From the NCBI RefSeq assembly GCF_028289705.1, contig NZ_JANQOI010000020.1, positions 1-64,000 of the forward strand: a DNA stretch of 64,000 bases, in the 5' to 3' direction. A program made the translations under genes and the position numbers. Within the stretch, counting starts at the first letter, position 1; every line of letters starts with the position of its first letter. The DNA is from Pelagibius sp. (GTDB lineage: Bacteria; Pseudomonadota; Alphaproteobacteria; Kiloniellales; Kiloniellaceae). Shown in pieces: positions 1 through 64,000 of this stretch. The notes under the pieces were generated by a model. That model had not been told where the DNA came from, ran no database searches, and worked only from the letters and a program-made list of their open reading frames with translations.

Positions 1-1085
1 TCTATCTGGGCGATGCCGGTTTCCTCGGCCGCCAGTTCGACCACGGCATGAGCAACAACAACTACGCCTGGCGCCCCTGGCACCTGCCGGAGGAGACCCC
101 TGCCACCAACTGGGCGACCCGCATGACCGCCCGGGCCATCAAGCGGCGCGATCCGAAACGGCCGAGCCTCTGGTACTGCGGCTACCGTCATCCGCACCCG
201 CCGCTGGTGCCCCTGCAGAGCTACGTCGACCTCTACCGCGACATCGAGATCGACCTGCCCTATGTGGGGGCCTGGGCGGAGGAGCGCGGCGCCCTGCCGT
301 ACAATGCCCAGGCGACCCAGGCCCGCGGCGACGCTCTCAACCGGCAGCAGACCATCGCCGCCCGCCGCGCCTTCTATGCCCTCTGCACCCACATCGATCA
401 CCAGATCGCTTCGCTGATCGGCACCCTGCGCGACGAAGGGGTGCTGGACGAAACGGTGGTGATCTTCACCGCGGACCACGGCGACATGCTGGGCAACCAC
501 GGCATGTGGGCCAAGCAGGTGCTTTACGAGAACGCCAGCCGCATTCCCATGATCATGATGGGCCTGCCGGGGGACGAGCGGGTCGGGGTGCGCCGGGAGG
601 ACGACCGCCTGGTCTGTCTGCGCGATGTCATGCCGACGCTGCTCGACCTCTGCGGCGTTCCGATCCCCGACAGCGTGGAGGGGCTTTCCATGGTTGGTGA
701 ATGGCGTCGGCAGACGCTCTACGGCGAGTTCGGCGAGGGGCCTCACGCCTCACGCATGCTGCGCGACGACCGCTACAAGCTGATCTGGTATCCCTGCGGC
801 AACCGCCTGCAGCTCTTCGATCTTCAGGAGGACCCGCGGGAGCTGCACGACCGCGCCGCCGACCCCACTCTTGACAACGTGCGCACCGAACTCACCCAGC
901 GGCTGCGTGCCGAACTCTACGGTTCCGACGAGGGCTGGATCCGGGATGACGAGCTGGTCGGCGAGCCGGAACGGACCTTCGTGCCCGGCCCCAACCGCTC
1001 GCTCTCCGCCACCCGCGGCCGGCAATGGCCGGTCTCTCCGGTCAACGACAAGGGCTTCATGCAGTTCTACCCCGAGAGCAAGTGA
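1..1085 (+). CDS. sulfatase family hydrolase, C-terminal part (5' end outside window)
   Basis: The frame is open from the first bases, so the gene begins upstream of the window; the ATG at 48 is internal. About 360 residues are present. The stretch reading VVIFTADHGDMLGNHGMW is the alkaline-phosphatase/sulfatase fold signature, with Asp and His that bind the active-site metal. It is followed by a YENASRIPMI segment and a C-terminal DDRYKLIWY...LQLFDLQEDP region, typical of type I sulfatases and related phosphonate monoester hydrolases. The Cys/Ser that becomes formylglycine would lie in the missing N-terminal part, so the substrate (sulfate ester or other) cannot be judged. Confidence 0.85.
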   Translation, partial: YLGDAGFLGRQFDHGMSNNNYAWRPWHLPEETPATNWATRMTARAIKRRDPKRPSLWYCGYRHPHPPLVPLQSYVDLYRDIEIDLPYVGAWAEERGALPYNAQATQARGDALNRQQTIAARRAFYALCTHIDHQIASLIGTLRDEGVLDETVVIFTADHGDMLGNHGMWAKQVLYENASRIPMIMMGLPGDERVGVRREDDRLVCLRDVMPTLLDLCGVPIPDSVEGLSMVGEWRRQTLYGEFGEGPHASRMLRDDRYKLIWYPCGNRLQLFDLQEDPRELHDRAADPTLDNVRTELTQRLRAELYGSDEGWIRDDELVGEPERTFVPGPNRSLSATRGRQWPVSPVNDKGFMQFYPESK

Positions 1086-1203
1086 CCGGGAGGCTCTGGG
1101 CCGCTTTCTAGACTGCGGCATTCTCTTTCCGTCTCTCTCCGGCTAGGGTCCGGGACGACTCGTTTGCGGAGTCGTTCCGTCATGCCGAGAGAGGACTCTG
1201 TTC

Positions 1204-2277
1204 ATGTCCATCGAGAAGATCGCCGTGCTGGGGCTCGGCAAGGTCGGGTCGCTCACCGGACGCATGTTGACCAACGCCGGTTTTCAGGTGACCGGGATCG
1301 AGACCCGCCAGGTGGTCCGGACGCCGCCTTTCGAGATGAAGATCGCCGATCTGGGCAAGACCGAGGACCTGCCGGCGCTGCTGGAGCCCTATGACGCCGT
1401 CATTTCCTGTCTGCCCTACGCCCTCAACAAGGGAATCGCCACGGCGGCGCATCAGGTGGGCCAGCACTACTTCGACCTGACGGAGGACGTGCCGACGACC
1501 CAGCATATCCGCGAATTGGCGGAATCGGCTCAGGGCGTGATGGCACCGCAGTGCGGCCTGGCGCCGGGCTTCGTCGGCATCGTGGCGGCCCATTTGGCCG
1601 GCCAGTTCGCCGAAGTGCGCGGTGTGAAGATGCGCGTCGGCGCCTTGCCGCAGCATCCCACGGGCCATCTCGGCTATGCCTTCAACTGGTCGCCGGAAGG
1701 GGTGGTGAACGAATACCTCAACGACTGCGAGGTGATCGAGGAGGGGCAGCGCAAGTGGGTCTCCCCCATGGAGTGGATCGAGACCCTCTACGTCGGCGGC
1801 GTGAAGCTGGAAGCCTTCACCACCTCGGGCGGCCTGGGCACCATGTGCGAGACCTTCGAGGGCCGCATCGAGAACCTGGACTACAAGTCCATGCGCTATC
1901 CCGGTCATGTCGACCTGATGAACTTCTTCTTCCACGAGCTTCTGATGCGCGAACGGCGGGAGCTGGCGGGCCAGATCCTCACCAACGCCAAGCCGCCGGT
2001 GGACGACGACGTGGTCTATGTCCACGTCTCCGCCGAGGGCTGGTCGGCCGGGCGCCTGAACCGCAAGGAGTTCGTGCGCGCCTACTATCCCATCGAGATT
2101 TCCGGCACGCCCTGGACCGCGATCTCCTGGACCACCTCGGCCTCGGCCTGCGCGGTGATCGAGATGGTGAGCGAGGGCAAGCTGCCCCTGCGCGGCTTCA
2201 TCAAGCAGGAGGAGATCCCCTTCGAAGCCTTCCTGCAAACCCCCACCGGCAAGCTCTACGCGGATGCGGCGGGTTAG
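1204..2277 (+). CDS. saccharopine dehydrogenase family NAD(P)-dependent oxidoreductase
   Basis: 357 residues. The N-terminus carries a Rossmann nucleotide-binding loop (G10-L-G12-K-V-G15), followed by the family pattern of two mixed domains ending in a saccharopine dehydrogenase C-terminal-like domain. Relatives include lysine 6-dehydrogenase and carboxynorspermidine synthase, so the substrate is probably an amino acid or imine formed from one, but the sequence does not decide it. The ATG at 1204 is preceded by a GAGAGAGGA purine stretch. The gene stands alone on this strand and is followed by a REP-like repeat and then a convergent gene. Confidence 0.8.
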   Translation: MSIEKIAVLGLGKVGSLTGRMLTNAGFQVTGIETRQVVRTPPFEMKIADLGKTEDLPALLEPYDAVISCLPYALNKGIATAAHQVGQHYFDLTEDVPTTQHIRELAESAQGVMAPQCGLAPGFVGIVAAHLAGQFAEVRGVKMRVGALPQHPTGHLGYAFNWSPEGVVNEYLNDCEVIEEGQRKWVSPMEWIETLYVGGVKLEAFTTSGGLGTMCETFEGRIENLDYKSMRYPGHVDLMNFFFHELLMRERRELAGQILTNAKPPVDDDVVYVHVSAEGWSAGRLNRKEFVRAYYPIEISGTPWTAISWTTSASACAVIEMVSEGKLPLRGFIKQEEIPFEAFLQTPTGKLYADAAG

Positions 2278-2306
2278 AGAGACAATGCCTTTTGGCCTCC
2301 CGGATC

Positions 2307-2393
2307 GTCATTGCCGGACTTGTTCCGGCAATCCATCGAGGTTCGAATCTCGGTTCTTCCATGGACCCTCGGGACAAGCCCGAGGGTGACGAC
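2307..2393. repeat. REP-like double-hairpin repeat, copy 1
   Basis: Two adjacent inverted repeats: TTGCCGGA...TCCGGCAA and ACCCTCGG...CCGAGGGT, joined by a conserved ATCCATCGAGGTTCG linker. The same unit recurs at 61868-61953 in the same orientation and at 50181-50280 inverted. It sits between two convergent genes. Read in frame it gives the 'GLVPAIH...DPRDKPEGD' peptide often mistranslated from alphaproteobacterial intergenic repeats. Confidence 0.9.
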
Positions 2394-2455
2394 CGGGGAA
2401 GCGAAGCGGAGCCTCGAAGGGTGTTTGGAACGCGGGTCTTCTCTGACCGCTTGAC

Positions 2456-3130
2456 CTACCGCTCGTCGGCGAAGAGGTGGGCCTGGAGGTCTTGCAGTTT
2501 GTGGGTGACGTGGGCCCGCATGATGCGGCCCAGGCGCACGCCGTCGCGCCGCTTCAGCGCCTGCACCATGTCCTGGTGTTCCTCGACGGCCTGGGCCCAG
2601 CGGGCCGGCGCCATGGCCAGTTCGTAGCGGGCGCGACGCATGCGCTCCGACAGCACCCGCGTGGTTTCAGTCAGGGTCGGATTGCGCGCCATGGCCATGA
2701 TCAGTTCGTGGATGCGCGCGTTCAGTTTGTAATAACCGGCGAGGTCCTGCGCCTCGAAGCGTTCGGCCATGCGGTCGGTGAGATCGGCGAGTTCGGCGAT
2801 CTCTTCCTCCGTCGCGTTCCTGCAGGCCAGCTCGCCGGCCACGGCATCCAGGGCCCCCATGATGGGCAGCGCCTCCTCGAAATCCTTGAGGGTCAGCTTG
2901 ACGACGGAGGCGCCACGGTGCGGCGTCAGGCGCACGAAACCCTCGGCGGCGAGGATCTTCACCGCCTCGCGCAGCGGCGTGCGGGAGACCCCGAAGCGCT
3001 CGCAGAGCATCTTCTCCGGCACCTTCTGGCCCGGCTCCAGGGTGCCCTCGATGATCATATCGCGCAGCCGGTCCACCAGTTCGTGGTGCAGCGGCCGGCG
3101 GCTGATGGTTTCCGTCAGGTCCAGGCTCAT
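2456..3130 (-). CDS. GntR family (FCD subfamily) transcriptional regulator
   Basis: 224 residues. An N-terminal winged helix (about residues 10-75, with the GntR signature FGVSRTPLREAVKILAAEG) is followed by an all-helical FCD ligand-binding domain. Such proteins usually repress catabolic operons and are released by a carboxylate or amino acid ligand, sometimes with a metal. The ATG at 3130 overlaps the stop of the upstream FAD/Fe-S dehydrogenase as ATGA, so the two are probably translationally coupled. The longer open frame upstream of this ATG only shadows the dehydrogenase. The probable target is the AT-rich region 6121-6165 between this operon and the aminotransferase/TRAP operon. Confidence 0.92.
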   Translation of the reverse strand: MSLDLTETISRRPLHHELVDRLRDMIIEGTLEPGQKVPEKMLCERFGVSRTPLREAVKILAAEGFVRLTPHRGASVVKLTLKDFEEALPIMGALDAVAGELACRNATEEEIAELADLTDRMAERFEAQDLAGYYKLNARIHELIMAMARNPTLTETTRVLSERMRRARYELAMAPARWAQAVEEHQDMVQALKRRDGVRLGRIMRAHVTHKLQDLQAHLFADER

Positions 3131-6105
3131 CCGGTGTTCCCTTGTCCGTTTGCCGTCGCCCGGCTCGCCGCCTCCAGCACCACCGCGACATGCATTGCCG
3201 CGCGGCCGGCCCCGTCGGCGATCTGGTGGCGGCAGGAGGTGCCGTCCGCCACCACGAGCGTATCTCTGCCGGCGGCGCGCACCGCCGGCAGCAGGCTGAG
3301 TTCGCCCATGGCCCGCGAGATTTCCTGGGTCTCCGCCTGATAGCCGAAGGCCCCGGCCATACCGCAGCAGGAGGACTCGATCAAGCCGACCTCCAGGTTC
3401 GGAATCCTTGCGAGCAGGCGTTGCACCGGCGAGACCAGGTCGAAGGCCTTCTGATGGCAATGGCCGTGCAGCAGCGCCGTCTTCTGAGGCAGCGCCGCCA
3501 GGGGCAGGTCGAAAGACCCTTCGTCCATCTTCGCGGCGATGAACTCCTCGAACAGCAACACCCTTTGGCCGAGCTCTGCGGACCAGTCCTCGCCGAGGAG
3601 GGCCGGGGCCTCATCGCGGAAGGTGAGCAGGCAGGAGGGCTCCAGCCCCACCACGAAGCCGCCGCGTTCCAGCACCGGCCCGATGGCCGCGATGGTCCGC
3701 CGCATCTCCGCCTTGGCGTCTTCGACGAGACCGGCGGCGAGGTAGGTGCGGCCGCAACAGAGCGCCCGCCCGCCGCTCTGCGGCAGCGCGTGGCCGAGCT
3801 TCACGCCGGCGCGCCGCAGAACGGCCTCCGCAGCCTGGAGATTTTCCGGTTCGAAGTAGCGGTTGAAGGTGTCGGCGAAGAGCAGCACCTCCGCCGCTTC
3901 ATCGCCTGCCTCCGTCGGGCGATAGGGCCGGCGATGCCACTTCGGCAGACTGCGCTCGGCGCTGAGGCCCAGGAGCTTCTCTGAGAGCGTCGCCGCCCCC
4001 GGCAGGCGGTCGCGCAGGTTCATCAGCCAGGGAAGGCGTGCAGCCCAGGGCGCATAGCGCGGCAGGTGTGCGACCAGCTTGTCGCGCAGCGAGACCCCAT
4101 GCTTCTCGGCCCGCGCCGCCAGCACCTCGATCTTCATCTTGGCCATGTCGACACCGGTCGGGCATTCCCGCCGGCAGCCCTTGCAGGAGACGCAGAGCTT
4201 CATGGTCTCCATCATGGCCTCGGAGGTGAAGGCCTCCGGGCCGAGTTGGCCGGAGATCGCCAAACGTAGAGTATTGGCGCGGCCGCGCACCAGGTCGCGC
4301 TCGTTGCGGGTGACGCGGTAGGAGGGGCACATGACGCCCTCGCCGATCTTGCGGCAGGCGCCGTTGTTGTTGCACATCTCCACCGCGCCCTGGAAACCGT
4401 GCCCGGCGCCGGGATAGCCGGCCCAATCGAACACGCTCCGCCGCTCCGGAACTTTGTAGTCGGGCTGGTAGCGGAAGAGGCTGCGGTCGTCCATCTTGGG
4501 TGGGCGCACGATTCGCCCGGGGTTCAGCACGCCTTCGGGGTCCAGGCGGTACTTGACCCACTCGAAGGTCTCGACCATGCGGTCGCCGAACATCGGCCGG
4601 TGAAATTCCGAGCGCACGATGCCGTCGCCATGCTCGCCGGAGTGGGAGCCGCGGTAGTCCCGCACCATCTCGAAGGCTTCCTCGGCGATGGCCCGCATCG
4701 CCTTCACGTCGCTGTCGAGGCGCAGGTTCAGCACCGGGCGGACATGCAGGGTGCCGACCGAGGCATGGGCGTACCAGGTGCCCATGGTGTCGTGCTTGCG
4801 GAAGATCTCGGTGAGCCGTTGGGTGTAATCGGCGAGGTCTTCCAGGCGCACCGCGCAGTCCTCGACGAAGGAGACCGGCTTTCCCTCGTCCTTCATGGAC
4901 ATCATGATGTTGAGGCCCTGGCTGCGCACGCCGAAGATCTGTTTCTGGAAGGCCGGGTCGACGGCTTCGACAACGCCGCCGGGCTTCTTGCCCGGATCGT
5001 CCCAGCGGAAGCCGAGTTCCGCCATCATCTCGCCCAGGGCCCTCAGGCGGCGCAGGTTCTCCGCCTGATCCTCCTCGGCGAACTCCACCAGCAGCAGCGC
5101 CTCCGGATCGCCGCGCACGCAGGCATCGACGATGGGGCGGAAGAGGGGGATCTCCCGGCCCAGTTCGATCATGGTGCGGTCCATCAGTTCCACCGCCGTC
5201 GGGTCCAGGGTGACCAGATGCTGGGCCGCGTCCATAGCCTCGTAGAAGCTGGGGAAGTGGCAGACCCCGAGCACCTTGTTCCGCGGCAGCGGCGAGAGCT
5301 GTAGCCTGATCTTCTCGCTGATGGCCAGGGTCCCCTCGGAGCCGACCAGCAGATGGGCGAGGTTGTTGCTGGGGCCGTTGGGCACCAGGGCGTCGATGTT
5401 GTAGCCGCCGACCCGGCGCATCAGGTCCGGGAAGCGGGCCTTGATCTCTCCGGCCTCGCGGGCCCCGAGGTCCAGCAACTCGCGGAACAGGTCGTGACGG
5501 GGGCTCGGGCTGTTGAGGCCGCGCAGGTCGCGCGGCAGCGGCTCGAAGGCCATCTTGGTCCCGTCGGCCATCAGGGCGTCGATGGCCAGCACGTTGTCTC
5601 GCATGGTGCCGTAACGGATGGAGCGCGAGCCGCAGGAGTTGTTGGCCGCCATGCCGCCCAGGGTGGCGCGCGAAGCGGTGGAGACGTCCACCGGGTACCA
5701 GAGGCCGTGGCGCTTCAGCGCGGCGTTCAGGTGGTCGAGCACCAGTCCCGGTTCGACCTCCGCCGTGCCGGCCTCGGCATCGACGGAGAGGATGCGGTTC
5801 AGGTGCTTCGAGAAGTCGATCACCACCGCGGCGTTGACGGTCTGCCCGCATTGGGAGGTGCCGCCGCCGCGCGGCAGTACCGGGACGCCCATGTCACGGG
5901 ACAGCGACAGGGTCGCCTCGACATCGGCGAAGGTCTTCGGGACCACCACCGCCCGTGGCATGACCTGATAGATGGAGGCGTCGGTGGCATAGCGCCCGCG
6001 GGAGAAGGCGTCGCCATAGACCTCGCCTTCGACGGCGCCGCTCAGGCGCTGCACCAACTCCGCGCGCAATCCTTCAGAGCGCCGCTCACTAAGCCCCGAG
6101 GCCAT
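3127..6105 (-). CDS. FAD-linked and 4Fe-4S 2-hydroxyacid dehydrogenase (YdiJ/GlcDF-like fusion)
   Basis: 992 residues from the ATG at 6105; a GAGG about 10 bases upstream favours it over ATG 6111 or TTG 6120. The order is FAD_binding_4 (with VLPRGGGTSQCGQ), FAD-oxidase C domain, a ferredoxin-like cluster site (C638, C641, C644, C648 followed by Pro), then two CCG-type cysteine-rich segments (HCHQKAF and SSCCGMAGAFGY). This is the architecture of fused GlcD+GlcF proteins and of YdiJ, a D-2-hydroxyglutarate dehydrogenase. It should oxidise a D-2-hydroxyacid (glycolate, D-lactate or similar) and pass electrons to the respiratory chain. The neighbouring glyoxylate-using aminotransferase makes glycolate-type chemistry attractive, but the substrate is inferred. 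Confidence 0.9.
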   Translation of the reverse strand: MASGLSERRSEGLRAELVQRLSGAVEGEVYGDAFSRGRYATDASIYQVMPRAVVVPKTFADVEATLSLSRDMGVPVLPRGGGTSQCGQTVNAAVVIDFSKHLNRILSVDAEAGTAEVEPGLVLDHLNAALKRHGLWYPVDVSTASRATLGGMAANNSCGSRSIRYGTMRDNVLAIDALMADGTKMAFEPLPRDLRGLNSPSPRHDLFRELLDLGAREAGEIKARFPDLMRRVGGYNIDALVPNGPSNNLAHLLVGSEGTLAISEKIRLQLSPLPRNKVLGVCHFPSFYEAMDAAQHLVTLDPTAVELMDRTMIELGREIPLFRPIVDACVRGDPEALLLVEFAEEDQAENLRRLRALGEMMAELGFRWDDPGKKPGGVVEAVDPAFQKQIFGVRSQGLNIMMSMKDEGKPVSFVEDCAVRLEDLADYTQRLTEIFRKHDTMGTWYAHASVGTLHVRPVLNLRLDSDVKAMRAIAEEAFEMVRDYRGSHSGEHGDGIVRSEFHRPMFGDRMVETFEWVKYRLDPEGVLNPGRIVRPPKMDDRSLFRYQPDYKVPERRSVFDWAGYPGAGHGFQGAVEMCNNNGACRKIGEGVMCPSYRVTRNERDLVRGRANTLRLAISGQLGPEAFTSEAMMETMKLCVSCKGCRRECPTGVDMAKMKIEVLAARAEKHGVSLRDKLVAHLPRYAPWAARLPWLMNLRDRLPGAATLSEKLLGLSAERSLPKWHRRPYRPTEAGDEAAEVLLFADTFNRYFEPENLQAAEAVLRRAGVKLGHALPQSGGRALCCGRTYLAAGLVEDAKAEMRRTIAAIGPVLERGGFVVGLEPSCLLTFRDEAPALLGEDWSAELGQRVLLFEEFIAAKMDEGSFDLPLAALPQKTALLHGHCHQKAFDLVSPVQRLLARIPNLEVGLIESSCCGMAGAFGYQAETQEISRAMGELSLLPAVRAAGRDTLVVADGTSCRHQIADGAGRAAMHVAVVLEAASRATANGQGNTG

Positions 6106-6120
6106 TGACATCCGCCTCAA

Positions 6121-6165
6121 TCATGTATTTTGTATTCAATATTCATAATTCATACCCGCAGAAGC
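6121..6165. promoter_or_regulatory. AT-rich divergent control region, candidate GntR operator
   Basis: Between the start of the FAD/Fe-S dehydrogenase (minus strand) and the aminotransferase (plus strand) lies a short, strongly AT-rich stretch (TGTATTTTGTATTCAATATT and following bases) in an otherwise GC-rich window. It contains repeated TATTCA/GTATT half-sites. Its position between a GntR-containing operon and a catabolic operon suggests a shared operator and promoter. No exact palindrome was fixed. Confidence 0.4.
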
Positions 6166-6250
6166 GGAATTCATGCAAGCCTGCCTGTGAAGGGCGGTGT
6201 CCCGTCAAAGAAACAGAGCGCGAAGTCTTGGTGGCAAGGAGGTAAGCCCT

Positions 6251-7456
6251 ATGTCTGGACGTCCGGCGTCGTCGCCCGGCCGCCATTTCCTGCAGATTCC
6301 GGGGCCCACCAACGTGCCCGACCGGGTGTTGCGCGCCATGGACTTTCCCACCATGGATCACCGGGGACCGGCCTTCGCCGCAGTCGGCGAAAAGGCGCTG
6401 CAGGGCATGAAGTCGATCTTCAGGACCGAGGGGTCGGTGGTGATCTACCCGGCCTCCGGCACCGGCGCCTGGGAGGCCGCGCTGGCCAACACGCTCTCCC
6501 CCGGCGACCGGGTATTGATGTACGAGACGGGCCACTTCGCCACCCTGTGGAAGCGCCTCGCCGAACGCCTTGGCCTGCAGCCGGAGTTCATCGCCGGCGA
6601 CTGGCGCCACGGTGCTGATCCCGCGGCCATCGAGGAGCGCCTGCGTGCCGATTCGGCTCAGGCGATCAAGGCGGTCTGCGTGGTCCACAACGAGACCTCC
6701 ACCGGCTCAGTGACCCAGGTCCCCGAAATCCGCCGGGCCATCGACGCCGCCGGCCATCCGGCGCTGCTGATGGTGGACACCATTTCCTCGCTGGCCTCCC
6801 TCGACTATCGCCACGACGACTGGGGCGTCGATGTCACCGTGGCCGGCTCCCAGAAGGGCCTGATGCTGCCGCCGGGCCTCTCCTTCAACGCTATCAGCGA
6901 CAGGGCGCTGGCGGCCTCGAAGACCGCAAGCCTGCCGCGCGCCTATTGGTCCTGGGACGAGATGGCGGAGCCCAACGCCAAGGGCTACTTCCCCTACACG
7001 CCTGCCACCAACCTGCTCTACGGTCTGGTCGAGGCCATCGACATGCTGCATGAGGAAGGCCTGGAGAACGTCTTCGCGCGGCACCAGCGCCACGGCGAGG
7101 CCGCGCGCCGGGCGGTGCGCGCCTGGGGCCTGGAGGTGCTCTGTCTGGAGCCGCGGCACTACTCCGGCTCGCTGACCGCCGTGCTGATGCCCGAAGGCCA
7201 CAGCGCCGATGGCTTTCGCAAGACCACCCTGGAGCACTTCAACATGTCGCTCGGCAACGGCCTGTCGAAGGTCGCCGACAAGGTCTTCCGCATCGGCCAT
7301 CTGGGCGACTTCAACGACCTGATGCTGGCGGGCACCCTCTCCGGCGTGGAGATGGGGTTGGAGCTTGCCGGCGTACCGCACCGGCGCGGCGGCGTCCTGG
7401 CCGCGTTGGACTATCTGGCCGGACGCGACCAGGCTTCGGCCTCCGCGGCCGAGTAA
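6251..7456 (+). CDS. serine-glyoxylate / alanine-glyoxylate aminotransferase family protein
   Basis: 401 residues. Start ATG 6251 lies 7 bases after an AAGGAGG ribosome site at 6237-6243. It is a class V PLP aminotransferase: an N-terminal PGPTNVPDRVL segment, substrate-loop DHRGPAF, the aspartate in MVDTISSLAS and the PLP lysine K202 in VAGSQKGLMLP. Relatives are serine-glyoxylate aminotransferase and aspartate-glyoxylate aminotransferase BhcA of the beta-hydroxyaspartate cycle. BhcB, BhcC and BhcD are not in the window, so that cycle is not supported here. It heads a plus-strand operon with a TRAP transporter, hydratase and CoA-transferase, suggesting that it disposes of or uses glyoxylate during catabolism of an imported acid. 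Confidence 0.9.
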   Translation: MSGRPASSPGRHFLQIPGPTNVPDRVLRAMDFPTMDHRGPAFAAVGEKALQGMKSIFRTEGSVVIYPASGTGAWEAALANTLSPGDRVLMYETGHFATLWKRLAERLGLQPEFIAGDWRHGADPAAIEERLRADSAQAIKAVCVVHNETSTGSVTQVPEIRRAIDAAGHPALLMVDTISSLASLDYRHDDWGVDVTVAGSQKGLMLPPGLSFNAISDRALAASKTASLPRAYWSWDEMAEPNAKGYFPYTPATNLLYGLVEAIDMLHEEGLENVFARHQRHGEAARRAVRAWGLEVLCLEPRHYSGSLTAVLMPEGHSADGFRKTTLEHFNMSLGNGLSKVADKVFRIGHLGDFNDLMLAGTLSGVEMGLELAGVPHRRGGVLAALDYLAGRDQASASAAE

Positions 7457-7493
7457 CTTATCAAAAACAACGAACCCAACAGGGAGGAAAACC

Positions 7494-8477
7494 ATGAAGA
7501 TAGCCAAGATCCTGACGGGGGCCGCACTGGTCTCCCTGCTCGCGAGCCCCGCTCTCGCGGAAAAGATGGTCCTGAAGTTCGGCCACGTGGGCAAGCCGGG
7601 CTCGCTCTTCGAGACCTCGGTCAATGCCTTCGCCGCCTGCGCCAACGGTGCTCTGGGCGATGCCGCCGAGGTGCAGACCTTCGGCTCCTCGCAGCTCGGC
7701 AAGGACAAGGAGCTGCTGCAGAAGCTGAAGCTCGGCCAGGTTCACTTCTCCCTGCCGTCGTCGGTGATGTCATCGGTGGCCGACGAGTTCGGCGTTTTCG
7801 AGATGCCCTACATCATCCAGGACCGCGCGCACATGCGCCGGGTCCAGGCAGAGCTGATGGACAGCACCTTCCAGAAGGCCGCCATGGCCAAGGGCTACCG
7901 CATCATCGGCCTGTTCGAGAACGGCTTCCGCAACATCACCAACAACACCCGGCCGATCAACACGCCGGAGGATCTGGCCGGCATCAAGCTGCGCACGCCC
8001 AAGGGCGCCTGGCGGGTGAAGATGTTCAAGCTCTACGGCGCGAACCCCACCCCCATGGCCTTCTCCGAGGTCTTCACGGCGCTGCAGACCAAGGTGATCG
8101 ACGGGCAGGAGAATCCCTACGCGCAGATCTGGTCGGCCAAGTTCCAGGAAGTGCAGAAGTACCTCTCCATCACCGGCCACGTCTACACGCCGGCCTATGT
8201 GCTGGTCTCCGACAAGCACTTCGCCAAGCTGCCGCAGAACGTGCAGGACGCTTTGGTCCAGTGCGGCAGCGAGACCCAGGACTTCGTCTATGAAGAGGCG
8301 GCGCGCCTGGAGAAGGACCTGCTGCAGAAGCTGCAGGACGGCGGCATCCAGGTGAACACCGCCGACAAGGCGGCCTTTGTCGCCGCCTCCAAGCCGATCT
8401 ACGACGAGTTCGCCGCCAGCGTCGACGGCGGCCAGGACCTGATCGACACGGTTCTGCGGCTCGCCGAAGGATCGTAG
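7494..8477 (+). CDS. TRAP transporter substrate-binding protein (DctP family)
   Basis: 327 residues, starting at ATG 7494 after AGGGAGGA. A signal peptide (about residues 1-22, ending ASPALA) exports it to the periplasm. The mature protein is a DctP-type binding protein: KFGHVG near the start, GSSQLGKD, and the signature region LAGIKLRTPKGAWRVKMFKLYGANPTP, where the arginine of the LRTP loop normally pairs with the ligand carboxylate. The ligand is therefore probably an organic acid. It is the first of three TRAP genes and is followed by a strong stem-loop that may raise its level over the membrane subunits. Confidence 0.94.
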   Translation: MKIAKILTGAALVSLLASPALAEKMVLKFGHVGKPGSLFETSVNAFAACANGALGDAAEVQTFGSSQLGKDKELLQKLKLGQVHFSLPSSVMSSVADEFGVFEMPYIIQDRAHMRRVQAELMDSTFQKAAMAKGYRIIGLFENGFRNITNNTRPINTPEDLAGIKLRTPKGAWRVKMFKLYGANPTPMAFSEVFTALQTKVIDGQENPYAQIWSAKFQEVQKYLSITGHVYTPAYVLVSDKHFAKLPQNVQDALVQCGSETQDFVYEEAARLEKDLLQKLQDGGIQVNTADKAAFVAASKPIYDEFAASVDGGQDLIDTVLRLAEGS

Positions 8478-8494
8478 TCTGAAGGCAAGTGGGT

Positions 8495-8523
8495 GCCGGG
8501 CTGGAAAGGAAAACCAGCCCGGC
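8495..8523 (+). promoter_or_regulatory. intercistronic stem-loop between dctP- and dctQ-type genes
   Basis: A perfect 10-bp inverted repeat (8495-8504 and 8514-8523) with a 9-base purine loop lies just after the binding-protein stop. No T-run follows, so it is more likely an mRNA stabiliser or partial attenuator than a full terminator. Such stem-loops are common after genes for abundant periplasmic binding proteins. Confidence 0.6.
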
Positions 8524-8614
8524 CCCTTGTTCCAGTCGCCGCGACACCGGGCGCAAGCGGAGTGATCCTTGATTAGTCGACGTTTCAGCGCCCGGCAGGG
8601 GCGGGGCTGACCCC

Positions 8615-9157
8615 ATGCTTGCCGCAACGAGCCGCAGGCTGGAATGGCTGCTGGAGTGGGTGACCATCGTGCTGATGGTCATGCTGACGGTGGTCGTGGT
8701 CACCGCGGTGCTCTATCGCCTGGCCGGCAACTCCTTCAGTTGGTACGACGAGGTCGCCGCCATCCAGCTTTCCTGGATCACCTACTACGGCGCGGCCCTG
8801 GCCGCCCTGAAGCGGCGCCACATCGGCTTCGATTCGGTGCTGCTTTCCCTCTCGCTGCCGCTGCGTAAGCTCGGCGTCATCGTCGCCGAGGTCATCGTCA
8901 TCGGCTTTTTCCTGCTCATGGCCTGGGCCGGCATGCTGGTGCTGGAGGTTCTGGAAGGCGACAGCCTGGTCTCCCTCACCTGGGTCCCGGTGCAGTTCAC
9001 CCAGTCGGTCATTCCCATCGGCGCGGCGCTCTTCATTCTCTGCGAGCTGCTGTCGCTGCCGGACTACTGGCGCATGACCACCGCCGGAAAATCGCTGGAG
9101 CACGCCGAGATCGAGGAAGAGGTGGAGCAGGAGATGAAGAATGCGGAGCGCCGCTAG
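8615..9157 (+). CDS. TRAP transporter small permease (DctQ family)
   Basis: 180 residues with four hydrophobic helices, as expected for DctQ. The helical region around SFSWYDEVAAIQLSWITYYGAA contains the small-subunit signature, including the conserved WxDE-like motif and tryptophan. The C-terminal tail is acidic and charged (EIEEEVEQEMK). It lies in the inner membrane and pairs with the large permease, whose ATG follows only 3 bases after this stop. The start at 8615 follows a GGGGCGGGG stretch rather than a textbook Shine-Dalgarno. Confidence 0.92.
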   Translation: MLAATSRRLEWLLEWVTIVLMVMLTVVVVTAVLYRLAGNSFSWYDEVAAIQLSWITYYGAALAALKRRHIGFDSVLLSLSLPLRKLGVIVAEVIVIGFFLLMAWAGMLVLEVLEGDSLVSLTWVPVQFTQSVIPIGAALFILCELLSLPDYWRMTTAGKSLEHAEIEEEVEQEMKNAERR

Positions 9158-9160
9158 TTT

Positions 9161-10441
9161 ATGTTGATGCTCGCCATCTTCATCGCGCTGGTGGCGATGA
9201 TCTGCCTCAACGTGCCCATCGCCGTGGCGCTTGCGGTCTCCGCCGTGCTCGGGCTTTTGGTCAGCGAGGGGCCGGACAGCCTGGTGACCGTGGCGCTGGA
9301 CATGTACGACGGCTCCACCAAGTTCTCCCTCATCGCGATCCCCATGTTCGTGCTGGCCGGGGCGATCATGAACGCCGGCGGCATCACCGACCGGCTGATC
9401 AACTTCGTCTCCGCCCTCATCGGCTTCGTGCGCGGCGGCCTCGCCATGGTGAACATCGGCGTTTCGCTGTTCTTTGCCGAGATCTCCGGCTCGGCGGTGG
9501 CCGACGTGGCGGCGCTCGGCTCGATCCTCATCCCGCAGATGAAAAAGCGCGGCTACAGCGCGCCCTTCTCGGCGGCGGTCACCTCTTCCTCCGCCTCTCT
9601 GGCGATCATCATCCCGCCCTCGATCCCCATGATCCTCTATGCCACCTCGGCCAACACCTCGGTGGAACAGCTCTTCGTGGCGGGGGTGGTTCCCGGGCTG
9701 ATGGGCGCCTTCGGGCTGATGTTCGTCGCCTACCTCTTCGCACGGCGCTACAACCTGCCGGTGGAGGAGGCTTTCAACCTGCGGCGCCTGCGCCACACCT
9801 TCCTGGAGGCGCTGCCGGCCTTCTCCCTGCCGGTGATCATCCTGGGCGGCATCTTCGGCGGTTTCGTGACGGCGACGGAGGCGGCGGGGCTGGCGGTGAT
9901 CGCCGCCCTGTTGGTCGGCTTCTGGTACCGCCAGATCGACCTGCGTCACCTCAAGCGCGCCATGCTGGACGGCGGCATGCAGACCGCCGTGGTGATGCTG
10001 CTGGTCGCCGCCTCGGTGCTGATGGGTGGCTTCCTCACCCGCGCGCAGATGCCCCAACAGCTCGCGGCCTGGATCCTGGAGCTCACCGACAACCGCTACA
10101 TCATCCTGCTGATCCTCAACGTCTTCTTTCTGATCATCGGGTTCTTTCTGCATTCCGCTGCGGCGATCATCCTGGTGGTGCCCATCGTCATCCCGCTGAT
10201 CGGGGCGGCGGGGATCGATCCGGTGCACTTCGGCCTGGTGGTGACCCTCAACCTCGCCATCGGCCAGCAGACGCCGCCGGTGGCCAGCGTCCTCATAACC
10301 TCCTGCGCGGTGGCGCGCGCGAATATCTGGGCCGTCTCCAAGGTGAACGTGTTTTTCGTGGCGGTGTTGCTGACGGTGCTCCTCATCTGCACCTATGTGC
10401 CGGCCATCCCCATGTTCCTGGTCGAATACTTCTATCGTTAG
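9161..10441 (+). CDS. TRAP transporter large permease (DctM family)
   Basis: 426 residues, highly hydrophobic throughout, with about twelve membrane segments. Family landmarks are the early IAIPMFVLAGAIM stretch, FFAEISGSAVADVAALGSI, the SSASLAIIIPPSIPMILY segment and a late IGQQTPPVASVL motif. It is the ion-coupled transport subunit of the same TRAP system, normally sodium-driven. Spacing of 3 bases to the small permease and 9 bases to the hydratase gene indicates one transcript. Confidence 0.94.
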   Translation: MLMLAIFIALVAMICLNVPIAVALAVSAVLGLLVSEGPDSLVTVALDMYDGSTKFSLIAIPMFVLAGAIMNAGGITDRLINFVSALIGFVRGGLAMVNIGVSLFFAEISGSAVADVAALGSILIPQMKKRGYSAPFSAAVTSSSASLAIIIPPSIPMILYATSANTSVEQLFVAGVVPGLMGAFGLMFVAYLFARRYNLPVEEAFNLRRLRHTFLEALPAFSLPVIILGGIFGGFVTATEAAGLAVIAALLVGFWYRQIDLRHLKRAMLDGGMQTAVVMLLVAASVLMGGFLTRAQMPQQLAAWILELTDNRYIILLILNVFFLIIGFFLHSAAAIILVVPIVIPLIGAAGIDPVHFGLVVTLNLAIGQQTPPVASVLITSCAVARANIWAVSKVNVFFVAVLLTVLLICTYVPAIPMFLVEYFYR

Positions 10442-10450
10442 GAAATCCGC

Positions 10451-11227
10451 ATGACGACGAACGAGGACCTGTTGTTCGAAAAGGACGGGCCGGTCGGACT
10501 GATCACCTTCAACCGGCCGGAGGCGCGCAATGCGCTCACCTTCGCCATGTACCAGCGCCTGGCGGAGATCTGCCGCGAGCCGGAGGGCCTGGGCGTCAAG
10601 GTCCTGGTCCTCACCGGCGCCGGCGAACGGGCCTTTGCCGCCGGCACCGACATCGCCCAGTTCCGCTCCTTCACCACCGACCAGCATGCCCTCGACTACG
10701 AGGCGCAGATGGACGAGGTGCTGGGCGCCGTGGAGACCTGTCCGCTGCCCACCATCGCCGCCATCGCCGGGGCCTGCACCGGCGGCGGGGCGGCCATCGC
10801 CGCGGCCTGCGACCTGCGCATCGCCACGGCGGACCTCAAGTTCGGCTTTCCCATCGCGCGCACCCTGGGCAACTGCCTTTCGGTGGCCAATCTCGCCCGC
10901 CTCACGGCTCTGCTGGGCGCCGGGCGCACCCGGGAGATCATTTTCACCAGCCGGCTTGTGTTCGCCGAGGAAGCGGCGGCCGTCGGTCTGGTGTCGGAGG
11001 TGCTGGACGATCACCAGGCCCTGATGAGGCGCGCCAGAGCGCTGGCCGAGCTGCTGGCGGAGCAGGCGCCGCTCACCCTGCGCGCCACCAAGGAGGGTCT
11101 GCGTCGCCTCGCCCAGAGTGAGGTCGAGGACGCGGACCTCATCCTCTCCTGCTACACCAGCGCCGACTTCCGCGAGGGGCTGGAGGCGTTCCTCGCCAAG
11201 CGCAAGCCGAACTGGCAGGGGCGCTAG
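10451..11227 (+). CDS. enoyl-CoA hydratase/isomerase family protein
   Basis: 258 residues, usual length for a crotonase. The CoA-binding and oxyanion segments are visible: AFAAGTDIAQF (residues about 60-70) and IAGACTGGGAAIAAACDLRIA (about 105-125). The start ATG follows AGGAAAT closely. With the downstream CoA-transferase this suggests that the imported acid is processed as a CoA thioester, by hydration, isomerisation or retro-Claisen chemistry; the crotonase fold alone does not say which. Confidence 0.9.
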   Translation: MTTNEDLLFEKDGPVGLITFNRPEARNALTFAMYQRLAEICREPEGLGVKVLVLTGAGERAFAAGTDIAQFRSFTTDQHALDYEAQMDEVLGAVETCPLPTIAAIAGACTGGGAAIAAACDLRIATADLKFGFPIARTLGNCLSVANLARLTALLGAGRTREIIFTSRLVFAEEAAAVGLVSEVLDDHQALMRRARALAELLAEQAPLTLRATKEGLRRLAQSEVEDADLILSCYTSADFREGLEAFLAKRKPNWQGR

Positions 11228-11229
11228 GG

Positions 11230-12444
11230 ATGGGCGGCCCGCTCGCCGGCTGCCGGGTCATCGAACTGGCGCACATCATGGCCGGTCCCTGCGCCGGGAT
11301 GATGCTGGCCGACATGGGCGCCGACGTCATCAAGGTGGAGAAGCCGGCGGGCGACGACACCCGCCGCGCAGTCCCGCCCTCCGTCGGCGGCGAGAGCGCG
11401 GCCTTCCTGATGATGAACCGCAACAAGCGCGGCCTGGTGCTGAACCTGAAGCACCCCGGCGGCAGGGACGCGCTCACCCGCCTTTTGCGGGACGCCGACG
11501 TGCTCATCGAGAACTATCGCAAGGGCACCATGGAGAAGCTCGGTCTCGGCTACGACACGCTCCGCGAGATCAATCCCGGGCTGATCTACTGCGCCCTCTC
11601 GGGCTTCGGCCGCACCGGACCCTATGCGGAGCGCGGCGGCTTCGACCTCATCGCCCAGGGCATGTCCGGCCTCATGTCGGTGACGGGGGAGGGGCCGGGG
11701 CGCCCGCCGGTGAAGGTCGGCCCGCCGGTCAGCGACATCACCGCCGGCATCCTGGCGGCCATGGGCATCGCCGCGGCCTATGCCCACAAGCTTAAGACCG
11801 GCGAAGGGCAGATGATCGACACCTCGCTGTTCGAGGCCGGCATCACCCAGACCTTCTGGCAGTCGGCCATTGCGCTGGCGACCGGGGAGACGCCGCAGCC
11901 CCTGGGCTCCGCCCACCCCTTGAACGCGCCCTATCAGGCCTTTCAGACCGCCGACGGCTGGATCAACATCGGCGCCGCGAACCAGGCAAACTGGGAGCGC
12001 CTGACCCGGCTGATCGAGGCGCCGGAGCTGATGGAGGACGTCCGCTTTCAGGACAATCCCGGCCGCATGATCAACCGCGAGGCCCTGGAAGAGATTCTCA
12101 ACGCCATCTTCCGCCAGCGAACCACGGCCGATTGGCTGGCGGCGCTGGAAGCCGGCGGCTTTCCCGCCGGTCCGGTGCTCAGCGTCAACGAGATGCAGCG
12201 AGATCCCCAGACCCTGGCACGCGGGATGATCGTCGAGACCGAACACGCCACGGCGGGACCGACCAAGGCGCTGGGGCCGCCGGTGAAGTTCTCGGCGACG
12301 CCGGCCGCCGTCACCCGCCCGGCGCCCCTGCTCGGCGAACACAGCCGCGAGATCCTGGCCGAGGCCGGCTATTCGGCGTCGGAGATTGCGCGCATGCTCG
12401 AAGAGGGCGCGACCGCCGTGGCCCGCGTTCCCGAGCCCCTTTAG
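11230..12444 (+). CDS. class III CoA-transferase (CaiB/BaiF family)
   Basis: 404 residues. It shows the family landmarks IELAHIMAGPCAGMMLADMGADVIKVE at the N-terminus, IENYRKGTM, and D169 in PPVSDITAG, the aspartate that forms the covalent acyl/CoA intermediate in CaiB-type enzymes. It would move CoA between an acyl-CoA and a free acid. It starts 2 bases after the hydratase stop and is the last gene of the TRAP operon. Its 3' end overlaps that of the convergent PhyH gene by four bases. Confidence 0.92.
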   Translation: MGGPLAGCRVIELAHIMAGPCAGMMLADMGADVIKVEKPAGDDTRRAVPPSVGGESAAFLMMNRNKRGLVLNLKHPGGRDALTRLLRDADVLIENYRKGTMEKLGLGYDTLREINPGLIYCALSGFGRTGPYAERGGFDLIAQGMSGLMSVTGEGPGRPPVKVGPPVSDITAGILAAMGIAAAYAHKLKTGEGQMIDTSLFEAGITQTFWQSAIALATGETPQPLGSAHPLNAPYQAFQTADGWINIGAANQANWERLTRLIEAPELMEDVRFQDNPGRMINREALEEILNAIFRQRTTADWLAALEAGGFPAGPVLSVNEMQRDPQTLARGMIVETEHATAGPTKALGPPVKFSATPAAVTRPAPLLGEHSREILAEAGYSASEIARMLEEGATAVARVPEPL

Positions 12445-13349
12445 GTCTCCGCCGCCACACCGAAGGTGCGGGCCTTGAGGGCCTTCTGGATCTCGTAGAT
12501 CGATCCCGTGGTATCCGGCTCCGGCTGCGGGATGCGCACCGGTGCGGCCCTGACGCGCGGCTCCAGGGTGGCCTCCCCGCAGAGCATCCGGGAATTGAAC
12601 TCCTCCAAACCGCCGTAGAAGGAGGAGGTGCCGACGATGGGAAAGGCATCGGCCGCCGCGATCTCGTAGAGCAGGAGGCGCCGGTCGCGCTCCGAGCGGT
12701 TGACGGCGGAGCCGTGCATGGTGCGTACGTGATGCAGGGAAATGGAGCCCGCCGGCCCGGTGAGCATCACCGTGTCCTCCGGGTCGAGGTTGGCGGCCGC
12801 CAAGTCCACCGCCCCGGCGAAGACGCCCCCGGCATGGTGGTCGAAGACCGGCCCCAGGTGGGTGCCCGGCATGACCATCAAGGGTCCGTTCTCGGGCGCC
12901 ATGTCGTCCAGCATCACGCCGACCGCCAGCACGTCGTCGTTGGTGTGGGGATAGAAGGCCCAGTCCTGGTGCCACTCCACCGCCGCGCCGTATCCGGCGG
13001 CTTTCATGTTCAGTTTGGAGCCGTGGAGGCGCAGGTCGGCGCCCAGCAGGTCGCGCACCGGCGCCAGGATCGCCTCGGAGCGGGCCAGTGCCTCGAAGAC
13101 GCCGGAGTTCTGGAAGGGCGACTTGATGCGCCGCACTCTTGGCCGGTCCGGGCGATGGCTGTCCTCCAGATCGATGCGGTCGTCGGAGGCGGTGAGGGAC
13201 CGGGCCTCTTCGATGAAGCGCCCGATCTCGGCGCGCAGCCCCTCCAGCGCCGCCTCCGGAATGCGACGCTCCAGCACCAGATAGCCCCGCTCCCGATACT
13301 GCCGGACCTGATCTTCGCTCAGCACTTCCAAGGGTCTGTCCTGGCTCAC
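12441..13349 (-). CDS. phytanoyl-CoA dioxygenase (PhyH) family protein
   Basis: 302 residues from a GTG at 13349, chosen because GGGAGG lies 5-6 bases upstream; the ATG further upstream would run into the two-hairpin repeat. It is an Fe(II)/2-oxoglutarate oxygenase: H127 and D129 (WHQDW) and distal H212 (TMHGSAVN) form the iron facial triad, with a downstream Arg-rich stretch for 2-oxoglutarate. It hydroxylates a small or CoA-linked substrate that cannot be named. It converges on, and slightly overlaps, the CoA-transferase gene, so it may belong to the same pathway without sharing its transcript. Confidence 0.88.
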   Translation of the reverse strand: MSQDRPLEVLSEDQVRQYRERGYLVLERRIPEAALEGLRAEIGRFIEEARSLTASDDRIDLEDSHRPDRPRVRRIKSPFQNSGVFEALARSEAILAPVRDLLGADLRLHGSKLNMKAAGYGAAVEWHQDWAFYPHTNDDVLAVGVMLDDMAPENGPLMVMPGTHLGPVFDHHAGGVFAGAVDLAAANLDPEDTVMLTGPAGSISLHHVRTMHGSAVNRSERDRRLLLYEIAAADAFPIVGTSSFYGGLEEFNSRMLCGEATLEPRVRAAPVRIPQPEPDTTGSIYEIQKALKARTFGVAAET

Positions 13350-13404
13350 GGCGGCCTCCCGCGGCAGCGGCCCGCTGCCCGTTGATGTCGATCTGCCTGA
13401 AACT

Positions 13405-13546
13405 CTAGAGCGGATCATGTTTAGACGGAAACACTTTGGTGTTTACGCCTAAACATGTGAATCCGCTCTACACTCAAGAATTAGAGCAGATTCACCAGGT
13501 TCGATGGATCGCCCTGGCGATTCCATCGAACCTGGATCTGCTCTAG
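13405..13546. repeat. composite two-hairpin element, copy 1 (CTAG-flanked)
   Basis: Hairpin A (13407-13469; AGAGCGGATCATGTTTAGAC... folding back to ...ATCCGCTCT) and hairpin B (13483-13544; AGAGCAGATTCACC... folding back to ...ATCTGCTCT) are separated by about 13 bases. Both begin AGAGC and end GCTCT, and the whole unit is bounded by CTAG. The same pair occurs in reverse orientation at 23658-23799. The two long, imperfect palindromes suggest a small non-autonomous mobile or REP-type unit. Confidence 0.88.
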
Positions 13547-13564
13547 CGCGGATTGGGCCAGGCG

Positions 13565-14320
13565 TCACGCCGCTGCCGGCAGCGTTCTGAAGTCGCGGTA
13601 GATCGCCGTGGCCCAACGCACGGAGGGCCGCTGGCCGTAGGCCGCGTTCAGCCGCTGCGTGACGCTGGTATCCGGGATGACGGGATAAACCGGATGCTGC
13701 GCCGGGTGCGCCACGGGGGAAAGCAGGCTGGCCAGCGCGATGTCCGCGCGGGTGAAACGGTCGCCGACGAGGAAGCGGCGACCGTCGGCGAGCAGCGCGT
13801 CGAAATGGTCAAGGCCACGCTCGAACTCAGTCTTGGCCTCAGGGAAGTCGTTGGCGCTGGCCTTCAGCCCTTTCATGATTGCCTGCCGGGTTACCGGCCA
13901 CATCACGCGGGCCAGAGGCCGCTGCCACCAGACAATGCCGGTGAAGAGTTGCCGGGCGCTTCTCCCCCCTTCCTTCGGAAGGCTCATGGCATAGGCGAGG
14001 CGCCGCACCGTCACGCCGATGCCTTCGTCGGCCTTCGCTTCCAGCGCCGCGATGGCCTCGGCTTCGCTTGCGGAGGCAGGGGACTGCCATCCGGGGTGGC
14101 AGGAGGTCTCGAGCCAGTCGATGATCTTGCCGCTGCCCTGGATGGTGGTGCCGGCGGTCCGCAGGATCGGCACCGTCGTCTCCGGGGCCATGCCGCGGAC
14201 GGCGAGCAAATGCGGCCCGGGAGCCCAACGGATTTCCTCATAGTCGAGGCCGCAGAGATCGAGCGCCCAACGCGCCTTTTCGCAGAAGTGGGAGGGGCTG
14301 AAGGTGTAAAGCGTCGCCAT
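13565..14320 (-). CDS. glutathione S-transferase family protein
   Basis: 251 residues from ATG 14320 (ATLYTFSPSHFCEKARW...), which aligns with the usual beginning of a thioredoxin-fold GST; an upstream ATG would add a non-family leader. The N-terminal domain has the SPSHFCEKARWAL active-site helix and the ETTVPIL cis-proline segment with a following glutathione-binding TIQGSGKIIDWLE. The C-terminal helical domain includes LVGDRFTRADIALASLL. Cytosolic; it conjugates or reduces an electrophile with glutathione. It stands alone, divergent from the adenylate cyclase. Confidence 0.88.
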   Translation of the reverse strand: MATLYTFSPSHFCEKARWALDLCGLDYEEIRWAPGPHLLAVRGMAPETTVPILRTAGTTIQGSGKIIDWLETSCHPGWQSPASASEAEAIAALEAKADEGIGVTVRRLAYAMSLPKEGGRSARQLFTGIVWWQRPLARVMWPVTRQAIMKGLKASANDFPEAKTEFERGLDHFDALLADGRRFLVGDRFTRADIALASLLSPVAHPAQHPVYPVIPDTSVTQRLNAAYGQRPSVRWATAIYRDFRTLPAAA

Positions 14321-14579
14321 GGGTCCAATCGGGTTTCTTATCGGTTGTTGATACGAAACCTGTGAACGATGGATCACAGCAAATGGATGTCACTGCTTGA
14401 GACCGGCAGGCGGCGGCGGATCGGCAAAGGACCGCAATCCTGTTTGGACCGTCCTGCCTTGCCGGGCAGAGAGGCCCGGCGGTGCGAAGTTGTGCCAAAA
14501 ATCACGTTGGTTTTTGAGAAATCGGGCGAGTATGAAGTTCTGTCCCTTTCTCTTGTCTCGATCGAAGCAGAGAACCGAG

Positions 14580-16322
14580 ATGCAAAGGAGACCCGCTGCC
14601 ATTCTCGCCGCCGATGTCGTCGGCTACAGCCGGCTCATGGGAGAGGACGACCTCGGCACGCACAACCGGGTAAAATCCCTGAGGCTCGATGTCTTCGAGC
14701 CGCTCATCCGCGCTCATAGCGGCCGTGTCATTCGCCTGATCGGCGACGGAATTCTTGTCGAGTTCGGCGAAGTTCTTGGCGCGGTGCAGTGCGCACTCAC
14801 CGTCCAACGCTCGATCGCGGAGGGATGCCTGGGACTCTCGCCCAAGCAGCAGCTGAAACTCAGGATCGGCGTGCATTCCGGCGAAGTGATCGTCGACGAA
14901 GACGACATCTTCGGTGACGACGTAAACATTGCGGCCCGGCTGGAGCAGCTGGCTGAGCCGGGCGGCGTCTGCCTCTCCGCGCGTGCTTACCAGGACGTGA
15001 CCGGGAAGATCGAAGACATCTTCGAGGATGGCGGCACACCGCTTCTCAAGAACATTGCCAAGCCCGTCAGTGTCTGGCACTGGCCGCCGAGAGGCCGCAA
15101 CGGCGTGTGGTCTTCGCTGCCCTTGCCGGAGAAGCCGTCAATTGCCGTCATGCCGTTCGTGACATTGAGCGAGGACCCTGCGGATGAGCTGCTGTCCGAT
15201 GGGATTGTCGCCGACTTGACGACGGCGCTGGCACGAATGAACTGGCTGTTTGTCGCGGCGCGCTGTTCCTCCTTCGTGTTCAAGGGTCAGAATATCGACC
15301 TGAGAGAAGTCGCCGGCCGCTTGGGTGTCCGCTATCTGCTCGAGGGGTCGTTCCGGCGTTCCCTCAGGCAGGTGCGCTTGACCGGCCAGTTGATCGACGG
15401 CTTGTCCGGCGCGCATGTCTGGGCGGGTCAGTTCGACGGCGATGCCGACGATGCGTTGGATCTGCAGGACCAACTGACGGAGTCGGTTGTCGCTGCGATT
15501 GAACCCAGCGTGATGCAAGCGGAGATCGCCAAGGCCCGAAGCATGCGCCCGCATGACATGGCCGCCTATCACTACTATCTCCAGGCCCTTGGTCTGCTGA
15601 CGGTACCGGCCGACGATCCGGATCGCGACTGGTTGGACGACTCGCGCGCGCTTCTGGCCAAGGCGCGCGATCTCGATCCGAGTTTCGCACCGGCCCTCGC
15701 CCTGGCCGCCTACTTCGAAGCCATAGCCTCGTACTTTGGCAGAACCGCGAACAAGCGATTTGCCTTGGAACTTGCGGAACGGGCTGTTCGCGCCGACCCC
15801 GATGATGCCTTTGTGATCGGCCTCTACGGATTCGTCATGACGGCGAGCCGGGAGCCCGGTGCCATCGACCGAGCCTTGATCCACGTCGATCGGGCGCTCG
15901 CCCTCAATCAGAACTCGCCCTTGATCTGGCAGTTCAGCGGCGAGATCCGCATGTACAAGGGCGACCACGAAACGGCTGTTCGGCACCTGCGCAAGTCGAT
16001 GCGGCTCAACCCGCTCGACACGCGAACCATCTGGAACCCGACATTTCTCGCCTACGCCTATTTTTTCCTGGGCAACGCGGAGGAGGCGGTGAAATGGGCG
16101 GAACTGGCGGCGCTCACCTGCCGCAATCCGATCACCTATCGCGGCCTTGCGATCGCCCATGTCCTGGCGGGCAATCTGGAGGCGGCGAACGCCGCGATCC
16201 AGGCGCTTTTGAAGCTTCAGCCGAACTCCTGTCTTGCGCGGTCAAAGAACGCAGCCTATCGGCGTCCCGAAGATCTCGCGCTCTACGTTGACTGCCTCCG
16301 CAAGGCCGGCCTGCCGGAGTGA
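14580..16322 (+). CDS. class III adenylate/guanylate cyclase with TolB-like and TPR domains
   Basis: 580 residues from ATG 14580, matching the usual family start (M-x-R-R-x-A-A-I-L-A-A-D). Residues 1-165 form the cyclase domain: metal-binding D12 and D56 (IGDGILVEF) and the transition-state pair N116/R120 (DDVNIAARLE). A TolB-like segment follows from about 185 (PSIAVMPFVTLSEDPADELL) to 320, then helical TPR-type repeats to the end. It is soluble and would make cAMP (or cGMP) under control of the C-terminal sensor. Alphaproteobacteria often carry many such paralogues. The 259-base region upstream has a GCCGGGC/GCCCGGC stem at 14461-14480. Confidence 0.9.
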   Translation: MQRRPAAILAADVVGYSRLMGEDDLGTHNRVKSLRLDVFEPLIRAHSGRVIRLIGDGILVEFGEVLGAVQCALTVQRSIAEGCLGLSPKQQLKLRIGVHSGEVIVDEDDIFGDDVNIAARLEQLAEPGGVCLSARAYQDVTGKIEDIFEDGGTPLLKNIAKPVSVWHWPPRGRNGVWSSLPLPEKPSIAVMPFVTLSEDPADELLSDGIVADLTTALARMNWLFVAARCSSFVFKGQNIDLREVAGRLGVRYLLEGSFRRSLRQVRLTGQLIDGLSGAHVWAGQFDGDADDALDLQDQLTESVVAAIEPSVMQAEIAKARSMRPHDMAAYHYYLQALGLLTVPADDPDRDWLDDSRALLAKARDLDPSFAPALALAAYFEAIASYFGRTANKRFALELAERAVRADPDDAFVIGLYGFVMTASREPGAIDRALIHVDRALALNQNSPLIWQFSGEIRMYKGDHETAVRHLRKSMRLNPLDTRTIWNPTFLAYAYFFLGNAEEAVKWAELAALTCRNPITYRGLAIAHVLAGNLEAANAAIQALLKLQPNSCLARSKNAAYRRPEDLALYVDCLRKAGLPE

Positions 16323-16388
16323 CCTTGTGACAATCGCGCACCCGCGCTCGCAGGCTGCTGGGACAGGCCGCGATCCCGCAATATCTTT

Positions 16389-17354
16389 TCAGGCCTCCGC
16401 GCCATAGCCGAAGGCTTCGAAGCGCGGACGCCAGCGCTCTATGGCCGAGCGCTCCTCGTCGGTGAGGGGCGCCTTGGCGGATCGCTTACGCATGCCGCCG
16501 CCGAGCTTTCGATCCAACACACGCGCGTCCATGCGGAGCTGCAGCCGCTCCTCCATCTCGGCCAGAGCCGCCCCGTCACCCACCAGCTCCTCGAAGCGCA
16601 AGAGGATCACGGTCTCGGGGCTCTCTGCTGCGGCGGCGATCAGGGAACCCATCAGATGGTGGGTCATCGCGAAGAAGCGCTCGGCGCTGTTGATGCGCCA
16701 GGTGGGCGTGAGCACCCAACCGCTGTCTTGCGGATGGGCGGCATAGTTCCCCACGTTGCGACGATAGGACTGAAAGGCCGCCATAGGGTCGCGCAGGCAA
16801 AACACGAAGCGGGCGTTCGGAAAGAGCCAGCGCAGGTAATAGGCGAAGTTGCCGTCCAGGCGCACGAACTTTGCGCCCCATCGGGAACGGCCGGCCTCCT
16901 GGGCGGCCTCGTGGGCGGGCGTCGCCAGGAAGGCGGCGATCATGGCGCGATGCGCCTGTCGGAAGCGCTGAACGCCGGGATGGAGGTTGGCCACCCATTG
17001 GTCCTCCAGCGGGCCGGATTCCGACAAACGCTCGAAATCCGCCTTCTCGTGCAGGCGCCCCGGCAGCCAGGTGAGCGAAGACGCCAGAGCATGCAGCCAG
17101 CCCGTTTCCATGAAGGGTTCCCCCCAGACCAGGACCCCGCCGCTCATGATCAGGCGCTGCACCAGGGTGGAGCCGCTGCGAAAGCCTGAAGCCAGGATGA
17201 AGACCGGCGCTTCGTCGTTCTCCGGCGTTTCGTCACGCTCGGGACCCGTGTAATCGGAAATGGCGTCGATCACCGCGCGCAGGCGGGCGCTGTGCGCCAG
17301 GATCGGCGGGAGAGACTCAGGCGTCATCGAATCGCTTTTGCGGCTGGCTGTCAT
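16389..17354 (-). CDS. sulfotransferase family protein
   Basis: 321 residues, usual length. The 5' PAPS-binding loop is visible at about residues 56-69 (SGFRSGSTLVQRLI, the P-loop-like R-S-G-S-T motif), and the 3' phosphate site is suggested by FVFCLRDPMAAFQSYRR near the middle. It would transfer sulfate from PAPS to a cell-surface or small-molecule acceptor. No membrane segment or export signal is evident. It is alone on this strand, convergent with the cyclase. An alternative start is the methionine ten residues in. Confidence 0.82.
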   Translation of the reverse strand: MTASRKSDSMTPESLPPILAHSARLRAVIDAISDYTGPERDETPENDEAPVFILASGFRSGSTLVQRLIMSGGVLVWGEPFMETGWLHALASSLTWLPGRLHEKADFERLSESGPLEDQWVANLHPGVQRFRQAHRAMIAAFLATPAHEAAQEAGRSRWGAKFVRLDGNFAYYLRWLFPNARFVFCLRDPMAAFQSYRRNVGNYAAHPQDSGWVLTPTWRINSAERFFAMTHHLMGSLIAAAAESPETVILLRFEELVGDGAALAEMEERLQLRMDARVLDRKLGGGMRKRSAKAPLTDEERSAIERWRPRFEAFGYGAEA

Positions 17355-17658
17355 GTCGGCAAAGCTGGTCGCCTCTCACGCCTGGGTCAAGTCGCGCGTG
17401 CCGGGACGCGCCGCCGGCAGGGGTGCGGTGTCCTGCCATCACCAGTACGGTTCCAGGGGCGGCTGCCTCTTCGAGTTCTATCGCCGCGTGGGCCCCGGGT
17501 TCATGTCTCGTCCAGGTCGGCTTGGCCGCCCCTCCGGACTACCACCGAGTAGTCCTTGTAGACTCCAATGACCGTTCGACAAGCGAAGAGGCATTGCTAG
17601 TTTGGCCGGTGACGCGGGTGACATGCACCACCAAAGGAAAGACTTTGGGAGAGAGATC
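17355..17658. other. 304-base divergent intergenic region
   Basis: This lies between the sulfotransferase (minus) and the membrane protein gene (plus), so it should hold both promoters. The only clear structure is a 7-bp inverted repeat GGACTAC/GTAGTCC at 17536-17555 with a six-base loop, about 100 bases before the membrane protein start; it could be an operator. No coding content is supported. Confidence 0.5.
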
Positions 17659-18729
17659 ATGTCTGAGGAACAGCCGCACGAAAGCGACAGAGAAGAACCG
17701 ATTTCAGACCGCTCGCCGGCGAGCGGCAATGGAGCCGACACGACCTGCGACGGTCAGACAACAAGCGGGCCCGGCTATGACACTTCGTCAGAAACCTCCG
17801 CCGAGGAGCGGAGCGAAGAGATTGGCGACGATGAGAGTGTGTCTCTCAAGGACATTCGGCCGGGCAAAAAAGACGGTCGCGGCCGAGAGGTTCTGGAACT
17901 GCTTTGGGCCGTTGAGGATTTCAAGATTTACAAGACGGCGAAAGGCATCAACCCGCATTTCGCCGATGGTACTGATAAGGCTAGAGGGCAGTTGCAGCAA
18001 TACTTGAAGCTGGGTGAAGAGCTGGCCCAGCTAAATCACCTGATACACCTGCAGTCTTTGCGCTCCTGGCGCTTCACGTGGCGCAATGAAAAGCCCGGAT
18101 TCAATCCCAGTGACGCCTACTATGAGCGCGAATTGGCACGTGGCATCGCCGATGCGCTGACCGGCCAGCCTGACCGGGGCAAGACGACACTCGCGGCGTT
18201 GTCGTGCCGGCTGGAAAAGCGCCTGCGCAACAAGGGCAGAATGATCAACTTTGGCATGTGCTTTGTGACGACGATTGTGATCGTGTCAATAGCGACACTG
18301 TTGCTGGCCGACCCGATTGGGATCGACCTGGAGGAGCTGGCCTTGGCCGCTATCATGGGCAGCGTCGGCGCGCTGCTGTCCACGGCTGTCGGGCTCAAGA
18401 ACCTGAAGATCGACACCGGTGCATCGCTGGTGATGAACTGGGTATACGGCGGCCAGCGTATGCTCGTCGGCGTGCTTGGCGCCGGTGTGCTCTACTTGGC
18501 GCTCCGCGCCGGAGTCGCGACGGAAATGATTCCCGGATTGTCGGATGCGCCCGCAGCGGGGGCGTTGCCTGGGGAACCGCAGCCGCTCGAACCCTACAAG
18601 CTCGCCTTTGTTAGCGTTCTCGCCGGCTTCAGCGAACGATTGGTTCCCAATCTGCTGGACCGCAACGGTGACAACGCTGAGAGACCTCAGCCGCCGGCCG
18701 CCCCATCTGGGGCCCAGGGAGCCGGATGA
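17659..18729 (+). CDS. conserved-looking membrane protein of unknown function
   Basis: 356 residues from ATG 17659, preceded by GGGAGAGAG. Residues 1-70 are acidic, Ser/Thr/Glu-rich and probably disordered. A helical middle part (about 75-190) follows. Then come three hydrophobic stretches: MCFVTTIVIVSIATLLL, LALAAIMGSVGALLSTAVGL and MLVGVLGAGVLYLALRAG. Near the C-terminus KLAFVSVLAGFSERLVPNLL looks like a re-entrant or amphipathic segment. I recognise no catalytic motif. The gene is followed 79 bases later by an S41-like protease gene on the same strand, so a membrane anchor or substrate for that protein is possible. Confidence 0.75.
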   Translation: MSEEQPHESDREEPISDRSPASGNGADTTCDGQTTSGPGYDTSSETSAEERSEEIGDDESVSLKDIRPGKKDGRGREVLELLWAVEDFKIYKTAKGINPHFADGTDKARGQLQQYLKLGEELAQLNHLIHLQSLRSWRFTWRNEKPGFNPSDAYYERELARGIADALTGQPDRGKTTLAALSCRLEKRLRNKGRMINFGMCFVTTIVIVSIATLLLADPIGIDLEELALAAIMGSVGALLSTAVGLKNLKIDTGASLVMNWVYGGQRMLVGVLGAGVLYLALRAGVATEMIPGLSDAPAAGALPGEPQPLEPYKLAFVSVLAGFSERLVPNLLDRNGDNAERPQPPAAPSGAQGAG

Positions 18730-18808
18730 AGCCGGCGTCGCTTGGATTATGGGTGGCGGCTATCGCTGGCCGCTGCGGCACCATTCTTTTCTGAGGGGAG
18801 TATCCGAT

Positions 18809-20791
18809 ATGGCGCGAAGGCAGAGCCGCGGCTCGAAGAACAGCGCAAAGGCAGCCACCGGGTCCCGCGGTCACGGTTTGGGCGCAATCCAAAGCGTTCG
18901 GTCGTTCCGCGACACCATCAACGCACAGGCGGGATTGAGCAAGGCACAGCGCCTGAGGCTCATCAGACAGGCGACCGTACTGATCGGGGATCTCTATACC
19001 CACCTGCCCCTCAAGCAGGCGATGCATTCGATCAACCCCTTGCAGCGCCTCCGGCTCTTGGAGCAGCGCACCGCCGAATCCTCGCCGGCGACGCAACCCT
19101 CGATCTTGGAGTTCCATGCCGAGCTTCTGGAGATCTTCAAGGAACTGCGGGACCTGCACACCAACTACAGCCTGCCGGCACCGTTTGGACGGCAGATCGC
19201 CTTTCTCGGCATTCTGGTCGAGCAATACCACGAGAACGACCAGCCAAAGTGGATGGTTTCGAAGGTCGCGCGTCACTTGGTCGCCGATCCGAAGCTCACT
19301 CAGGGCGTGGAGATCACCCATTGGAACGGCATGCCGATCGACAAGGCGGTCTGGCGCAATGCCGACAAGGAAGCCGGCAGCAACCTCTCGGCGCGGTTGG
19401 CGCGGGGCGTTGAGACCTTGACGCTTCGGTCCATGCGCTCGTCGTTTCCGCCCGACGAGGACTGGGTCACCGTGACCTATCTGAAAAACGGCAATGTGGA
19501 GGAGACGCGGCTCGACTGGAGAGTCTTCGACACCTTCGGCGACCTCCTGGACAACGCGGCCAATCCGGCCGGCCTGATTCAGGACCTCATTGTGCCGCTT
19601 CGTTACAACGTGGCTGTCGATGAGCGGCGGGAGTACCTGCGCCGGGCGCAGAAGCTGCTGTTCAATCGGGATGCGGTCAAGGAGCAGCGGCGCGTCGCAG
19701 GCTACAAGGGCCAGGTGCCCAAGGCGACGGCGGCACTGACCGCAGCGCAGATTATCCCGACGACCCGCCCCGACGACATCACGGCGCGCATCGTAAACAC
19801 GTCCAGCGGCACCTTCGGCTACCTGCGGCTCTGGACCTTCCACATGGAAGACAGCGACATCAACGGCTTCCTGAACGAGTTCATTCGTCTTCTGCAGTTC
19901 GAGATGCCTGTCGAGGGCCTGATCCTCGATGTCCGAGGCAACGGCGGCGGCTTCATCATTGCGGCGGAGTTCCTCTTGCAGATGCTGACGCCGATGCACA
20001 TCACGCCGGAGCCGACGCAGTTCATTGCCACTTCGGGGACCTTGGACCTCTGTCGCAAGGTCAGCGCCATGGCGCCCTGGGTTCCCTCGCTCAAGCAAGC
20101 AGTGCAAACCGGGGCGCTCTACTCGGCCGGGATTCCGCTCTCTCCGGAGGAGGTCGTGAACAGCATCGGACAGCTCTACTTTGGTCCGGTCGTTCTGGTC
20201 ACCGACGCCTACTGCTACAGTGCCTGCGACATGTTTGCCGCCGGCTTTCAGGACCACGAAATCGGACCGGTTCTGGGTGTGGACGAGGTCACCGGTGCCG
20301 GCGGCGCGAATGTCTTGACCCATGCCGGTTTGTTGTCCGATTGGAGCGGTGGACCGCTGGAGCAACTGCCGGCAGGCGCCGGCATGCGAGTTTCGTTGCG
20401 CCGTACCCTGCGGGTCGGTGCGCGTGCGGGCGAGCCCATCGAAGATCTGGGGGTCGCAAGAGACGCATCCCACAAGATGACGAGGGACGACCTCCTGAAC
20501 GGCAACGTCGATCTGTTGAACACGGCCGGAGAGTTGCTTGCGCAAGGAACGCCCCGCCGCTTTGACCCTGCCTTTTCGGTCAACGGTTCGACGCTGTCCA
20601 TCGCAATGACGACACTGAACGTCCAAAGCATCGACGTCTTTGTCGATGGCAGGCCGGCGAAGGACAGCACCGCGGTGTCCGGAGGGACGACAAACATCGA
20701 TATTGCCATGCCGCCCAGCGGCTCGCTGCTACAGATCGATGGATTTGACGGCGGTGAGTTGGTTGCGTCGAGACGGCACGACATTCCCTAG
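18809..20791 (+). CDS. S41-family peptidase-like protein, lacking the usual catalytic lysine
   Basis: 660 residues from ATG 18809 (GAGGGGA about 10 bases upstream). An N-terminal helical part contains LRDLHTNY, typical of tail-specific proteases, then a PDZ-like stretch (GVEITHWNGMPIDKAV). The S41 core has D374-V-R-G-N-G-G-G and a serine S471 in YCYSACDMFAAGFQDH, exactly where the Ctp/Prc nucleophile lies. In Prc-type enzymes a lysine follows 25 residues later in a GKG motif; here that site reads GAG, with no lysine. The protein may use a tricorn-like mechanism or be inactive. No signal peptide is evident. A weaker beta-rich tail (about 600-660) ends it. Confidence 0.78.
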   Translation: MARRQSRGSKNSAKAATGSRGHGLGAIQSVRSFRDTINAQAGLSKAQRLRLIRQATVLIGDLYTHLPLKQAMHSINPLQRLRLLEQRTAESSPATQPSILEFHAELLEIFKELRDLHTNYSLPAPFGRQIAFLGILVEQYHENDQPKWMVSKVARHLVADPKLTQGVEITHWNGMPIDKAVWRNADKEAGSNLSARLARGVETLTLRSMRSSFPPDEDWVTVTYLKNGNVEETRLDWRVFDTFGDLLDNAANPAGLIQDLIVPLRYNVAVDERREYLRRAQKLLFNRDAVKEQRRVAGYKGQVPKATAALTAAQIIPTTRPDDITARIVNTSSGTFGYLRLWTFHMEDSDINGFLNEFIRLLQFEMPVEGLILDVRGNGGGFIIAAEFLLQMLTPMHITPEPTQFIATSGTLDLCRKVSAMAPWVPSLKQAVQTGALYSAGIPLSPEEVVNSIGQLYFGPVVLVTDAYCYSACDMFAAGFQDHEIGPVLGVDEVTGAGGANVLTHAGLLSDWSGGPLEQLPAGAGMRVSLRRTLRVGARAGEPIEDLGVARDASHKMTRDDLLNGNVDLLNTAGELLAQGTPRRFDPAFSVNGSTLSIAMTTLNVQSIDVFVDGRPAKDSTAVSGGTTNIDIAMPPSGSLLQIDGFDGGELVASRRHDIP

Positions 20792-20818
20792 ACCACTTGG
20801 CCCCAGATCGCCCGTCCC

Positions 20819-21523
20819 TTAAACCGACCTGGTGATCCCCCCGTCGACGCGGATGTTCTGGCCGGTGATATAGCTGGAGCGTGGAGAGGCGAGGAAGGTG
20901 ATCAGTTCTGCCACCTCGTCGGCTTCGCCGTAGCGGCCCATGGGGATGCGCGCGCGGCGTTCCTCGCTCTCGGGCAGGCTGTCGATGAAGCCGGGCAGCA
21001 CGTTGTTCATGCGGATGTTCTCGGTGGCGTATTTGTCGGCGAAGAGCTTGGTGAAGGCGGCGAGGCCGGAGCGGAAGACGCCGGAGGTTGGGAAGGTCTC
21101 CTCTGGTTCGAAGGTCGCGTAGGTGGAGATGTTGACGAAGGCGCCGCCGCCCTGGCGCTGCATCTGCGGTGTGACCATGCGGGCGATGCGCACCACGTTC
21201 AGGAGGTAGACCTCCATGCCGCGCTGCCAGTCTTCGTCGCTGATCTCCAGGACCGGTCCCTTGGGGCCGTGGCCGGCGCTGCTGACCACCGCGTCGATGC
21301 GCCCCCAGCGCGCCATGGCCTGATCCACCAGGGATTGGAGGTCCGGCACCGAGAGGTTCGAACCGGTCACCCCCAGGCCGCCCAGCTCCTGCGCCAGGGC
21401 CTCGCCCTTGCCGGAAGAGGAGAGGATGGCGACCTGGAAGCCCTCTGCCGCCAGTCTGCGGGCCGCCGCGGCGCCCATGCCGCTGCCGCCGGCCACCACC
21501 AGTGCCACGGATTGATCCGCCAT
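20819..21523 (-). CDS. SDR family oxidoreductase
   Basis: 234 residues from ATG 21523 (ADQSVALVVAGGSGMGAAAARRL), preceded by GGGGAG. It has the classical glycine-rich NAD(P) loop (GGSGMGAAAARRLAAEGF), a Ser in the SSAGHG/NISTYA region, a helix with the Lys, and a C-terminal SPRSSYITGQNIRVDGG motif shared with 3-oxoacyl-ACP reductase-like SDRs. The canonical YxxxK is not clear: where it is expected the sequence reads SGLAAFTKLFADKYA, with no tyrosine at the usual spacing. Substrate unknown. It is convergent with the S41-like gene. Confidence 0.85.
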   Translation of the reverse strand: MADQSVALVVAGGSGMGAAAARRLAAEGFQVAILSSSGKGEALAQELGGLGVTGSNLSVPDLQSLVDQAMARWGRIDAVVSSAGHGPKGPVLEISDEDWQRGMEVYLLNVVRIARMVTPQMQRQGGGAFVNISTYATFEPEETFPTSGVFRSGLAAFTKLFADKYATENIRMNNVLPGFIDSLPESEERRARIPMGRYGEADEVAELITFLASPRSSYITGQNIRVDGGITRSV

Positions 21524-21646
21524 CGATTTCTCCCCTCTCTTGGTTATGGGGCGCCGCCGCCCATCAGACATAGGCATTCCTACCGCAGTCGTCGGCCACT
21601 AGGAAGCGTGTTAGACTGAGTTGCCGCTATCGACCCAGGGGTTCTC

Positions 21647-21895
21647 ATGGCACAGGAAAACCAAGCCCTCATTCTCGATCTGGTGGAGTGGATCGCCCGC
21701 AATCCGCGGCCCTATGCCGAGGTGATGGAGGCCTGGCGGACATCCTGCCCGCGGCTGACGGTCTGGGAAGATGCCGTCGATCAGGGGCTCCTGCGCCGCG
21801 ACGAGGGGGATGGCGCACTGGTCACGGTGACCGATGCCGGCCTCTCCCTATTGGAGGCCGAGGGCCGGCTTCCGCCACGGCGGGCCGCAAGCTGA
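21647..21895 (+). CDS. small protein of unknown function, winged-helix-like
   Basis: 82 residues. ATG 21647 follows a promoter-sized gap, and the stop lies 3 bases before the PhyH start, so the two genes form an operon. The sequence (LILDLVEWIARNPRPYAEVMEAWRTSCPRL...LLRRD...VTVTDAGLSLLE) looks like a compact helix-turn-helix ending in a beta-wing, similar to small MarR/ArsR-like cores. It could regulate or simply accompany the dioxygenase. No family is assigned with confidence. Confidence 0.65.
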   Translation: MAQENQALILDLVEWIARNPRPYAEVMEAWRTSCPRLTVWEDAVDQGLLRRDEGDGALVTVTDAGLSLLEAEGRLPPRRAAS

Positions 21896-21898
21896 CCC

Positions 21899-22741
21899 AT
21901 GCCCAGCATCCTGAACCCGGAACAGCGGGCGGCCTTTGACGCTGACGGCTATGTCATTGTGCGCGGGTTCTTCGATGCTGAGGAAGCCGCCCTGCTGCGC
22001 CAAGCCATGGAACAGGATCCGGCGATCCGCGGCCACTTCTACGACCGCGGCGACCGCCAGGGCGGGCGCACCAAGATGGCGTTGTGGAACCATCCGGGCG
22101 ACAGCGTCTACGGTCTGGCGGCGCGCTGCGCGCGGATGGTGGACACCATGGAAGACCTGCTGGGCGGCGAGGTCTACCACTACCATTCCAAGCTGACCGC
22201 CAAGGAGCCCCATGAGGGCGGGGCCTGGGAGTGGCATCAGGACTACGGCTACTGGTATCACAACGGCTGCCTCTTTCCGCTCATGGCCTCGGCGATGATC
22301 GCCCTCGACCGCTCGACCCGGGAAAACGGCTGCCTGCAGGTGCTGAAAGGCTCGAACCGCCTGGGCCGCATCGAGCATGGCTTGCTGGACGGCGAGCAGA
22401 TGGGCGCGGATCTGGATCGTGTCGCGCAGGCGAGCCGGCACCTGCAGACGGTTTATGCAGAGATGGACCCCGGCGACGTGCTGCTGTTCCACTGCAACAC
22501 GCTTCACCGCTCCGACCAGAACCGCTCGGACCAGCGGCGCTGGACCCTGATCTGCTGTTACAACGCCGCGCGCAACGATCCCTACAAGGATCATCACCAT
22601 CCGCGCTACACGCCGCTGGAGAAGGTCCCGGACTCTGCCGTTAAAGCGGCCGGCCTGAAGTTCGCCGCGGCCGCGGACGAAGGAGCCTTCCTGTCGCAGG
22701 CCGCGCCCCCCGCCGACTTGAAGGCGAACGCGCCCCGCTAG
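21899..22741 (+). CDS. phytanoyl-CoA dioxygenase (PhyH) family protein
   Basis: 280 residues. The iron-binding set is clear: H113 and D115 (WEWHQDYGYW) and distal H203 (NTLHRSDQNRSDQRRW), with the following arginine binding 2-oxoglutarate. The sequence GSNRLGRIEHG in the middle is also typical. It belongs to the PhyH subgroup resembling ectoine hydroxylase and small-molecule oxygenases rather than human PAHX; substrate unknown. It is translationally close to the preceding 82-residue gene and is the second PhyH protein in the window, only distantly similar to the one at 12441. Confidence 0.9.
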   Translation: MPSILNPEQRAAFDADGYVIVRGFFDAEEAALLRQAMEQDPAIRGHFYDRGDRQGGRTKMALWNHPGDSVYGLAARCARMVDTMEDLLGGEVYHYHSKLTAKEPHEGGAWEWHQDYGYWYHNGCLFPLMASAMIALDRSTRENGCLQVLKGSNRLGRIEHGLLDGEQMGADLDRVAQASRHLQTVYAEMDPGDVLLFHCNTLHRSDQNRSDQRRWTLICCYNAARNDPYKDHHHPRYTPLEKVPDSAVKAAGLKFAAAADEGAFLSQAAPPADLKANAPR

Positions 22742-22800
22742 CTCTCGGGCGCCGCCCTGACGTGGGCATCCAAAGCCGGCGGCCGCACGTAGACTCCTCT

Positions 22801-23661
22801 ATGCGACGACGGCTCCTTGGCGGTTTTCTCACTGCAGTTCTGGGCACCTTCCTGACGTCCTGCTCGGGCGCGGACCTGGTCAACGCCCTGACGCCCAGCG
22901 ATGGTTACCGCCTGCAGGAAGGTGTCAGCTATGGCCCGGACCCGCGTCACCGGCTCGACCTCTATCTGCCGAAGGACAGCGCGCCCCGGGCGACGGTGGT
23001 CTACTTTTATGGCGGCGGCTGGGAAGACGGTGAACGGGGCGACTACCGTTTCGTCGGAGAGGCCTTCGCTTCGCAGGGCCTTGCGGTGGCCATTCCCGAT
23101 TACCGGCTCTACCCGCAGGTTCGCTATCCCGCCTTCCTGGAGGACTCCGCCGCGGCCGTTGCCTGGCTCCGCGAAAACCTGACTGGGCCACTATACCTGG
23201 TAGGCCATTCTGCCGGCGCCTACAACGCGGTTATGCTGGCCCTCGACCGGCGCTGGCTTGCTGCCCAGGGCCTGGCGCCCTGCAAGGCGCTGAGCGGCGT
23301 TGTCGGGCTGGCCGGCCCCTACGACTTCCTGCCGCTGCGCGATCCCGACCTGAAGGCGATCTTCGGCCCGCCGGAGGGACGCCCGGCCACCCAGCCGATC
23401 AACTACGTGAGCGCCGAGGCGCCGCCCCTGCTGCTGCTCAGCGGAACCGACGACGGCATCGTGCTTCCCTACAACAGCCGCGTGCTCGCCGAGAGCCAGC
23501 GCGCAGCCGGTGGTATGGCGGAGGCTCGGTTCTATCAGGACCTCGGCCACATCCGCATTATCGGGGCGCTCTCCCGCCCGCTGCGCGGCAGCGCCCCGGT
23601 GCTGGACGACATTTTGAACTTCATAGCTCAACAGGAAGCTGCCGGCTCGTCCGCTTGCTAG
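22801..23661 (+). CDS. alpha/beta hydrolase lipoprotein (esterase/lipase-like)
   Basis: 286 residues. The start ATG 22801 gives a short lipoprotein signal (RRRLLGGFLTAVLGTFLTSC), whose lipobox cysteine is about residue 19. The rest is an alpha/beta hydrolase of the hormone-sensitive-lipase type: an oxyanion segment YFYGGGWEDG (Gly replacing the His of HGGG), the nucleophile S137 in GHSAGAYN, and a DDGIV...LGH tail with the acid and the histidine. Probably a membrane-anchored carboxylesterase. The TAG stop shares its last bases with the composite two-hairpin element that follows. Confidence 0.85.
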   Translation: MRRRLLGGFLTAVLGTFLTSCSGADLVNALTPSDGYRLQEGVSYGPDPRHRLDLYLPKDSAPRATVVYFYGGGWEDGERGDYRFVGEAFASQGLAVAIPDYRLYPQVRYPAFLEDSAAAVAWLRENLTGPLYLVGHSAGAYNAVMLALDRRWLAAQGLAPCKALSGVVGLAGPYDFLPLRDPDLKAIFGPPEGRPATQPINYVSAEAPPLLLLSGTDDGIVLPYNSRVLAESQRAAGGMAEARFYQDLGHIRIIGALSRPLRGSAPVLDDILNFIAQQEAAGSSAC

Positions 23662-23799
23662 AGCAGATCCTGGTTCGATGGAATCGCGGGAGCGATCCAT
23701 CGAGCCTGGTGAATCTGCTCTATTTCTTAGGTGTAGAGCGGATTCACATGTTTAGACGCAAACACCAATGTGTTTCCGTCTAGACATGATCCGCTCTAG
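23658..23799. repeat. composite two-hairpin element, copy 2 (inverted relative to copy 1)
   Basis: Hairpin B (23660-23721, AGAGCAGATCC...) and hairpin A (23735-23797, AGAGCGGATTC...) lie in tandem, bounded by CTAG. Order and orientation are the reverse complement of 13405-13546. It fills the gap between two convergent genes, and both TAG stop codons use the CTAG ends of the element (23659-23661 plus strand; 23796-23798 minus strand). Confidence 0.9.
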
Positions 23800-25565
23800 G
23801 GGCGGGCGGCCTTCAGGGCCGCGAGCAGGCTGTCCGAAACGAGGCCATCGGCCGGAAGTCCGTGGTCGCGTTCGAAAGACTCGATCGCCTTGCGCGTCTT
23901 CTGCGTGTCGGCCATGTCCGGTTCATCCGGACGGTATCCGAAGTACATGAGCAGACCCTGGGCCAGGACCCGGGGGAAGTCGCCGAGGCGGCGGTCCGGC
24001 TCGAAGAAGGCGTCGCCGCCGGAAATCTCGAAGGCCTTGGCGAGATGGGCCTCGGCTTGCGCCGCGCGCCCGAGCTGCCAGTGGAGAAAGGCGATGCTGT
24101 CGTTCGACGGCGCGTCGCTTCCCAGGTCCACGGCCTGCACGCACAAAGGCTCGGCCAATCCGGTCTCGCCCTGCAGCAGAAGGTCCCAGCAGATCTCATT
24201 GCTGTACCATGCCCTCAGGTCTTCTTCGATCTGGGCAAAGGCTCCCTCGATGGCTGCCTTGGCATCGGCCGTTCGCCCCACCCACGCCAGGGCGTGAGAC
24301 CTGTAGAGCTGCCAACCCTCGCCGTCCGGAAAGTTCGCAACCACGTTGTCGAAGTCTTCCAGTGCCGCCGTGGCGTTGCCAAGACGCAGCTGTACGTAGG
24401 CCCGCCCGCCGAGGTGATTGCCGTTGGTGGGATCGAGCTGAAAAGCGCGGTCATAGGCCGCATAACTCTCATCCCAAAGCCCCAGGCCATAGTACGCCCT
24501 GGCAAGCTCGTGGCTCCCATAGCTATTGGTGGGATCGATGGCCAAGGCCTTCTCCAGCTCTTGCCTGGCCTCCTGGGCGCGGCCGAGATTGTTCAACAGT
24601 TCGCCGTGCAAGATGAGGGCATTTGTGTTGTCCGGCGACAGCTCAAGGGCGCGTTTAAGGTCGTGCATCGCTTGCTCGGGCTCGCCCGTCAGTATCAAGG
24701 CCTGTGCGCGGTCGGCATAGGCCCAGGCCTCGCCGGGGTCCAGCTCGGCGACCCGGCTGAAGTCAGCAATGGCCCCGTCCAAGTCGTCCGTGTAAGTCTT
24801 CGCCCTACCACGTTCCAGAAGCGCGAAGGTGGAGAAGGGGTCGAGGTCCAGGGCCTGGTCGAGCTGGGCAATGGCTTCTGCGTTGCGCCCCTGTAGGCGG
24901 AGATTGAACCCGCGCTGTTCGTAGACGAGCGGGTTGGAGGGCTCCAAGGCCTCGGCCATCTCCAGGTCGACATAAGACTCTTCGAAGCGACCGAGGTTTG
25001 CCAGGGCGTTGCTTCTGTTGAGGTACAGAAAGATGTCCTCCGGCCCGATTGCAATGGCCTTGCCGAGGTCATTGACGGCCTCCTGGTAGCGGCCGGCATT
25101 GTTCTTGAGCCATCCGCTCATGGCCGCGAAAAGGCCCTCATCCTGAACGGGGTAGCGTCGAGCATAGGAGTCGAAGACCTCGATGCCGCCCTCATAGTCG
25201 CCGAGTTCCCCTAGGGCCGTCCCGAGGCTCAGCGTTGCCGGAAAGAAGTCCGGAGCAAGGCGAACGGCTTCTTCGAGGTGTTCGACGGCGTCTTCGTAGC
25301 GCTCCAGACTTGCCAGGGCATAGCCGCTCTGGAAGTGCGCCTCGAAGCGCATATCGTCGCCCAGGCCGTCGTGGGAGAGGCAGTCGGCATAAAGCTCGAT
25401 GCCATCGCTGTAGGCACCGGCCTCCATCGCCTGGCGCCCCTCGTTGCAGCTTTCCGGAACTTCTTCTTGTGCCTTGGCGGACCAAGGCAAGGTCACAGCC
25501 GCCAATGACAGCAGCAGCCCAAAGGCCGGACCCCAAGCCGCCCAGCCTTTGATCTCATGCGGCAC
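23796..25565 (-). CDS. exported TPR-repeat protein with C-terminal peptidoglycan-binding-like segment
   Basis: 589 residues from a GTG at 25565, which gives a signal peptide (hydrophobic GPAFGLLLSLAAVTLPWSAKA) and lies 6 bases after the stop of the upstream TPR gene. Most of the protein is TPR units of 34 residues (for example YEDAVEHLEEAVRLAPDFFPA and PNDAEA-like repeats), a scaffold for protein contacts in the periplasm. The end (TRKAIESFERDHGLPADGLVSDSLL) resembles a peptidoglycan-binding-1 helix bundle. It forms an operon with the larger TPR protein. Partners are unknown. Confidence 0.82.
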   Translation of the reverse strand: MPHEIKGWAAWGPAFGLLLSLAAVTLPWSAKAQEEVPESCNEGRQAMEAGAYSDGIELYADCLSHDGLGDDMRFEAHFQSGYALASLERYEDAVEHLEEAVRLAPDFFPATLSLGTALGELGDYEGGIEVFDSYARRYPVQDEGLFAAMSGWLKNNAGRYQEAVNDLGKAIAIGPEDIFLYLNRSNALANLGRFEESYVDLEMAEALEPSNPLVYEQRGFNLRLQGRNAEAIAQLDQALDLDPFSTFALLERGRAKTYTDDLDGAIADFSRVAELDPGEAWAYADRAQALILTGEPEQAMHDLKRALELSPDNTNALILHGELLNNLGRAQEARQELEKALAIDPTNSYGSHELARAYYGLGLWDESYAAYDRAFQLDPTNGNHLGGRAYVQLRLGNATAALEDFDNVVANFPDGEGWQLYRSHALAWVGRTADAKAAIEGAFAQIEEDLRAWYSNEICWDLLLQGETGLAEPLCVQAVDLGSDAPSNDSIAFLHWQLGRAAQAEAHLAKAFEISGGDAFFEPDRRLGDFPRVLAQGLLMYFGYRPDEPDMADTQKTRKAIESFERDHGLPADGLVSDSLLAALKAARP

Positions 25566-25570
25566 GGCGC

Positions 25571-27727
25571 CTACTCGGTGAGGGCGCGGCGGCAGTAGCG
25601 CAGCGACAAGGCGATGTGCCGCTGTGCCACCAGTTGATCGCAAATCTCCGCGGCCATCGCCGACTTGTTTTCGCCGGCGCTCGCCGCGATGGCATCGTCC
25701 AGGTCGCTGCGCGCGGCCGCGCGCTTGTCCAGATGGGCGTAAGCGAGACCGCGCGAGTACAGCGCCCAGGCATTGTCCGGATCCAGCTTCAAGGCGGCGC
25801 TGTAGTCCTCCACGGCCAGAGCGTAGCGCTGCAAGTCGTAGAGCACGTCGGCGCGCGAGTAGAAGAGATCGGGCTCCCCGCGTTCCAGCTTCAGGGCCAG
25901 GGAAAAGTCGTCCAACGCTGCCTCCAGGTCGTCACTCTCCTGGTAGGCCAGGCCGCGATTGTAGACGGCGGGAAAGTAGGCCGGGTCCTTCTCCATCGCC
26001 TTGCTGTAGTCGGCGATGGCGGCCTTGACTTCGCCCTTGTCGGCAAAGGCGATACCACGGTTGTTCCACGCCCAGGCGCTGCCCGGTGCCAGAGCGACGG
26101 CCTTGTCGAAGTCGGCCAGGGCCAGCTCGAAGCGTTCCTGCTCGTTGTAGATCTGGCCGCGATAGATCAGGGAATCGAGATCCTCGGCGTCGTGCTCGAT
26201 GGCCCGGCTGTAGCTGTCGAGGGCCGCGTCGTAGTCCCCCAGGACATAGTAGGCGTCGCCGAGGTTGGAATGCGGGGCGCCATAGTCCGGCTCCAGCTCG
26301 ATGGCCCTGTTCAGCACCTTGATGGCCTCGCTCTGGCGGCCCAGATCGTTCAGCGCCCGGCCTTGGTTGTTCAGCGCCCAGGTGGACTCCCCGTCCACCT
26401 CCACGGCGGCATCATAGTCCTCCAAAGCTCTCTCGACATCGCCGCGGTCGTGATGGATCAGGCCGCGGGCGACGAAGGCGTCGGAATAGTCCGGTTCGAA
26501 GCGCAGCAGCCTGGAGAAGTCGTCCAGGGCGGCCTCGTTCTCATCCAGGAAGTAGTTGGTGCGTCCGCGCATGTAGAGGAAGTCGGGTTCCGCGGAGTCC
26601 AGCACCACGGCCCGGTCGAAATCTCCGGCCGCCGTGGCGTAGTCCCCGGCCCGAAAGCTGGCCAGGCCGCGGTTGTAGAAGGCGATCGGGCTCTCGGGCC
26701 GGAGCTCCAGGGCGCGATCGAACTTGACGATGGCCTCATCGTAGAAACCCTGGTCCGACAGGCTGTTTCCGAAGCTGTTGTGGGCGCCGAAGTTCTCGGG
26801 GTCCAGCTGCAGCGCCTCTTCATAGTCTTCGATGGCGCGCGCATAGTTTTCCTGATCGGCGTAGGCGATGCCGCGCTGCACGAAGGTTCCGGCGTCCAGC
26901 GGATCGAGGCGCAATGCGGTCTCGAATTCGGCGATCGCCTCCTGCGGGCGCTCCAGCAGCCTGAGCGCCAGGCCGCGGTTGGCGAAACCCGTGGGATCGT
27001 GCGGGTCAAGTTCGATCGCCTGGTCGTAGTCCAGGATCGCCCGCTCGTAATTGTCCAGGTCCAGATAGACGTTGCCTCGGCTGTTGAAGGCCCAGGTGTC
27101 GAAGGGGTCCTGCTCGATGGCCTGGTCGAAGGCGGCAAGGGCCTCCTGATCGCGGCCCATGGCGGCGAGGCTGTGCCCGCGGTAGTAGTGAGTGCCGGCG
27201 ACCTCGGGGTCGAGACGGATCACCGCCGCGAAGTCGACCAGAGCCTTGTGATAGTCCTCCATCTCGTGGAAGACGCGGCCACGGTAGTAGAGGGCCTCGC
27301 TGCTTTCGGCGTCCAGTTCCACCGCCCGCTCCAGGTCGGCCAGGGCCTCTGCGTTGCGGTCCTCATAGTAGTGGGCGCGGCCGCGCCGGATCAGCACCTC
27401 GATATCCGGGGCACCGAGTGCCAGGGCCTCGCTGTAGTCGGCGATGGCCTCGTCATGGTCGTCGCGGGCAAAAAAGGCGTGGCCCCGCGCAGCCAGGGCG
27501 GCGATCCGGTGGTCCCGGCTGAGGCCCTCGAGCGCCAGACAGCGTGTCAGGGTCGACACGGCAACATCCTGGAGGCCGAAGGCGAGGGCGCCTTCCCCCT
27601 CCTTGCACACCTCCGGCTGCAGGCCGCCCGCCTGATCGGCCCAAGCGGATGCGGCGCCGGCCACAGCCAATCCCGCCGCCAGCCCGGCAGCCTTCAGCAT
27701 CGCCCTTACCTGGCGAAGCACGGTCAT
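25571..27727 (-). CDS. exported protein made of tandem TPR repeats
   Basis: 718 residues. A signal peptide (VLRQVRAMLKAAGLAAGLAVAGAASAWA) is followed by around eighteen to twenty consecutive TPR units with the usual Y-R-G/N-R-G...A-I-x-D-x-x-x-A-I-E-L-D-P pattern. Such arrays form superhelical scaffolds, here in the periplasm or on the envelope. No enzymatic domain is present. It is the first gene of a two-gene TPR operon, and the following gene starts six bases after its stop. Confidence 0.88.
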   Translation of the reverse strand: MTVLRQVRAMLKAAGLAAGLAVAGAASAWADQAGGLQPEVCKEGEGALAFGLQDVAVSTLTRCLALEGLSRDHRIAALAARGHAFFARDDHDEAIADYSEALALGAPDIEVLIRRGRAHYYEDRNAEALADLERAVELDAESSEALYYRGRVFHEMEDYHKALVDFAAVIRLDPEVAGTHYYRGHSLAAMGRDQEALAAFDQAIEQDPFDTWAFNSRGNVYLDLDNYERAILDYDQAIELDPHDPTGFANRGLALRLLERPQEAIAEFETALRLDPLDAGTFVQRGIAYADQENYARAIEDYEEALQLDPENFGAHNSFGNSLSDQGFYDEAIVKFDRALELRPESPIAFYNRGLASFRAGDYATAAGDFDRAVVLDSAEPDFLYMRGRTNYFLDENEAALDDFSRLLRFEPDYSDAFVARGLIHHDRGDVERALEDYDAAVEVDGESTWALNNQGRALNDLGRQSEAIKVLNRAIELEPDYGAPHSNLGDAYYVLGDYDAALDSYSRAIEHDAEDLDSLIYRGQIYNEQERFELALADFDKAVALAPGSAWAWNNRGIAFADKGEVKAAIADYSKAMEKDPAYFPAVYNRGLAYQESDDLEAALDDFSLALKLERGEPDLFYSRADVLYDLQRYALAVEDYSAALKLDPDNAWALYSRGLAYAHLDKRAAARSDLDDAIAASAGENKSAMAAEICDQLVAQRHIALSLRYCRRALTE

Positions 27728-27928
27728 GATTGTCCGTCTCTCTTGTCCAACTCCCCTGTGACGCCGGTCGCATGGCGGCCGACGCAGGCGACATTCTACC
27801 CGCGATTGCGGCGCGCGCCAATGGTTCAGGGGTTAACCGCTGCATCCGGCGGACGGCTTGCCGGGCCGTGGTTAAGGGCCGCCGCGGCCCAGGCGTGGGT
27901 CAATCGACGCACGCGCTGTCCAGCGCCA

Positions 27929-29368
<1,440 letters not shown>

Positions 29369-29650
29369 AACACAGTCCTTTTGCGCCGGGCAGGCCGGCC
29401 GAATTGGCCGGCTGAACCGCCGGTAAGCGCGTTGCCGTCATCCACGCGCACCTGGAGCAAACGGATCTTCTTGGAAGATATGGGTCTCGGGATGAGAGGC
29501 GCCCCCGCCAGGAGGGGCCTTTCGCGCGATCGCGAGATATCGTTGCCCGCTAGATGCGCCCTCTACCGGGGGAAGTCAAGGAAGATTTTGTTGCACTGCA
29601 CAAAACTTGGGACAAATGTGCGGAAATAGGGGTTCCGGCCACTCTGCTCG

Positions 29651-30616
29651 TCACCTGGCCGCCCTCCAAGCCGGCATATTGATGGCGGCGACGCCGAGGA
29701 TGACGGCGAGAAGTCCGAGGCCGATCACCGGGCGGAAGACTTCACCCAGGATCACGATCCCCAGGACCACGCTGACGCCGGCGCGCAGGTAGGCCTGGCT
29801 GGCGACGCCCATGGAACCGAGGGTGCGCACCAAGCGGAAGTAGAGCAGGAGGGCGGCGGCCGTGCAGAAGACCGCCAGGGCCGCGGCCGCAAGCAGGCTG
29901 AGGGCCGTCGGCTGCAGGGTCCAGGGGCGGTCGACGATCACGGCGGCCGGTACCAGAACCGCAGTGGCGCAGAGCATCACCGCGGCGGCGGTGACTGTCG
30001 GCGGCAGATGGCTGAAGCGTTTGCCGTTCACCGCGGCACAAGCATAGAGCACGGCGCCCAGCAACACGGCACACTGCGCTGCCACCTGCTGGCCGAGCCC
30101 CGCCAGGACGTCGACGCCGACGATCAGGACGACACCGGCGATCCCAAGAAGGGCCCCGGCCAGCTTGCGGAGGTTCAGCGCCTCGTGATGGGTGACCAGC
30201 AGGGTGATGAAAAAGACGAAGACCGGCGAGGTGGAATTGAGCACCCCGGCAAGGCCGCTGTCGATGTGCTGCTGGCCCCAGGCCAGAAGGGTCCAGGCGG
30301 CGGTGGCATTGAAAAAGGACTGGAGCAAGAGCAGGCGCCAGGTCGCAGGGTCCCGCGGCAGTCGCTCGCCTCTCCAAGCCGCGGCGGCCGACAGCATCAG
30401 GGCCGCGATTGCCACCCTTGAAGCCATCAGGGTGACCGGCGGCAGGCTTTCCAGCGCCAGCTTGATCAAGAGGTAGGACGCGCCCCAGAGCAGGGCAAGG
30501 AGCGCCAGCAGCAACAGTTCCGGCAGCAGGGCAGCGGAATTGCTCGGCCGTGCGCTGGGTGACTCGATTGGGGGCAAAGGGACTCCGCCGACGGATCCGG
30601 TTATCGGAGCTCCCAT
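29651..30616 (-). CDS. EamA/DMT-superfamily transporter
   Basis: 321 residues with ten hydrophobic helices in two EamA repeats. Characteristic stretches include ALLWGASYLLIKLALESLPP near the N-terminus, ASRVAIAALML, and a second-repeat LGSMGVASQAYLRAGVSVVLG. These are inner-membrane exporters of amino acids or metabolites; the substrate is not predictable. The N-terminal 30 residues before the first helix are low-complexity, so the true start may be further in. It lies alone between the helicase and a DUF2189 gene on the same strand. Confidence 0.88.
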   Translation of the reverse strand: MGAPITGSVGGVPLPPIESPSARPSNSAALLPELLLLALLALLWGASYLLIKLALESLPPVTLMASRVAIAALMLSAAAAWRGERLPRDPATWRLLLLQSFFNATAAWTLLAWGQQHIDSGLAGVLNSTSPVFVFFITLLVTHHEALNLRKLAGALLGIAGVVLIVGVDVLAGLGQQVAAQCAVLLGAVLYACAAVNGKRFSHLPPTVTAAAVMLCATAVLVPAAVIVDRPWTLQPTALSLLAAAALAVFCTAAALLLYFRLVRTLGSMGVASQAYLRAGVSVVLGIVILGEVFRPVIGLGLLAVILGVAAINMPAWRAAR

Positions 30617-30692
30617 ACTAAAGCCACGGCGAAACCGGAGGCTTCGTTACCCATCGAAGTGTGGCTGTTAGGCCCCGGCGGTTTGGGTCGTC

Positions 30693-31565
30693 CTACTCCC
30701 GCACCACCTTTCGGTAGAGGTGCCAGGTGGCGTGGCCGAGCACCGGCATGACGACGATCAGGCCGAGGAAGAGCGGGATCGAGCCGAGCACGAGACCGCC
30801 GGCGACGATCAGGCCCCAGCCGGCCATGACCCCCGGGTTCACCAGGACGGCGCGGAACGAGGTGGCGACGGCGACGCCGATGCCCACCGGACGGTCCAGC
30901 AGCAGCGGAAAGGAGATCACGCTGGTGGCAAGGACGACGAGGGCGAAGAGGAAGCCGACGCCACAGCCGACCAGAACCATCGTCCAGCCGGCCCCTGTGG
31001 TCAGCACCTCCGCCAGGAAGGCCCCCACGGCGGCCGGCGGTTCCGGCCCCAGGGTCGCCATGTAGATCAACTGCGCGGCGCCGAGCCAGAGCAGGAAGAG
31101 CGCCAACAGCACCAGCCCCAGGGTAACGATGGCCCCGAAGGAGGGTTGGCGGACCATGGCGAATGCATCGACCCAGCTTGCCGAGAGGCCGCGCTCGCGG
31201 CGCCGGCTCATCTCGTAGAGGCTCACAGCGGCAACCGGTCCGATCAGGGCGAAGCCGGAGGCCATGGGGAACAGCAGTGCCAGCATGTCGTGGTTGAAGG
31301 CGAGGTGGATCAGCACTAGGCTGGCGGCGGGATAGATGATGCAAAGGAAGACGACATCGGTGCGGTAGGCGCCAAAGTCGCTGAAGCCCTTGGCGAGGGC
31401 TTCACGAAGGTCGGCGAAGCCGATCTTGCGGATCACCGGCCGGGAGGCATCCCCCGCCGTTTCGGTTCCCTGGAGCGAGACCCCCGTCGATTCGACGGCG
31501 TGGGCCGCGTCCTTCAGTGCGTCCATTCCCCATTCGATGGGGTTTCGGATGGTGTCCATGATCAC
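30693..31565 (-). CDS. DUF2189 family membrane protein
   Basis: 290 residues. After a 70-residue soluble N-terminus come about six hydrophobic helices (VVFLCIIYPAASLVLIHLAF, LFPMASGFALIGPVAAVSLY, IVTLGLVLLALFLLWLGAAQLIY and others). The family signature GFALIGPVAAVSLYEMSRRRERG and the final GHATWHLYRKVV match DUF2189, a widespread alphaproteobacterial integral membrane family without known role, sometimes near cytochrome oxidase genes. No such genes are adjacent here. Confidence 0.88.
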   Translation of the reverse strand: MIMDTIRNPIEWGMDALKDAAHAVESTGVSLQGTETAGDASRPVIRKIGFADLREALAKGFSDFGAYRTDVVFLCIIYPAASLVLIHLAFNHDMLALLFPMASGFALIGPVAAVSLYEMSRRRERGLSASWVDAFAMVRQPSFGAIVTLGLVLLALFLLWLGAAQLIYMATLGPEPPAAVGAFLAEVLTTGAGWTMVLVGCGVGFLFALVVLATSVISFPLLLDRPVGIGVAVATSFRAVLVNPGVMAGWGLIVAGGLVLGSIPLFLGLIVVMPVLGHATWHLYRKVVRE

Positions 31566-31705
31566 CCCTCGCGATGTTCAATCTGTTTGGTTTCGGCCCA
31601 AACCCGGCCTGACGCCGTACCCTGGCCGCCGGCCGCGAGGGAGCCGAGACCCATTTGTTTCCACGAGCTTACGCCAATACTCTGACGCTGTCTCCTCACA
31701 TCTGG

Positions 31706-31738
31706 TTGTTTTTTCAGACCAGATGGTTTTAGCGGCCG
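31706..31738. promoter_or_regulatory. small inverted repeat upstream of bluB
   Basis: CATCTGGT and ACCAGATG form an 8-bp stem with an 11-base T-rich loop, followed by GTTTT. It lies in the 243-base space between the DUF2189 start and bluB. It could be a regulator site or a weak terminator. The region contains no convincing cobalamin riboswitch: only a GCCGAGACC stretch vaguely resembles the B12 box. Confidence 0.4.
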
Positions 31739-31808
31739 CTTTGGCAATTTGGCCGGACTAACCCAGGGGGCTTGCCGTGGCGCGGCGGCGCGAAGGATAG
31801 TCGCGGAC

Positions 31809-32459
31809 ATGACCGCCGGCCCATCCTCTCCGGTCTTCGGCCCGGAGTTCCAGGACCAACTCGCGCGCCTCTTGGTGTGGCGGCGCGATGTGCGGCGCTT
31901 CCGCAGCGATCCTCTGCCGGAGGGCGTGCTGGCGCAGCTTCTGGATCTAGCCGCCCTGGCGCCCAGCGTCGGCCTCAGCCAGCCCTGGCGCTTCGTGCGC
32001 GTGGCGAGCCCCGAACGCCGCCGTCTCGTCCTGGCCAACTTCGAAGAGGCGAACGCCGAGGCCCTGGCGGATTACAGCGGCGCCAAGGCCGCCCTCTATG
32101 CCCGTCTCAAGCTCTCCGGCCTGCGCGAGGCGCCGGAGCAGCTTGCCGTCTTTGCCGACCTCGAACCGGAGGCGGGCCAAGGACTCGGCCGGCGCACCAT
32201 GCCGGAGACGCTGCAGTACTCGACCGTCTGCGCCATCCATACCCTGTGGCTGGCGGCGCGGGCCGCGGGGCTCGGCCTCGGCTGGATCTCCATCCTCGAT
32301 CCCGGGCGCATCGCCCGGGACCTGGACGTGCCGGAGAGCTGGTGCCTGGTGGCCTACCTCTGTCTCGGCTATCCGCAGGAAGAGCATGCGGACCCGGAAC
32401 TGGAGCGCGAGGGCTGGCAGGACCGTGCCGGCGGCAGACCGGATCTGCTGACGCGCTGA
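31809..32459 (+). CDS. bluB: 5,6-dimethylbenzimidazole synthase BluB
   Basis: 216 residues from ATG 31809. It is a flavin-destructase of the nitroreductase fold that cleaves reduced FMN with O2 to make dimethylbenzimidazole, the lower ligand of vitamin B12. Family features: LLVWRRDVRRFRSDPLP at the start (FMN phosphate-binding arginines), LAALAPSVGLSQPWRFV, and GLGLGWISILDP near the end. BluB orthologues share the long insert between these (YARLKLSGLREAPEQLAVF). Cobalamin genes usually near it (cobT, cobU) are absent, so it is a detached member. Confidence 0.92.
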   Translation: MTAGPSSPVFGPEFQDQLARLLVWRRDVRRFRSDPLPEGVLAQLLDLAALAPSVGLSQPWRFVRVASPERRRLVLANFEEANAEALADYSGAKAALYARLKLSGLREAPEQLAVFADLEPEAGQGLGRRTMPETLQYSTVCAIHTLWLAARAAGLGLGWISILDPGRIARDLDVPESWCLVAYLCLGYPQEEHADPELEREGWQDRAGGRPDLLTR

Positions 32460-32575
32460 AGCCGGCCGCTGCGCAGTGGACCGCAGAATCGGCCAGCAAA
32501 GCCCGCTGGCCTGCAGTAACCTGAGCCTCACTGCAAGTGCGCCTCGGATGGCGCTCAACAATCGGAGAACGCGGT

Positions 32576-33265
32576 ATGGTGGATCGAAAGTCCTGCATCG
32601 TCGTCGGTGTCGGCCCCGGGCTGGGAGCTGCGGTGGCGCGCCGTTTCGCAGCGGCCGGCTATGCGCTGGCGCTGGCCTCGCGCAACCCCGACCGACTGGG
32701 CGCCCTGGTGGCGGAGATCGAGGCGGCGGGTGGCACCGCCAAAGCCTATGGCGCCGATGCCACCAAGGAAGAGGACGTCGCCGGGCTCTTTGAGGCCGCG
32801 GAACGGGATCTCGGGCCCGCCGGCGTGGCGGTCTTCAACGCCTCGGGGCGGGTGCGCAAGCCGCTCGTCGAGATCGAAGCCGATGAGTTCGTCGATGCCT
32901 GGATGCGCGGCTGCTACGGCGGCTTCCTGGTGGGACGGGAGGCGGCCAGGCGCATGCTGCCGCGCAAGGCCGGCACCATTCTGTTCACCGGGGCGACCGC
33001 CAGCGTGAAGGCCTTTCCGCTCTCCGCCGGCTTCGCGGTGGCCAAGTACGGGCTGCGCGCCCTGGCTGAGTCCATGGCCCGCGCCCTGCAGCCGGAGGGC
33101 ATCCATGTCGCCCACTTCGTGATCGACGGCGCCATCGGCCAGGACGCGGACAACGCCCGGCTCGATCCCGCCGCCATTGCCGAGACCTACTACCAAACCC
33201 ACGCCCAGCACCCCAGCGCCTGGTCGACCAGCGTCGAATTGCGTCCCTGGGTGGAGGGCTTCTAG
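32576..33265 (+). CDS. SDR family oxidoreductase
   Basis: 229 residues from ATG 32576, preceded by CGGAGAA. The glycine-rich loop is GVGPGLGAAVARRFAAAGY, followed by NAS (FNASGRVRKP) and a helix with FAVAKYGLRALAESMAR. The latter holds the lysine, but the residue four before it is Phe, not the canonical Tyr. Together with the end region (SWSTSVELRPWVEGF) this resembles short atypical SDRs often annotated as glucose-1-dehydrogenase-like. The substrate and catalytic competence are uncertain. No operon partner. Confidence 0.85.
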   Translation: MVDRKSCIVVGVGPGLGAAVARRFAAAGYALALASRNPDRLGALVAEIEAAGGTAKAYGADATKEEDVAGLFEAAERDLGPAGVAVFNASGRVRKPLVEIEADEFVDAWMRGCYGGFLVGREAARRMLPRKAGTILFTGATASVKAFPLSAGFAVAKYGLRALAESMARALQPEGIHVAHFVIDGAIGQDADNARLDPAAIAETYYQTHAQHPSAWSTSVELRPWVEGF

Positions 33266-33341
33266 CGGGAGTTCTTTGGGTCGGTCGCGCAAGTCGTGTG
33301 GGCCCGACTGTAGATTCATAGCGTTCTGATCCAGAACTCAC

Positions 33342-34424
33342 TTAGTCGTGTTTCTGTCCAAGCAACTCCAAGAACACATCTTCGATCCATGGTAGCTTTC
33401 GACTGATTTCACTCCGTGCGTCTTCGCTTGCCCTCTCTTGATTGGCCTGGGGAGTGTGGGCAGCCCGACCGCGCAGTCTGCTTAGCTCTTTGACCCGCTC
33501 ATAGACCTCCTGCTCATCAGTGCCAAGCGAGGCAGAAATACCCTCACTAAGGCGCTGATTTCTGTTTTTCGTGAAAATCTGACTTAGAGCATGCCGGATC
33601 TGGGAAACGCGGGGATCATCGTCAGAAAGCGTCTCAATTCCAACTGCACTTACGATGATTTTGTCTATTTCCTCTTTGCTGAATGCTTGTTTCGGTGGGG
33701 TATTGAACAGTTTCTCGAGAATTGAAAATCCAAAGATGATCTTCTGTTCTGGCGTAACGCTGCTGAAGTAGCGGACCACATCCAGAAAAATGTCCTCAGA
33801 ACCTGTGGAACGTACTTGTGAAATTCTTCGGATGTCAGCCGCCGTTATCGGCTTGGGTACTTGTTCCGGCCTCCCAGCCCAGATAGCAAATGGTTGCCCA
33901 TTGTACTTTGGGCCCCATGACACATTTCGGATCTCAAATCCGATCTTGTTCTTTATCGACAGGGCGACTAGGGCGTTCTCCAATTTCTGGAGCATCGCAT
34001 ACCCAGGCTGTTTGTCATTGCCCTCCCATGTGAAGAAGACATGGAAGTAGCTAGTTTGGTCCGCTACTTCGACATTCCAACCAGAAACATCCCTTAAATT
34101 CAGCACGTACTCCCCGACGGTGACTTCCCCGTCAACACTTCGCGCCCCGCACTCGACTCGCATTGAGTATCCGGTGATTTGTCTTGCCCGTCTTGTCGCT
34201 TCCTGTGCGATTTCTAGATCTTCCTCGCGAGCAATCACGTATGTTTCTCGCTCGCCCGTTGCCGGATTATGGATAAACAAAATATGGCTAGCTCTACCGA
34301 GGGAGAGTTCTCTGATTTCTTCGATCTTCTTTATGGGCAGTGGAGCATCCGCAAGAGGAACGACCCCTCGCATATGCACCGACCAGCCTTCCTGAAGGAG
34401 ATCTTTGAGAGATTTCTCAGGCAA
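33342..34424 (-). CDS. AT-rich gene of unknown function with possible C-terminal HEPN-like domain
   Basis: 360 residues. Base composition is visibly lower in G+C than flanking genes, suggesting transfer. The N-terminal two-thirds is alpha/beta with no recognised motif (includes GERETYVIAREEDLEIA). The C-terminal third (about 215-335) is helical: IFGFSILEKLFN, a predicted helical hairpin, then R318-G-R-A-A-H323, an R-x4-H pattern that is the active site of HEPN ribonucleases, in the same place relative to the 'ILEKLF' helix as in Apea-like HEPN proteins. If real, it would be an RNase or a HEPN toxin/effector. This is inference from pattern, not confirmed homology. Confidence 0.7.
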   Translation of the reverse strand: MPEKSLKDLLQEGWSVHMRGVVPLADAPLPIKKIEEIRELSLGRASHILFIHNPATGERETYVIAREEDLEIAQEATRRARQITGYSMRVECGARSVDGEVTVGEYVLNLRDVSGWNVEVADQTSYFHVFFTWEGNDKQPGYAMLQKLENALVALSIKNKIGFEIRNVSWGPKYNGQPFAIWAGRPEQVPKPITAADIRRISQVRSTGSEDIFLDVVRYFSSVTPEQKIIFGFSILEKLFNTPPKQAFSKEEIDKIIVSAVGIETLSDDDPRVSQIRHALSQIFTKNRNQRLSEGISASLGTDEQEVYERVKELSRLRGRAAHTPQANQERASEDARSEISRKLPWIEDVFLELLGQKHD

Positions 34425-34620
34425 GCCTTTACCTTTCTGGGAAGGTTTACATTGCTGTGAGGTACGTCAACTACCAAAGACCCCACAGAGAGTGAAGCTA
34501 ACTTTTTGGGATTAGAGCGCTGGTTGGCCACCGACAGGGAGACGAATCTAATGCGCCAATAGGGCAACAGGAACCACGAGTGGCGGAGACAGATGGCAGC
34601 ACGGCGAGCAGGCGCGTCAG

Positions 34621-35505
34621 CTAGTCCGGCAGGCTCTGCAGGGTGAACATGGCGCGCAGCAGATCGCTCATCCGCGCCTGGCCGAAGCTGTCCTCGTAGA
34701 TCCGGACGATCGCCTTGCCGCGATAGAGACGCACCAGCGCCCGGTCCACCAGCAGCCGGAAGTCCGGGTCGCCGCGCCGCATCGCCAAGGCATAGGGTTC
34801 GAAGGAAAAGAATCTTTTGGCTAGAACGAGTTGCTCCGGATTCTTTGCTTGCCGTGCGAGCATGACCAGGATCGCGCGGTCGGCGAAATAGGCGGCGATC
34901 TCGCCGGCTTCCAGGGCCTCGCGGGCGGCGTCGTGGCTGCCGATGGCCACCACCTCGGCCTCGATGCCGGCTTCAGAGAGCGCGCGCCTGAGGCCGTCGT
35001 CGGTGGTGGTCCCGGCGCGCACCCCGACCCTGCGCCCGGCCAGCGCGGCGAAGTTGGCCGGGCCGTCGCTGCGATAGAGAACGCTGGCACCGGTCACGAA
35101 GGTCTGCAGGCTGAAGTCGACCTTGGCGCGCCGCTCCAGGGTCACCGTGGTAGCGCCACACAGCAGATCGATGCGGCCGTCGGCCAGGGCGGCGAAACGG
35201 TTCTCCGCAGTGACCGGAACGAACGCCACCGCCAGGTTGTCCAATCCGAGACTGGACCCGACGATGCCCCCGACGGCCTCGCAGAGGGAGACGCTGTAGC
35301 CCTGGGGTTGACCGTTCTCGTCGAGGAACGAAAACGGCGGAGCATCGTCCCGAACCCCGAGCTTCAGGGTCCCGCTTTCGCGAACCGTCTCCAGTGTCGA
35401 GGCCGCCTCCGCCACGCCGGCGGCGGTCAATCCGCTTGCCAGCGCGACCACAACGGTCAAGGCGGCGGCGATGCGTCGGCCCTGGCTCTTTGCCCCTCTG
35501 TTCAA
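34621..35505 (-). CDS. transporter substrate-binding protein (amino-acid ABC type, SBP_bac_3)
   Basis: 294 residues from TTG 35505, which has GGGGAG six bases upstream and begins a proper signal peptide (GRRIAAALTVVVALASGLTAAGVAEA); an ATG at 35586 would add an odd leader. The mature part is SBP_bac_3: RESGTLKLGVRDDAPPFSFLDENG, GYSVSLCEAVGG, RIDLLCGATTVTLERR and GRRVGVRAGTTTDDGL. The binding-pocket arginine and aspartate pattern fits polar amino acids. No permease or ATPase gene is adjacent, so it is an orphan binding protein or a chemoreceptor-type partner. Confidence 0.85.
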   Translation of the reverse strand: MNRGAKSQGRRIAAALTVVVALASGLTAAGVAEAASTLETVRESGTLKLGVRDDAPPFSFLDENGQPQGYSVSLCEAVGGIVGSSLGLDNLAVAFVPVTAENRFAALADGRIDLLCGATTVTLERRAKVDFSLQTFVTGASVLYRSDGPANFAALAGRRVGVRAGTTTDDGLRRALSEAGIEAEVVAIGSHDAAREALEAGEIAAYFADRAILVMLARQAKNPEQLVLAKRFFSFEPYALAMRRGDPDFRLLVDRALVRLYRGKAIVRIYEDSFGQARMSDLLRAMFTLQSLPD

Positions 35506-35714
35506 GCCCGTCTCCCCGGCAGCGCTGTCTCCCGCGACCAGGGGACCACAGCCCAGGGGTGCCTGACAACGGAAAGGACGTGACAAAAACCGGGCGGACC
35601 GGCGCGGCGGAATAGCGGGCGGGCCCCCAAGGTCACACTAGCAGTGACGACTGCGGTCGGGCCTTGGTTCATGCAGAGCCGGAAACCGGGCCGGAGACCA
35701 GAGAGGAAGTTCCC

Positions 35715-36098
35715 ATGCCTAGACCCTTCCCGCTTCTCGCCCTGGCCCTTGTGGTGATGGCGGGCCTCTTACCGGGCCCGGCCCTTGCCGGCGGACCGGC
35801 CACGGGCCTGCACCTGGCCCAGGCTGCGGCACCGGAGGTCAGTCAGACCGATCTGGAGGCCTATGTGGCGGCGGTGGTGAAGATCCAGGAGATCGATGCA
35901 GCCCTGCAGCCCCGCATCGACGACGCCGACAACGCCGACGAGGCGGCCGCACTGACCCGCGAGGCGACGGACCGGATGATCGCCGAGGTCGAAGCCCAAG
36001 GCCTTACCGTCGAGCAATACAATTCCATCACCCGGGCGGCCGAACAGGACGTCCGGCTTTACGAGCGCATCCTGACGCTTCTGGCGGCCCGCCGCTGA
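35715..36098 (+). CDS. DUF4168 family exported protein
   Basis: 127 residues from ATG 35715 (GAGGAAG upstream). A signal peptide (PLLALALVVMAGLLPGPALA) precedes a short helical domain with DLEAYVAAVVKIQEIDAALQ, a linker, and EQYNSITRAAEQDVRLYERI, the DUF4168 pattern. These are small secreted helical proteins of unknown role, common in alphaproteobacteria. It stands alone, divergent from the binding protein. Confidence 0.88.
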   Translation: MPRPFPLLALALVVMAGLLPGPALAGGPATGLHLAQAAAPEVSQTDLEAYVAAVVKIQEIDAALQPRIDDADNADEAAALTREATDRMIAEVEAQGLTVEQYNSITRAAEQDVRLYERILTLLAARR

Positions 36099-36325
36099 AC
36101 GACCTGCGTGCTGTCCGACTGTCCCTGGCAGTGGCGGCAGAATTTCAGCGCGCCGTCCGCGCGGCGATGGTCGTCCGCATCGCGCGGCCGCACCCCCTCC
36201 TAACCAGCGGAACCCATAAGGCGGTGAAATAGGGCATTATCAGTGCCGATTGGTATAAGTCCTTGGGGGCCGCAGCCGGCGGCAGACCCGGGTATCAGAG
36301 GCAAGGCCGACCGCCCCGTTTCGCG

Positions 36326-36913
36326 ATGAATCTCATCTTCCGTCTCATCAAGGTTCTGATCGCGGCGCGGTTCGGCACCGCGCTTGGCGTGCTGGATGTC
36401 TCGGTCATCCGCCTGCGGGTCTGGCCGAACGACCTGGACTTCAACCTTCACATGAACAACGGGCGTTATCTGACCCTGATGGATCTCGGGCGCATCGATC
36501 TCATGGCGCGCAACGGCTCCCTGCGCGTGTTTCGTCAGCGCCGTTGGATGCCGGTGGTGGCCGCCCAGACCATCACCTTTCGCCGGTCCCTGAAACCCTT
36601 GCAGGTCTTTGAGCTGCACACCCGCGTGGTCTGCTGGGACGAGGAGTTCGTCTACATGGAACAGACCTTCCTCTCCGACGGCCGCATTGCCGCCCTGGCC
36701 CTGGTGCGGGCCGCCTTCGTCGACGACGGCCGCAAGGTTCCTGCGACGGAGGTGCTGGAGGCCGTCGGATTGCGCCGCCGTTCCCCATCCATGCCCTCAG
36801 GCATCAAGGCCTGGTCGGCGGTGGAGGACTGGCACCGCGAATCCAGCACCACGGAGATCCGCCGGCGCGCCGCACTGCCGGCCGAAGAGGCACCGGAGGA
36901 ACCGAAGCCGTAA
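36326..36913 (+). CDS. thioesterase family protein (hotdog fold, THEM6/YbgC-like)
   Basis: 195 residues from ATG 36326. The hotdog hallmark WPNDLDFNLHMNNGRYLTLMDLGR includes the N-terminal Asp and the HMNNGRY segment seen in THEM6-like and 4-hydroxybenzoyl-CoA thioesterases. The rest continues as a single hotdog (QTITFRRSLKPLQVFELHTRVV, FVYMEQTF). Probably hydrolyses acyl-CoA or acyl-ACP thioesters; the substrate is unknown. A disordered proline/glutamate tail follows. No operon partner is close. Confidence 0.88.
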   Translation: MNLIFRLIKVLIAARFGTALGVLDVSVIRLRVWPNDLDFNLHMNNGRYLTLMDLGRIDLMARNGSLRVFRQRRWMPVVAAQTITFRRSLKPLQVFELHTRVVCWDEEFVYMEQTFLSDGRIAALALVRAAFVDDGRKVPATEVLEAVGLRRRSPSMPSGIKAWSAVEDWHRESSTTEIRRRAALPAEEAPEEPKP

Positions 36914-37037
36914 AGCCGGCCGGCGGCGTCGCCTGCGGCCTTCCCAAAGACTTTCGACGGTGATAGAGTCCAAGGCGTCAACCCACTGAAATGGAATGAA
37001 AAACAGGCCGGTTGGCGCGCGGAGAAGGAGCGCGCCG

Positions 37038-38120
37038 ATGCAGCAGCTGACTGTCCATTCTCTTCAGATCCGTCCCGTCGCCGTCCCCCTCGATCCGCCG
37101 ATGATCACGGCAAGCGGGGAGATCACCGAAAGCCCTCTGGTGTTGATCGACCTGCGCACCGAGGAGGGTGTCACCGGCCACGCCTATCTGTTCTGCTACA
37201 CCGCTCTGGTGATGCCGGCGATCGCCAATGTTCTGCGCAGCATCGAAGGTCTGGTGAAGGGCGGGCCTGCGGCACCGCAGGTCCTGGATCGTCTGCTGCG
37301 CGGGCGTTTTCGGCTGCTGGGCGTTCAGGGCCTGGTTGGCATGGCCATGGCCGGTCTCGACATGGCGGCCTGGGATGCTCAGGCCCGGGCTGCGGGCGTG
37401 CCGCTGGTGCGCCTTCTCGGCGGCGTTCCCGGTGCTGTTCGCGCCTACGACAGCCACGGCATGCTGAGCCCGGACCAGGCTGCCGCCGCGGTCGATGCCG
37501 GGCGCGCCAGAGGCTTCACGGCCATCAAGGTGAAGATCGGCCATCCCAGCCTGGCGGACGACCTCGCAGTCATCCGCGCGACCCGCCAGGCGGCCGGCCC
37601 GCAGATGGCGATCATGGTCGACTACAACCAGTCCCTCACCGTGCCCGAAGCGGTCAGGCGTGCGGCGGTCCTCGATGAAGAGGGCGTCACCTGGATCGAG
37701 GAGCCGGTACCCGCCGAGGACCTGATCGGCCATGCAAAGGTCGCCGCGGCGGCGCGGACGCCGGTCCAGACCGGGGAGAACTGGTGGGGCCTGCCGGACA
37801 TGGAGAAGGCCGTTGCCGCGCGGGCCTCGGATCTGGCGATGCTCGATGTCATGAAGATCGGCGGCGTGACCGGCTGGCTGAAGGCGGCTGGCCTGGCGGA
37901 GGCCGCCGGCCTGCCGGTTTCCAGCCACATCTGGCCGGAGGTCAGCGCGCATCTGCTCGCCGTCACGCCGACGGCCCACTTCCTGGAGTACCTGGACACA
38001 GCCGCGCCGATCCTGGAACAGCCCGCGCTGGTGGAGGACGGCTGCCTTGTGATCCGCGACGAGCCCGGCAGCGGCGTGGCCTGGAACGAAGAGGCGGTCA
38101 GCCGCTACGCCGCCGGCTAA
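37038..38120 (+). CDS. mandelate racemase / muconate lactonizing enzyme superfamily protein
   Basis: 360 residues from ATG 37038 after GGAGAAGGAG. An N-terminal capping domain is followed by an enolase-type TIM barrel. Visible active-site residues: the K164-V-K166 pair, metal ligands D195 (with N197), E221 and E247, and the catalytic H297 in SSHIWPEV. The K-x-K plus His arrangement is that of the mandelate racemase subgroup, so it should abstract an alpha proton from a carboxylate (racemisation or dehydration of a hydroxyacid or sugar acid). The exact substrate is not decided. Isolated gene. Confidence 0.92.
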   Translation: MQQLTVHSLQIRPVAVPLDPPMITASGEITESPLVLIDLRTEEGVTGHAYLFCYTALVMPAIANVLRSIEGLVKGGPAAPQVLDRLLRGRFRLLGVQGLVGMAMAGLDMAAWDAQARAAGVPLVRLLGGVPGAVRAYDSHGMLSPDQAAAAVDAGRARGFTAIKVKIGHPSLADDLAVIRATRQAAGPQMAIMVDYNQSLTVPEAVRRAAVLDEEGVTWIEEPVPAEDLIGHAKVAAAARTPVQTGENWWGLPDMEKAVAARASDLAMLDVMKIGGVTGWLKAAGLAEAAGLPVSSHIWPEVSAHLLAVTPTAHFLEYLDTAAPILEQPALVEDGCLVIRDEPGSGVAWNEEAVSRYAAG

Positions 38121-38283
38121 ACGAAACCTCATCCCCCGGACTAACTCGGCCGAAAGGCCGTCGGCCGGCAAGGGACGTCTTTCCGGTCGCGCATGGCCGG
38201 GTCAAGGCAATGGCATGGCAGCCGGGGCGGGCAGGGTGCTAAACTAGGCGTCCCGCTTTCGAATCAGCTCACGAGTCCAGGAT

Positions 38284-38850
38284 TTGTCGAATCCACCGCC
38301 AGCCCGGGGCCGGCGCAAGGCCGACGCCGGTTTGCTGATTGTCCTCGTTGTCGCGGTCGTGTCCGGGGCGCTTTGTTATGCCCTGAAAGGCCCGGAGGTC
38401 TTCTGGGCCGTCCTCGGCGACGACCTCTGGCTGCTGTTGGCCATCGCGCCCAAGGTTCTGGCCGGCGTGCTCCTGGCTGGCCTGCTGACGGTGCTGCTGC
38501 CCCGCGAACAGGTGGCCCGCTGGATGGGCTCGCGCTCCGGCTTCAAGGGCTTGGCGCTCGCCTCCCTGGCCGGTGCCCTGCTGCCCGGCGGTCCGATGAT
38601 GACTTTTCCGCTGGCCGTCGCCCTCGGCACCGCCGGGGCCGATATCGGCACCGCGACGGCCTTCGTAACCGGCTGGGCCCTGCTCAGCGTCAACCGCACG
38701 CTGGTCTGGGAGATGTCGTTCTTCGACAACGACTTCGTGCTGCTGCGTTACGCCATCTGTCTGCTGCTGCCGCTGCTGCTGGGCTGGCTCGCACGCCTGT
38801 TGTTCGGACGGATCAAGGGTCTCGCGGAAGAGCAGGGGGGCGCCGAATGA
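38284..38850 (+). CDS. permease half-protein A (DUF318/YraQ-like)
   Basis: 188 residues from a TTG at 38284, the first start in frame. About five hydrophobic helices are present. The signature GALLPGGPMMTFPLAVALGTAG followed by SVNRTLVWEMSFFD is repeated in the next gene as GALIPGGPMLAF and NLNRTLVWDIPI. The two genes thus look like the duplicated halves of a permease such as YraQ, which exports or handles metals or metabolites. The stop overlaps the next ATG (ATGA), pointing to coupling and probable heterodimer formation. Function inferred from family only. Confidence 0.8.
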   Translation: MSNPPPARGRRKADAGLLIVLVVAVVSGALCYALKGPEVFWAVLGDDLWLLLAIAPKVLAGVLLAGLLTVLLPREQVARWMGSRSGFKGLALASLAGALLPGGPMMTFPLAVALGTAGADIGTATAFVTGWALLSVNRTLVWEMSFFDNDFVLLRYAICLLLPLLLGWLARLLFGRIKGLAEEQGGAE

Positions 38851-39344
38851 GCATTCTCATCGCCTCGGTCCTGCTCTACGGCGCGGTTGCCGTGCTCGGC
38901 GCCATGGCCCTGCGCCGCGGCGAAGGCGCCGTTCCCGAAGCGCTCAGCATCGCCTGGGAGCAGGCCAAGATGATCGCGCCGCGGCTAATCCTGGCGGTGC
39001 TCGGCGCCGGCTTCATTGCCGCCCTTGTGCCGCCGGAGTGGGTCGCCGCCTTCGTCGGCCGCGACACCGGCTTCGCGGGGCTGTTGCTGGCCAGCCTGAT
39101 CGGGGCGCTCATCCCCGGCGGGCCGATGCTGGCTTTTGCCATCGGCGGCGCGGCGCTGGAGGTCGGGGCCGGCCCGCCTCAGATCATGGCCTTCGTCTGC
39201 GCCTGGCTGCTCTTCAACTTGAACCGCACGCTGGTCTGGGACATTCCCATCGTCGGGCGCCGGCCGGCGCTGCAGCGCCTCGCCCTCTCGCTGCCGCTGC
39301 CGGTCCTGATCGGCCTGCTGGTGGCGCAGCTTGGCCTGGCCTGA
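38847..39344 (+). CDS. permease half-protein B, paralogue of A
   Basis: 165 residues. ATG 38847 overlaps the upstream stop by one base of ATGA. It has the same topology as the preceding protein, with SLIGALIPGGPMLAFAIGGAAL and LFNLNRTLVWDIPIVGRR, so it is a paralogous half. Compared with A it lacks the charged C-terminal tail. Together they should build one inner-membrane permease. No substrate-binding or regulatory gene is adjacent. Confidence 0.8.
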   Translation: MSILIASVLLYGAVAVLGAMALRRGEGAVPEALSIAWEQAKMIAPRLILAVLGAGFIAALVPPEWVAAFVGRDTGFAGLLLASLIGALIPGGPMLAFAIGGAALEVGAGPPQIMAFVCAWLLFNLNRTLVWDIPIVGRRPALQRLALSLPLPVLIGLLVAQLGLA

Positions 39345-39490
39345 GTCTAAAGCGGCCTAAGACTTCGTCTGGGAAAGAACCTCAATCCTCACTATTGCCT
39401 ATCCAAAGGACTTACGCGCTTGAGTGGATTTATTGTTCATGATATGTTCCATCTTAGGGAGGGTCATGCCAACCAGGAGATCACCAAGGA

Positions 39491-40231
39491 ATGCCAAGAG
39501 AACTCGCTTTGAAAGGAACCGTTGCCCGCAATTCGGCCGTTGAGCCGGAAGACACCCGGACCACCAAAAGGGCTCTGTCGCGAATCGGTCTGTACGCGGT
39601 GCCGCGGTCAGGTCTCACACCCTGGCCCGATGAACAGATGTTTCAGGCGATCAAGCGGTTTCAGAAATCTGCAGGGCTGAAGGCGGATTCCATCATCAAG
39701 CCCAAAGGCGCCACGGCCCGGCGGTTGGCCCGAGTTCTCGACGAAAACGACAGTGATGTCGCAGGCCCGCGAGATTTCTTGGCGCGCGCGCCCGGTCCGG
39801 CCGAAAGCGGCCTGGGAGACTTCGATGAGGAACACGAATTCGAAGGCGACAGGGCGCAACCCTCTGGCCTACCGAGGCGCAGCGAGAAGCCAATTTCTCC
39901 AGACCTCGATTCTGGCACGCACGAGTTCATCGTAAAGAACGGCATCAGCGTCGATGCCGTAAGCAACACCCTCGGCATCGACGGTATTCGATACACGGTG
40001 GATTGGTATGCCTTGGACAAGGGGGGCAACGTCATTCCCCAACTGCGGAGCCCGGGGTTCCGGCCGGAAGAAGCCGGTGGACACTTGTTCCCGTTCAAAC
40101 CCCGCAGGCGCGACTTTCAGCCGCCATTCAGCAGCCCTCACGGCTACATGGCGGTGGTCACGATTCCTCCTCAGTCCGCCAATAACGCCAACTCCGCCGC
40201 CCCCTTCCTGCGGGTCCACGAGTTGCAATGA
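39491..40231 (+). CDS. peptidoglycan-binding-like domain protein of unknown function
   Basis: 246 residues. The first 80 contain a helical PG_binding_1-like pattern (TTKRALSRIGLYAVP...DEQMFQAIKRFQKSAGLKADSIIKPKGATARRL). A disordered acidic stretch follows, then a beta-rich domain (GTHEFIVKNGISVDAV...IDGIRYTVDWYALDKGGNVI) with a Pro-rich end. No signal peptide is obvious, so it is either cytosolic or exported by another route. The next gene's ATG overlaps this stop. The 146 bases upstream are unusually AT-rich for the window and probably hold the promoter. Confidence 0.7.
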   Translation: MPRELALKGTVARNSAVEPEDTRTTKRALSRIGLYAVPRSGLTPWPDEQMFQAIKRFQKSAGLKADSIIKPKGATARRLARVLDENDSDVAGPRDFLARAPGPAESGLGDFDEEHEFEGDRAQPSGLPRRSEKPISPDLDSGTHEFIVKNGISVDAVSNTLGIDGIRYTVDWYALDKGGNVIPQLRSPGFRPEEAGGHLFPFKPRRRDFQPPFSSPHGYMAVVTIPPQSANNANSAAPFLRVHELQ

Positions 40232-40710
40232 GGCGCTTCCTGCGTCCCGGTGGCCGGACGTCGCTCGCCCTCGCGGGCGCCTTGGTGCTCGTGCTGGGCG
40301 GGCTCGTCCTGCTCGGTTTCGACTTGCTGATCTGGAGGGCCGGCCCGAAATACACCCGCAGCGACTGTTTGGTGCGCGTTGACCTGGATTACATTCAAGA
40401 AGACTGGATTGAAGAGAAGACCGTAGCATTGCTCGTTACGGGGATTGGGGGGCGTCGTTATCGAGAGGCCTTGCCTCGTGGAGCCCTAGCCAACCTTATC
40501 TACTTGGGCCTGGACGATCAGCCTCCCTTCTTTCGCATTGCCTTTGCCAAAGAATGCGAAAACCGATTTGCCATGACCCAGGTGCTGATCGACGAGTTTG
40601 AGCACAACTACCCTGGCCTTGTGCGCTTCACGATCAGCCATGACCGCCTGGAACCATGGCACAAAGGGCACTGTTTCAGCGGGCCCGCCTGGATCGACAC
40701 CGACTGTTAG
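40228..40710 (+). CDS. membrane-anchored protein of unknown function
   Basis: 160 residues. The ATG at 40228 overlaps the previous stop as ATGA, so the pair is coupled. One strong N-terminal helix (LALAGALVLVLGGLVLLGFDLLIW) anchors a 115-residue soluble domain facing the periplasm, with four cysteines (DCLV, ECE, HCF and the terminal C) that could form disulfides. No known family is recognised. It may cooperate with the peptidoglycan-binding-like protein at the envelope; inference only. Confidence 0.65.
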   Translation: MRRFLRPGGRTSLALAGALVLVLGGLVLLGFDLLIWRAGPKYTRSDCLVRVDLDYIQEDWIEEKTVALLVTGIGGRRYREALPRGALANLIYLGLDDQPPFFRIAFAKECENRFAMTQVLIDEFEHNYPGLVRFTISHDRLEPWHKGHCFSGPAWIDTDC

Positions 40711-40726
40711 CGGGTGCGCCGCCGCC

Positions 40727-40972
40727 TCAGTACTGCCGGGCGCGGACGATGATGCTTTCGATGGAGTCTTCGCCGAGGGCGCGGCAGGCCTCCAGCCGGT
40801 GCAGCCCTTCCTGCAGGACGTAGCGCCCGTTGCCCTGGCGCACGGAGATGGGCAGCTTCAGGCCTTCCTCCAGGATGCTCTGAGCCAGCGCGTCCACGGT
40901 TTCCTCTTTCAGCGTCGCCTTGCGCTTCGCCGGAACGTAGATCTCGTCGATTTTCAGGCGGACCGTCTCCAT
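40727..40972 (-). CDS. mini ParB/Srx-like protein (ParB N-terminal domain only)
   Basis: 81 residues. The whole protein is one ParB-type nuclease/NTPase core: LKIDEIYVPAKR...VDALAQSILEEGLKLPISVRQGNGRYVLQEGLHRLEACRALGE, with the GxxR-like LHRLEACRAL box and the conserved GLHR arginine. The DNA-binding and dimerisation domains of chromosomal ParB are absent. Such small ParB-fold proteins act as CTPases or nucleases in other contexts. It lies near but not next to a ParA-like gene; the gap to glycerol kinase is 130 bases and an operon is not evident. Confidence 0.75.
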   Translation of the reverse strand: METVRLKIDEIYVPAKRKATLKEETVDALAQSILEEGLKLPISVRQGNGRYVLQEGLHRLEACRALGEDSIESIIVRARQY

Positions 40973-41102
40973 GCGGCTCCCTTTCCTGCCCTCCGCCGAG
41001 CTCTTCTGTCTCCGGCGGGCACCTCTCGGATCAAATCCTACGCCGCCGCGGTTAAGGAAATCCAGCCCGCCGCAGACCTCTGCTCCGGCCTCCAGTCACG
41101 TT

Positions 41103-42599
41103 TCAACCGGTCGTCCTCACCCGTACGACGGCGTCGAGCCAGCCGGCATAGCGCTCCTCGCGGTCGGCTTCGGCCATTTGGGGCTCGAAGCGGGCATCGC
41201 GCTGCCACTGTCCGGCGACGGCGTCGAGATCGCCGAACAGGCCGCGGCTCAGGCCGGCCAGATAGGCCGCGCCGAGAGCGGTGGTCTCCGGCACCTGCGG
41301 GCGCTCCACCGCGACCCCCAGGATGTCCGCCAGCATCTGCAGCATCCAGTCGTTGGCGACCATGCCGCCGTCGACCCTGAGCGCCTCCAGGCCCGTGGCC
41401 CCGTCAGCGCGCATCGCCTCCAGAAGGTCGCGGGTCTGATAGCAGACCGCTTCCAGGGCCGCCCGCGCCAGCTCCGCCGGTCCGCTGGCGCGGGTCAGGC
41501 CGAAGACCGCACCGCGCGCCTCGGCATCCCAGTAGGGGGCACCGAGGCCGGTGAACGCGGGCACCAGATAGATGCGCTGCTTGTTGTCGGCGGCCTTGGC
41601 GAGCGCTTCGGTCTCCGCGGCGGAACCGATGATCTTCATCGCATCGCGCAGCCACTGCACGGCCGCGCCGGCAACGAAGATGCTGCCCTCTAACGCATAG
41701 GTCGTCTGGCCGCCCAGCCGGTAGGCGATGGTGGAAAGCAGCCGGTTCTGCGAGAGCACCAGATCGGCGCCGGTGTTGAACAGCGCAAAGCAGCCGGTAC
41801 CGTAGGTGGACTTCATCATGCCGGCCTCGAAGCAGGCCTGGCCCACGGTTGCCGCCTGCTGGTCGCCGGCGATCCCGCCGATGGGCAGGGCCGCGCCGAG
41901 GAGTCCGGGCTCCGTCGTGCCGAAGTCGGCATCGCTGTCGCGCACTTCCGGCAACAGGCTCTCGGGAATGCGCAGCAGCTCCAGAAGATCGCTGTCCCAG
42001 ACCTGACGCTTGATGTCGAAGATCAGGGTCCGGGCCGCATTGGTCGCATCGGTGGCGTGCACCCGCCCGCCTGTCAGACGCCAGAGCAGGAAGCAGTCCA
42101 TAGTGCCGAAGGCGAGCTCGCCGCGCTCGGCCCTTGCCCGCGCGCCGGGCACGTTGTCTAGCAGCCACGTGATCTTGGTGCCCGAGAAGTAGGGGTCCAG
42201 CAGCAGGCCCGTGCGCTCCCGCACCAGATCTTCGGCGCCGCCAGCGCGCAGCTCCTGACAGAAGTCGGAGGTCCGGCGGTCCTGCCAGACGATCGCCTTG
42301 TGGATGGCCTCGCCGGTCTCCCGGTCCCAGATGACCGTCGTCTCCCGCTGGTTGGTGATGCCGATGGTCGTCACCGCGTCCATGGACTTGCCCGCCGCCG
42401 CGACGGCGCCCTTGCAGACGGCGAGCGTGTGGCGCCAGATGTCCTCGACGTCGTGTTCGACCCAGCCGGACTGCGGGAAGTGCTGGGGCAGTTCTTCCTG
42501 GGCCTGGGCGAGCGGGCGCCCCGCGGCCGAGAAGAGGATCGCCCTCGTGCTGGTGGTTCCCTGATCGATTGCAAGGATCGTGTCGCCGTCGGCGGCCAT
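41103..42599 (-). CDS. glpK: glycerol kinase
   Basis: 498 residues, usual length, from ATG 42599 with GGAGGGG about eight bases upstream. FGGY carbohydrate kinase: the N-terminal [13 protein letters not shown] phosphate loop, [24 protein letters not shown], the [13 protein letters not shown] loop and [12 protein letters not shown]. It phosphorylates glycerol to glycerol-3-phosphate with ATP. No glycerol facilitator, GlpD or GlpR is adjacent. The 5' side is followed by a MITE-like element at 42715. Confidence 0.95.
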
Positions 42600-42714
42600 C
42601 GCGTCCCCCCTCCGCATCTTGTTCTTGTTGTGCACTCGCCCCGGGCCCATGGGCCGGGCCAGGGCGCATGGTGTCGGGGCCGGGCGCCGAGATCAACCGG
42701 AACCTCGGTTGTGG

Positions 42715-42987
42715 GCTAGCCCGCATTTCTCACCACCTCCATGGTCTGCGCGGTGCCGCGCTGTCGACAGGACAGGAAAGCCGCGCGGCGCGATGTGGGG
42801 CATCGGGTAAGCGGCTTGACGCAGCCTGTCGCCAGCACGGCACCGCCCACAGGGTCGCGTAGAGGCGTCCGTTCGCGGCGTCGCGGTCCTCAACCGTAGT
42901 CTCCGCTACGCTTTTCGGACCGCTCCTTGCGGGGCGAACGCCTCTACGCGACGCAGACCGTGGAGGTGGTGAGACATGCGGGCTAGC
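42715..42987. mobile_element. MITE-like element with 36-bp terminal inverted repeats
   Basis: A 273-base element whose ends are near-perfect inverted copies: GCTAGCCCGCATTTCTCACC... and its complement ...GGTGAGACATGCGGGCTAGC, with about three mismatches over 36 bases. Internally, GTCGCGTAGAGGCGT and ACGCCTCTACGCGAC form a second inverted repeat. It contains no plausible gene. It occupies most of the 383-base space between glpK and the HNH gene. Its right CTAG end supplies the TAG stop of the HNH gene. No transposase is nearby. Confidence 0.85.
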
Positions 42988-43300
42988 GGCCGGCCCTGCG
43001 TCCCCGCTTGCGCGGGCTGCGCGGCCAGTCCACGTATTCCGGCGGCTGGCGGCGCACCCACGCGACAAAGCGCCGCATCTCCGGGTGATCGCGAAGGGCG
43101 GCCGGATCGGCATAGCGCTCAGCCAGGGCCTTCTCGTCGAAAAGCCGATGGATCATCCGGTGGCAGATCAGATGCAGCGGCACGGCCTCGCGCCCGCCCT
43201 TGGTCCGCGGCACCCAGTGGTGACGGTCCACACTCGGCCCCTCGATCATGTCGCGGCCGCAGATCGGGCAGGGACCGAGGATTCGGGTCTCATTGCTCAT
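42983..43300 (-). CDS. HNH endonuclease family protein
   Basis: 105 residues. A zinc pair C11-x2-C14 (PCPICGRD) begins a treble-clef HNH core with D25-R-H27-H28-W, a following N/G turn (TKGGREA) and H47/H51 in LICHRMIHRLF. Such small HNH proteins are often stand-alone nicking enzymes or genes of phage and restriction systems. The last residues and the TAG stop lie within the end of the MITE-like element, so the C-terminus may have been altered by insertion. The AT-rich promoter just upstream (ATATATAA on the minus strand near 43315) fits transcription from that side. Confidence 0.85.
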   Translation of the reverse strand: MSNETRILGPCPICGRDMIEGPSVDRHHWVPRTKGGREAVPLHLICHRMIHRLFDEKALAERYADPAALRDHPEMRRFVAWVRRQPPEYVDWPRSPRKRGRRAGR

Positions 43301-43381
43301 ACAAGAGGATTCTTATATATTGATCTGCATCAAGGAGGCGGAACCATCGGATTGCTAGCTTCGCGTCCATAGCCGCGGATT

Positions 43382-43533
43382 GGGAGGTGGTCCCCACCAT
43401 AACTCTTGGCCTCCCGAGCGGCGGAACCGGTCTTAGCCCAGTTGGACCGGTTGCGGGCATTCGGAGGCAATCCGAACAAGTGTACCCGCTATCTGCCCGG
43501 TGTCGTTCACTCCCGACACCGGGCAATTTTTTT
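43382..43533 (+). ncRNA. candidate structured small RNA ending in an intrinsic terminator
   Basis: Four stems in series on the plus strand: GGGAGG/CCTCCC (43382-43415) enclosing GGTGG/CCACC; AACCGGTC/GACCGGTT (43425-43452); GCGGG..TTCGGA/TCCGAA..CCCGC (43453-43489); and a 12-bp perfect terminator stem with T7. No plus-strand gene lies upstream (HNH and acyl-CoA dehydrogenase are both minus), so the terminator must end a separate transcript. A CCTCCC segment could pair with Shine-Dalgarno sites. It matches no tRNA, SRP, tmRNA, RNase P or 6S pattern that I can recognise. The 5' end is not fixed; transcription could begin anywhere between 43301 and 43380. Confidence 0.55.
43494..43533 (+). terminator. 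strong rho-independent terminator
   Basis: TGCCCGGTGTCG (43494-43505) and CGACACCGGGCA (43514-43525) form a perfect 12-bp stem with an 8-base loop, followed by A and seven Ts (43527-43533). The T-tract on the plus strand fixes its direction as left to right, opposite to both flanking protein genes. Confidence 0.88.
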
Positions 43534-43556
43534 GCGCCGATCACCCCCGGCGACAC

Positions 43557-45338
<1,782 letters not shown>

Positions 45339-45798
45339 GTCTTGGCATCTCCCGGATGCAAACAGGCAAACGCTTGACCGCCGGGCCCAAGGGGGCAGGG
45401 ACGGCGGGGACGTTCTTATCCCTTCATTCTACAGAAAAACTGGAGCGGCGGCGCCCCCTTGGCAACGGCAGGCAGTGGTCGAACTGCGGGACGCGAACCA
45501 AGCCTAAAGGCATTACAGCATCGGAGACCAAGAGGTCTAGGCCCACAAGGAACTCGGCAACACCTAGGTAAACGCACTCACCCCATACCGAGCGTGCGCT
45601 GCCTACACAGTCATTGTAGGCGCAACCAAGAGTTCAAGGGGGAGGAGGCTTCTCTTGCACATTTGGATAGAGTGAATATCTGCAATAAGCGGACGTTGCG
45701 GCGAAACGGCTTCCGATGCGCGGAGTCTGGCATGCCGCTGCGCAACAGGTGGGCCGCAGTGTGATAGGTCCGGCGGAAGAGGAGGGCGTTCGGACGTT
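45339..45798. other. 460-base intergenic region, no gene seen
   Basis: Between the divergent acyl-CoA dehydrogenase and TPR protein. It includes a perfect hairpin GCCTACA/TGTAGGC at 45601-45621 (seven-base loop) and a CGGACGTT-rich 3' end. A 101-residue open frame (45459-45764) has no family resemblance and an odd composition, so I do not call it. The region should hold promoters for both neighbours. Confidence 0.5.
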
Positions 45799-46557
45799 AT
45801 GAGGAAGTTCTCCGGCCTCCGCATGGGTTCGCTGGTCTTGGCGTTCGCCAGCGTTCTGATACTTGCTCAATCTGCTTTGGCGCAGACTGACATGACGCCG
45901 GAGGCTGCATTCTCCCGGGGCGCCGAACTTGCCTCGGCCGGCGAACACGAAGCCGCTATCCCCTTCTTCGAACGCGCGGCCACCGCTTATCCCCACGATC
46001 AGGCGGTGCTGTGGAATCTCGGCATCGCCAATGCCGCCATCGGCGCGCATGAAGAGGCCCTCGGGTACTGGTCGCTCTATCGCCAGCACTATCACGTGGA
46101 CTGGCGCGGGCGGGCGAAGGTGATACAGGCCCATCAAGCGCTTGGTGATCTGGCCGCGCGCGATCGCGAGCGAGAAGCGCTGTTTTCGGCAAGGGCGGAA
46201 GTGCTGGCGGACCACGATCTGCGAATGGCTGACCGCTATTGCCGCGAGCAGGCGAAAATCGCAGGCAAGACGGTCTTTGCCTTCGAATACTTCGAGCCGA
46301 AGGGCTCTCACCCGGTTTTCTACAGCTTCTCCGTCGTCGACGACGCGGGCTACGAGGTCTTCGTCATCTCCCTGGGGAGCTACCAGGCGACCAATGAGAT
46401 TCAGTGGGAGATGGGCACCTTGCCGCGCAACAAACGCATCTACCATCTTGACCGATACGATCGGAACATGCACTCGACCTACGCCTTCTTCGAAGAGAAG
46501 CCGGGCTATGACGAGCTGAGGAGAATCGTGGCCCAGATCCTGGCGGATGAGGACTAG
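45799..46557 (+). CDS. exported tetratricopeptide-repeat protein
   Basis: 252 residues. A signal peptide (MGSLVLAFASVLILAQSALA) is followed by TPR-like repeats (EAAFSRGAELASAGEHEAAIPFFERAATAYP and AVLWNLGIANAAIGAHEEALGYW) and a C-terminal part with charged turns (YVEVFVISLGSYQATNEIQ-like). It is a small periplasmic scaffold of unknown partner. The following membrane protein gene starts 9 bases after the stop, suggesting an operon. Confidence 0.8.
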   Translation: MRKFSGLRMGSLVLAFASVLILAQSALAQTDMTPEAAFSRGAELASAGEHEAAIPFFERAATAYPHDQAVLWNLGIANAAIGAHEEALGYWSLYRQHYHVDWRGRAKVIQAHQALGDLAARDREREALFSARAEVLADHDLRMADRYCREQAKIAGKTVFAFEYFEPKGSHPVFYSFSVVDDAGYEVFVISLGSYQATNEIQWEMGTLPRNKRIYHLDRYDRNMHSTYAFFEEKPGYDELRRIVAQILADED

Positions 46558-46566
46558 CGAAGGCGC

Positions 46567-47061
46567 ATGACCCAGACCGTCGAAGCACCGGGCGGATACC
46601 GGCCGGAGCCCAAGCGGGCCCTCTATGGCTACATGGCGGGCGCGGGATTTGCCGTCGTTGCGATACCGCTGTTCCTCGGATTGCGTTTCCCCAACGATAC
46701 CGCCTTTCTTCCAATGATCTTTGCTATGGGCGTTGGCGTTGCGTTCTTCGCAGGGATTTTCCTGTTCGTTCCGGTCTATGCGCTCCTGGCCAGCGTCTCA
46801 CAGCTCAGGTTGTGGTGGGCAATCCTCACGGGCTACGCGTTCTTGGTCGGTCCAGCGGCAATACTTGGCGGATCGGATGATTTCTGGACCCACCTCGTCC
46901 TTCTGGGCCGCGACTCCCAGGGTGAATTGTCTCTGGACTATGGCCTCATGTTCCTCGGCGCTGTCGGAGCGGCGGGCGGTCTTCTGGGTTGGATCGTCGC
47001 CTATGGATTCCGGCTGAGGCCCGAGCCAAAGCCAAGAGATGTTTCGAAAGTCTTTGATTGA
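46567..47061 (+). CDS. membrane protein of unknown function
   Basis: 164 residues. Four hydrophobic segments: AGAGFAVVAIPLFLGLRF, FLPMIFAMGVGVAFFAGIFLFVPVYALLA, LWWAILTGYAFLVGPAAILGG and YGLMFLGAVGAAGGLLGWIVAYGF. The short cytoplasmic tail is basic (RLRPEPKPRDVSK). Neither a transport nor an enzymatic motif is seen. It lies 9 bases after the TPR gene and probably shares its transcript. Confidence 0.7.
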   Translation: MTQTVEAPGGYRPEPKRALYGYMAGAGFAVVAIPLFLGLRFPNDTAFLPMIFAMGVGVAFFAGIFLFVPVYALLASVSQLRLWWAILTGYAFLVGPAAILGGSDDFWTHLVLLGRDSQGELSLDYGLMFLGAVGAAGGLLGWIVAYGFRLRPEPKPRDVSKVFD

Positions 47062-47108
47062 GCCCATTTCTCGCTGACGCGGTCGCTGCGATGGCCTAGA
47101 CTTCCGCC

Positions 47109-47282
47109 ATGGCGGAAATCATCAATCTGCGGCAGGCAAAGAAGCGCCGGGCCCGTGAGGAAAAGGCGGCGAAGGCCGAGGCCAATCGGGTGCGTTTCGG
47201 CCGCAGCAAACCCCAACGCAAGGAGAGCGAGGCGGAGCGCGAAAAGGCCGCCCGCGATCTCGACGGCAAGAAGCTCGACTAG
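47109..47282 (+). CDS. DUF4169 family small protein
   Basis: 57 residues, too short for most gene finders, but the sequence is typical: starts MAEIINLRQAKKRRAREEKAA, then a run of charged residues and the RFGRSKPQR motif, and ends in KAARDLDGKKLD. DUF4169 proteins are small helical, charged proteins of unknown role in alphaproteobacteria, often near a ribbon-helix-helix protein gene. None is visible here. Confidence 0.85.
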   Translation: MAEIINLRQAKKRRAREEKAAKAEANRVRFGRSKPQRKESEAEREKAARDLDGKKLD

Positions 47283-47381
47283 GCCGGCGCTCCAAGTCAT
47301 CACTTTCATGCGGGGCCTTCACCGCTGGCCTCTCGGCAATTTCTCCAAACAACCCACTCGACCGATCCGCAGACCGCCGGG

Positions 47382-48353
47382 ATGAACCACCCGAAGGGCC
47401 CCATTGACCCGATGACCCGTCACGCTCAATCCCGATCCCTGTCGCCGCTGCTGGCGGCCGCTTTGCTGGCCTTCGCGTCGGCCTGCTGGGGCGGCAACAT
47501 CACCATCGGCCGGGCGGTTTCCGCCGAGGTGCCGCCGGTGGCACTGAGCTTCTGGCGCTGGCTCCTGGCCTTCTTGATCCTGCTGCCCTTCGCGCTGGCG
47601 CATGTTCGGCGCGACCGGGCGGCGATCCGCCGCCACTGGGGCTTCCTGGCGCTGCTTGCTTTCTTCGGCATGGCCGCCTTCCACACCGCCCTCTATCTTT
47701 CGGTCAACTTCACGACGGCCACCAACGCGGCCCTGCTGATGGCCATCTGTCCGGTGCTGGTGCCGCTGTTGTCCTGGGCGATTTACCGCGAGCCGATCAC
47801 CCTGCGCCTGGTCGTTGCCATCGTTGTCTCGCTCTTCGGCGTCGCGGTCATCGTCACGCGCGGCGCGCCCGAGTCACTGCTCTCCATCGCCTTCAACAAG
47901 GGCGATCTCATCATGCTGATCGCCGTTTTCACCTGGTCGGTCTACACGGTCCTCGTAAAGCATCGCCCGCAGGAGCTGCATCCGCAGTCTCTGCTGATTG
48001 CGACCATGGTGATGGCGATCGTCATGCTGCTGCCAGTCTATCTTTGGGAGAGTCTGGCTGTTCGCGCCATGCCGGTGACGCCGGAATCCCTGGCCACCGT
48101 TGCCTATGTGGTCGTCTTCGCCTCCCTGCTGGCCTTCCTCGCCTTCAACCGCGGCATCGAGGTGCTGGGCCCCAACACCGGCGGGCTGTTCATGCATGTC
48201 GTTCCGGTCTGCGCCGCGGTCTTCGCCTTCGTCTTTCTGGGCGAGCGCCTGCAACCCTTCCACGGTCTGGGCATCGCCGCCATTGCGGCGGGGATCGTCC
48301 TGGCAAGCTGGCGCAGCGCCGCCGGGCTGCGAACACCTTCACCACGCCCATGA
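47382..48353 (+). CDS. EamA/DMT-superfamily transporter
   Basis: 323 residues, ten predicted helices in two EamA repeats. Landmarks: FASACWGGNITIGRAVSAEVPPVALSFWRWLLA in the first half and PNTGGLFMHVVPVCAAVFAFVFLGE in the second. The ATG at 47412 is an alternative start. It is an inner-membrane metabolite exporter; the substrate is unknown. It follows the DUF4169 gene by 99 bases and precedes the methyltransferase gene by 89 bases on the same strand. Confidence 0.88.
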   Translation: MNHPKGPIDPMTRHAQSRSLSPLLAAALLAFASACWGGNITIGRAVSAEVPPVALSFWRWLLAFLILLPFALAHVRRDRAAIRRHWGFLALLAFFGMAAFHTALYLSVNFTTATNAALLMAICPVLVPLLSWAIYREPITLRLVVAIVVSLFGVAVIVTRGAPESLLSIAFNKGDLIMLIAVFTWSVYTVLVKHRPQELHPQSLLIATMVMAIVMLLPVYLWESLAVRAMPVTPESLATVAYVVVFASLLAFLAFNRGIEVLGPNTGGLFMHVVPVCAAVFAFVFLGERLQPFHGLGIAAIAAGIVLASWRSAAGLRTPSPRP

Positions 48354-48442
48354 TGCATCGCCTTTCAACGGCGGTGAGGCGACAGGCCGCCCGCCCTGTG
48401 GCAGAGTGGGGACAGCAGTCAAAACAGGGAGGCCTAGGCAGA

Positions 48443-49504
48443 ATGGACATCCAAACCGAAGGGGTCGGCAGCGTGCCCCGTCCGCAGTATCTGATCGACG
48501 CCGCGGGCGATCTCCAAGGGGGACGCCTGACCGCGGACGACTTCGCCGCAGTCGTCGACCGGGCGGTCGCAGAGACCATCGCCGAAATGGCGGCCACCGG
48601 CTCGCCCATCATTTCCGACGGCGAGCAATCAAAGTCGAGCTTCGCCACCTATCCGCTGGAGGGCCTGACCAATCTCGCGCCCGACGGGGTGGTCATCCCC
48701 TTCGCCGACGGGCATACCCGCCAACTGCCGCGCCTGACGGCGGGACCGTTTCGCTATGCCAACTACACCGGCGCCTATGTGACCCAGGCCCGCCGCCACA
48801 CCGCTCTGCCGCTGAAGCAGGCGGTGATCGCCCCCTCGGCACTGAGCCTGATCTATCCGCAGGACGGCCTCGTGGACTATACCCGCGAGCAGTTCATCGA
48901 GGATCTTGTCGGCGAGTGTGAAAAGGACATTCGTTCGGCCTTCGAGGCCGGCGCCGAGATCGTGCAGATCGATTTCACCGAAGGGCGTCTGGCCTGCAAG
49001 CTCGACCCCTCCCGCGGGCTGCTGCGGCAGTTCGTCGATCTGAACAACGCGGTGCTGGACCGTTTCTCGGAGGCCGAGCGCGCGAAGATCGGCGTGCACA
49101 CCTGCCCCGGCGGCGACCAGAACTCCACCCATTCCGCCGATGTCGACTATGCGGAGCTGCTGCCGGACCTCTTCCAGATGAGGGCCGGGCGCTTCTACAT
49201 CCAGATGGCCAGCGAAGCGGACCGGCCGCGGGTGCTCGACATCATTCAACGCGAGCGCGGGGCGCAGCAGACGACCTTCATCGGTGTCATCGACCCTTGC
49301 GACACGGAGGTCGAAACGGCGGAGACCGCCCGCGACCGCATTCTGGAGGCGGCCGAGCATCTGAAAGGCGAGCGTTTCGGCACCACCGACGACTGCGGCT
49401 TCTCGCCCTTCGGCGACGACGTCGCCATGGCCCGGGCCACCGCCTTCGCCAAGATCAAGGCGCGGGTAGAAGGCACGGCGCTGGCGGGCGCGAAGTTGTC
49501 GTAG
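48443..49504 (+). CDS. cobalamin-independent methionine synthase C-terminal-like methyltransferase
   Basis: 353 residues from ATG 48443 (GGGAGG upstream). A single MetE C-terminal-type barrel: H219-x-C221 in HTCPGGDQ and C318 in DDCGFSPF make the zinc site that activates homocysteine thiol in MetE, and ISDGEQSKSSF is the substrate-binding stretch. The N-terminal half of MetE is missing, so it is a 'core-MetE'-like or epoxyalkyl:CoM-transferase-like enzyme rather than full MetE. Which thiol is methylated and which donor is used cannot be read from the sequence. Confidence 0.88.
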   Translation: MDIQTEGVGSVPRPQYLIDAAGDLQGGRLTADDFAAVVDRAVAETIAEMAATGSPIISDGEQSKSSFATYPLEGLTNLAPDGVVIPFADGHTRQLPRLTAGPFRYANYTGAYVTQARRHTALPLKQAVIAPSALSLIYPQDGLVDYTREQFIEDLVGECEKDIRSAFEAGAEIVQIDFTEGRLACKLDPSRGLLRQFVDLNNAVLDRFSEAERAKIGVHTCPGGDQNSTHSADVDYAELLPDLFQMRAGRFYIQMASEADRPRVLDIIQRERGAQQTTFIGVIDPCDTEVETAETARDRILEAAEHLKGERFGTTDDCGFSPFGDDVAMARATAFAKIKARVEGTALAGAKLS

Positions 49505-49542
49505 CGCGTCGGCCCGGCAGTTCGCGCCATCAGGTGAGGATT

Positions 49543-50094
49543 GTGGACGACCAATCGCCAAAGGGGGAGATGACCGCCTCCGACGTGACCGCCTTCTATC
49601 GCGCGATGCAGGGCCTGGGGATCGAGATCTGGCTCGACGGCGGCTGGGGCGTGGACGCGCTGCTCGGGCGCCAGACGCGGCCCCACAGCGACCTCGACAT
49701 CGTGGTGCAGCAGAAGGATCTGGAGACCCTGGTCGCCTGGCTCGAAGCGCGGGGATACGGGGAGGCACCACGGGCCGACACGCGCCCCTGGAACTTCGCC
49801 CTGGGCGACGGCGAGGGCCGCGAGATCGATCTCCATGTCATCGTTCTCGACGCCGCCGGCAACGGGCTCTACGGCCCACCGGAGCGCGGCGAGGGAAACT
49901 ACCCCGCCGAGGCCCTGCGGGGGCGGGGCGTCGTCGACGGCCTGGCGGTGCGCTGCACCTCCCCCGCCTTCCAGGTCCAGTCCCACAGCGGTTACGAACT
50001 CGACGAGACGGATTATGCCGACGTGAAGGCGTTGACAGAGGCCTTCGAACTGGAGTTGCCGGAGGAGTACCGCAGGCAGTTCGAGACGCGCTGA
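49543..50094 (+). CDS. nucleotidyltransferase family protein (ANT/Lnu-like)
   Basis: 183 residues from GTG 49543 with AGGTGAGG upstream; ATG 49570 is the alternative. The core is GGWGVDALLGRQTRPHSDLDIVV, with D50 and D52 as the metal-binding pair of the polymerase-beta nucleotidyltransferase fold. The same arrangement occurs in lincosamide (LnuA) and aminoglycoside 2''-nucleotidyltransferases. Chromosomal relatives are often of unknown role, so resistance is a hypothesis only. Partly downstream of the methyltransferase but with a 38-base gap. Confidence 0.85.
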   Translation: MDDQSPKGEMTASDVTAFYRAMQGLGIEIWLDGGWGVDALLGRQTRPHSDLDIVVQQKDLETLVAWLEARGYGEAPRADTRPWNFALGDGEGREIDLHVIVLDAAGNGLYGPPERGEGNYPAEALRGRGVVDGLAVRCTSPAFQVQSHSGYELDETDYADVKALTEAFELELPEEYRRQFETR

Positions 50095-50180
50095 CGCTCC
50101 GACGGTGGAAGCCGCCCAGAGCCTGACTCGAAACGAATGCCGTGATTTCAAGGCTTTCCCGGTGCCGTCCCTCCCCACAT

Positions 50181-50280
50181 CGTCACCCTCGGGCTTGTCC
50201 CCCTTTTGGCTTCTTTGGCGGTCCATGGAAAGACCGAGACCCGGACCTCGATGGATTGCCGGAACAAGCCCGGCAATGAC
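50181..50280. repeat. REP-like double-hairpin repeat, copy 3 (inverted)
   Basis: The reverse complement of the unit at 2307-2393: CGTCACCCTCGGGCTTGT... to ...CCGGCAATGAC. The middle differs (a CCTTTTGGCTTCTTTGG insertion), making it about 13 bases longer, so it is a diverged copy. It lies between the nucleotidyltransferase (plus) and the FAD oxidase (minus), again convergent. Confidence 0.88.
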
Positions 50281-50341
50281 AGTTTGGTAGGTTGGGGCGT
50301 GGGAATTCTTTGACGGATAAGGTCTCGTTTCGGGTCAGGCG

Positions 50342-51793
50342 CTACGGTGCGATCACCTTGCCCGGGTTCATCAGGTTGCGCGGGTCGAGGGCGGTTTTCA
50401 CCCGGCGCATCATCTCGATCTCCAGCTCCGACTTGAAGTGGGCGTTCTCGCCCACCTTCATGAAGCCGATGCCGTGCTCGGCGGAAATGGACCCGCCCAG
50501 CCCCACCACCAGCGTATGGACCGCGTGGTTGACCTCGTCCCAGCGGGCCAGGTAGGCGGCGCGGTCGGCGTCTTCCGGCTGAGAGAGGTTGAAGTGAATG
50601 TTGCCGTCGCCCAGGTGGCCGAAAGGCACCGGGCGGATGCCAGGGATCATGTCGTGGACCAAGGCCAGTGCCTTGTCGAGAAACTCCGGCACCTTGGAGA
50701 CCGATACCGAGACGTCGTGCTTGATGGAGCCGCCCTCGAACCGCTGGCCCTCCACCAGCCCCTCGCGGATGCGCCAGAAGGCGGCGGCCTGGCGTTCGTT
50801 GGCGGCGAGGGCGGCGTCCAGCACCAGGCCGTCCTCGCAGGCGGCGGCGAGCAGATCCTCCTGCACGCCGCGCAAGCCCCCGTCCGCCTTGCCGCCGGCC
50901 AGTTCCATCAACACGTACCAGTCCGACGGCGCGGCCAGGGGGTCTTCGATTCCCTCCACGTGGCGCATGGCGAAGTCCAGGCCGATCCGCGGGATCAGTT
51001 CGAAGGCTGTCAGTTGGTCGCCGGAGGCGCTGCGGCTGCGCGCCAGCAGCTCCACGGCGGCCTGCGGATCGGGAACCGCGACGAAGGCCACCGCCGTCTC
51101 CCGCGGACGGGGAAAGAGCTTCAGGGTGGCGGCGGTGATGATGCCAAGGGTGCCTTCGGCACCGACGAAGAGGTGCTTCAGGTCGTAGCCGGTGTTGTCC
51201 TTGCGCAGGGCAGTGAGGCCGTCCCAGATCCGCCCGTCGGGCAGGACCACCTCCAGGCCCAGCACCAGATCGCGCGCGTTGCCGTAGTGCAGCACATGGA
51301 TGCCGCCGGCGTTGGTGGAGAGGTTGCCGCCGATCTGGCAGGAGCCCTCCGCCCCCAGGCTGAGCGGGAACAGCCGGTCGACCTCTTCGGCCGCCTGCTG
51401 CACGGCCTGCAGGATGCAGCCGGCTTCGACGGTGATGGAGTAGTCCGTCGGGTCGACCCGGCGCACCCGGTTCATGCGCCCGAGACTGATGAGGATGCCG
51501 CCGTGTTCCGCGAAGGGCACGGCCCCGGCCACCAAACCGGTGTTGCCGCCCTGGGGCACCAGCGGCACGCCCGCCTCGGCGCAGAGGGTGACGGCGGCCG
51601 AGACCTCGGCGGTGTCGGCGGGGCGCAGCATGAAGGGGGTCGTCCCCTGGTAGCGGCCCCGCTGTTCGGCGAGATGCGGCGCCAGGCTCTCGGCATCGCT
51701 CACCACGCCCTTCTCCCCCAGCACCGCGGTCAGGCGCTGGCGGAGATCATCGAGTTCGCTGGGGGCAGGCTGGGGTCCATCCATGGAGAGCAA
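50342..51793 (-). CDS. FAD-binding oxidase of the D-lactate/2-hydroxyglutarate dehydrogenase family
   Basis: 483 residues. PCMH-type FAD domain: PLVPQGGNTGLVAGAVP and GAEGSCQIGGNLSTNAGG hold the flavin contacts, and the C-terminal FAD-oxidase domain ends with H in SAEHGIGFMK and a final LDPRNLMNPGKV. This is the two-domain form (no Fe-S part), as in D-2-hydroxyglutarate dehydrogenase and GlcD-like enzymes. It oxidises a D-2-hydroxyacid. It is a different protein from the fused one at 3127; they share only the flavin fold. Confidence 0.92.
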   Translation of the reverse strand: MLSMDGPQPAPSELDDLRQRLTAVLGEKGVVSDAESLAPHLAEQRGRYQGTTPFMLRPADTAEVSAAVTLCAEAGVPLVPQGGNTGLVAGAVPFAEHGGILISLGRMNRVRRVDPTDYSITVEAGCILQAVQQAAEEVDRLFPLSLGAEGSCQIGGNLSTNAGGIHVLHYGNARDLVLGLEVVLPDGRIWDGLTALRKDNTGYDLKHLFVGAEGTLGIITAATLKLFPRPRETAVAFVAVPDPQAAVELLARSRSASGDQLTAFELIPRIGLDFAMRHVEGIEDPLAAPSDWYVLMELAGGKADGGLRGVQEDLLAAACEDGLVLDAALAANERQAAAFWRIREGLVEGQRFEGGSIKHDVSVSVSKVPEFLDKALALVHDMIPGIRPVPFGHLGDGNIHFNLSQPEDADRAAYLARWDEVNHAVHTLVVGLGGSISAEHGIGFMKVGENAHFKSELEIEMMRRVKTALDPRNLMNPGKVIAP

Positions 51794-51832
51794 TCTAAAG
51801 CAGCGGGCCGACCGTTGCGAGTCTGTGGCGGG

Positions 51833-52846
51833 TCAGATCTGGGGTTCGGAGCGGGGTGTCGCGGCGCGGCGCAGGCGGTCGTTGATGGCGGTCCCCAGGC
51901 CCTCGTCCGGAACGGGCATGACGGCTATGCCCCGGGCCGCGCTTTCGTCGAGCCTGCGCAGAAACGCAAAGAGGTTGGCTGCGGCTTCGGCGAGGTTGCC
52001 GCCGGCGCTGAGGTTCAGCGTCACGGCAGCACCGTCCGGCGCCTCGGGCCCGAAGGCAAGCAAAGCCTCGTCGGGCGCAATCGTTTCGGCGCCGAGACGC
52101 AAAGGCTTATCCGGCGCATAGTGGCTGCTCAGCATGCCCGGCGCCTTCACCGCCGGATTGGCCGCCGGCTCAGCCAGAGGTCCCAAGAGCGCGCCCAGAT
52201 CCTCGGCCGTCACGGCGCCGGGGCGCAGGACGGTGGGGGTCGCGGTGGAGAGGTCCAACACCGTGGACTCCAGCCCGACGGCGCAGGGGCCGCCGTCTAG
52301 GATCAGGGGCACGCGGCCTCCGAGAGACTCGGCCACGTGGTCCGCCCGGGTCGGGCTGATGCGCCCGGAGGCGTTGGCGCTGGGCGCGGCCAGGGGCAGG
52401 TCCGCTTCGGCCAGCAGGCGCTGGGCGATCGGGTGAGCGGGCAGGCGCACCGCCTGGGTGTCGAGGCCGGCACTGCAGAGCAGGGAAAGCCGGCTCCCGG
52501 CGCGGCGCGGCAGCACCAGGGTGAGGGGCCCCGGCCAGAAACGCTCCGCCACCGCTTCCGCCCGCGCGTCGAAGACCACCTCTTCGCCAGCCGCAGCAAC
52601 ATCGGTGAAATGGACGATCAGCGGATTGAAGCGCGGCCGCGCCTTGGCCTCGAAGATTCGCGTGACCGCGGCATCGGAGGTGGCGTCCGCCCCCAGCCCG
52701 TAGACCGTCTCCGTCGGAAAGGCAACCAGGCCGCCGGCCCGCAGAATCCCCGCCGCTTCTTCGAAGCTCCTATCCTCCGCGGGACGGACTGTCGGATGCC
52801 GGGTCTCCGAGAGAAGGTCTTCTATATTCGTTTTGTTCTTTTGCAC
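51833..52846 (-). CDS. L-threonylcarbamoyladenylate synthase (Sua5 type)
   Basis: 337 residues. An N-terminal YrdC domain (about 28-210) has KARPRFNPLIVHF, the PGPLTLVLPRR nucleotide loop, APSANASGRISPT and DGGPCAVGLESTV. A linker and a C-terminal Sua5 domain follow, so it is the long Sua5 form rather than the short TsaC. It makes threonylcarbamoyl-AMP for the t6A modification of tRNAs. The TsaD/B/E partners are elsewhere. Upstream is the 441-base region preceding the ParA-like gene. Confidence 0.93.
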   Translation of the reverse strand: MQKNKTNIEDLLSETRHPTVRPAEDRSFEEAAGILRAGGLVAFPTETVYGLGADATSDAAVTRIFEAKARPRFNPLIVHFTDVAAAGEEVVFDARAEAVAERFWPGPLTLVLPRRAGSRLSLLCSAGLDTQAVRLPAHPIAQRLLAEADLPLAAPSANASGRISPTRADHVAESLGGRVPLILDGGPCAVGLESTVLDLSTATPTVLRPGAVTAEDLGALLGPLAEPAANPAVKAPGMLSSHYAPDKPLRLGAETIAPDEALLAFGPEAPDGAAVTLNLSAGGNLAEAAANLFAFLRRLDESAARGIAVMPVPDEGLGTAINDRLRRAATPRSEPQI

Positions 52847-53287
52847 GGGCCTATGGACAGCTCTGCGCGGTTCCGTTCACGAGACCGCGCGCCACTGCGA
52901 ACGGCAGTCCTGCCTATAGCACAAAGTCGCGGCCGGGCGCGCCCGGACCGCACCGCCCTGCGACCACGCAGGGCACACAGCATCTGGCGAAATTGCCTGT
53001 TCCTGACATGACGAAACCGGGGCATTTGGCCCCGGTTCCCTTTGCTCTCGTCAGTTCAGGATCGGTTCCTACCGCGGTTTTTCGGGAACCTCCTGCCGAG
53101 TCACCGCACAGGCTTTGCGGCGGCTATATCGTCACCGGTTTTCCGGCCACGTGTGAACAGCTTGCGACTCTTTGACTGGTCTGGTCAAGACTCCAATTGT
53201 GAGAAAAGTGGCGGGGTTCCGCCGCTTGCGTTCGTGTTTTTGCATGTGCAAACTTGGCCCAGGTCAACGAACGCGCGGATGGGGGGC
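52847..53287. other. 441-base divergent region with several hairpins
   Basis: Between Sua5 (minus) and the ParA-like ATPase (plus). It contains an AACCGGGGC/GCCCCGGTT stem (53015-53037, loop ATTTG), a GGTTCC/GGAACC hairpin around 53067-53091 with AGGA/TCCT flanks, a TTGAC/GTCAA repeat near 53175, and GGCGG/CCGCC near 53213. The density of stems suggests an attenuator or small structured leader for the ATPase, but no RNA family is recognised. No gene is supported. Confidence 0.45.
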
Positions 53288-53923
53288 ATGGCCGCTTTGA
53301 TTCTTACCGTGGCGCAGCAAAAAGGCGGTGCCGGCAAGACGACTCTCGCGGCCAATCTCGCGGTAGCTTTGACTCAAAGCAAAAAGCGCGTGGCAGTTGC
53401 GGACATCGATCCGCAGCAGTCGCTCACCATGTGGCATGCCCTGCGCCAGGAATACTTCGGCGACGACTCGGGCCTGACGGTGAGTGCCGTGGGCGGCTGG
53501 AAACTGGCCGGCGAGATCGATCGTCTGAAGCGCGCCCACGACGTGGTGATCGTCGACTCCCCGCCCCATGCGGAGACGGAAGCGCGCATTGCGGTGCGCA
53601 ACGCCAATCTGGTGATCGTTCCGGTGCAGCCCTCGCCGATGGATGTCTGGGCCACCCAGCCGACCCTGGAATTGGCCCAGAAGGAGCGGGCGCCGGTGCT
53701 GCTGGTGCTGAACCGGGTGCCGCCGCGCGCCAATCTCACCGAAGACATGGTGGCCGAGATCAAGGACTACGGCGCCAAGATCGCCCGCGCGCGCATCGGC
53801 AACCGGGTCGGCTTCGCCGGCGCCATGCTGCAGGGCCTGGGCGTCACCGAAATGCAACCCCGCGGCCGCGCCGCCCAGGAAATCCGCGCCCTCTCCAAGG
53901 AAGTCCTGCGCCACGCGGGTTAG
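53288..53923 (+). CDS. ParA-like P-loop ATPase (MinD/ParA family)
   Basis: 211 residues from ATG 53288, the usual family start (AALILTVAQQKGGAGKTTLAA). Deviant Walker A KGGAGKTT at 12-19 with the signature lysine K12, DIDPQQS (Walker A' region) and VIVDSPPHAE for Walker B. The short length and lack of an N-terminal helix-turn-helix match the ParA group that positions plasmids, chemoreceptors or carboxysomes rather than large chromosomal ParA. No parB gene is adjacent. The protein just before it is divergent. Confidence 0.88.
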   Translation: MAALILTVAQQKGGAGKTTLAANLAVALTQSKKRVAVADIDPQQSLTMWHALRQEYFGDDSGLTVSAVGGWKLAGEIDRLKRAHDVVIVDSPPHAETEARIAVRNANLVIVPVQPSPMDVWATQPTLELAQKERAPVLLVLNRVPPRANLTEDMVAEIKDYGAKIARARIGNRVGFAGAMLQGLGVTEMQPRGRAAQEIRALSKEVLRHAG

Positions 53924-54004
53924 CGGGTGTTCCTGCGTTAAGGGTTGTCTCCTCTAAGCGTTCCTGATTCCATTGGCGACGGATTCGCTGTGGGGGAGGC
54001 TGAC

Positions 54005-54529
54005 GTGACTGAGTTCGCTACGATCGGTTACGAAGGCGCTGATATCGACGACTTCATTGCGGTTTTGCATGCGGCCAGGATCAGCCTGCTCGTCGACGTC
54101 AGGGAGTTGCCGATTTCAAGACGGAGGGGTTTTGCCAAGACCGCGTTGTCGTCTGCTTTGGCTGAAGCTGGCATTCAATACCTCCACTTGAGAGGGTTGG
54201 GAGACCCGAAACCGGGACGCGATGCTGCGCGCGCTGGGAACCTAAGGGAGTTCCGTCAGATATTTGCGAAACACATGAGAAGCGAAGAGGCACGCACCGA
54301 TCTCGAAAAGCTCAAGGCTCAACTGGCTCAGGAGCGCGTGTGCCTCATGTGTTTTGAGCGCGATCCGTCGAACTGCCATCGTAGCATTGTTGCGAGTATG
54401 ATTTCTGATAGTATGGAATCAAAGGTTATTCATCTTTGGGTGAACAAGGACGCCACTCGTGTTGGCCAGCGTTCTGGGTCCGGAAAGAGTCCTAGTGCTG
54501 GTGAAGGCGTTGCCGCATGTGGGCGATAA
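54005..54529 (+). CDS. DUF488 domain protein
   Basis: 174 residues from GTG 54005 with GGGGGAG upstream. Features: IGYEG (residues 7-11), DVRELP (31-36), and the cysteine set C113-x2-C116 followed by C124-H-R (CLMCFERDPSNCHRS), the DUF488 hallmark. The role of DUF488 is not established; the invariant Cys/His/Arg hint at a redox or nucleic-acid related site. Its last 71 bases overlap the next gene in a different frame. Base composition is somewhat lower in G+C than the neighbours. Confidence 0.85.
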   Translation: MTEFATIGYEGADIDDFIAVLHAARISLLVDVRELPISRRRGFAKTALSSALAEAGIQYLHLRGLGDPKPGRDAARAGNLREFRQIFAKHMRSEEARTDLEKLKAQLAQERVCLMCFERDPSNCHRSIVASMISDSMESKVIHLWVNKDATRVGQRSGSGKSPSAGEGVAACGR

Positions 54530-55229
54530 GCACGGCGAAACCGTTTGCTGTGCCGGAGTGACGATTAACGGTGAGTGGCGCAGGCTATTCCCGGTAAGCT
54601 TCCGGTCACTTGACAAAGAAAGAAAATTCAATCGCTGGGATTGGATCGAGTACAACTGGCGATCTCCAAAGAGCGATCGGCGCCCGGAGAGTCGCCATGT
54701 CCAGGAGAACAGCATTAGAGTTCTCCACAAACTCGTTCAAAAGGAACGGCACACCTTTCTACAGCGGATTGTCAGGCAATCTGTCTTGGAGGCGGAGGAA
54801 GCGGGAGAGACACTGGTACTGATTCGCCCAAAGGAGAGTTGGTTTTATTGGGAGGAGAAGTCGCCAGAAAAGCTCGAGCAGCAATCAAAGGAGTATCAGG
54901 CGGCCGCGAGCCAACTCTCGTTCTTTGCTGATGACAAGCGGCCCCTGGTTCCCTGTCCCTTTGAGTTCAAGTTTCGCTATCGCTCCGCTGACGGACAGCC
55001 CCACACTGCGACTTGCGACGATTGGGAGACTTCGGCCACCTATTTCAGATTGGAGAGGAGGCACGGGTCGGCGACTGCGCTTGAGAGAATGAGCACAATC
55101 TTCAATCAGCAGTACGTTTCAGCGGGAATGGCTTTTGCAATGGGCACACATTCGCGATTTCCCAAAACTTGGTTGCTTGTCGGCATCATTCGGCTGGACG
55201 AAACCACTCAACAGTCGCTTGAGGTGTAG
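54459..55229 (+). CDS. unknown protein overlapping the DUF488 gene (256 aa)
   Basis: 256 residues from GTG 54459, with AAGGA upstream and 71 bases of overlap with the DUF488 gene, so the two are likely co-translated. The sequence LVKALPHVGDKHGETVCCAGV, GEWRRLFPVSFRSL and DWIEYNWRSP at the start looks like a conserved fold, followed by a charged region and YRSADGQPHTATCDDWETSATYF near the end. I do not recognise a catalytic motif. The pair with DUF488 looks like a two-gene cassette carried in a lower-GC segment. Confidence 0.75.
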   Translation: MLASVLGPERVLVLVKALPHVGDKHGETVCCAGVTINGEWRRLFPVSFRSLDKERKFNRWDWIEYNWRSPKSDRRPESRHVQENSIRVLHKLVQKERHTFLQRIVRQSVLEAEEAGETLVLIRPKESWFYWEEKSPEKLEQQSKEYQAAASQLSFFADDKRPLVPCPFEFKFRYRSADGQPHTATCDDWETSATYFRLERRHGSATALERMSTIFNQQYVSAGMAFAMGTHSRFPKTWLLVGIIRLDETTQQSLEV

Positions 55230-55259
55230 GTCCAAGGCTCTGTAGGCGCTGGTAACTGT

Positions 55260-56060
55260 TCATTCCTCACCCACCGCGTAGAAGTAAGGGTTTTCGAAGT
55301 CGGGCTTGCCGTAGTGCAGGGGCTCGTCCTCTAGGGTGTAGACCTGGCCGCCGGCGGCCAGCAGGACGGCGTGGCCGGCGGCGGTGTCCCACTCCATGGT
55401 GCGGCCGAACCGTGGATAGAGATCGGCACGGCCGGAGGCGACGAGGCAGAACTTCAGCGAACTGCCGGCGCTGACCTTTTCGGCCACCTTGTAACGGCTT
55501 AGGAAAGCTTCCAACTCGCCGCCGGAGCCGTGGCGGCGGCTGGCGACCACGACGGCGCCCTCTTCCGGAATCTTGCGGGCGCGGATGTCCATTACCGGCT
55601 GATCGGTGTTGGCGAAGACCGCCCGGCCGCTACCGCGGCTGCCGTCTTCGCGCTCGCCGCAGATGCCGGCCCAGGTCATCGCCATGGCCGGGGCGTGGAC
55701 CACGCCGGCCAGCGGCTCGCCGTCTTCGATGAGGGCGATGTTCACGGTGAACTCGCCGTTGCGGGAGATGAACTCCTTGGTGCCGTCCAGCGGATCGACC
55801 AGCCAGAAGCGGTTGCCGTCGATCACCGGCACCTCGCCCGCCGCCATGGCCTCTTCGGCGACCACTGGAATGTCCGGGGTCAGGGTGTTGAGGGCACCGA
55901 GAATGAAGGTCTCCGCCGCCTCGTCGGCCTCGGTGACCGGGGAGGCGTCGTCCTTCTGGCGGACTTCGACTTCTTCGCCCTCGACGTAGTAGGCGAGAAT
56001 GATCTTGCCGGCCCGCTCGGCGATCAGCTGCAGGGTGGCGAGGAAGTCGTCCTCGCTCAT
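55260..56060 (-). CDS. cysQ: 3'(2'),5'-bisphosphate nucleotidase CysQ (inositol monophosphatase family)
   Basis: 266 residues from ATG 56060, matching the family's beginning (SEDDFLATLQLIAERAGKIIL); a GTG at 56108 overlaps the upstream stop as GTGA and would add 16 residues. The metal-dependent phosphatase motifs are visible: DPLDGTKEF (metal and phosphate site) and GRTMEWDTAAGHAVLLAAGG (second site), with the EE(M) segment in VVAEEAMAA. It removes the 3' phosphate of pAp, a by-product of sulfate and PAPS metabolism, so it fits the sulfotransferase elsewhere in the window only loosely. It follows the molybdo-enzyme gene on the same strand. Confidence 0.93.
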   Translation of the reverse strand: MSEDDFLATLQLIAERAGKIILAYYVEGEEVEVRQKDDASPVTEADEAAETFILGALNTLTPDIPVVAEEAMAAGEVPVIDGNRFWLVDPLDGTKEFISRNGEFTVNIALIEDGEPLAGVVHAPAMAMTWAGICGEREDGSRGSGRAVFANTDQPVMDIRARKIPEEGAVVVASRRHGSGGELEAFLSRYKVAEKVSAGSSLKFCLVASGRADLYPRFGRTMEWDTAAGHAVLLAAGGQVYTLEDEPLHYGKPDFENPYFYAVGEE

Positions 56061-56104
56061 CTCCTCGGCCCCTTCGGCGAGGGCGCCGTTCTCCTTGCCG
56101 TCGC

Positions 56105-58447
56105 TCACTCCGCCGCCCTCTGCCGTTCGGCGCTCTGAATGGTCTGCCAGACCTTCAGCGGCGTCGCCGGCATGTCGATGTGGCGGATGCCCAGGGGCGA
56201 GAGCGCGTCGACCAGGGCATTGATGACCGCCGGGCAGGCACCGATGGCCCCGGCCTCGCCGGCGCCTTTCACGCCCATCTCGTTGGTCACGCAGGGCGTG
56301 TCCTCCAGCATGGTCAGTTCGATGGGTGGGATGTCGTCGGCCCGCGGCATGCAGTAATCCATGAAGGAGCCGGTGAGGAGCTGGCCCATCTCGTCGTAGA
56401 CCGTGTGTTCCAGCAGCGCCTGGCCGATGCCCTGGGCGGTGCCGCCGTGCACCTGACCGGCGGCCAGCAGCGGGTTCACCACGACCCCGAAGTCGTCCAT
56501 CACGACGTAACGCACAACGCGCACCACGCCGGTTTCCCGGTCCACCTCCAGCTCGCAGACGTGGCAGCCGTTGGGGAAGGTCTGGGGACCGGCGACGACG
56601 TGGTGCTGATCGTCGATGGGCTCCTGCATCTCCTCCGGCAGTGCGGTGTCGCCGTGGCTGGCCCGTGCCACCTCGGTGAGGCTGACGCGCTTGTCGGTGC
56701 CGGTGACGGTGAAGACGCCCTCGGCGAACTCGATGTCGGCCTCCGCGGCTTCCAGCAGATGGCCGGCCAGCTTGCGGGCCCGTTCGATCACCTTGTCGGC
56801 CGCGCCGTCGAGCGCCCGTCCGCCCATGAGCAGAGAGCGCGAGCCGCCTGTGCCGCCGCCCTGGGGCAGGTCCCAGGAATCGCCCTGGTGGATCTCGATC
56901 TGCGCCGGCTCCAGCCCCAGCTTGTCGGCGAGAAGCTGGGTGTAGGCCGTGAAGTGCCCCTGGCCGTTGGACTGGGTGCCGATCCACAGGGTGACGCCGC
57001 CGTCCTCGCGCAGCTTCAGGCGCGCGGTCTCCTCGCCGTTGGAGCCGCAGACCTCGCAATAGGTGGCAAGGCCCAGTCCCCGCAGCTTGCCGCGGGCCGC
57101 GGCCTCGGCGCGCCGGGCGGGAAAGCTCTCCCAGTCCGCCGCCGCCATGCCCCGGGCCATGATGCGCCCGAAGTCCCCGCTGTCGTAGATCGGGCCGAAG
57201 GCGGTGGTGAAGGGCAGGGCCTCGGGCGCGATGAAGTTGCGGCGGCGCAGTTCGTCGGGCGACAGGCCGAGGTCGCGGGCCGCGGCATCCATCAGCCGCT
57301 CGATCATATAGGCCGCTTCCGGCCGTCCGGCGCCGCGGTAGGCGTCCACCGGCACGGTGTTGGTGAAGACGCAGGTCACCTCGGCATAGCCGACGGGAAT
57401 GGTGTAGAGGCCGCTCAGCATCGGCCCGTAGCAGCCGGTGGGGATGAAGGGGCCGAAGTTGGAGAGATAGGCGCCCATGTTGGCGGTGGTGGTGACCCGG
57501 ATGCCGAGGGCGCGGGCCTCTTCGTCGACGGCCAGTTCCGCCAGGGTGACGTGGTCGCGGCCGTGGGAATCGCTGAGGAAGGCCTCGCTGCGGTCGGCAT
57601 TCCAGCGCACCGGCCGGCCGAGGCGCCGCGCCGCGAAGAGCACCAGAACGGTTTCCGGGTAGACGAAGATCTTCATGCCGAAGCTGCCGCCGACGTCCGG
57701 CGAGATCACGTGCATCTTCTCCTGCGGCACCTTGAAGATCTGCTTGGAAAGCTGCGGCACCAGACGGTGGGAGCCTTGGTTGCCGCTGTAGAGGGTGAAG
57801 GTCTCGCTGGCCGCGTCGTAGTCGCCGGTGGCGGCGCGCGGTTCCATGGGGTTTACCACCAGCCGGTTGTTGACGAACTCGAGCTGCACCACCCGGTGGG
57901 CCTTTTCGAAGGCTATATCAGTGCCGGCCTCGTCGCCGGTTTCCCAGACCACGGCGGTGTTGTTCGGCGCTTCCGGCCAGACCTGCGGTGCGCCGGGGGA
58001 CGTGGTGTCCCTGGTGGCGACCACCGCTGGCAGGTCGGCGTAGTCGACCATCACCAGCTCGCCGGCGTCGCGCGCCTGGGCCGGGGTCTCGGCCACCACG
58101 AAGACCACGGGATCGCCGACGTGGCGCACCCGCCCGCGGGCCAGTGCCGGGCGCGGCGGGGTGATGGTCCGGCCGCCGTTCTTGCCCGGCATGGGCGCCA
58201 GGCAGGGGATGTTTCCGACGCCGTCGGCTTCCAGGTCCTCGACGGTGAAGACGCCGAGCACCCCGGGGGAAGCCTTGGCCTCCTCCAGGTCGATGGAGCG
58301 GATTTCGGCATGCGCGTGGGGACTGCGCACCACGACGCCGTAGCTCTGCCGCTCCAGTTTGATGTCGTCACTGTACTGGCCCTGTCCGGTCAGGAAGCGC
58401 GCGTCTTCCACCCGGCGCAGGCCCTGGCCAACGCCAAATCGCCCCAT
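56105..58447 (-). CDS. xanthine dehydrogenase family molybdopterin-binding subunit (CoxL form II-like)
   Basis: 780 residues. The Mo-cofactor subunit begins with GRFGVGQGLRRVEDARFLTGQGQYSDDI and carries QGSHRLVPQLSKQIF, and A369-Y-R-G-A-G-R375, the motif that marks form II 'CoxL' proteins; form I CO dehydrogenases have the Cys-containing AYRCSFR instead. So it is a molybdenum hydroxylase of unproven substrate. The FAD (coxM) and 2Fe-2S (coxS) subunits, normally next to it, are not in the window; only cysQ follows. Confidence 0.9.
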   Translation of the reverse strand: MGRFGVGQGLRRVEDARFLTGQGQYSDDIKLERQSYGVVVRSPHAHAEIRSIDLEEAKASPGVLGVFTVEDLEADGVGNIPCLAPMPGKNGGRTITPPRPALARGRVRHVGDPVVFVVAETPAQARDAGELVMVDYADLPAVVATRDTTSPGAPQVWPEAPNNTAVVWETGDEAGTDIAFEKAHRVVQLEFVNNRLVVNPMEPRAATGDYDAASETFTLYSGNQGSHRLVPQLSKQIFKVPQEKMHVISPDVGGSFGMKIFVYPETVLVLFAARRLGRPVRWNADRSEAFLSDSHGRDHVTLAELAVDEEARALGIRVTTTANMGAYLSNFGPFIPTGCYGPMLSGLYTIPVGYAEVTCVFTNTVPVDAYRGAGRPEAAYMIERLMDAAARDLGLSPDELRRRNFIAPEALPFTTAFGPIYDSGDFGRIMARGMAAADWESFPARRAEAAARGKLRGLGLATYCEVCGSNGEETARLKLREDGGVTLWIGTQSNGQGHFTAYTQLLADKLGLEPAQIEIHQGDSWDLPQGGGTGGSRSLLMGGRALDGAADKVIERARKLAGHLLEAAEADIEFAEGVFTVTGTDKRVSLTEVARASHGDTALPEEMQEPIDDQHHVVAGPQTFPNGCHVCELEVDRETGVVRVVRYVVMDDFGVVVNPLLAAGQVHGGTAQGIGQALLEHTVYDEMGQLLTGSFMDYCMPRADDIPPIELTMLEDTPCVTNEMGVKGAGEAGAIGACPAVINALVDALSPLGIRHIDMPATPLKVWQTIQSAERQRAAE

Positions 58448-58633
58448 GGCTCAACAGTTCTCCGAGAAGGTCGTTTTGTGTGGATTGGCCTTGATGATAG
58501 TCGAGGGAACCGCCCGGCACCAAGGGGAAAGTCCCAATGTTTCCAGGACCAAGTGTTTCCAAGAGATGACAGGAGATTGTTCGTTGACCGCTGCGCTAAG
58601 CTCGCGCCAATGAACGCGGCAAGGAGCGGGGCG

Positions 58634-59080
58634 ATGGAACAGCGGCTGACGATGGTGACCCTGGGGGTTCGCGATCTGGCGCGGGCACGGGCCTTCTACG
58701 AGGAGGGGCTGGGCTGGACCCTGGGCGACGGGGTCGAGGGGCAGGTGGCCTTCTACGACCTGGGCGGCATGCTGCTGGGGCTCTACGGGCTGGAGGCTCT
58801 GGCGGAGGACGCGAAGACCGCGCTGGCCGAACTGAGCCCCGGCCGGAACTTCGGCGGCATGACCCTGGCCTACAACGTGCGCGACAAGGCGGCGGTGGAC
58901 GCCACCCTGAAGGAAGCCGAAGCCGCCGGCGCCACCCTGCTGAAGGCCGCCGAGGAGGTCTTCTGGGGCGGCTACTCCGGCTATTTCGCCGACCCCGACG
59001 GCCATCCCTGGGAGGTTGCCTTCAATCCCTTTTGGACGCTGAATGACGACGGCAGCGTCAGCCTGCCGAAGAAGGACTAG
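58634..59080 (+). CDS. VOC family protein (glyoxalase/bleomycin-resistance fold)
   Basis: 148 residues from ATG 58634, seven bases after AAGGAG; an in-frame ATG at 58610 has no ribosome site. Beta-alpha-beta-beta-beta modules: TMVTLGVRDLARARAFYEEGLGW, a central GGMTLAYNVRDKAAVDATLKEAEAAGATLLK and a final WGGYSGYFADPDGHPWEVAFNPFW. No clear full metal triad is seen, so the activity is open. It ends at the TAG that forms the beginning of the MITE-like element. Confidence 0.88.
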   Translation: MEQRLTMVTLGVRDLARARAFYEEGLGWTLGDGVEGQVAFYDLGGMLLGLYGLEALAEDAKTALAELSPGRNFGGMTLAYNVRDKAAVDATLKEAEAAGATLLKAAEEVFWGGYSGYFADPDGHPWEVAFNPFWTLNDDGSVSLPKKD

Positions 59081-59343
59081 AGCGTGATGAGTTCATATAG
59101 GATTGGTTTGACTGGGTTTCCGCGTCTGCTGGCAAGGCGCGGTCCACGCCGTGGACTGGATCGTCCACAAGAGGGCCGTAACGCCGTCAGCGGGCGCGAA
59201 AACCCGGCCTTCGGTGGGCCGGATCAGCCCATCGGCTGCGTTGCGGCGCTTGCCCGATGCACCACATCGCGCTACGCGCCGCGCCTGACCGAGTGGGCTG
59301 ATCCGGCCCATCAAACCAATCCCATATGAACTCATCACGCTCT
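59079..59343. mobile_element. MITE-like element with 33-bp terminal inverted repeats
   Basis: A 265-base element. The left end AGAGCGTGATGAGTTCATAT and the next 13 bases match the inverted right end with one mismatch over 33 bases. GGGCCGGATCAGCCC (near 59217-59231) and GGGCTGATCCGGCCC (near 59303-59317) form an inner inverted repeat. It shares the AGAGC/GCTCT ends of the composite hairpin elements. It overlaps the TAG stop of the VOC gene by two bases and lies between that gene and a gamma-glutamylcyclotransferase-like gene. No transposase is present. Confidence 0.88.
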
Positions 59344-59359
59344 CGGGTTGGAAGACAGT

Positions 59360-59842
59360 ATGAGCCTGGACTTGGGCGAAGGCCTGGGCGCGGTCCTTGC
59401 CAGGATCAACCGCGGCCGCCTGGGCCTGCCGCAGGACTGGAGTGCCGAGGCTCTGGCGGCGGCGGAAGAGGTCGTGGAGGGCCTCTTCGGGCCCGCGCAG
59501 CGGCTGGTGATCTACGGCACCCTGGCACCGGGCGAGGCCAGTCACGCGGAGATCGCCCATCTCGGCGGCCACTGGAGCGAGGCGCGGGTGCGCGGCAGCA
59601 TCCGGCGCATCGACCGCGGCACCCACAAGGGCCTCACCGCCATGCATCTCGATCCCGGGGCGGCGCCCCTGCCGGTGAAGCTTCTGGTCAGCCCCAGGCT
59701 GCCGGCAAACTGGCCGGCCCTCGACCGCTTCGAAGGGGAGGAGATGTTTCGCCTGCTGGTCCCGCTGGAGCCGGCCGGCGGCCCGCCCGGCGTCGCCAAC
59801 ATCTACACCCTGCGCCGCGCCATGCTCACGGCGCTGAGCTAG
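59360..59842 (+). CDS. gamma-glutamylcyclotransferase (GGCT/AIG2)-like protein
   Basis: 160 residues from ATG 59360 after GGAAG. The second half is a GGCT-like domain: VIYGTLAPGEASHAE (YGTL loop, residues 52-55), then WPALDRFEGEE (the acidic stretch that supplies the catalytic Glu, here E125 or nearby). The N-terminal 45 residues are extra. Usual activity is cyclising gamma-glutamyl peptides to 5-oxoproline. It converges with the FemAB-like gene, overlapping its 3' end by four bases. Confidence 0.8.
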   Translation: MSLDLGEGLGAVLARINRGRLGLPQDWSAEALAAAEEVVEGLFGPAQRLVIYGTLAPGEASHAEIAHLGGHWSEARVRGSIRRIDRGTHKGLTAMHLDPGAAPLPVKLLVSPRLPANWPALDRFEGEEMFRLLVPLEPAGGPPGVANIYTLRRAMLTALS

Positions 59843-61014
59843 CGCTCCGGGTCTCCGCAGTCTGCCTGTTTGAAGGGGCTGTGGTCGCCCAGGAGATCGA
59901 TCTGCTGTTCCATGGCCTCGCATTCCTGGTCCAGGAAGCGCGCCACGGCCTCGCGGAAGGCGGGGTCGCCGATCCAGTGGGCGCTGTAGGTGGCCATGGG
60001 CAGATAGCCGCGCTGGATCTTGTGTTCGCCCTGTGCGCCGGCCTCCACCCACTCCAGGCCGTGGCGGATGGCGTAGTCGATGGCCTGGTAGTAGCAGGTC
60101 TCGAAGTGCAGGAACTTGAAGCGGGCGAGGGCGCCCCAGTTGCGGCCGTAGAGGGTGTCGTCGCTGCGCAGGTTGAGCGCCCCCGCCACCAGCTCGCCCT
60201 CATAGTCCGCCACCATCAGCACCACGCGCTCCCCCAGGTCGCGGCCGATCCGATGGAAGAACTCCCGGGTCAGATAGGGCTGTCCCCACTTGCGGTCGGC
60301 GGTCGCCATGTAGAAGCGGAAAAACGCATCCCAGTGGCGCGTTTCGATCTCCGGGCCGGTGAGCGCGCGCAGGACGATGCCGCTTTCCGCCACCTTGCGC
60401 CGTTCCTTCTTGATGGCCTTGCGCTTGCGTGAGGCCAGGGAGGCGAGAAAGGCGTCGAAGTCGGGGTAGCCCTGGTTCTGCCAGTGGTATTGCACACCGA
60501 TGCGCTGCAGCAGGCCCAGATCGCCGAAGTGGTCGAACTGCGTCTTGGGCGGGAAGGTGATGTGCAGGGAGGAGACGCGGTGGCGGCGCGCCAGTTCGAT
60601 CATCGCCGCCGTCAGGCCGGTCATGATCTCCTCGCGCGGCGCCTCAGGATGGACCAGAAGCCGCGGGCCGGTGGCCGGCGTGAAGGGCACCGAACACTGC
60701 AGTTTCGGATAGTAGTGGCCGCCGGCGCGCTCGTAGGCGTCGGCCCAGTTCCAGTCGAACACGTACTCGCCGTAGGAATGGGACTTCAAGTAGAGCGGCA
60801 CGCAGCCCAGCAGGCCGCCGGCCGGGTTCGGGAGAACCAGATGCTGCGGATGCCAGCCGGTCTCCCCCGTTGCCGAGCCGCTTTCTTCCAGGGCGTTCAG
60901 GAAGGCGTGGCTGACGAAGGGGTTGCCGCCGGCGCAGGCGTCCCAGTCCGCCGCGGGCACCTCCGCGATGCGGCTGACCACCTGCACGGCTAGGGAGTCG
61001 TTTCCGTCCGGCAT
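59839..61014 (-). CDS. GNAT/FemAB-like acetyltransferase (DUF482 family)
   Basis: 391 residues from ATG 61014, favoured over an upstream ATG at 61086 as it begins the family domain. Tandem GNAT-like domains: ADWDACAGGNPFVSHAFLNALE, HSYGEYVFDWNWADAYERAGGHYYPKLQ, RKRKAIKKERRKVAESG and QGEHKIQRGYLP. This is the DUF482 family ('peptidogalycan biosynthesis protein'), which resembles FemABX aminoacyl transferases but is of unverified activity. It is a soluble cytosolic protein. Its upstream neighbour is divergent. Confidence 0.88.
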   Translation of the reverse strand: MPDGNDSLAVQVVSRIAEVPAADWDACAGGNPFVSHAFLNALEESGSATGETGWHPQHLVLPNPAGGLLGCVPLYLKSHSYGEYVFDWNWADAYERAGGHYYPKLQCSVPFTPATGPRLLVHPEAPREEIMTGLTAAMIELARRHRVSSLHITFPPKTQFDHFGDLGLLQRIGVQYHWQNQGYPDFDAFLASLASRKRKAIKKERRKVAESGIVLRALTGPEIETRHWDAFFRFYMATADRKWGQPYLTREFFHRIGRDLGERVVLMVADYEGELVAGALNLRSDDTLYGRNWGALARFKFLHFETCYYQAIDYAIRHGLEWVEAGAQGEHKIQRGYLPMATYSAHWIGDPAFREAVARFLDQECEAMEQQIDLLGDHSPFKQADCGDPER

Positions 61015-61170
61015 CGGTCCTTGCGTGAAAGAGGCGATGCCTAGGAGATGACACCTGTCCCGGGGTCTGGCAAGGGGCTCACGCAAGAATGATGCAGGAC
61101 TGCGGGCGCCAAAGAGACATTCGGGTCAAACGGTTCTAAATGGGCGGCAGATGATCTAGCTTGGTCTTCG

Positions 61171-61806
61171 ATGAAACGTTCCGGTCATTCAACCAGAGCG
61201 GCTGCCGGGCTGCTGACGCTGATGGCGCTGGTCTTCACTGCGCCCGCCGGCGCTGCCGCGGAGGATCCAGATCTCCTGCCGGCGCCCACGGCGTCCTACA
61301 CCGCCGACACCGTCGTTACCTACGGCGGTGACACCCTGGAGATGAAGACCTGGCACCGCGGCTCCTGGGAGCGTCAGGAATTCGCGGTGGACGATCTCAC
61401 CCAGATCACCATTCTGCGGCCGGACCGCAACCGGGCCTATGTCACCCTGCAGCAGAGCCGCCAGCTCTTCGAGATGCCTTACGCGGAAGCGGCCCTACTG
61501 CCCACCATCGGGACCCTGCGGACCTTGGAAACCCGCAAGCTCGCCGACACAGAAGTGGACGGCGAGCCGGTCGGCCATTTCCAGGTCGTCCAGGCGGAAC
61601 CGGGTGAGGCCGGTGGGGCGGAGGCGGACGGCGGCGCGCCGGTGATGCTCGATCTCTGGATAACCGCCGACGGCATCGTCATGCGGGCGGAGGGTGAAAT
61701 CCTGGTGGACGGCTACCGCGAGCCCTTGCAGCTTTCGCGCCGCAACCTGCGCCGCCAGGCACTAGACCCCGATCTCTTCGAACCCACCCTGGATCTTGAG
61801 CCTTAG
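61171..61806 (+). CDS. exported protein, LolA/DUF4412-like
   Basis: 211 residues. A signal peptide (STRAAAGLLTLMALVFTAPAGA) is followed by a beta-rich domain: TASYTADTVVTYGGDTLEMKTWHRGSWERQEF, ITILRPDRNRAYVTLQQSRQLFEMPYAEAAL and HFQVVQAEPGE, ending in a beta strand APVMLDLWITADGIVMRAEG. The shape resembles LolA/LolB-like half-barrels and DUF4412 proteins, envelope proteins with unknown ligand. It lies between divergent promoters and a REP-like repeat. Confidence 0.75.
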   Translation: MKRSGHSTRAAAGLLTLMALVFTAPAGAAAEDPDLLPAPTASYTADTVVTYGGDTLEMKTWHRGSWERQEFAVDDLTQITILRPDRNRAYVTLQQSRQLFEMPYAEAALLPTIGTLRTLETRKLADTEVDGEPVGHFQVVQAEPGEAGGAEADGGAPVMLDLWITADGIVMRAEGEILVDGYREPLQLSRRNLRRQALDPDLFEPTLDLEP

Positions 61807-61867
61807 AGCTTGAACGGAAATGATGACTGTCTTTCAAAGGGTTACTGCCATCTAGCCCTCCCCGACT

Positions 61868-61953
61868 GTCATTGCCGGACTTGATCCGGCAATCCATCGA
61901 GGTTCGGGTCTCGGTCTTTCCATGTACCCTCGGAACGAGCCCGAGGGTGACGA
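61868..61953. repeat. REP-like double-hairpin repeat, copy 2
   Basis: Same unit as 2307-2393 in the same orientation: TTGCCGGA...TCCGGCAA, CCATCGAGGTTCGGG linker and ACCCTCGG...CCGAGGGT, here with an ACGAG loop. It lies between the exported protein gene (plus) and the PuuA-like gene (minus), convergent. Confidence 0.9.
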
Positions 61954-62014
61954 TTTGGAAAGGGACGACGTTGGCAAACCAGTCAGATCACACCATTCAT
62001 TTCGGATCAGACGC

Positions 62015-63400
62015 TTAATCCGCCTGCAGGAACCAGTGGTATTCCAGCGGGCTGATCTGGGCCTCGAAACGGTCCTGTTCCATTTCCTTGCAGGCGCGGT
62101 AAGCGCGGACGTAGTCGGCCCCCAGATAGTCGCCGAGGGCGCAGTCGTCGGTGAGGATTTCCAACGCCCGGCGTGGACGGAAGGGCAGGCCGTCGTCGTA
62201 GGCGGCCGAGGCATTGCCTTCCCAAGGGTCGCCGGGATCGGCCTTGGTGGTGATGCCGTGATGGACACCCGCCAACAGGGTTGCCAGCGCCAGGTAGGGG
62301 TTGGCGTCAGCGCCGGCCACGCGGTGTTCGATGCGCCGGGCCGCGCCCTTGCCGGTGGGCACGCGCAGCGCCACCGAGCGGTTTTCGAACCCCCAGGAGC
62401 GCTGCGTCGGCACGAAGATGTCCGGCAGGAAGCGGCGGTAGGAATTCACGTTGGGCGCCAGGAAGGCCATGGCCTCGGGCAGCAGCTTGAGCGTTCCGGC
62501 GATGGCCTGGCGCAGGGTCTCGCTGGCCGGTGCCGCGCCTCCGTCGAAGACGTTGTTGCCGGCGGCGTCCAGCAGGCTGACGTGCATGTGCAGGCCGCTG
62601 CCGGCGCGCTCCAGGTAGGGCTTGGCCATGAAGCTCGCCTGGAAGCCGTGCTTCTGCGCGACGCCCTTGACGATGCGCTTGAACATGACGCAGTGGTCGG
62701 CGGCCAGCAGCGGGTCGACGATGTGCTGCAGGTTGATCTCGAACTGGCCGGCGGCGTATTCCGCGGTGATGGCGCCGGTCGGCACGTCCTGCTCCGCGCA
62801 GGCCTTGCTCATGTCGTCCAGCATGCCGGTGAAGGCGTCCAGGGTGCCCATGCCGTAAACCTGGGTGGCGCGGTCGCGGCGCCCGGTGATGGGCGAGCGT
62901 GGCGGCTTCGGCGCGCCGTCGGGATGCCGTTCCCGGTCGATCAGATAGAACTCCAGCTCGAAGGCGACCACCGGCTTGAGGTCGAGGGCCGAAAGGCGTT
63001 CCACCACCCGGGCCAGCACGTTGCGCGGCTCGTAGTAGAAGGGCTCGCCCGCCTCGGTCTCCAGGGTGATCATCACCTGGGCCAGCGGCCGCTCGGCCCA
63101 GGGCACCGGCTTCAGGCTGCCGGGGATGACCTTGACCAGACAGTCGGGATCGCCGTCGGAAAAGCCGTGGCCGTCCGGGTCATGGCTCTCGCCCTGGGTA
63201 TCCAGCAGGAAAATCGACCCCGGAATGGCAAAGCCGGAGCGCAGCACCTTGCCCATCTCGGCGACGGGATAGCGCTTGCCGCGCACCACGCCGGAGAGGT
63301 CGGCGAGAAGACAATCCAGCGCCACGGTATCGGGATGTCGGGCCAGGAATTCCGCCGCCTCGGCGGGCAGGTCACCGTCGGAGTCGCGCATAATGCTCAT
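62015..63400 (-). CDS. glutamine synthetase family protein (gamma-glutamylputrescine synthetase PuuA-like)
   Basis: 461 residues, usual length of type I-gamma GS. Metal and substrate residues: VVAFELEFYL (E-x-E), YAAGQFEINLQH, GSGLHMHVSLLDAAGNN and RRIEHRVAGADANPYLALA. The N-terminal domain begins with an acidic motif (DTVALDCLLADLSGVVRGKRYP), as in PuuA-type enzymes that ligate glutamate to polyamines or other amines; the classical adenylylation site is absent. A RidA gene lies 135 bases upstream on the same strand and could be co-transcribed. The amine substrate is not defined. Confidence 0.9.
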   Translation of the reverse strand: MSIMRDSDGDLPAEAAEFLARHPDTVALDCLLADLSGVVRGKRYPVAEMGKVLRSGFAIPGSIFLLDTQGESHDPDGHGFSDGDPDCLVKVIPGSLKPVPWAERPLAQVMITLETEAGEPFYYEPRNVLARVVERLSALDLKPVVAFELEFYLIDRERHPDGAPKPPRSPITGRRDRATQVYGMGTLDAFTGMLDDMSKACAEQDVPTGAITAEYAAGQFEINLQHIVDPLLAADHCVMFKRIVKGVAQKHGFQASFMAKPYLERAGSGLHMHVSLLDAAGNNVFDGGAAPASETLRQAIAGTLKLLPEAMAFLAPNVNSYRRFLPDIFVPTQRSWGFENRSVALRVPTGKGAARRIEHRVAGADANPYLALATLLAGVHHGITTKADPGDPWEGNASAAYDDGLPFRPRRALEILTDDCALGDYLGADYVRAYRACKEMEQDRFEAQISPLEYHWFLQAD

Positions 63401-63535
63401 TTGTCCCGCCGCCCGGGGGTCCGGTCAAGCTTCGAAGCGGTCAAGGGCGGCGTGAACCAAGTAAAACCCGGATCGAGCCCAGTCCGGACCAAGTATCGAT
63501 CAGGTCAATCTCCGCAGGGCCGGGGGTTGCACCGA

Positions 63536-64000
63536 TCAGGCGATCTCCACCACCGCTTCCACTTCCACCGCCACGCCCAGCGGCAGGGAGCCGGCGGAGA
63601 CCGCGGCGCGGGAATGGCGGCCCTTGTCGCCGAAGACCTCGACCATCAGGTCGGAGGCGCCGTTGACCACCTGTGGCTGCTCGGTGAAGTCCGGGGTGGA
63701 GTTGACGAAGCCGGTCAGCTTGACGACCCGCTGCACCCGGTCCAGATCGCCGCCGCAGGCCGCCTTGACCTGGGCGATGACGTTGATGGCGCAGAGCCGT
63801 GCCGCGGCCCGGCCTTCCTCGACCGAGATGGCGTCGCCCAGCTTGCCCACGTGGTGGCGCTCGCCGTCCTTCACCGTCACCTGTCCCGAAACGAAGACCA
63901 GGTTGCCGGTCTGCACATAGCCGACGTAGTTGGCCACCGGGGCTGCGGCCTCCGGGACGTCGATGCCGAGTTCGGCCAGGCGGGCGTCAATCTCTCCAGC
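63536..64000 (-). CDS. RidA family protein (5' end outside window)
   Basis: At least 154 residues. The frame remains open past the right edge: residues reading AGEIDARLAELGIDVPEAAAP precede VANYVGYVQTGNLVFVSGQV, a typical longer RidA (YjgF-like) beginning, so the start lies beyond 64000. The core contains GQVTVKDGE, RLCAINVIAQVKAACGG, VVKLTGFVNSTPDF and SRAAVSAGSLPLGVAVEVEA with the conserved arginine. RidA proteins hydrolyse reactive enamines/imines from PLP enzymes. Confidence 0.88.
   Translation of the reverse strand, partial: AGEIDARLAELGIDVPEAAAPVANYVGYVQTGNLVFVSGQVTVKDGERHHVGKLGDAISVEEGRAAARLCAINVIAQVKAACGGDLDRVQRVVKLTGFVNSTPDFTEQPQVVNGASDLMVEVFGDKGRHSRAAVSAGSLPLGVAVEVEAVVEIA

Follow-up and report, generated by a model that had tools for sequence, protein, structure and literature searches.

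Few lineages, to our knowledge, have well-characterised small RNAs of the low-oxygen response. FnrS, of Escherichia coli and other enterobacteria, is under direct FNR control and is expressed without oxygen, as reviewed in PMC8139620 (citing Durand and Storz 2010). In the Alphaproteobacteria, the promoter regions of two Rhodobacter sphaeroides small RNAs, RSs0019 (Pos19) and RSs2461, are bound by FnrL, and FNR-type regulation of small RNA genes is therefore already documented in this class; the effect of FnrL on RSs0019 and RSs2461 was not established in that study (PMC4263372), and later work found Pos19 to be a coding RNA that belongs to the RpoE regulon (PMC5036791). RoxS/RsaE is a redox- and oxygen-responsive small RNA whose C-rich regions pair with Shine-Dalgarno sequences (PMC4409812).

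We used comparative analysis to examine a locus in Pelagibius at which a first-pass annotation of the window (the whole stretch of 64,000 nucleotides analysed) had placed an orphan RNA at 43382-43533. Consistent with that annotation, folding and a terminator check recovered four plus-strand stems and a perfect 12-bp terminator stem with T7, and the flanking genes, an HNH-nuclease-like ORF (42983-43300, closest to the HlpB model at a score under that model's cut-off) and, on the terminator side, an acyl-CoA dehydrogenase gene (43557-45338), both lie on the minus strand. The 5' end of the RNA is likely to lie further upstream than proposed: stem 1 begins at about 43373, and transcription probably starts at about 43368, because the promoter and the outer pairs of stem 1 are conserved. 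The predicted transcript, from this putative start to the end of the T-run, would thus span 43368-43533 on the plus strand, about 166 nt. Stem 1 (43373-43424) has outer CCGC/GCGG and inner GGGAGG/CCUCCC pairs, includes covarying pairs and carries the loop GUCCCCACCAUAACUCUUGG (43389-43408). Alignment and folding place stem 2, ACCGGUC...GACCGGU with a conserved GCCCAG loop, at 43425-43452, and stem 3, the most variable and differing in length between two sub-groups, at 43453-43489. The intrinsic terminator stem (43494-43525) is formed by TGCCCGGTGTCG and CGACACCGGGCA, with 12 perfect pairs and an 8-nt loop, followed by an A and the seven-T run (43527-43533); across relatives 98.6% of its alignment cells are paired, three of its pairs have changed on both sides, and a run of T6-T7 is present in 6/6 genomes. 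It faces the plus strand only, as a minus-strand reading has an A-run before the stem and no T-run after it. The minimum free energy over 43368-43533 is -80.1 kcal/mol (z -5.46, with 0/200 shuffles as stable), the wider interval 43301-43540 gives z -3.85 (1/200 shuffles as stable), and z lies between -5.0 and -6.2 in each of the six genomes with the RNA.

The most informative feature of the locus is its FNR-type promoter, which the first-pass annotation missed, the box lying outside its coordinates. An FNR/FixK-type binding site (anaerobox), the palindrome TTGATCTGCATCAA at 43320-43333, matches TTGATNNNNRTCAA exactly, for which 0.07 matches are expected per window; the 5.4-Mb genome has 13 distinct box sites, or 17 counts with palindromes scored on both strands, versus 1 for the reversed control. 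The -10 element is TAGCTT (43356-43361, plus strand), identified from a six-genome column alignment that is ungapped from box to -10, and the box is centred 41.5 nt before the predicted start, the base 7 nt past the -10. The position -41.5 is that from which FNR activates class II promoters, a promoter type without a good -35. No good -35 was found upstream of the RNA in a sigma-70 scan, in agreement with a promoter of this type. Box, -10 and RNA start are in gap-free register in the six aligned genomes, with the box taking the forms TTGATCTGCATCAA, TTGATCTGCGTCAA, TTGACTTGGGTCAA and TTGATATGGGTCAA and the -10 reading TAGATT, TAGGAT or TAAGAT in relatives, except that G005 fits only one base upstream, as TATAGG.

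These promoter features give good support to a probable FNR control of the RNA, by one of several candidate Crp/Fnr-type regulators; the genome has 20 HTH_Crp_2 matches. One FNR-type protein (L062) has cysteines spaced CSACKIRNLTIC, candidate Fe-S ligands, and a recognition helix ETVSR (E-SR), and matches the FnrL model at E 5e-52, a score below that model's strict curated cut-off. Its gene is preceded by an FNR-type box of its own, and boxes also lie just upstream of the starts of hemN (L089) and a UspA-like gene (L088). At the level of sequence, the locus and its host genome show features expected of the FNR-activated small RNA class: a class II box, an FNR-type regulator in the host, a terminator of the RNA's own and no coding frame.

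Being palindromic, and only 20 bp from the HNH start in the window genome (G000), the box might instead serve the minus-strand HNH gene or glpK, the hairpins then being an unexpressed palindromic remnant. We find this scarcely credible. The -10 and the distance from box to RNA are fixed on the plus side (66-68 nt from box to loop motif), whereas the gene on the minus side changes; the stems covary, and the U-run is on the plus strand. Furthermore, in G004, in which the body of the RNA appears to be missing, the terminator hairpin comes immediately after a damaged box, TTGATCTGGTCAA (L041 1501-1614). Apparently G004 lost the RNA body by deletion, or there is a gap in the assembly of this MAG.

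Conservation of the RNA was assessed in the genus Pelagibius, where it is present in 6/8 genomes with 79-82% identity to the nearest, and the consensus structure is that of an alignment of the six genomes that carry it. Comparison with relatives had been suggested as a check in the first-pass annotation, and it bears out conserved stems with compensatory changes: 12/52 consensus pairs have changed on both sides, versus 5.4 ± 1.6 in shuffles, with 0/500 reaching 12. The number of double-change cells (18 vs 6.0) and the paired percentage (90.4 vs 84.9) were likewise reached by 0/500 shuffles, and pairing falls to 30-48% when the partners are slid. By computation, box, -10, stems, loop and terminator make up a conserved transcription unit with covarying stems.

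Another way to view the unit is as a small mRNA for a short peptide. A reading frame that starts with GTG at 43387 stays open in four genomes, and FnrL-bound Pos19 of Rhodobacter sphaeroides provides a precedent, a small RNA described as coding (PMC5036791, PMC4263372). There is no ATG frame, however, the Shine-Dalgarno-like GGGAGG abuts the GTG, and in G003 and G007 the frame is put out of register by a 4-nt indel. The variable sites divide 7/8/6 among the codon positions, and the GTG frame runs on through the terminator, making a coding function very improbable.

The neighbours of the RNA change from genome to genome. In four relatives (G003, G005, G006 and G007) the RNA has HNH next to its terminator and glpK on its promoter side, and the P. 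litoralis locus (G002) is without HNH; in the window, HNH lies on the promoter side, beside a palindromic MITE-like element, with the glycerol kinase gene glpK (41103-42650) beyond it. Judged from gene order, a move of HNH to the promoter side took place in the window genome. The RNA unit is intact across all of these changes (INDEPENDENCE from neighbours) and this, together with the G004 remnant, argues for a self-standing gene and not a leader, an attenuator or the terminator of a gene. A cis role is nonetheless conceivable, with the RNA acting as an antisense or 3'-end RNA on its convergent neighbour (acyl-CoA dehydrogenase or HNH read-through) or as a mere roadblock, as in every genome its end lies tail to tail with a neighbour, some 20-130 bp from the stop, and a minus-strand terminator was not seen for the neighbouring gene. 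We regard such a role as quite unlikely, since the neighbour varies between genomes while RNA, loop and promoter are kept, and the RNA overlaps no coding region; no gene lies opposite it in any relative.

Several other features of these loci were recorded. The order in relatives is acyl-CoA dehydrogenase or another gene, HNH, RNA, glpK (L002, L003, L005, L006). The MITE-like palindromic element (42715-42987) is bounded by 36-nt terminal inverted repeats with 94% complementarity and also has nested inverted repeats; it stops where the HNH gene has its 3' end, and none of the loci examined in relatives contains its arm sequence. Just downstream of glpK, an 81-aa minus-strand ORF (40727-40972) has a match only to the ParB N-terminal domain (Pfam PF02195), a stand-alone ParB_N protein. 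In P. litoralis (G002), near-identical repetitive open frames of >1000 codons, with a unit of ~1.6 kb and at a contig end (L105, L111, L116, L124), are a large repeat protein split by assembly.

The covariance-model search that had been recommended placed no Rfam family in the window at the gathering cut-off, and up to E 10 gave only sub-threshold, chance-like matches, none of them to fnrS or to RoxS/RsaE. The best of these near the RNA was anti-hemB of Burkholderia (RF02837; 20.5 bits against a cut-off of 49.5), which resembles stems 2-4 and the terminator, a generic hairpin and terminator likeness and not membership. ARAGORN found no tRNA or tmRNA in the window and no Rfam model for 6S, SRP or RNase P RNA matched, as the first-pass annotation had surmised on seeing no features of these RNAs. 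Its proposal of a separate RNA of unknown family likewise stands, on the conserved promoter, covarying stems and conserved terminator and on the absence of an Rfam family at cut-off. A covariance model of the RNA matched full-length on the six Pelagibius genomes at E 2e-31 to 2e-42 (the model was built from these same six), and gave only weak matches outside the genus when run on 23 genomes of the family, 61 of the order and 385 of the class. The weak matches inspected were without an FNR box, those at class level also without the loop, and most were generic GC-rich hairpins with a T-run; none was a convincing relative. The loop motif, sought across 84,980 species, turned up in only four records, of which three carry the label Pelagibius and the fourth is a Rhodospirillales MAG, and a plasmid search gave no match to the RNA. 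By these sequence comparisons, the RNA is a new family whose functional kind is known and which, within the scope of these scans, is confined to a single genus.

How the RNA might recognise its targets was approached through the loop of stem 1. The first-pass annotation had suggested that the CCUCCC segment could pair with Shine-Dalgarno sequences, but this segment forms the 3' side of stem 1, where GGGAGG is its partner, and relatives have CCUUCC or CCUCCU in its place, with compensating changes. It is less likely to be the seed because it is base-paired and variable, and we rejected it as the main one. The loop GGUCCCCACCA (then UAAC), by comparison, is invariant among the six genomes; GGUGGUCCCCACCA of the stem 1 loop region is invariant in 6/6 while the stem below compensates, from GGGAGG/CCUCCC to GGAAGG/CCUUCC. 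Folding leaves UCCCC largely unpaired in 6/6 genomes, and in G003 and G007, in which the loop is short by four bases and an alternative inner hairpin forms, a CCCC apex is still exposed. Invariance and exposure make the UCCCC loop the better seed candidate.

We searched for targets using complements of this loop. Neither exact TGGTGGGGAC (the 10-nt loop complement) in six genomes nor GTTATGGTGGGGACC (15 nt, up to 2 mismatches) in four genomes gave a site conserved at a start codon, and 15-nt near-exact complements were no commoner than in the reversed control. The one shared site inspected, in an ABC-transporter ATPase gene (L155/L156), was set aside, being within the coding sequence and in two genomes only. 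Target pairing, for which these 10-nt exact and 15-nt near-exact complements were the test, thus enters our reading as a presumed step. The absence of a conserved mRNA complement, together with the highly structured fold and the invariant loop, would also suit an FNR-regulated RNA that sponges a protein (an RNA-binding or transcription regulator) or another small RNA instead of pairing with mRNA. We hold this to be unlikely, as the RNA shows no protein-binding motif in repeated copies and a single C-rich loop suits mRNA pairing as in RoxS/RsaE (PMC4409812). Action in trans through mRNA pairing would be compatible with there being no opposite gene in relatives and with the presence of Hfq, which the host genome encodes, and it is proposed with no target found.

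The locus as a whole is therefore best read as a stand-alone, FNR/FixK-activated, low-oxygen small RNA that probably acts in trans via loop pairing, a reading to which we assign a probability of roughly 0.68. Low oxygen would activate FNR or a FixK-type relative, and this regulator, bound at -41.5, would switch on transcription of the RNA. The predicted transcript of ~166 nt would be non-coding and would end at its own terminator, its exposed, invariant loop GGUCCCCACCA(UAAC) would pair with target mRNAs at their G-rich ribosome-binding regions, and translation of the targets would be lowered under low oxygen, probably with the assistance of Hfq. The small RNA is apparently kept by most members of the genus and partly lost in one. 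Being compact, the case lends itself to direct testing: a candidate regulator can be named, a start is predicted, a single proposed seed loop is conserved, and the RNA is present in two cultured species (P. litoralis and P. marinus).

Like FnrS as described in PMC8139620, the Pelagibius RNA would be a stand-alone intergenic small RNA gene under FNR control, predicted here for Pelagibius. Unlike it, the Pelagibius RNA belongs to another lineage and has another length and other stems, with no sequence or covariance match between the two. Our reading is that it may be the functional analogue, in Pelagibius, of the E. coli RNA, with an unrelated sequence. RSs0019 and RSs2461, compared by description only, share with it an alphaproteobacterial host and, as predicted for Pelagibius, an FNR-type regulator; these FnrL-bound Rhodobacter RNAs are known, and their low-oxygen role is unsettled. 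RoxS/RsaE of Bacillus and Staphylococcus has several C-rich regions and is controlled by ResDE/SrrAB, whereas the Pelagibius RNA has one UCCCC loop, and there is no covariance match between them. We suggest tentatively, at somewhat less than even odds, that a Pelagibius-specific family may have independently evolved both the logic of FnrS, FNR control, and that of RoxS/RsaE, here as a UCCCC loop directed against Shine-Dalgarno sequences. If true, Pelagibius would be a third lineage in which a low-oxygen small RNA shuts down aerobic metabolism.
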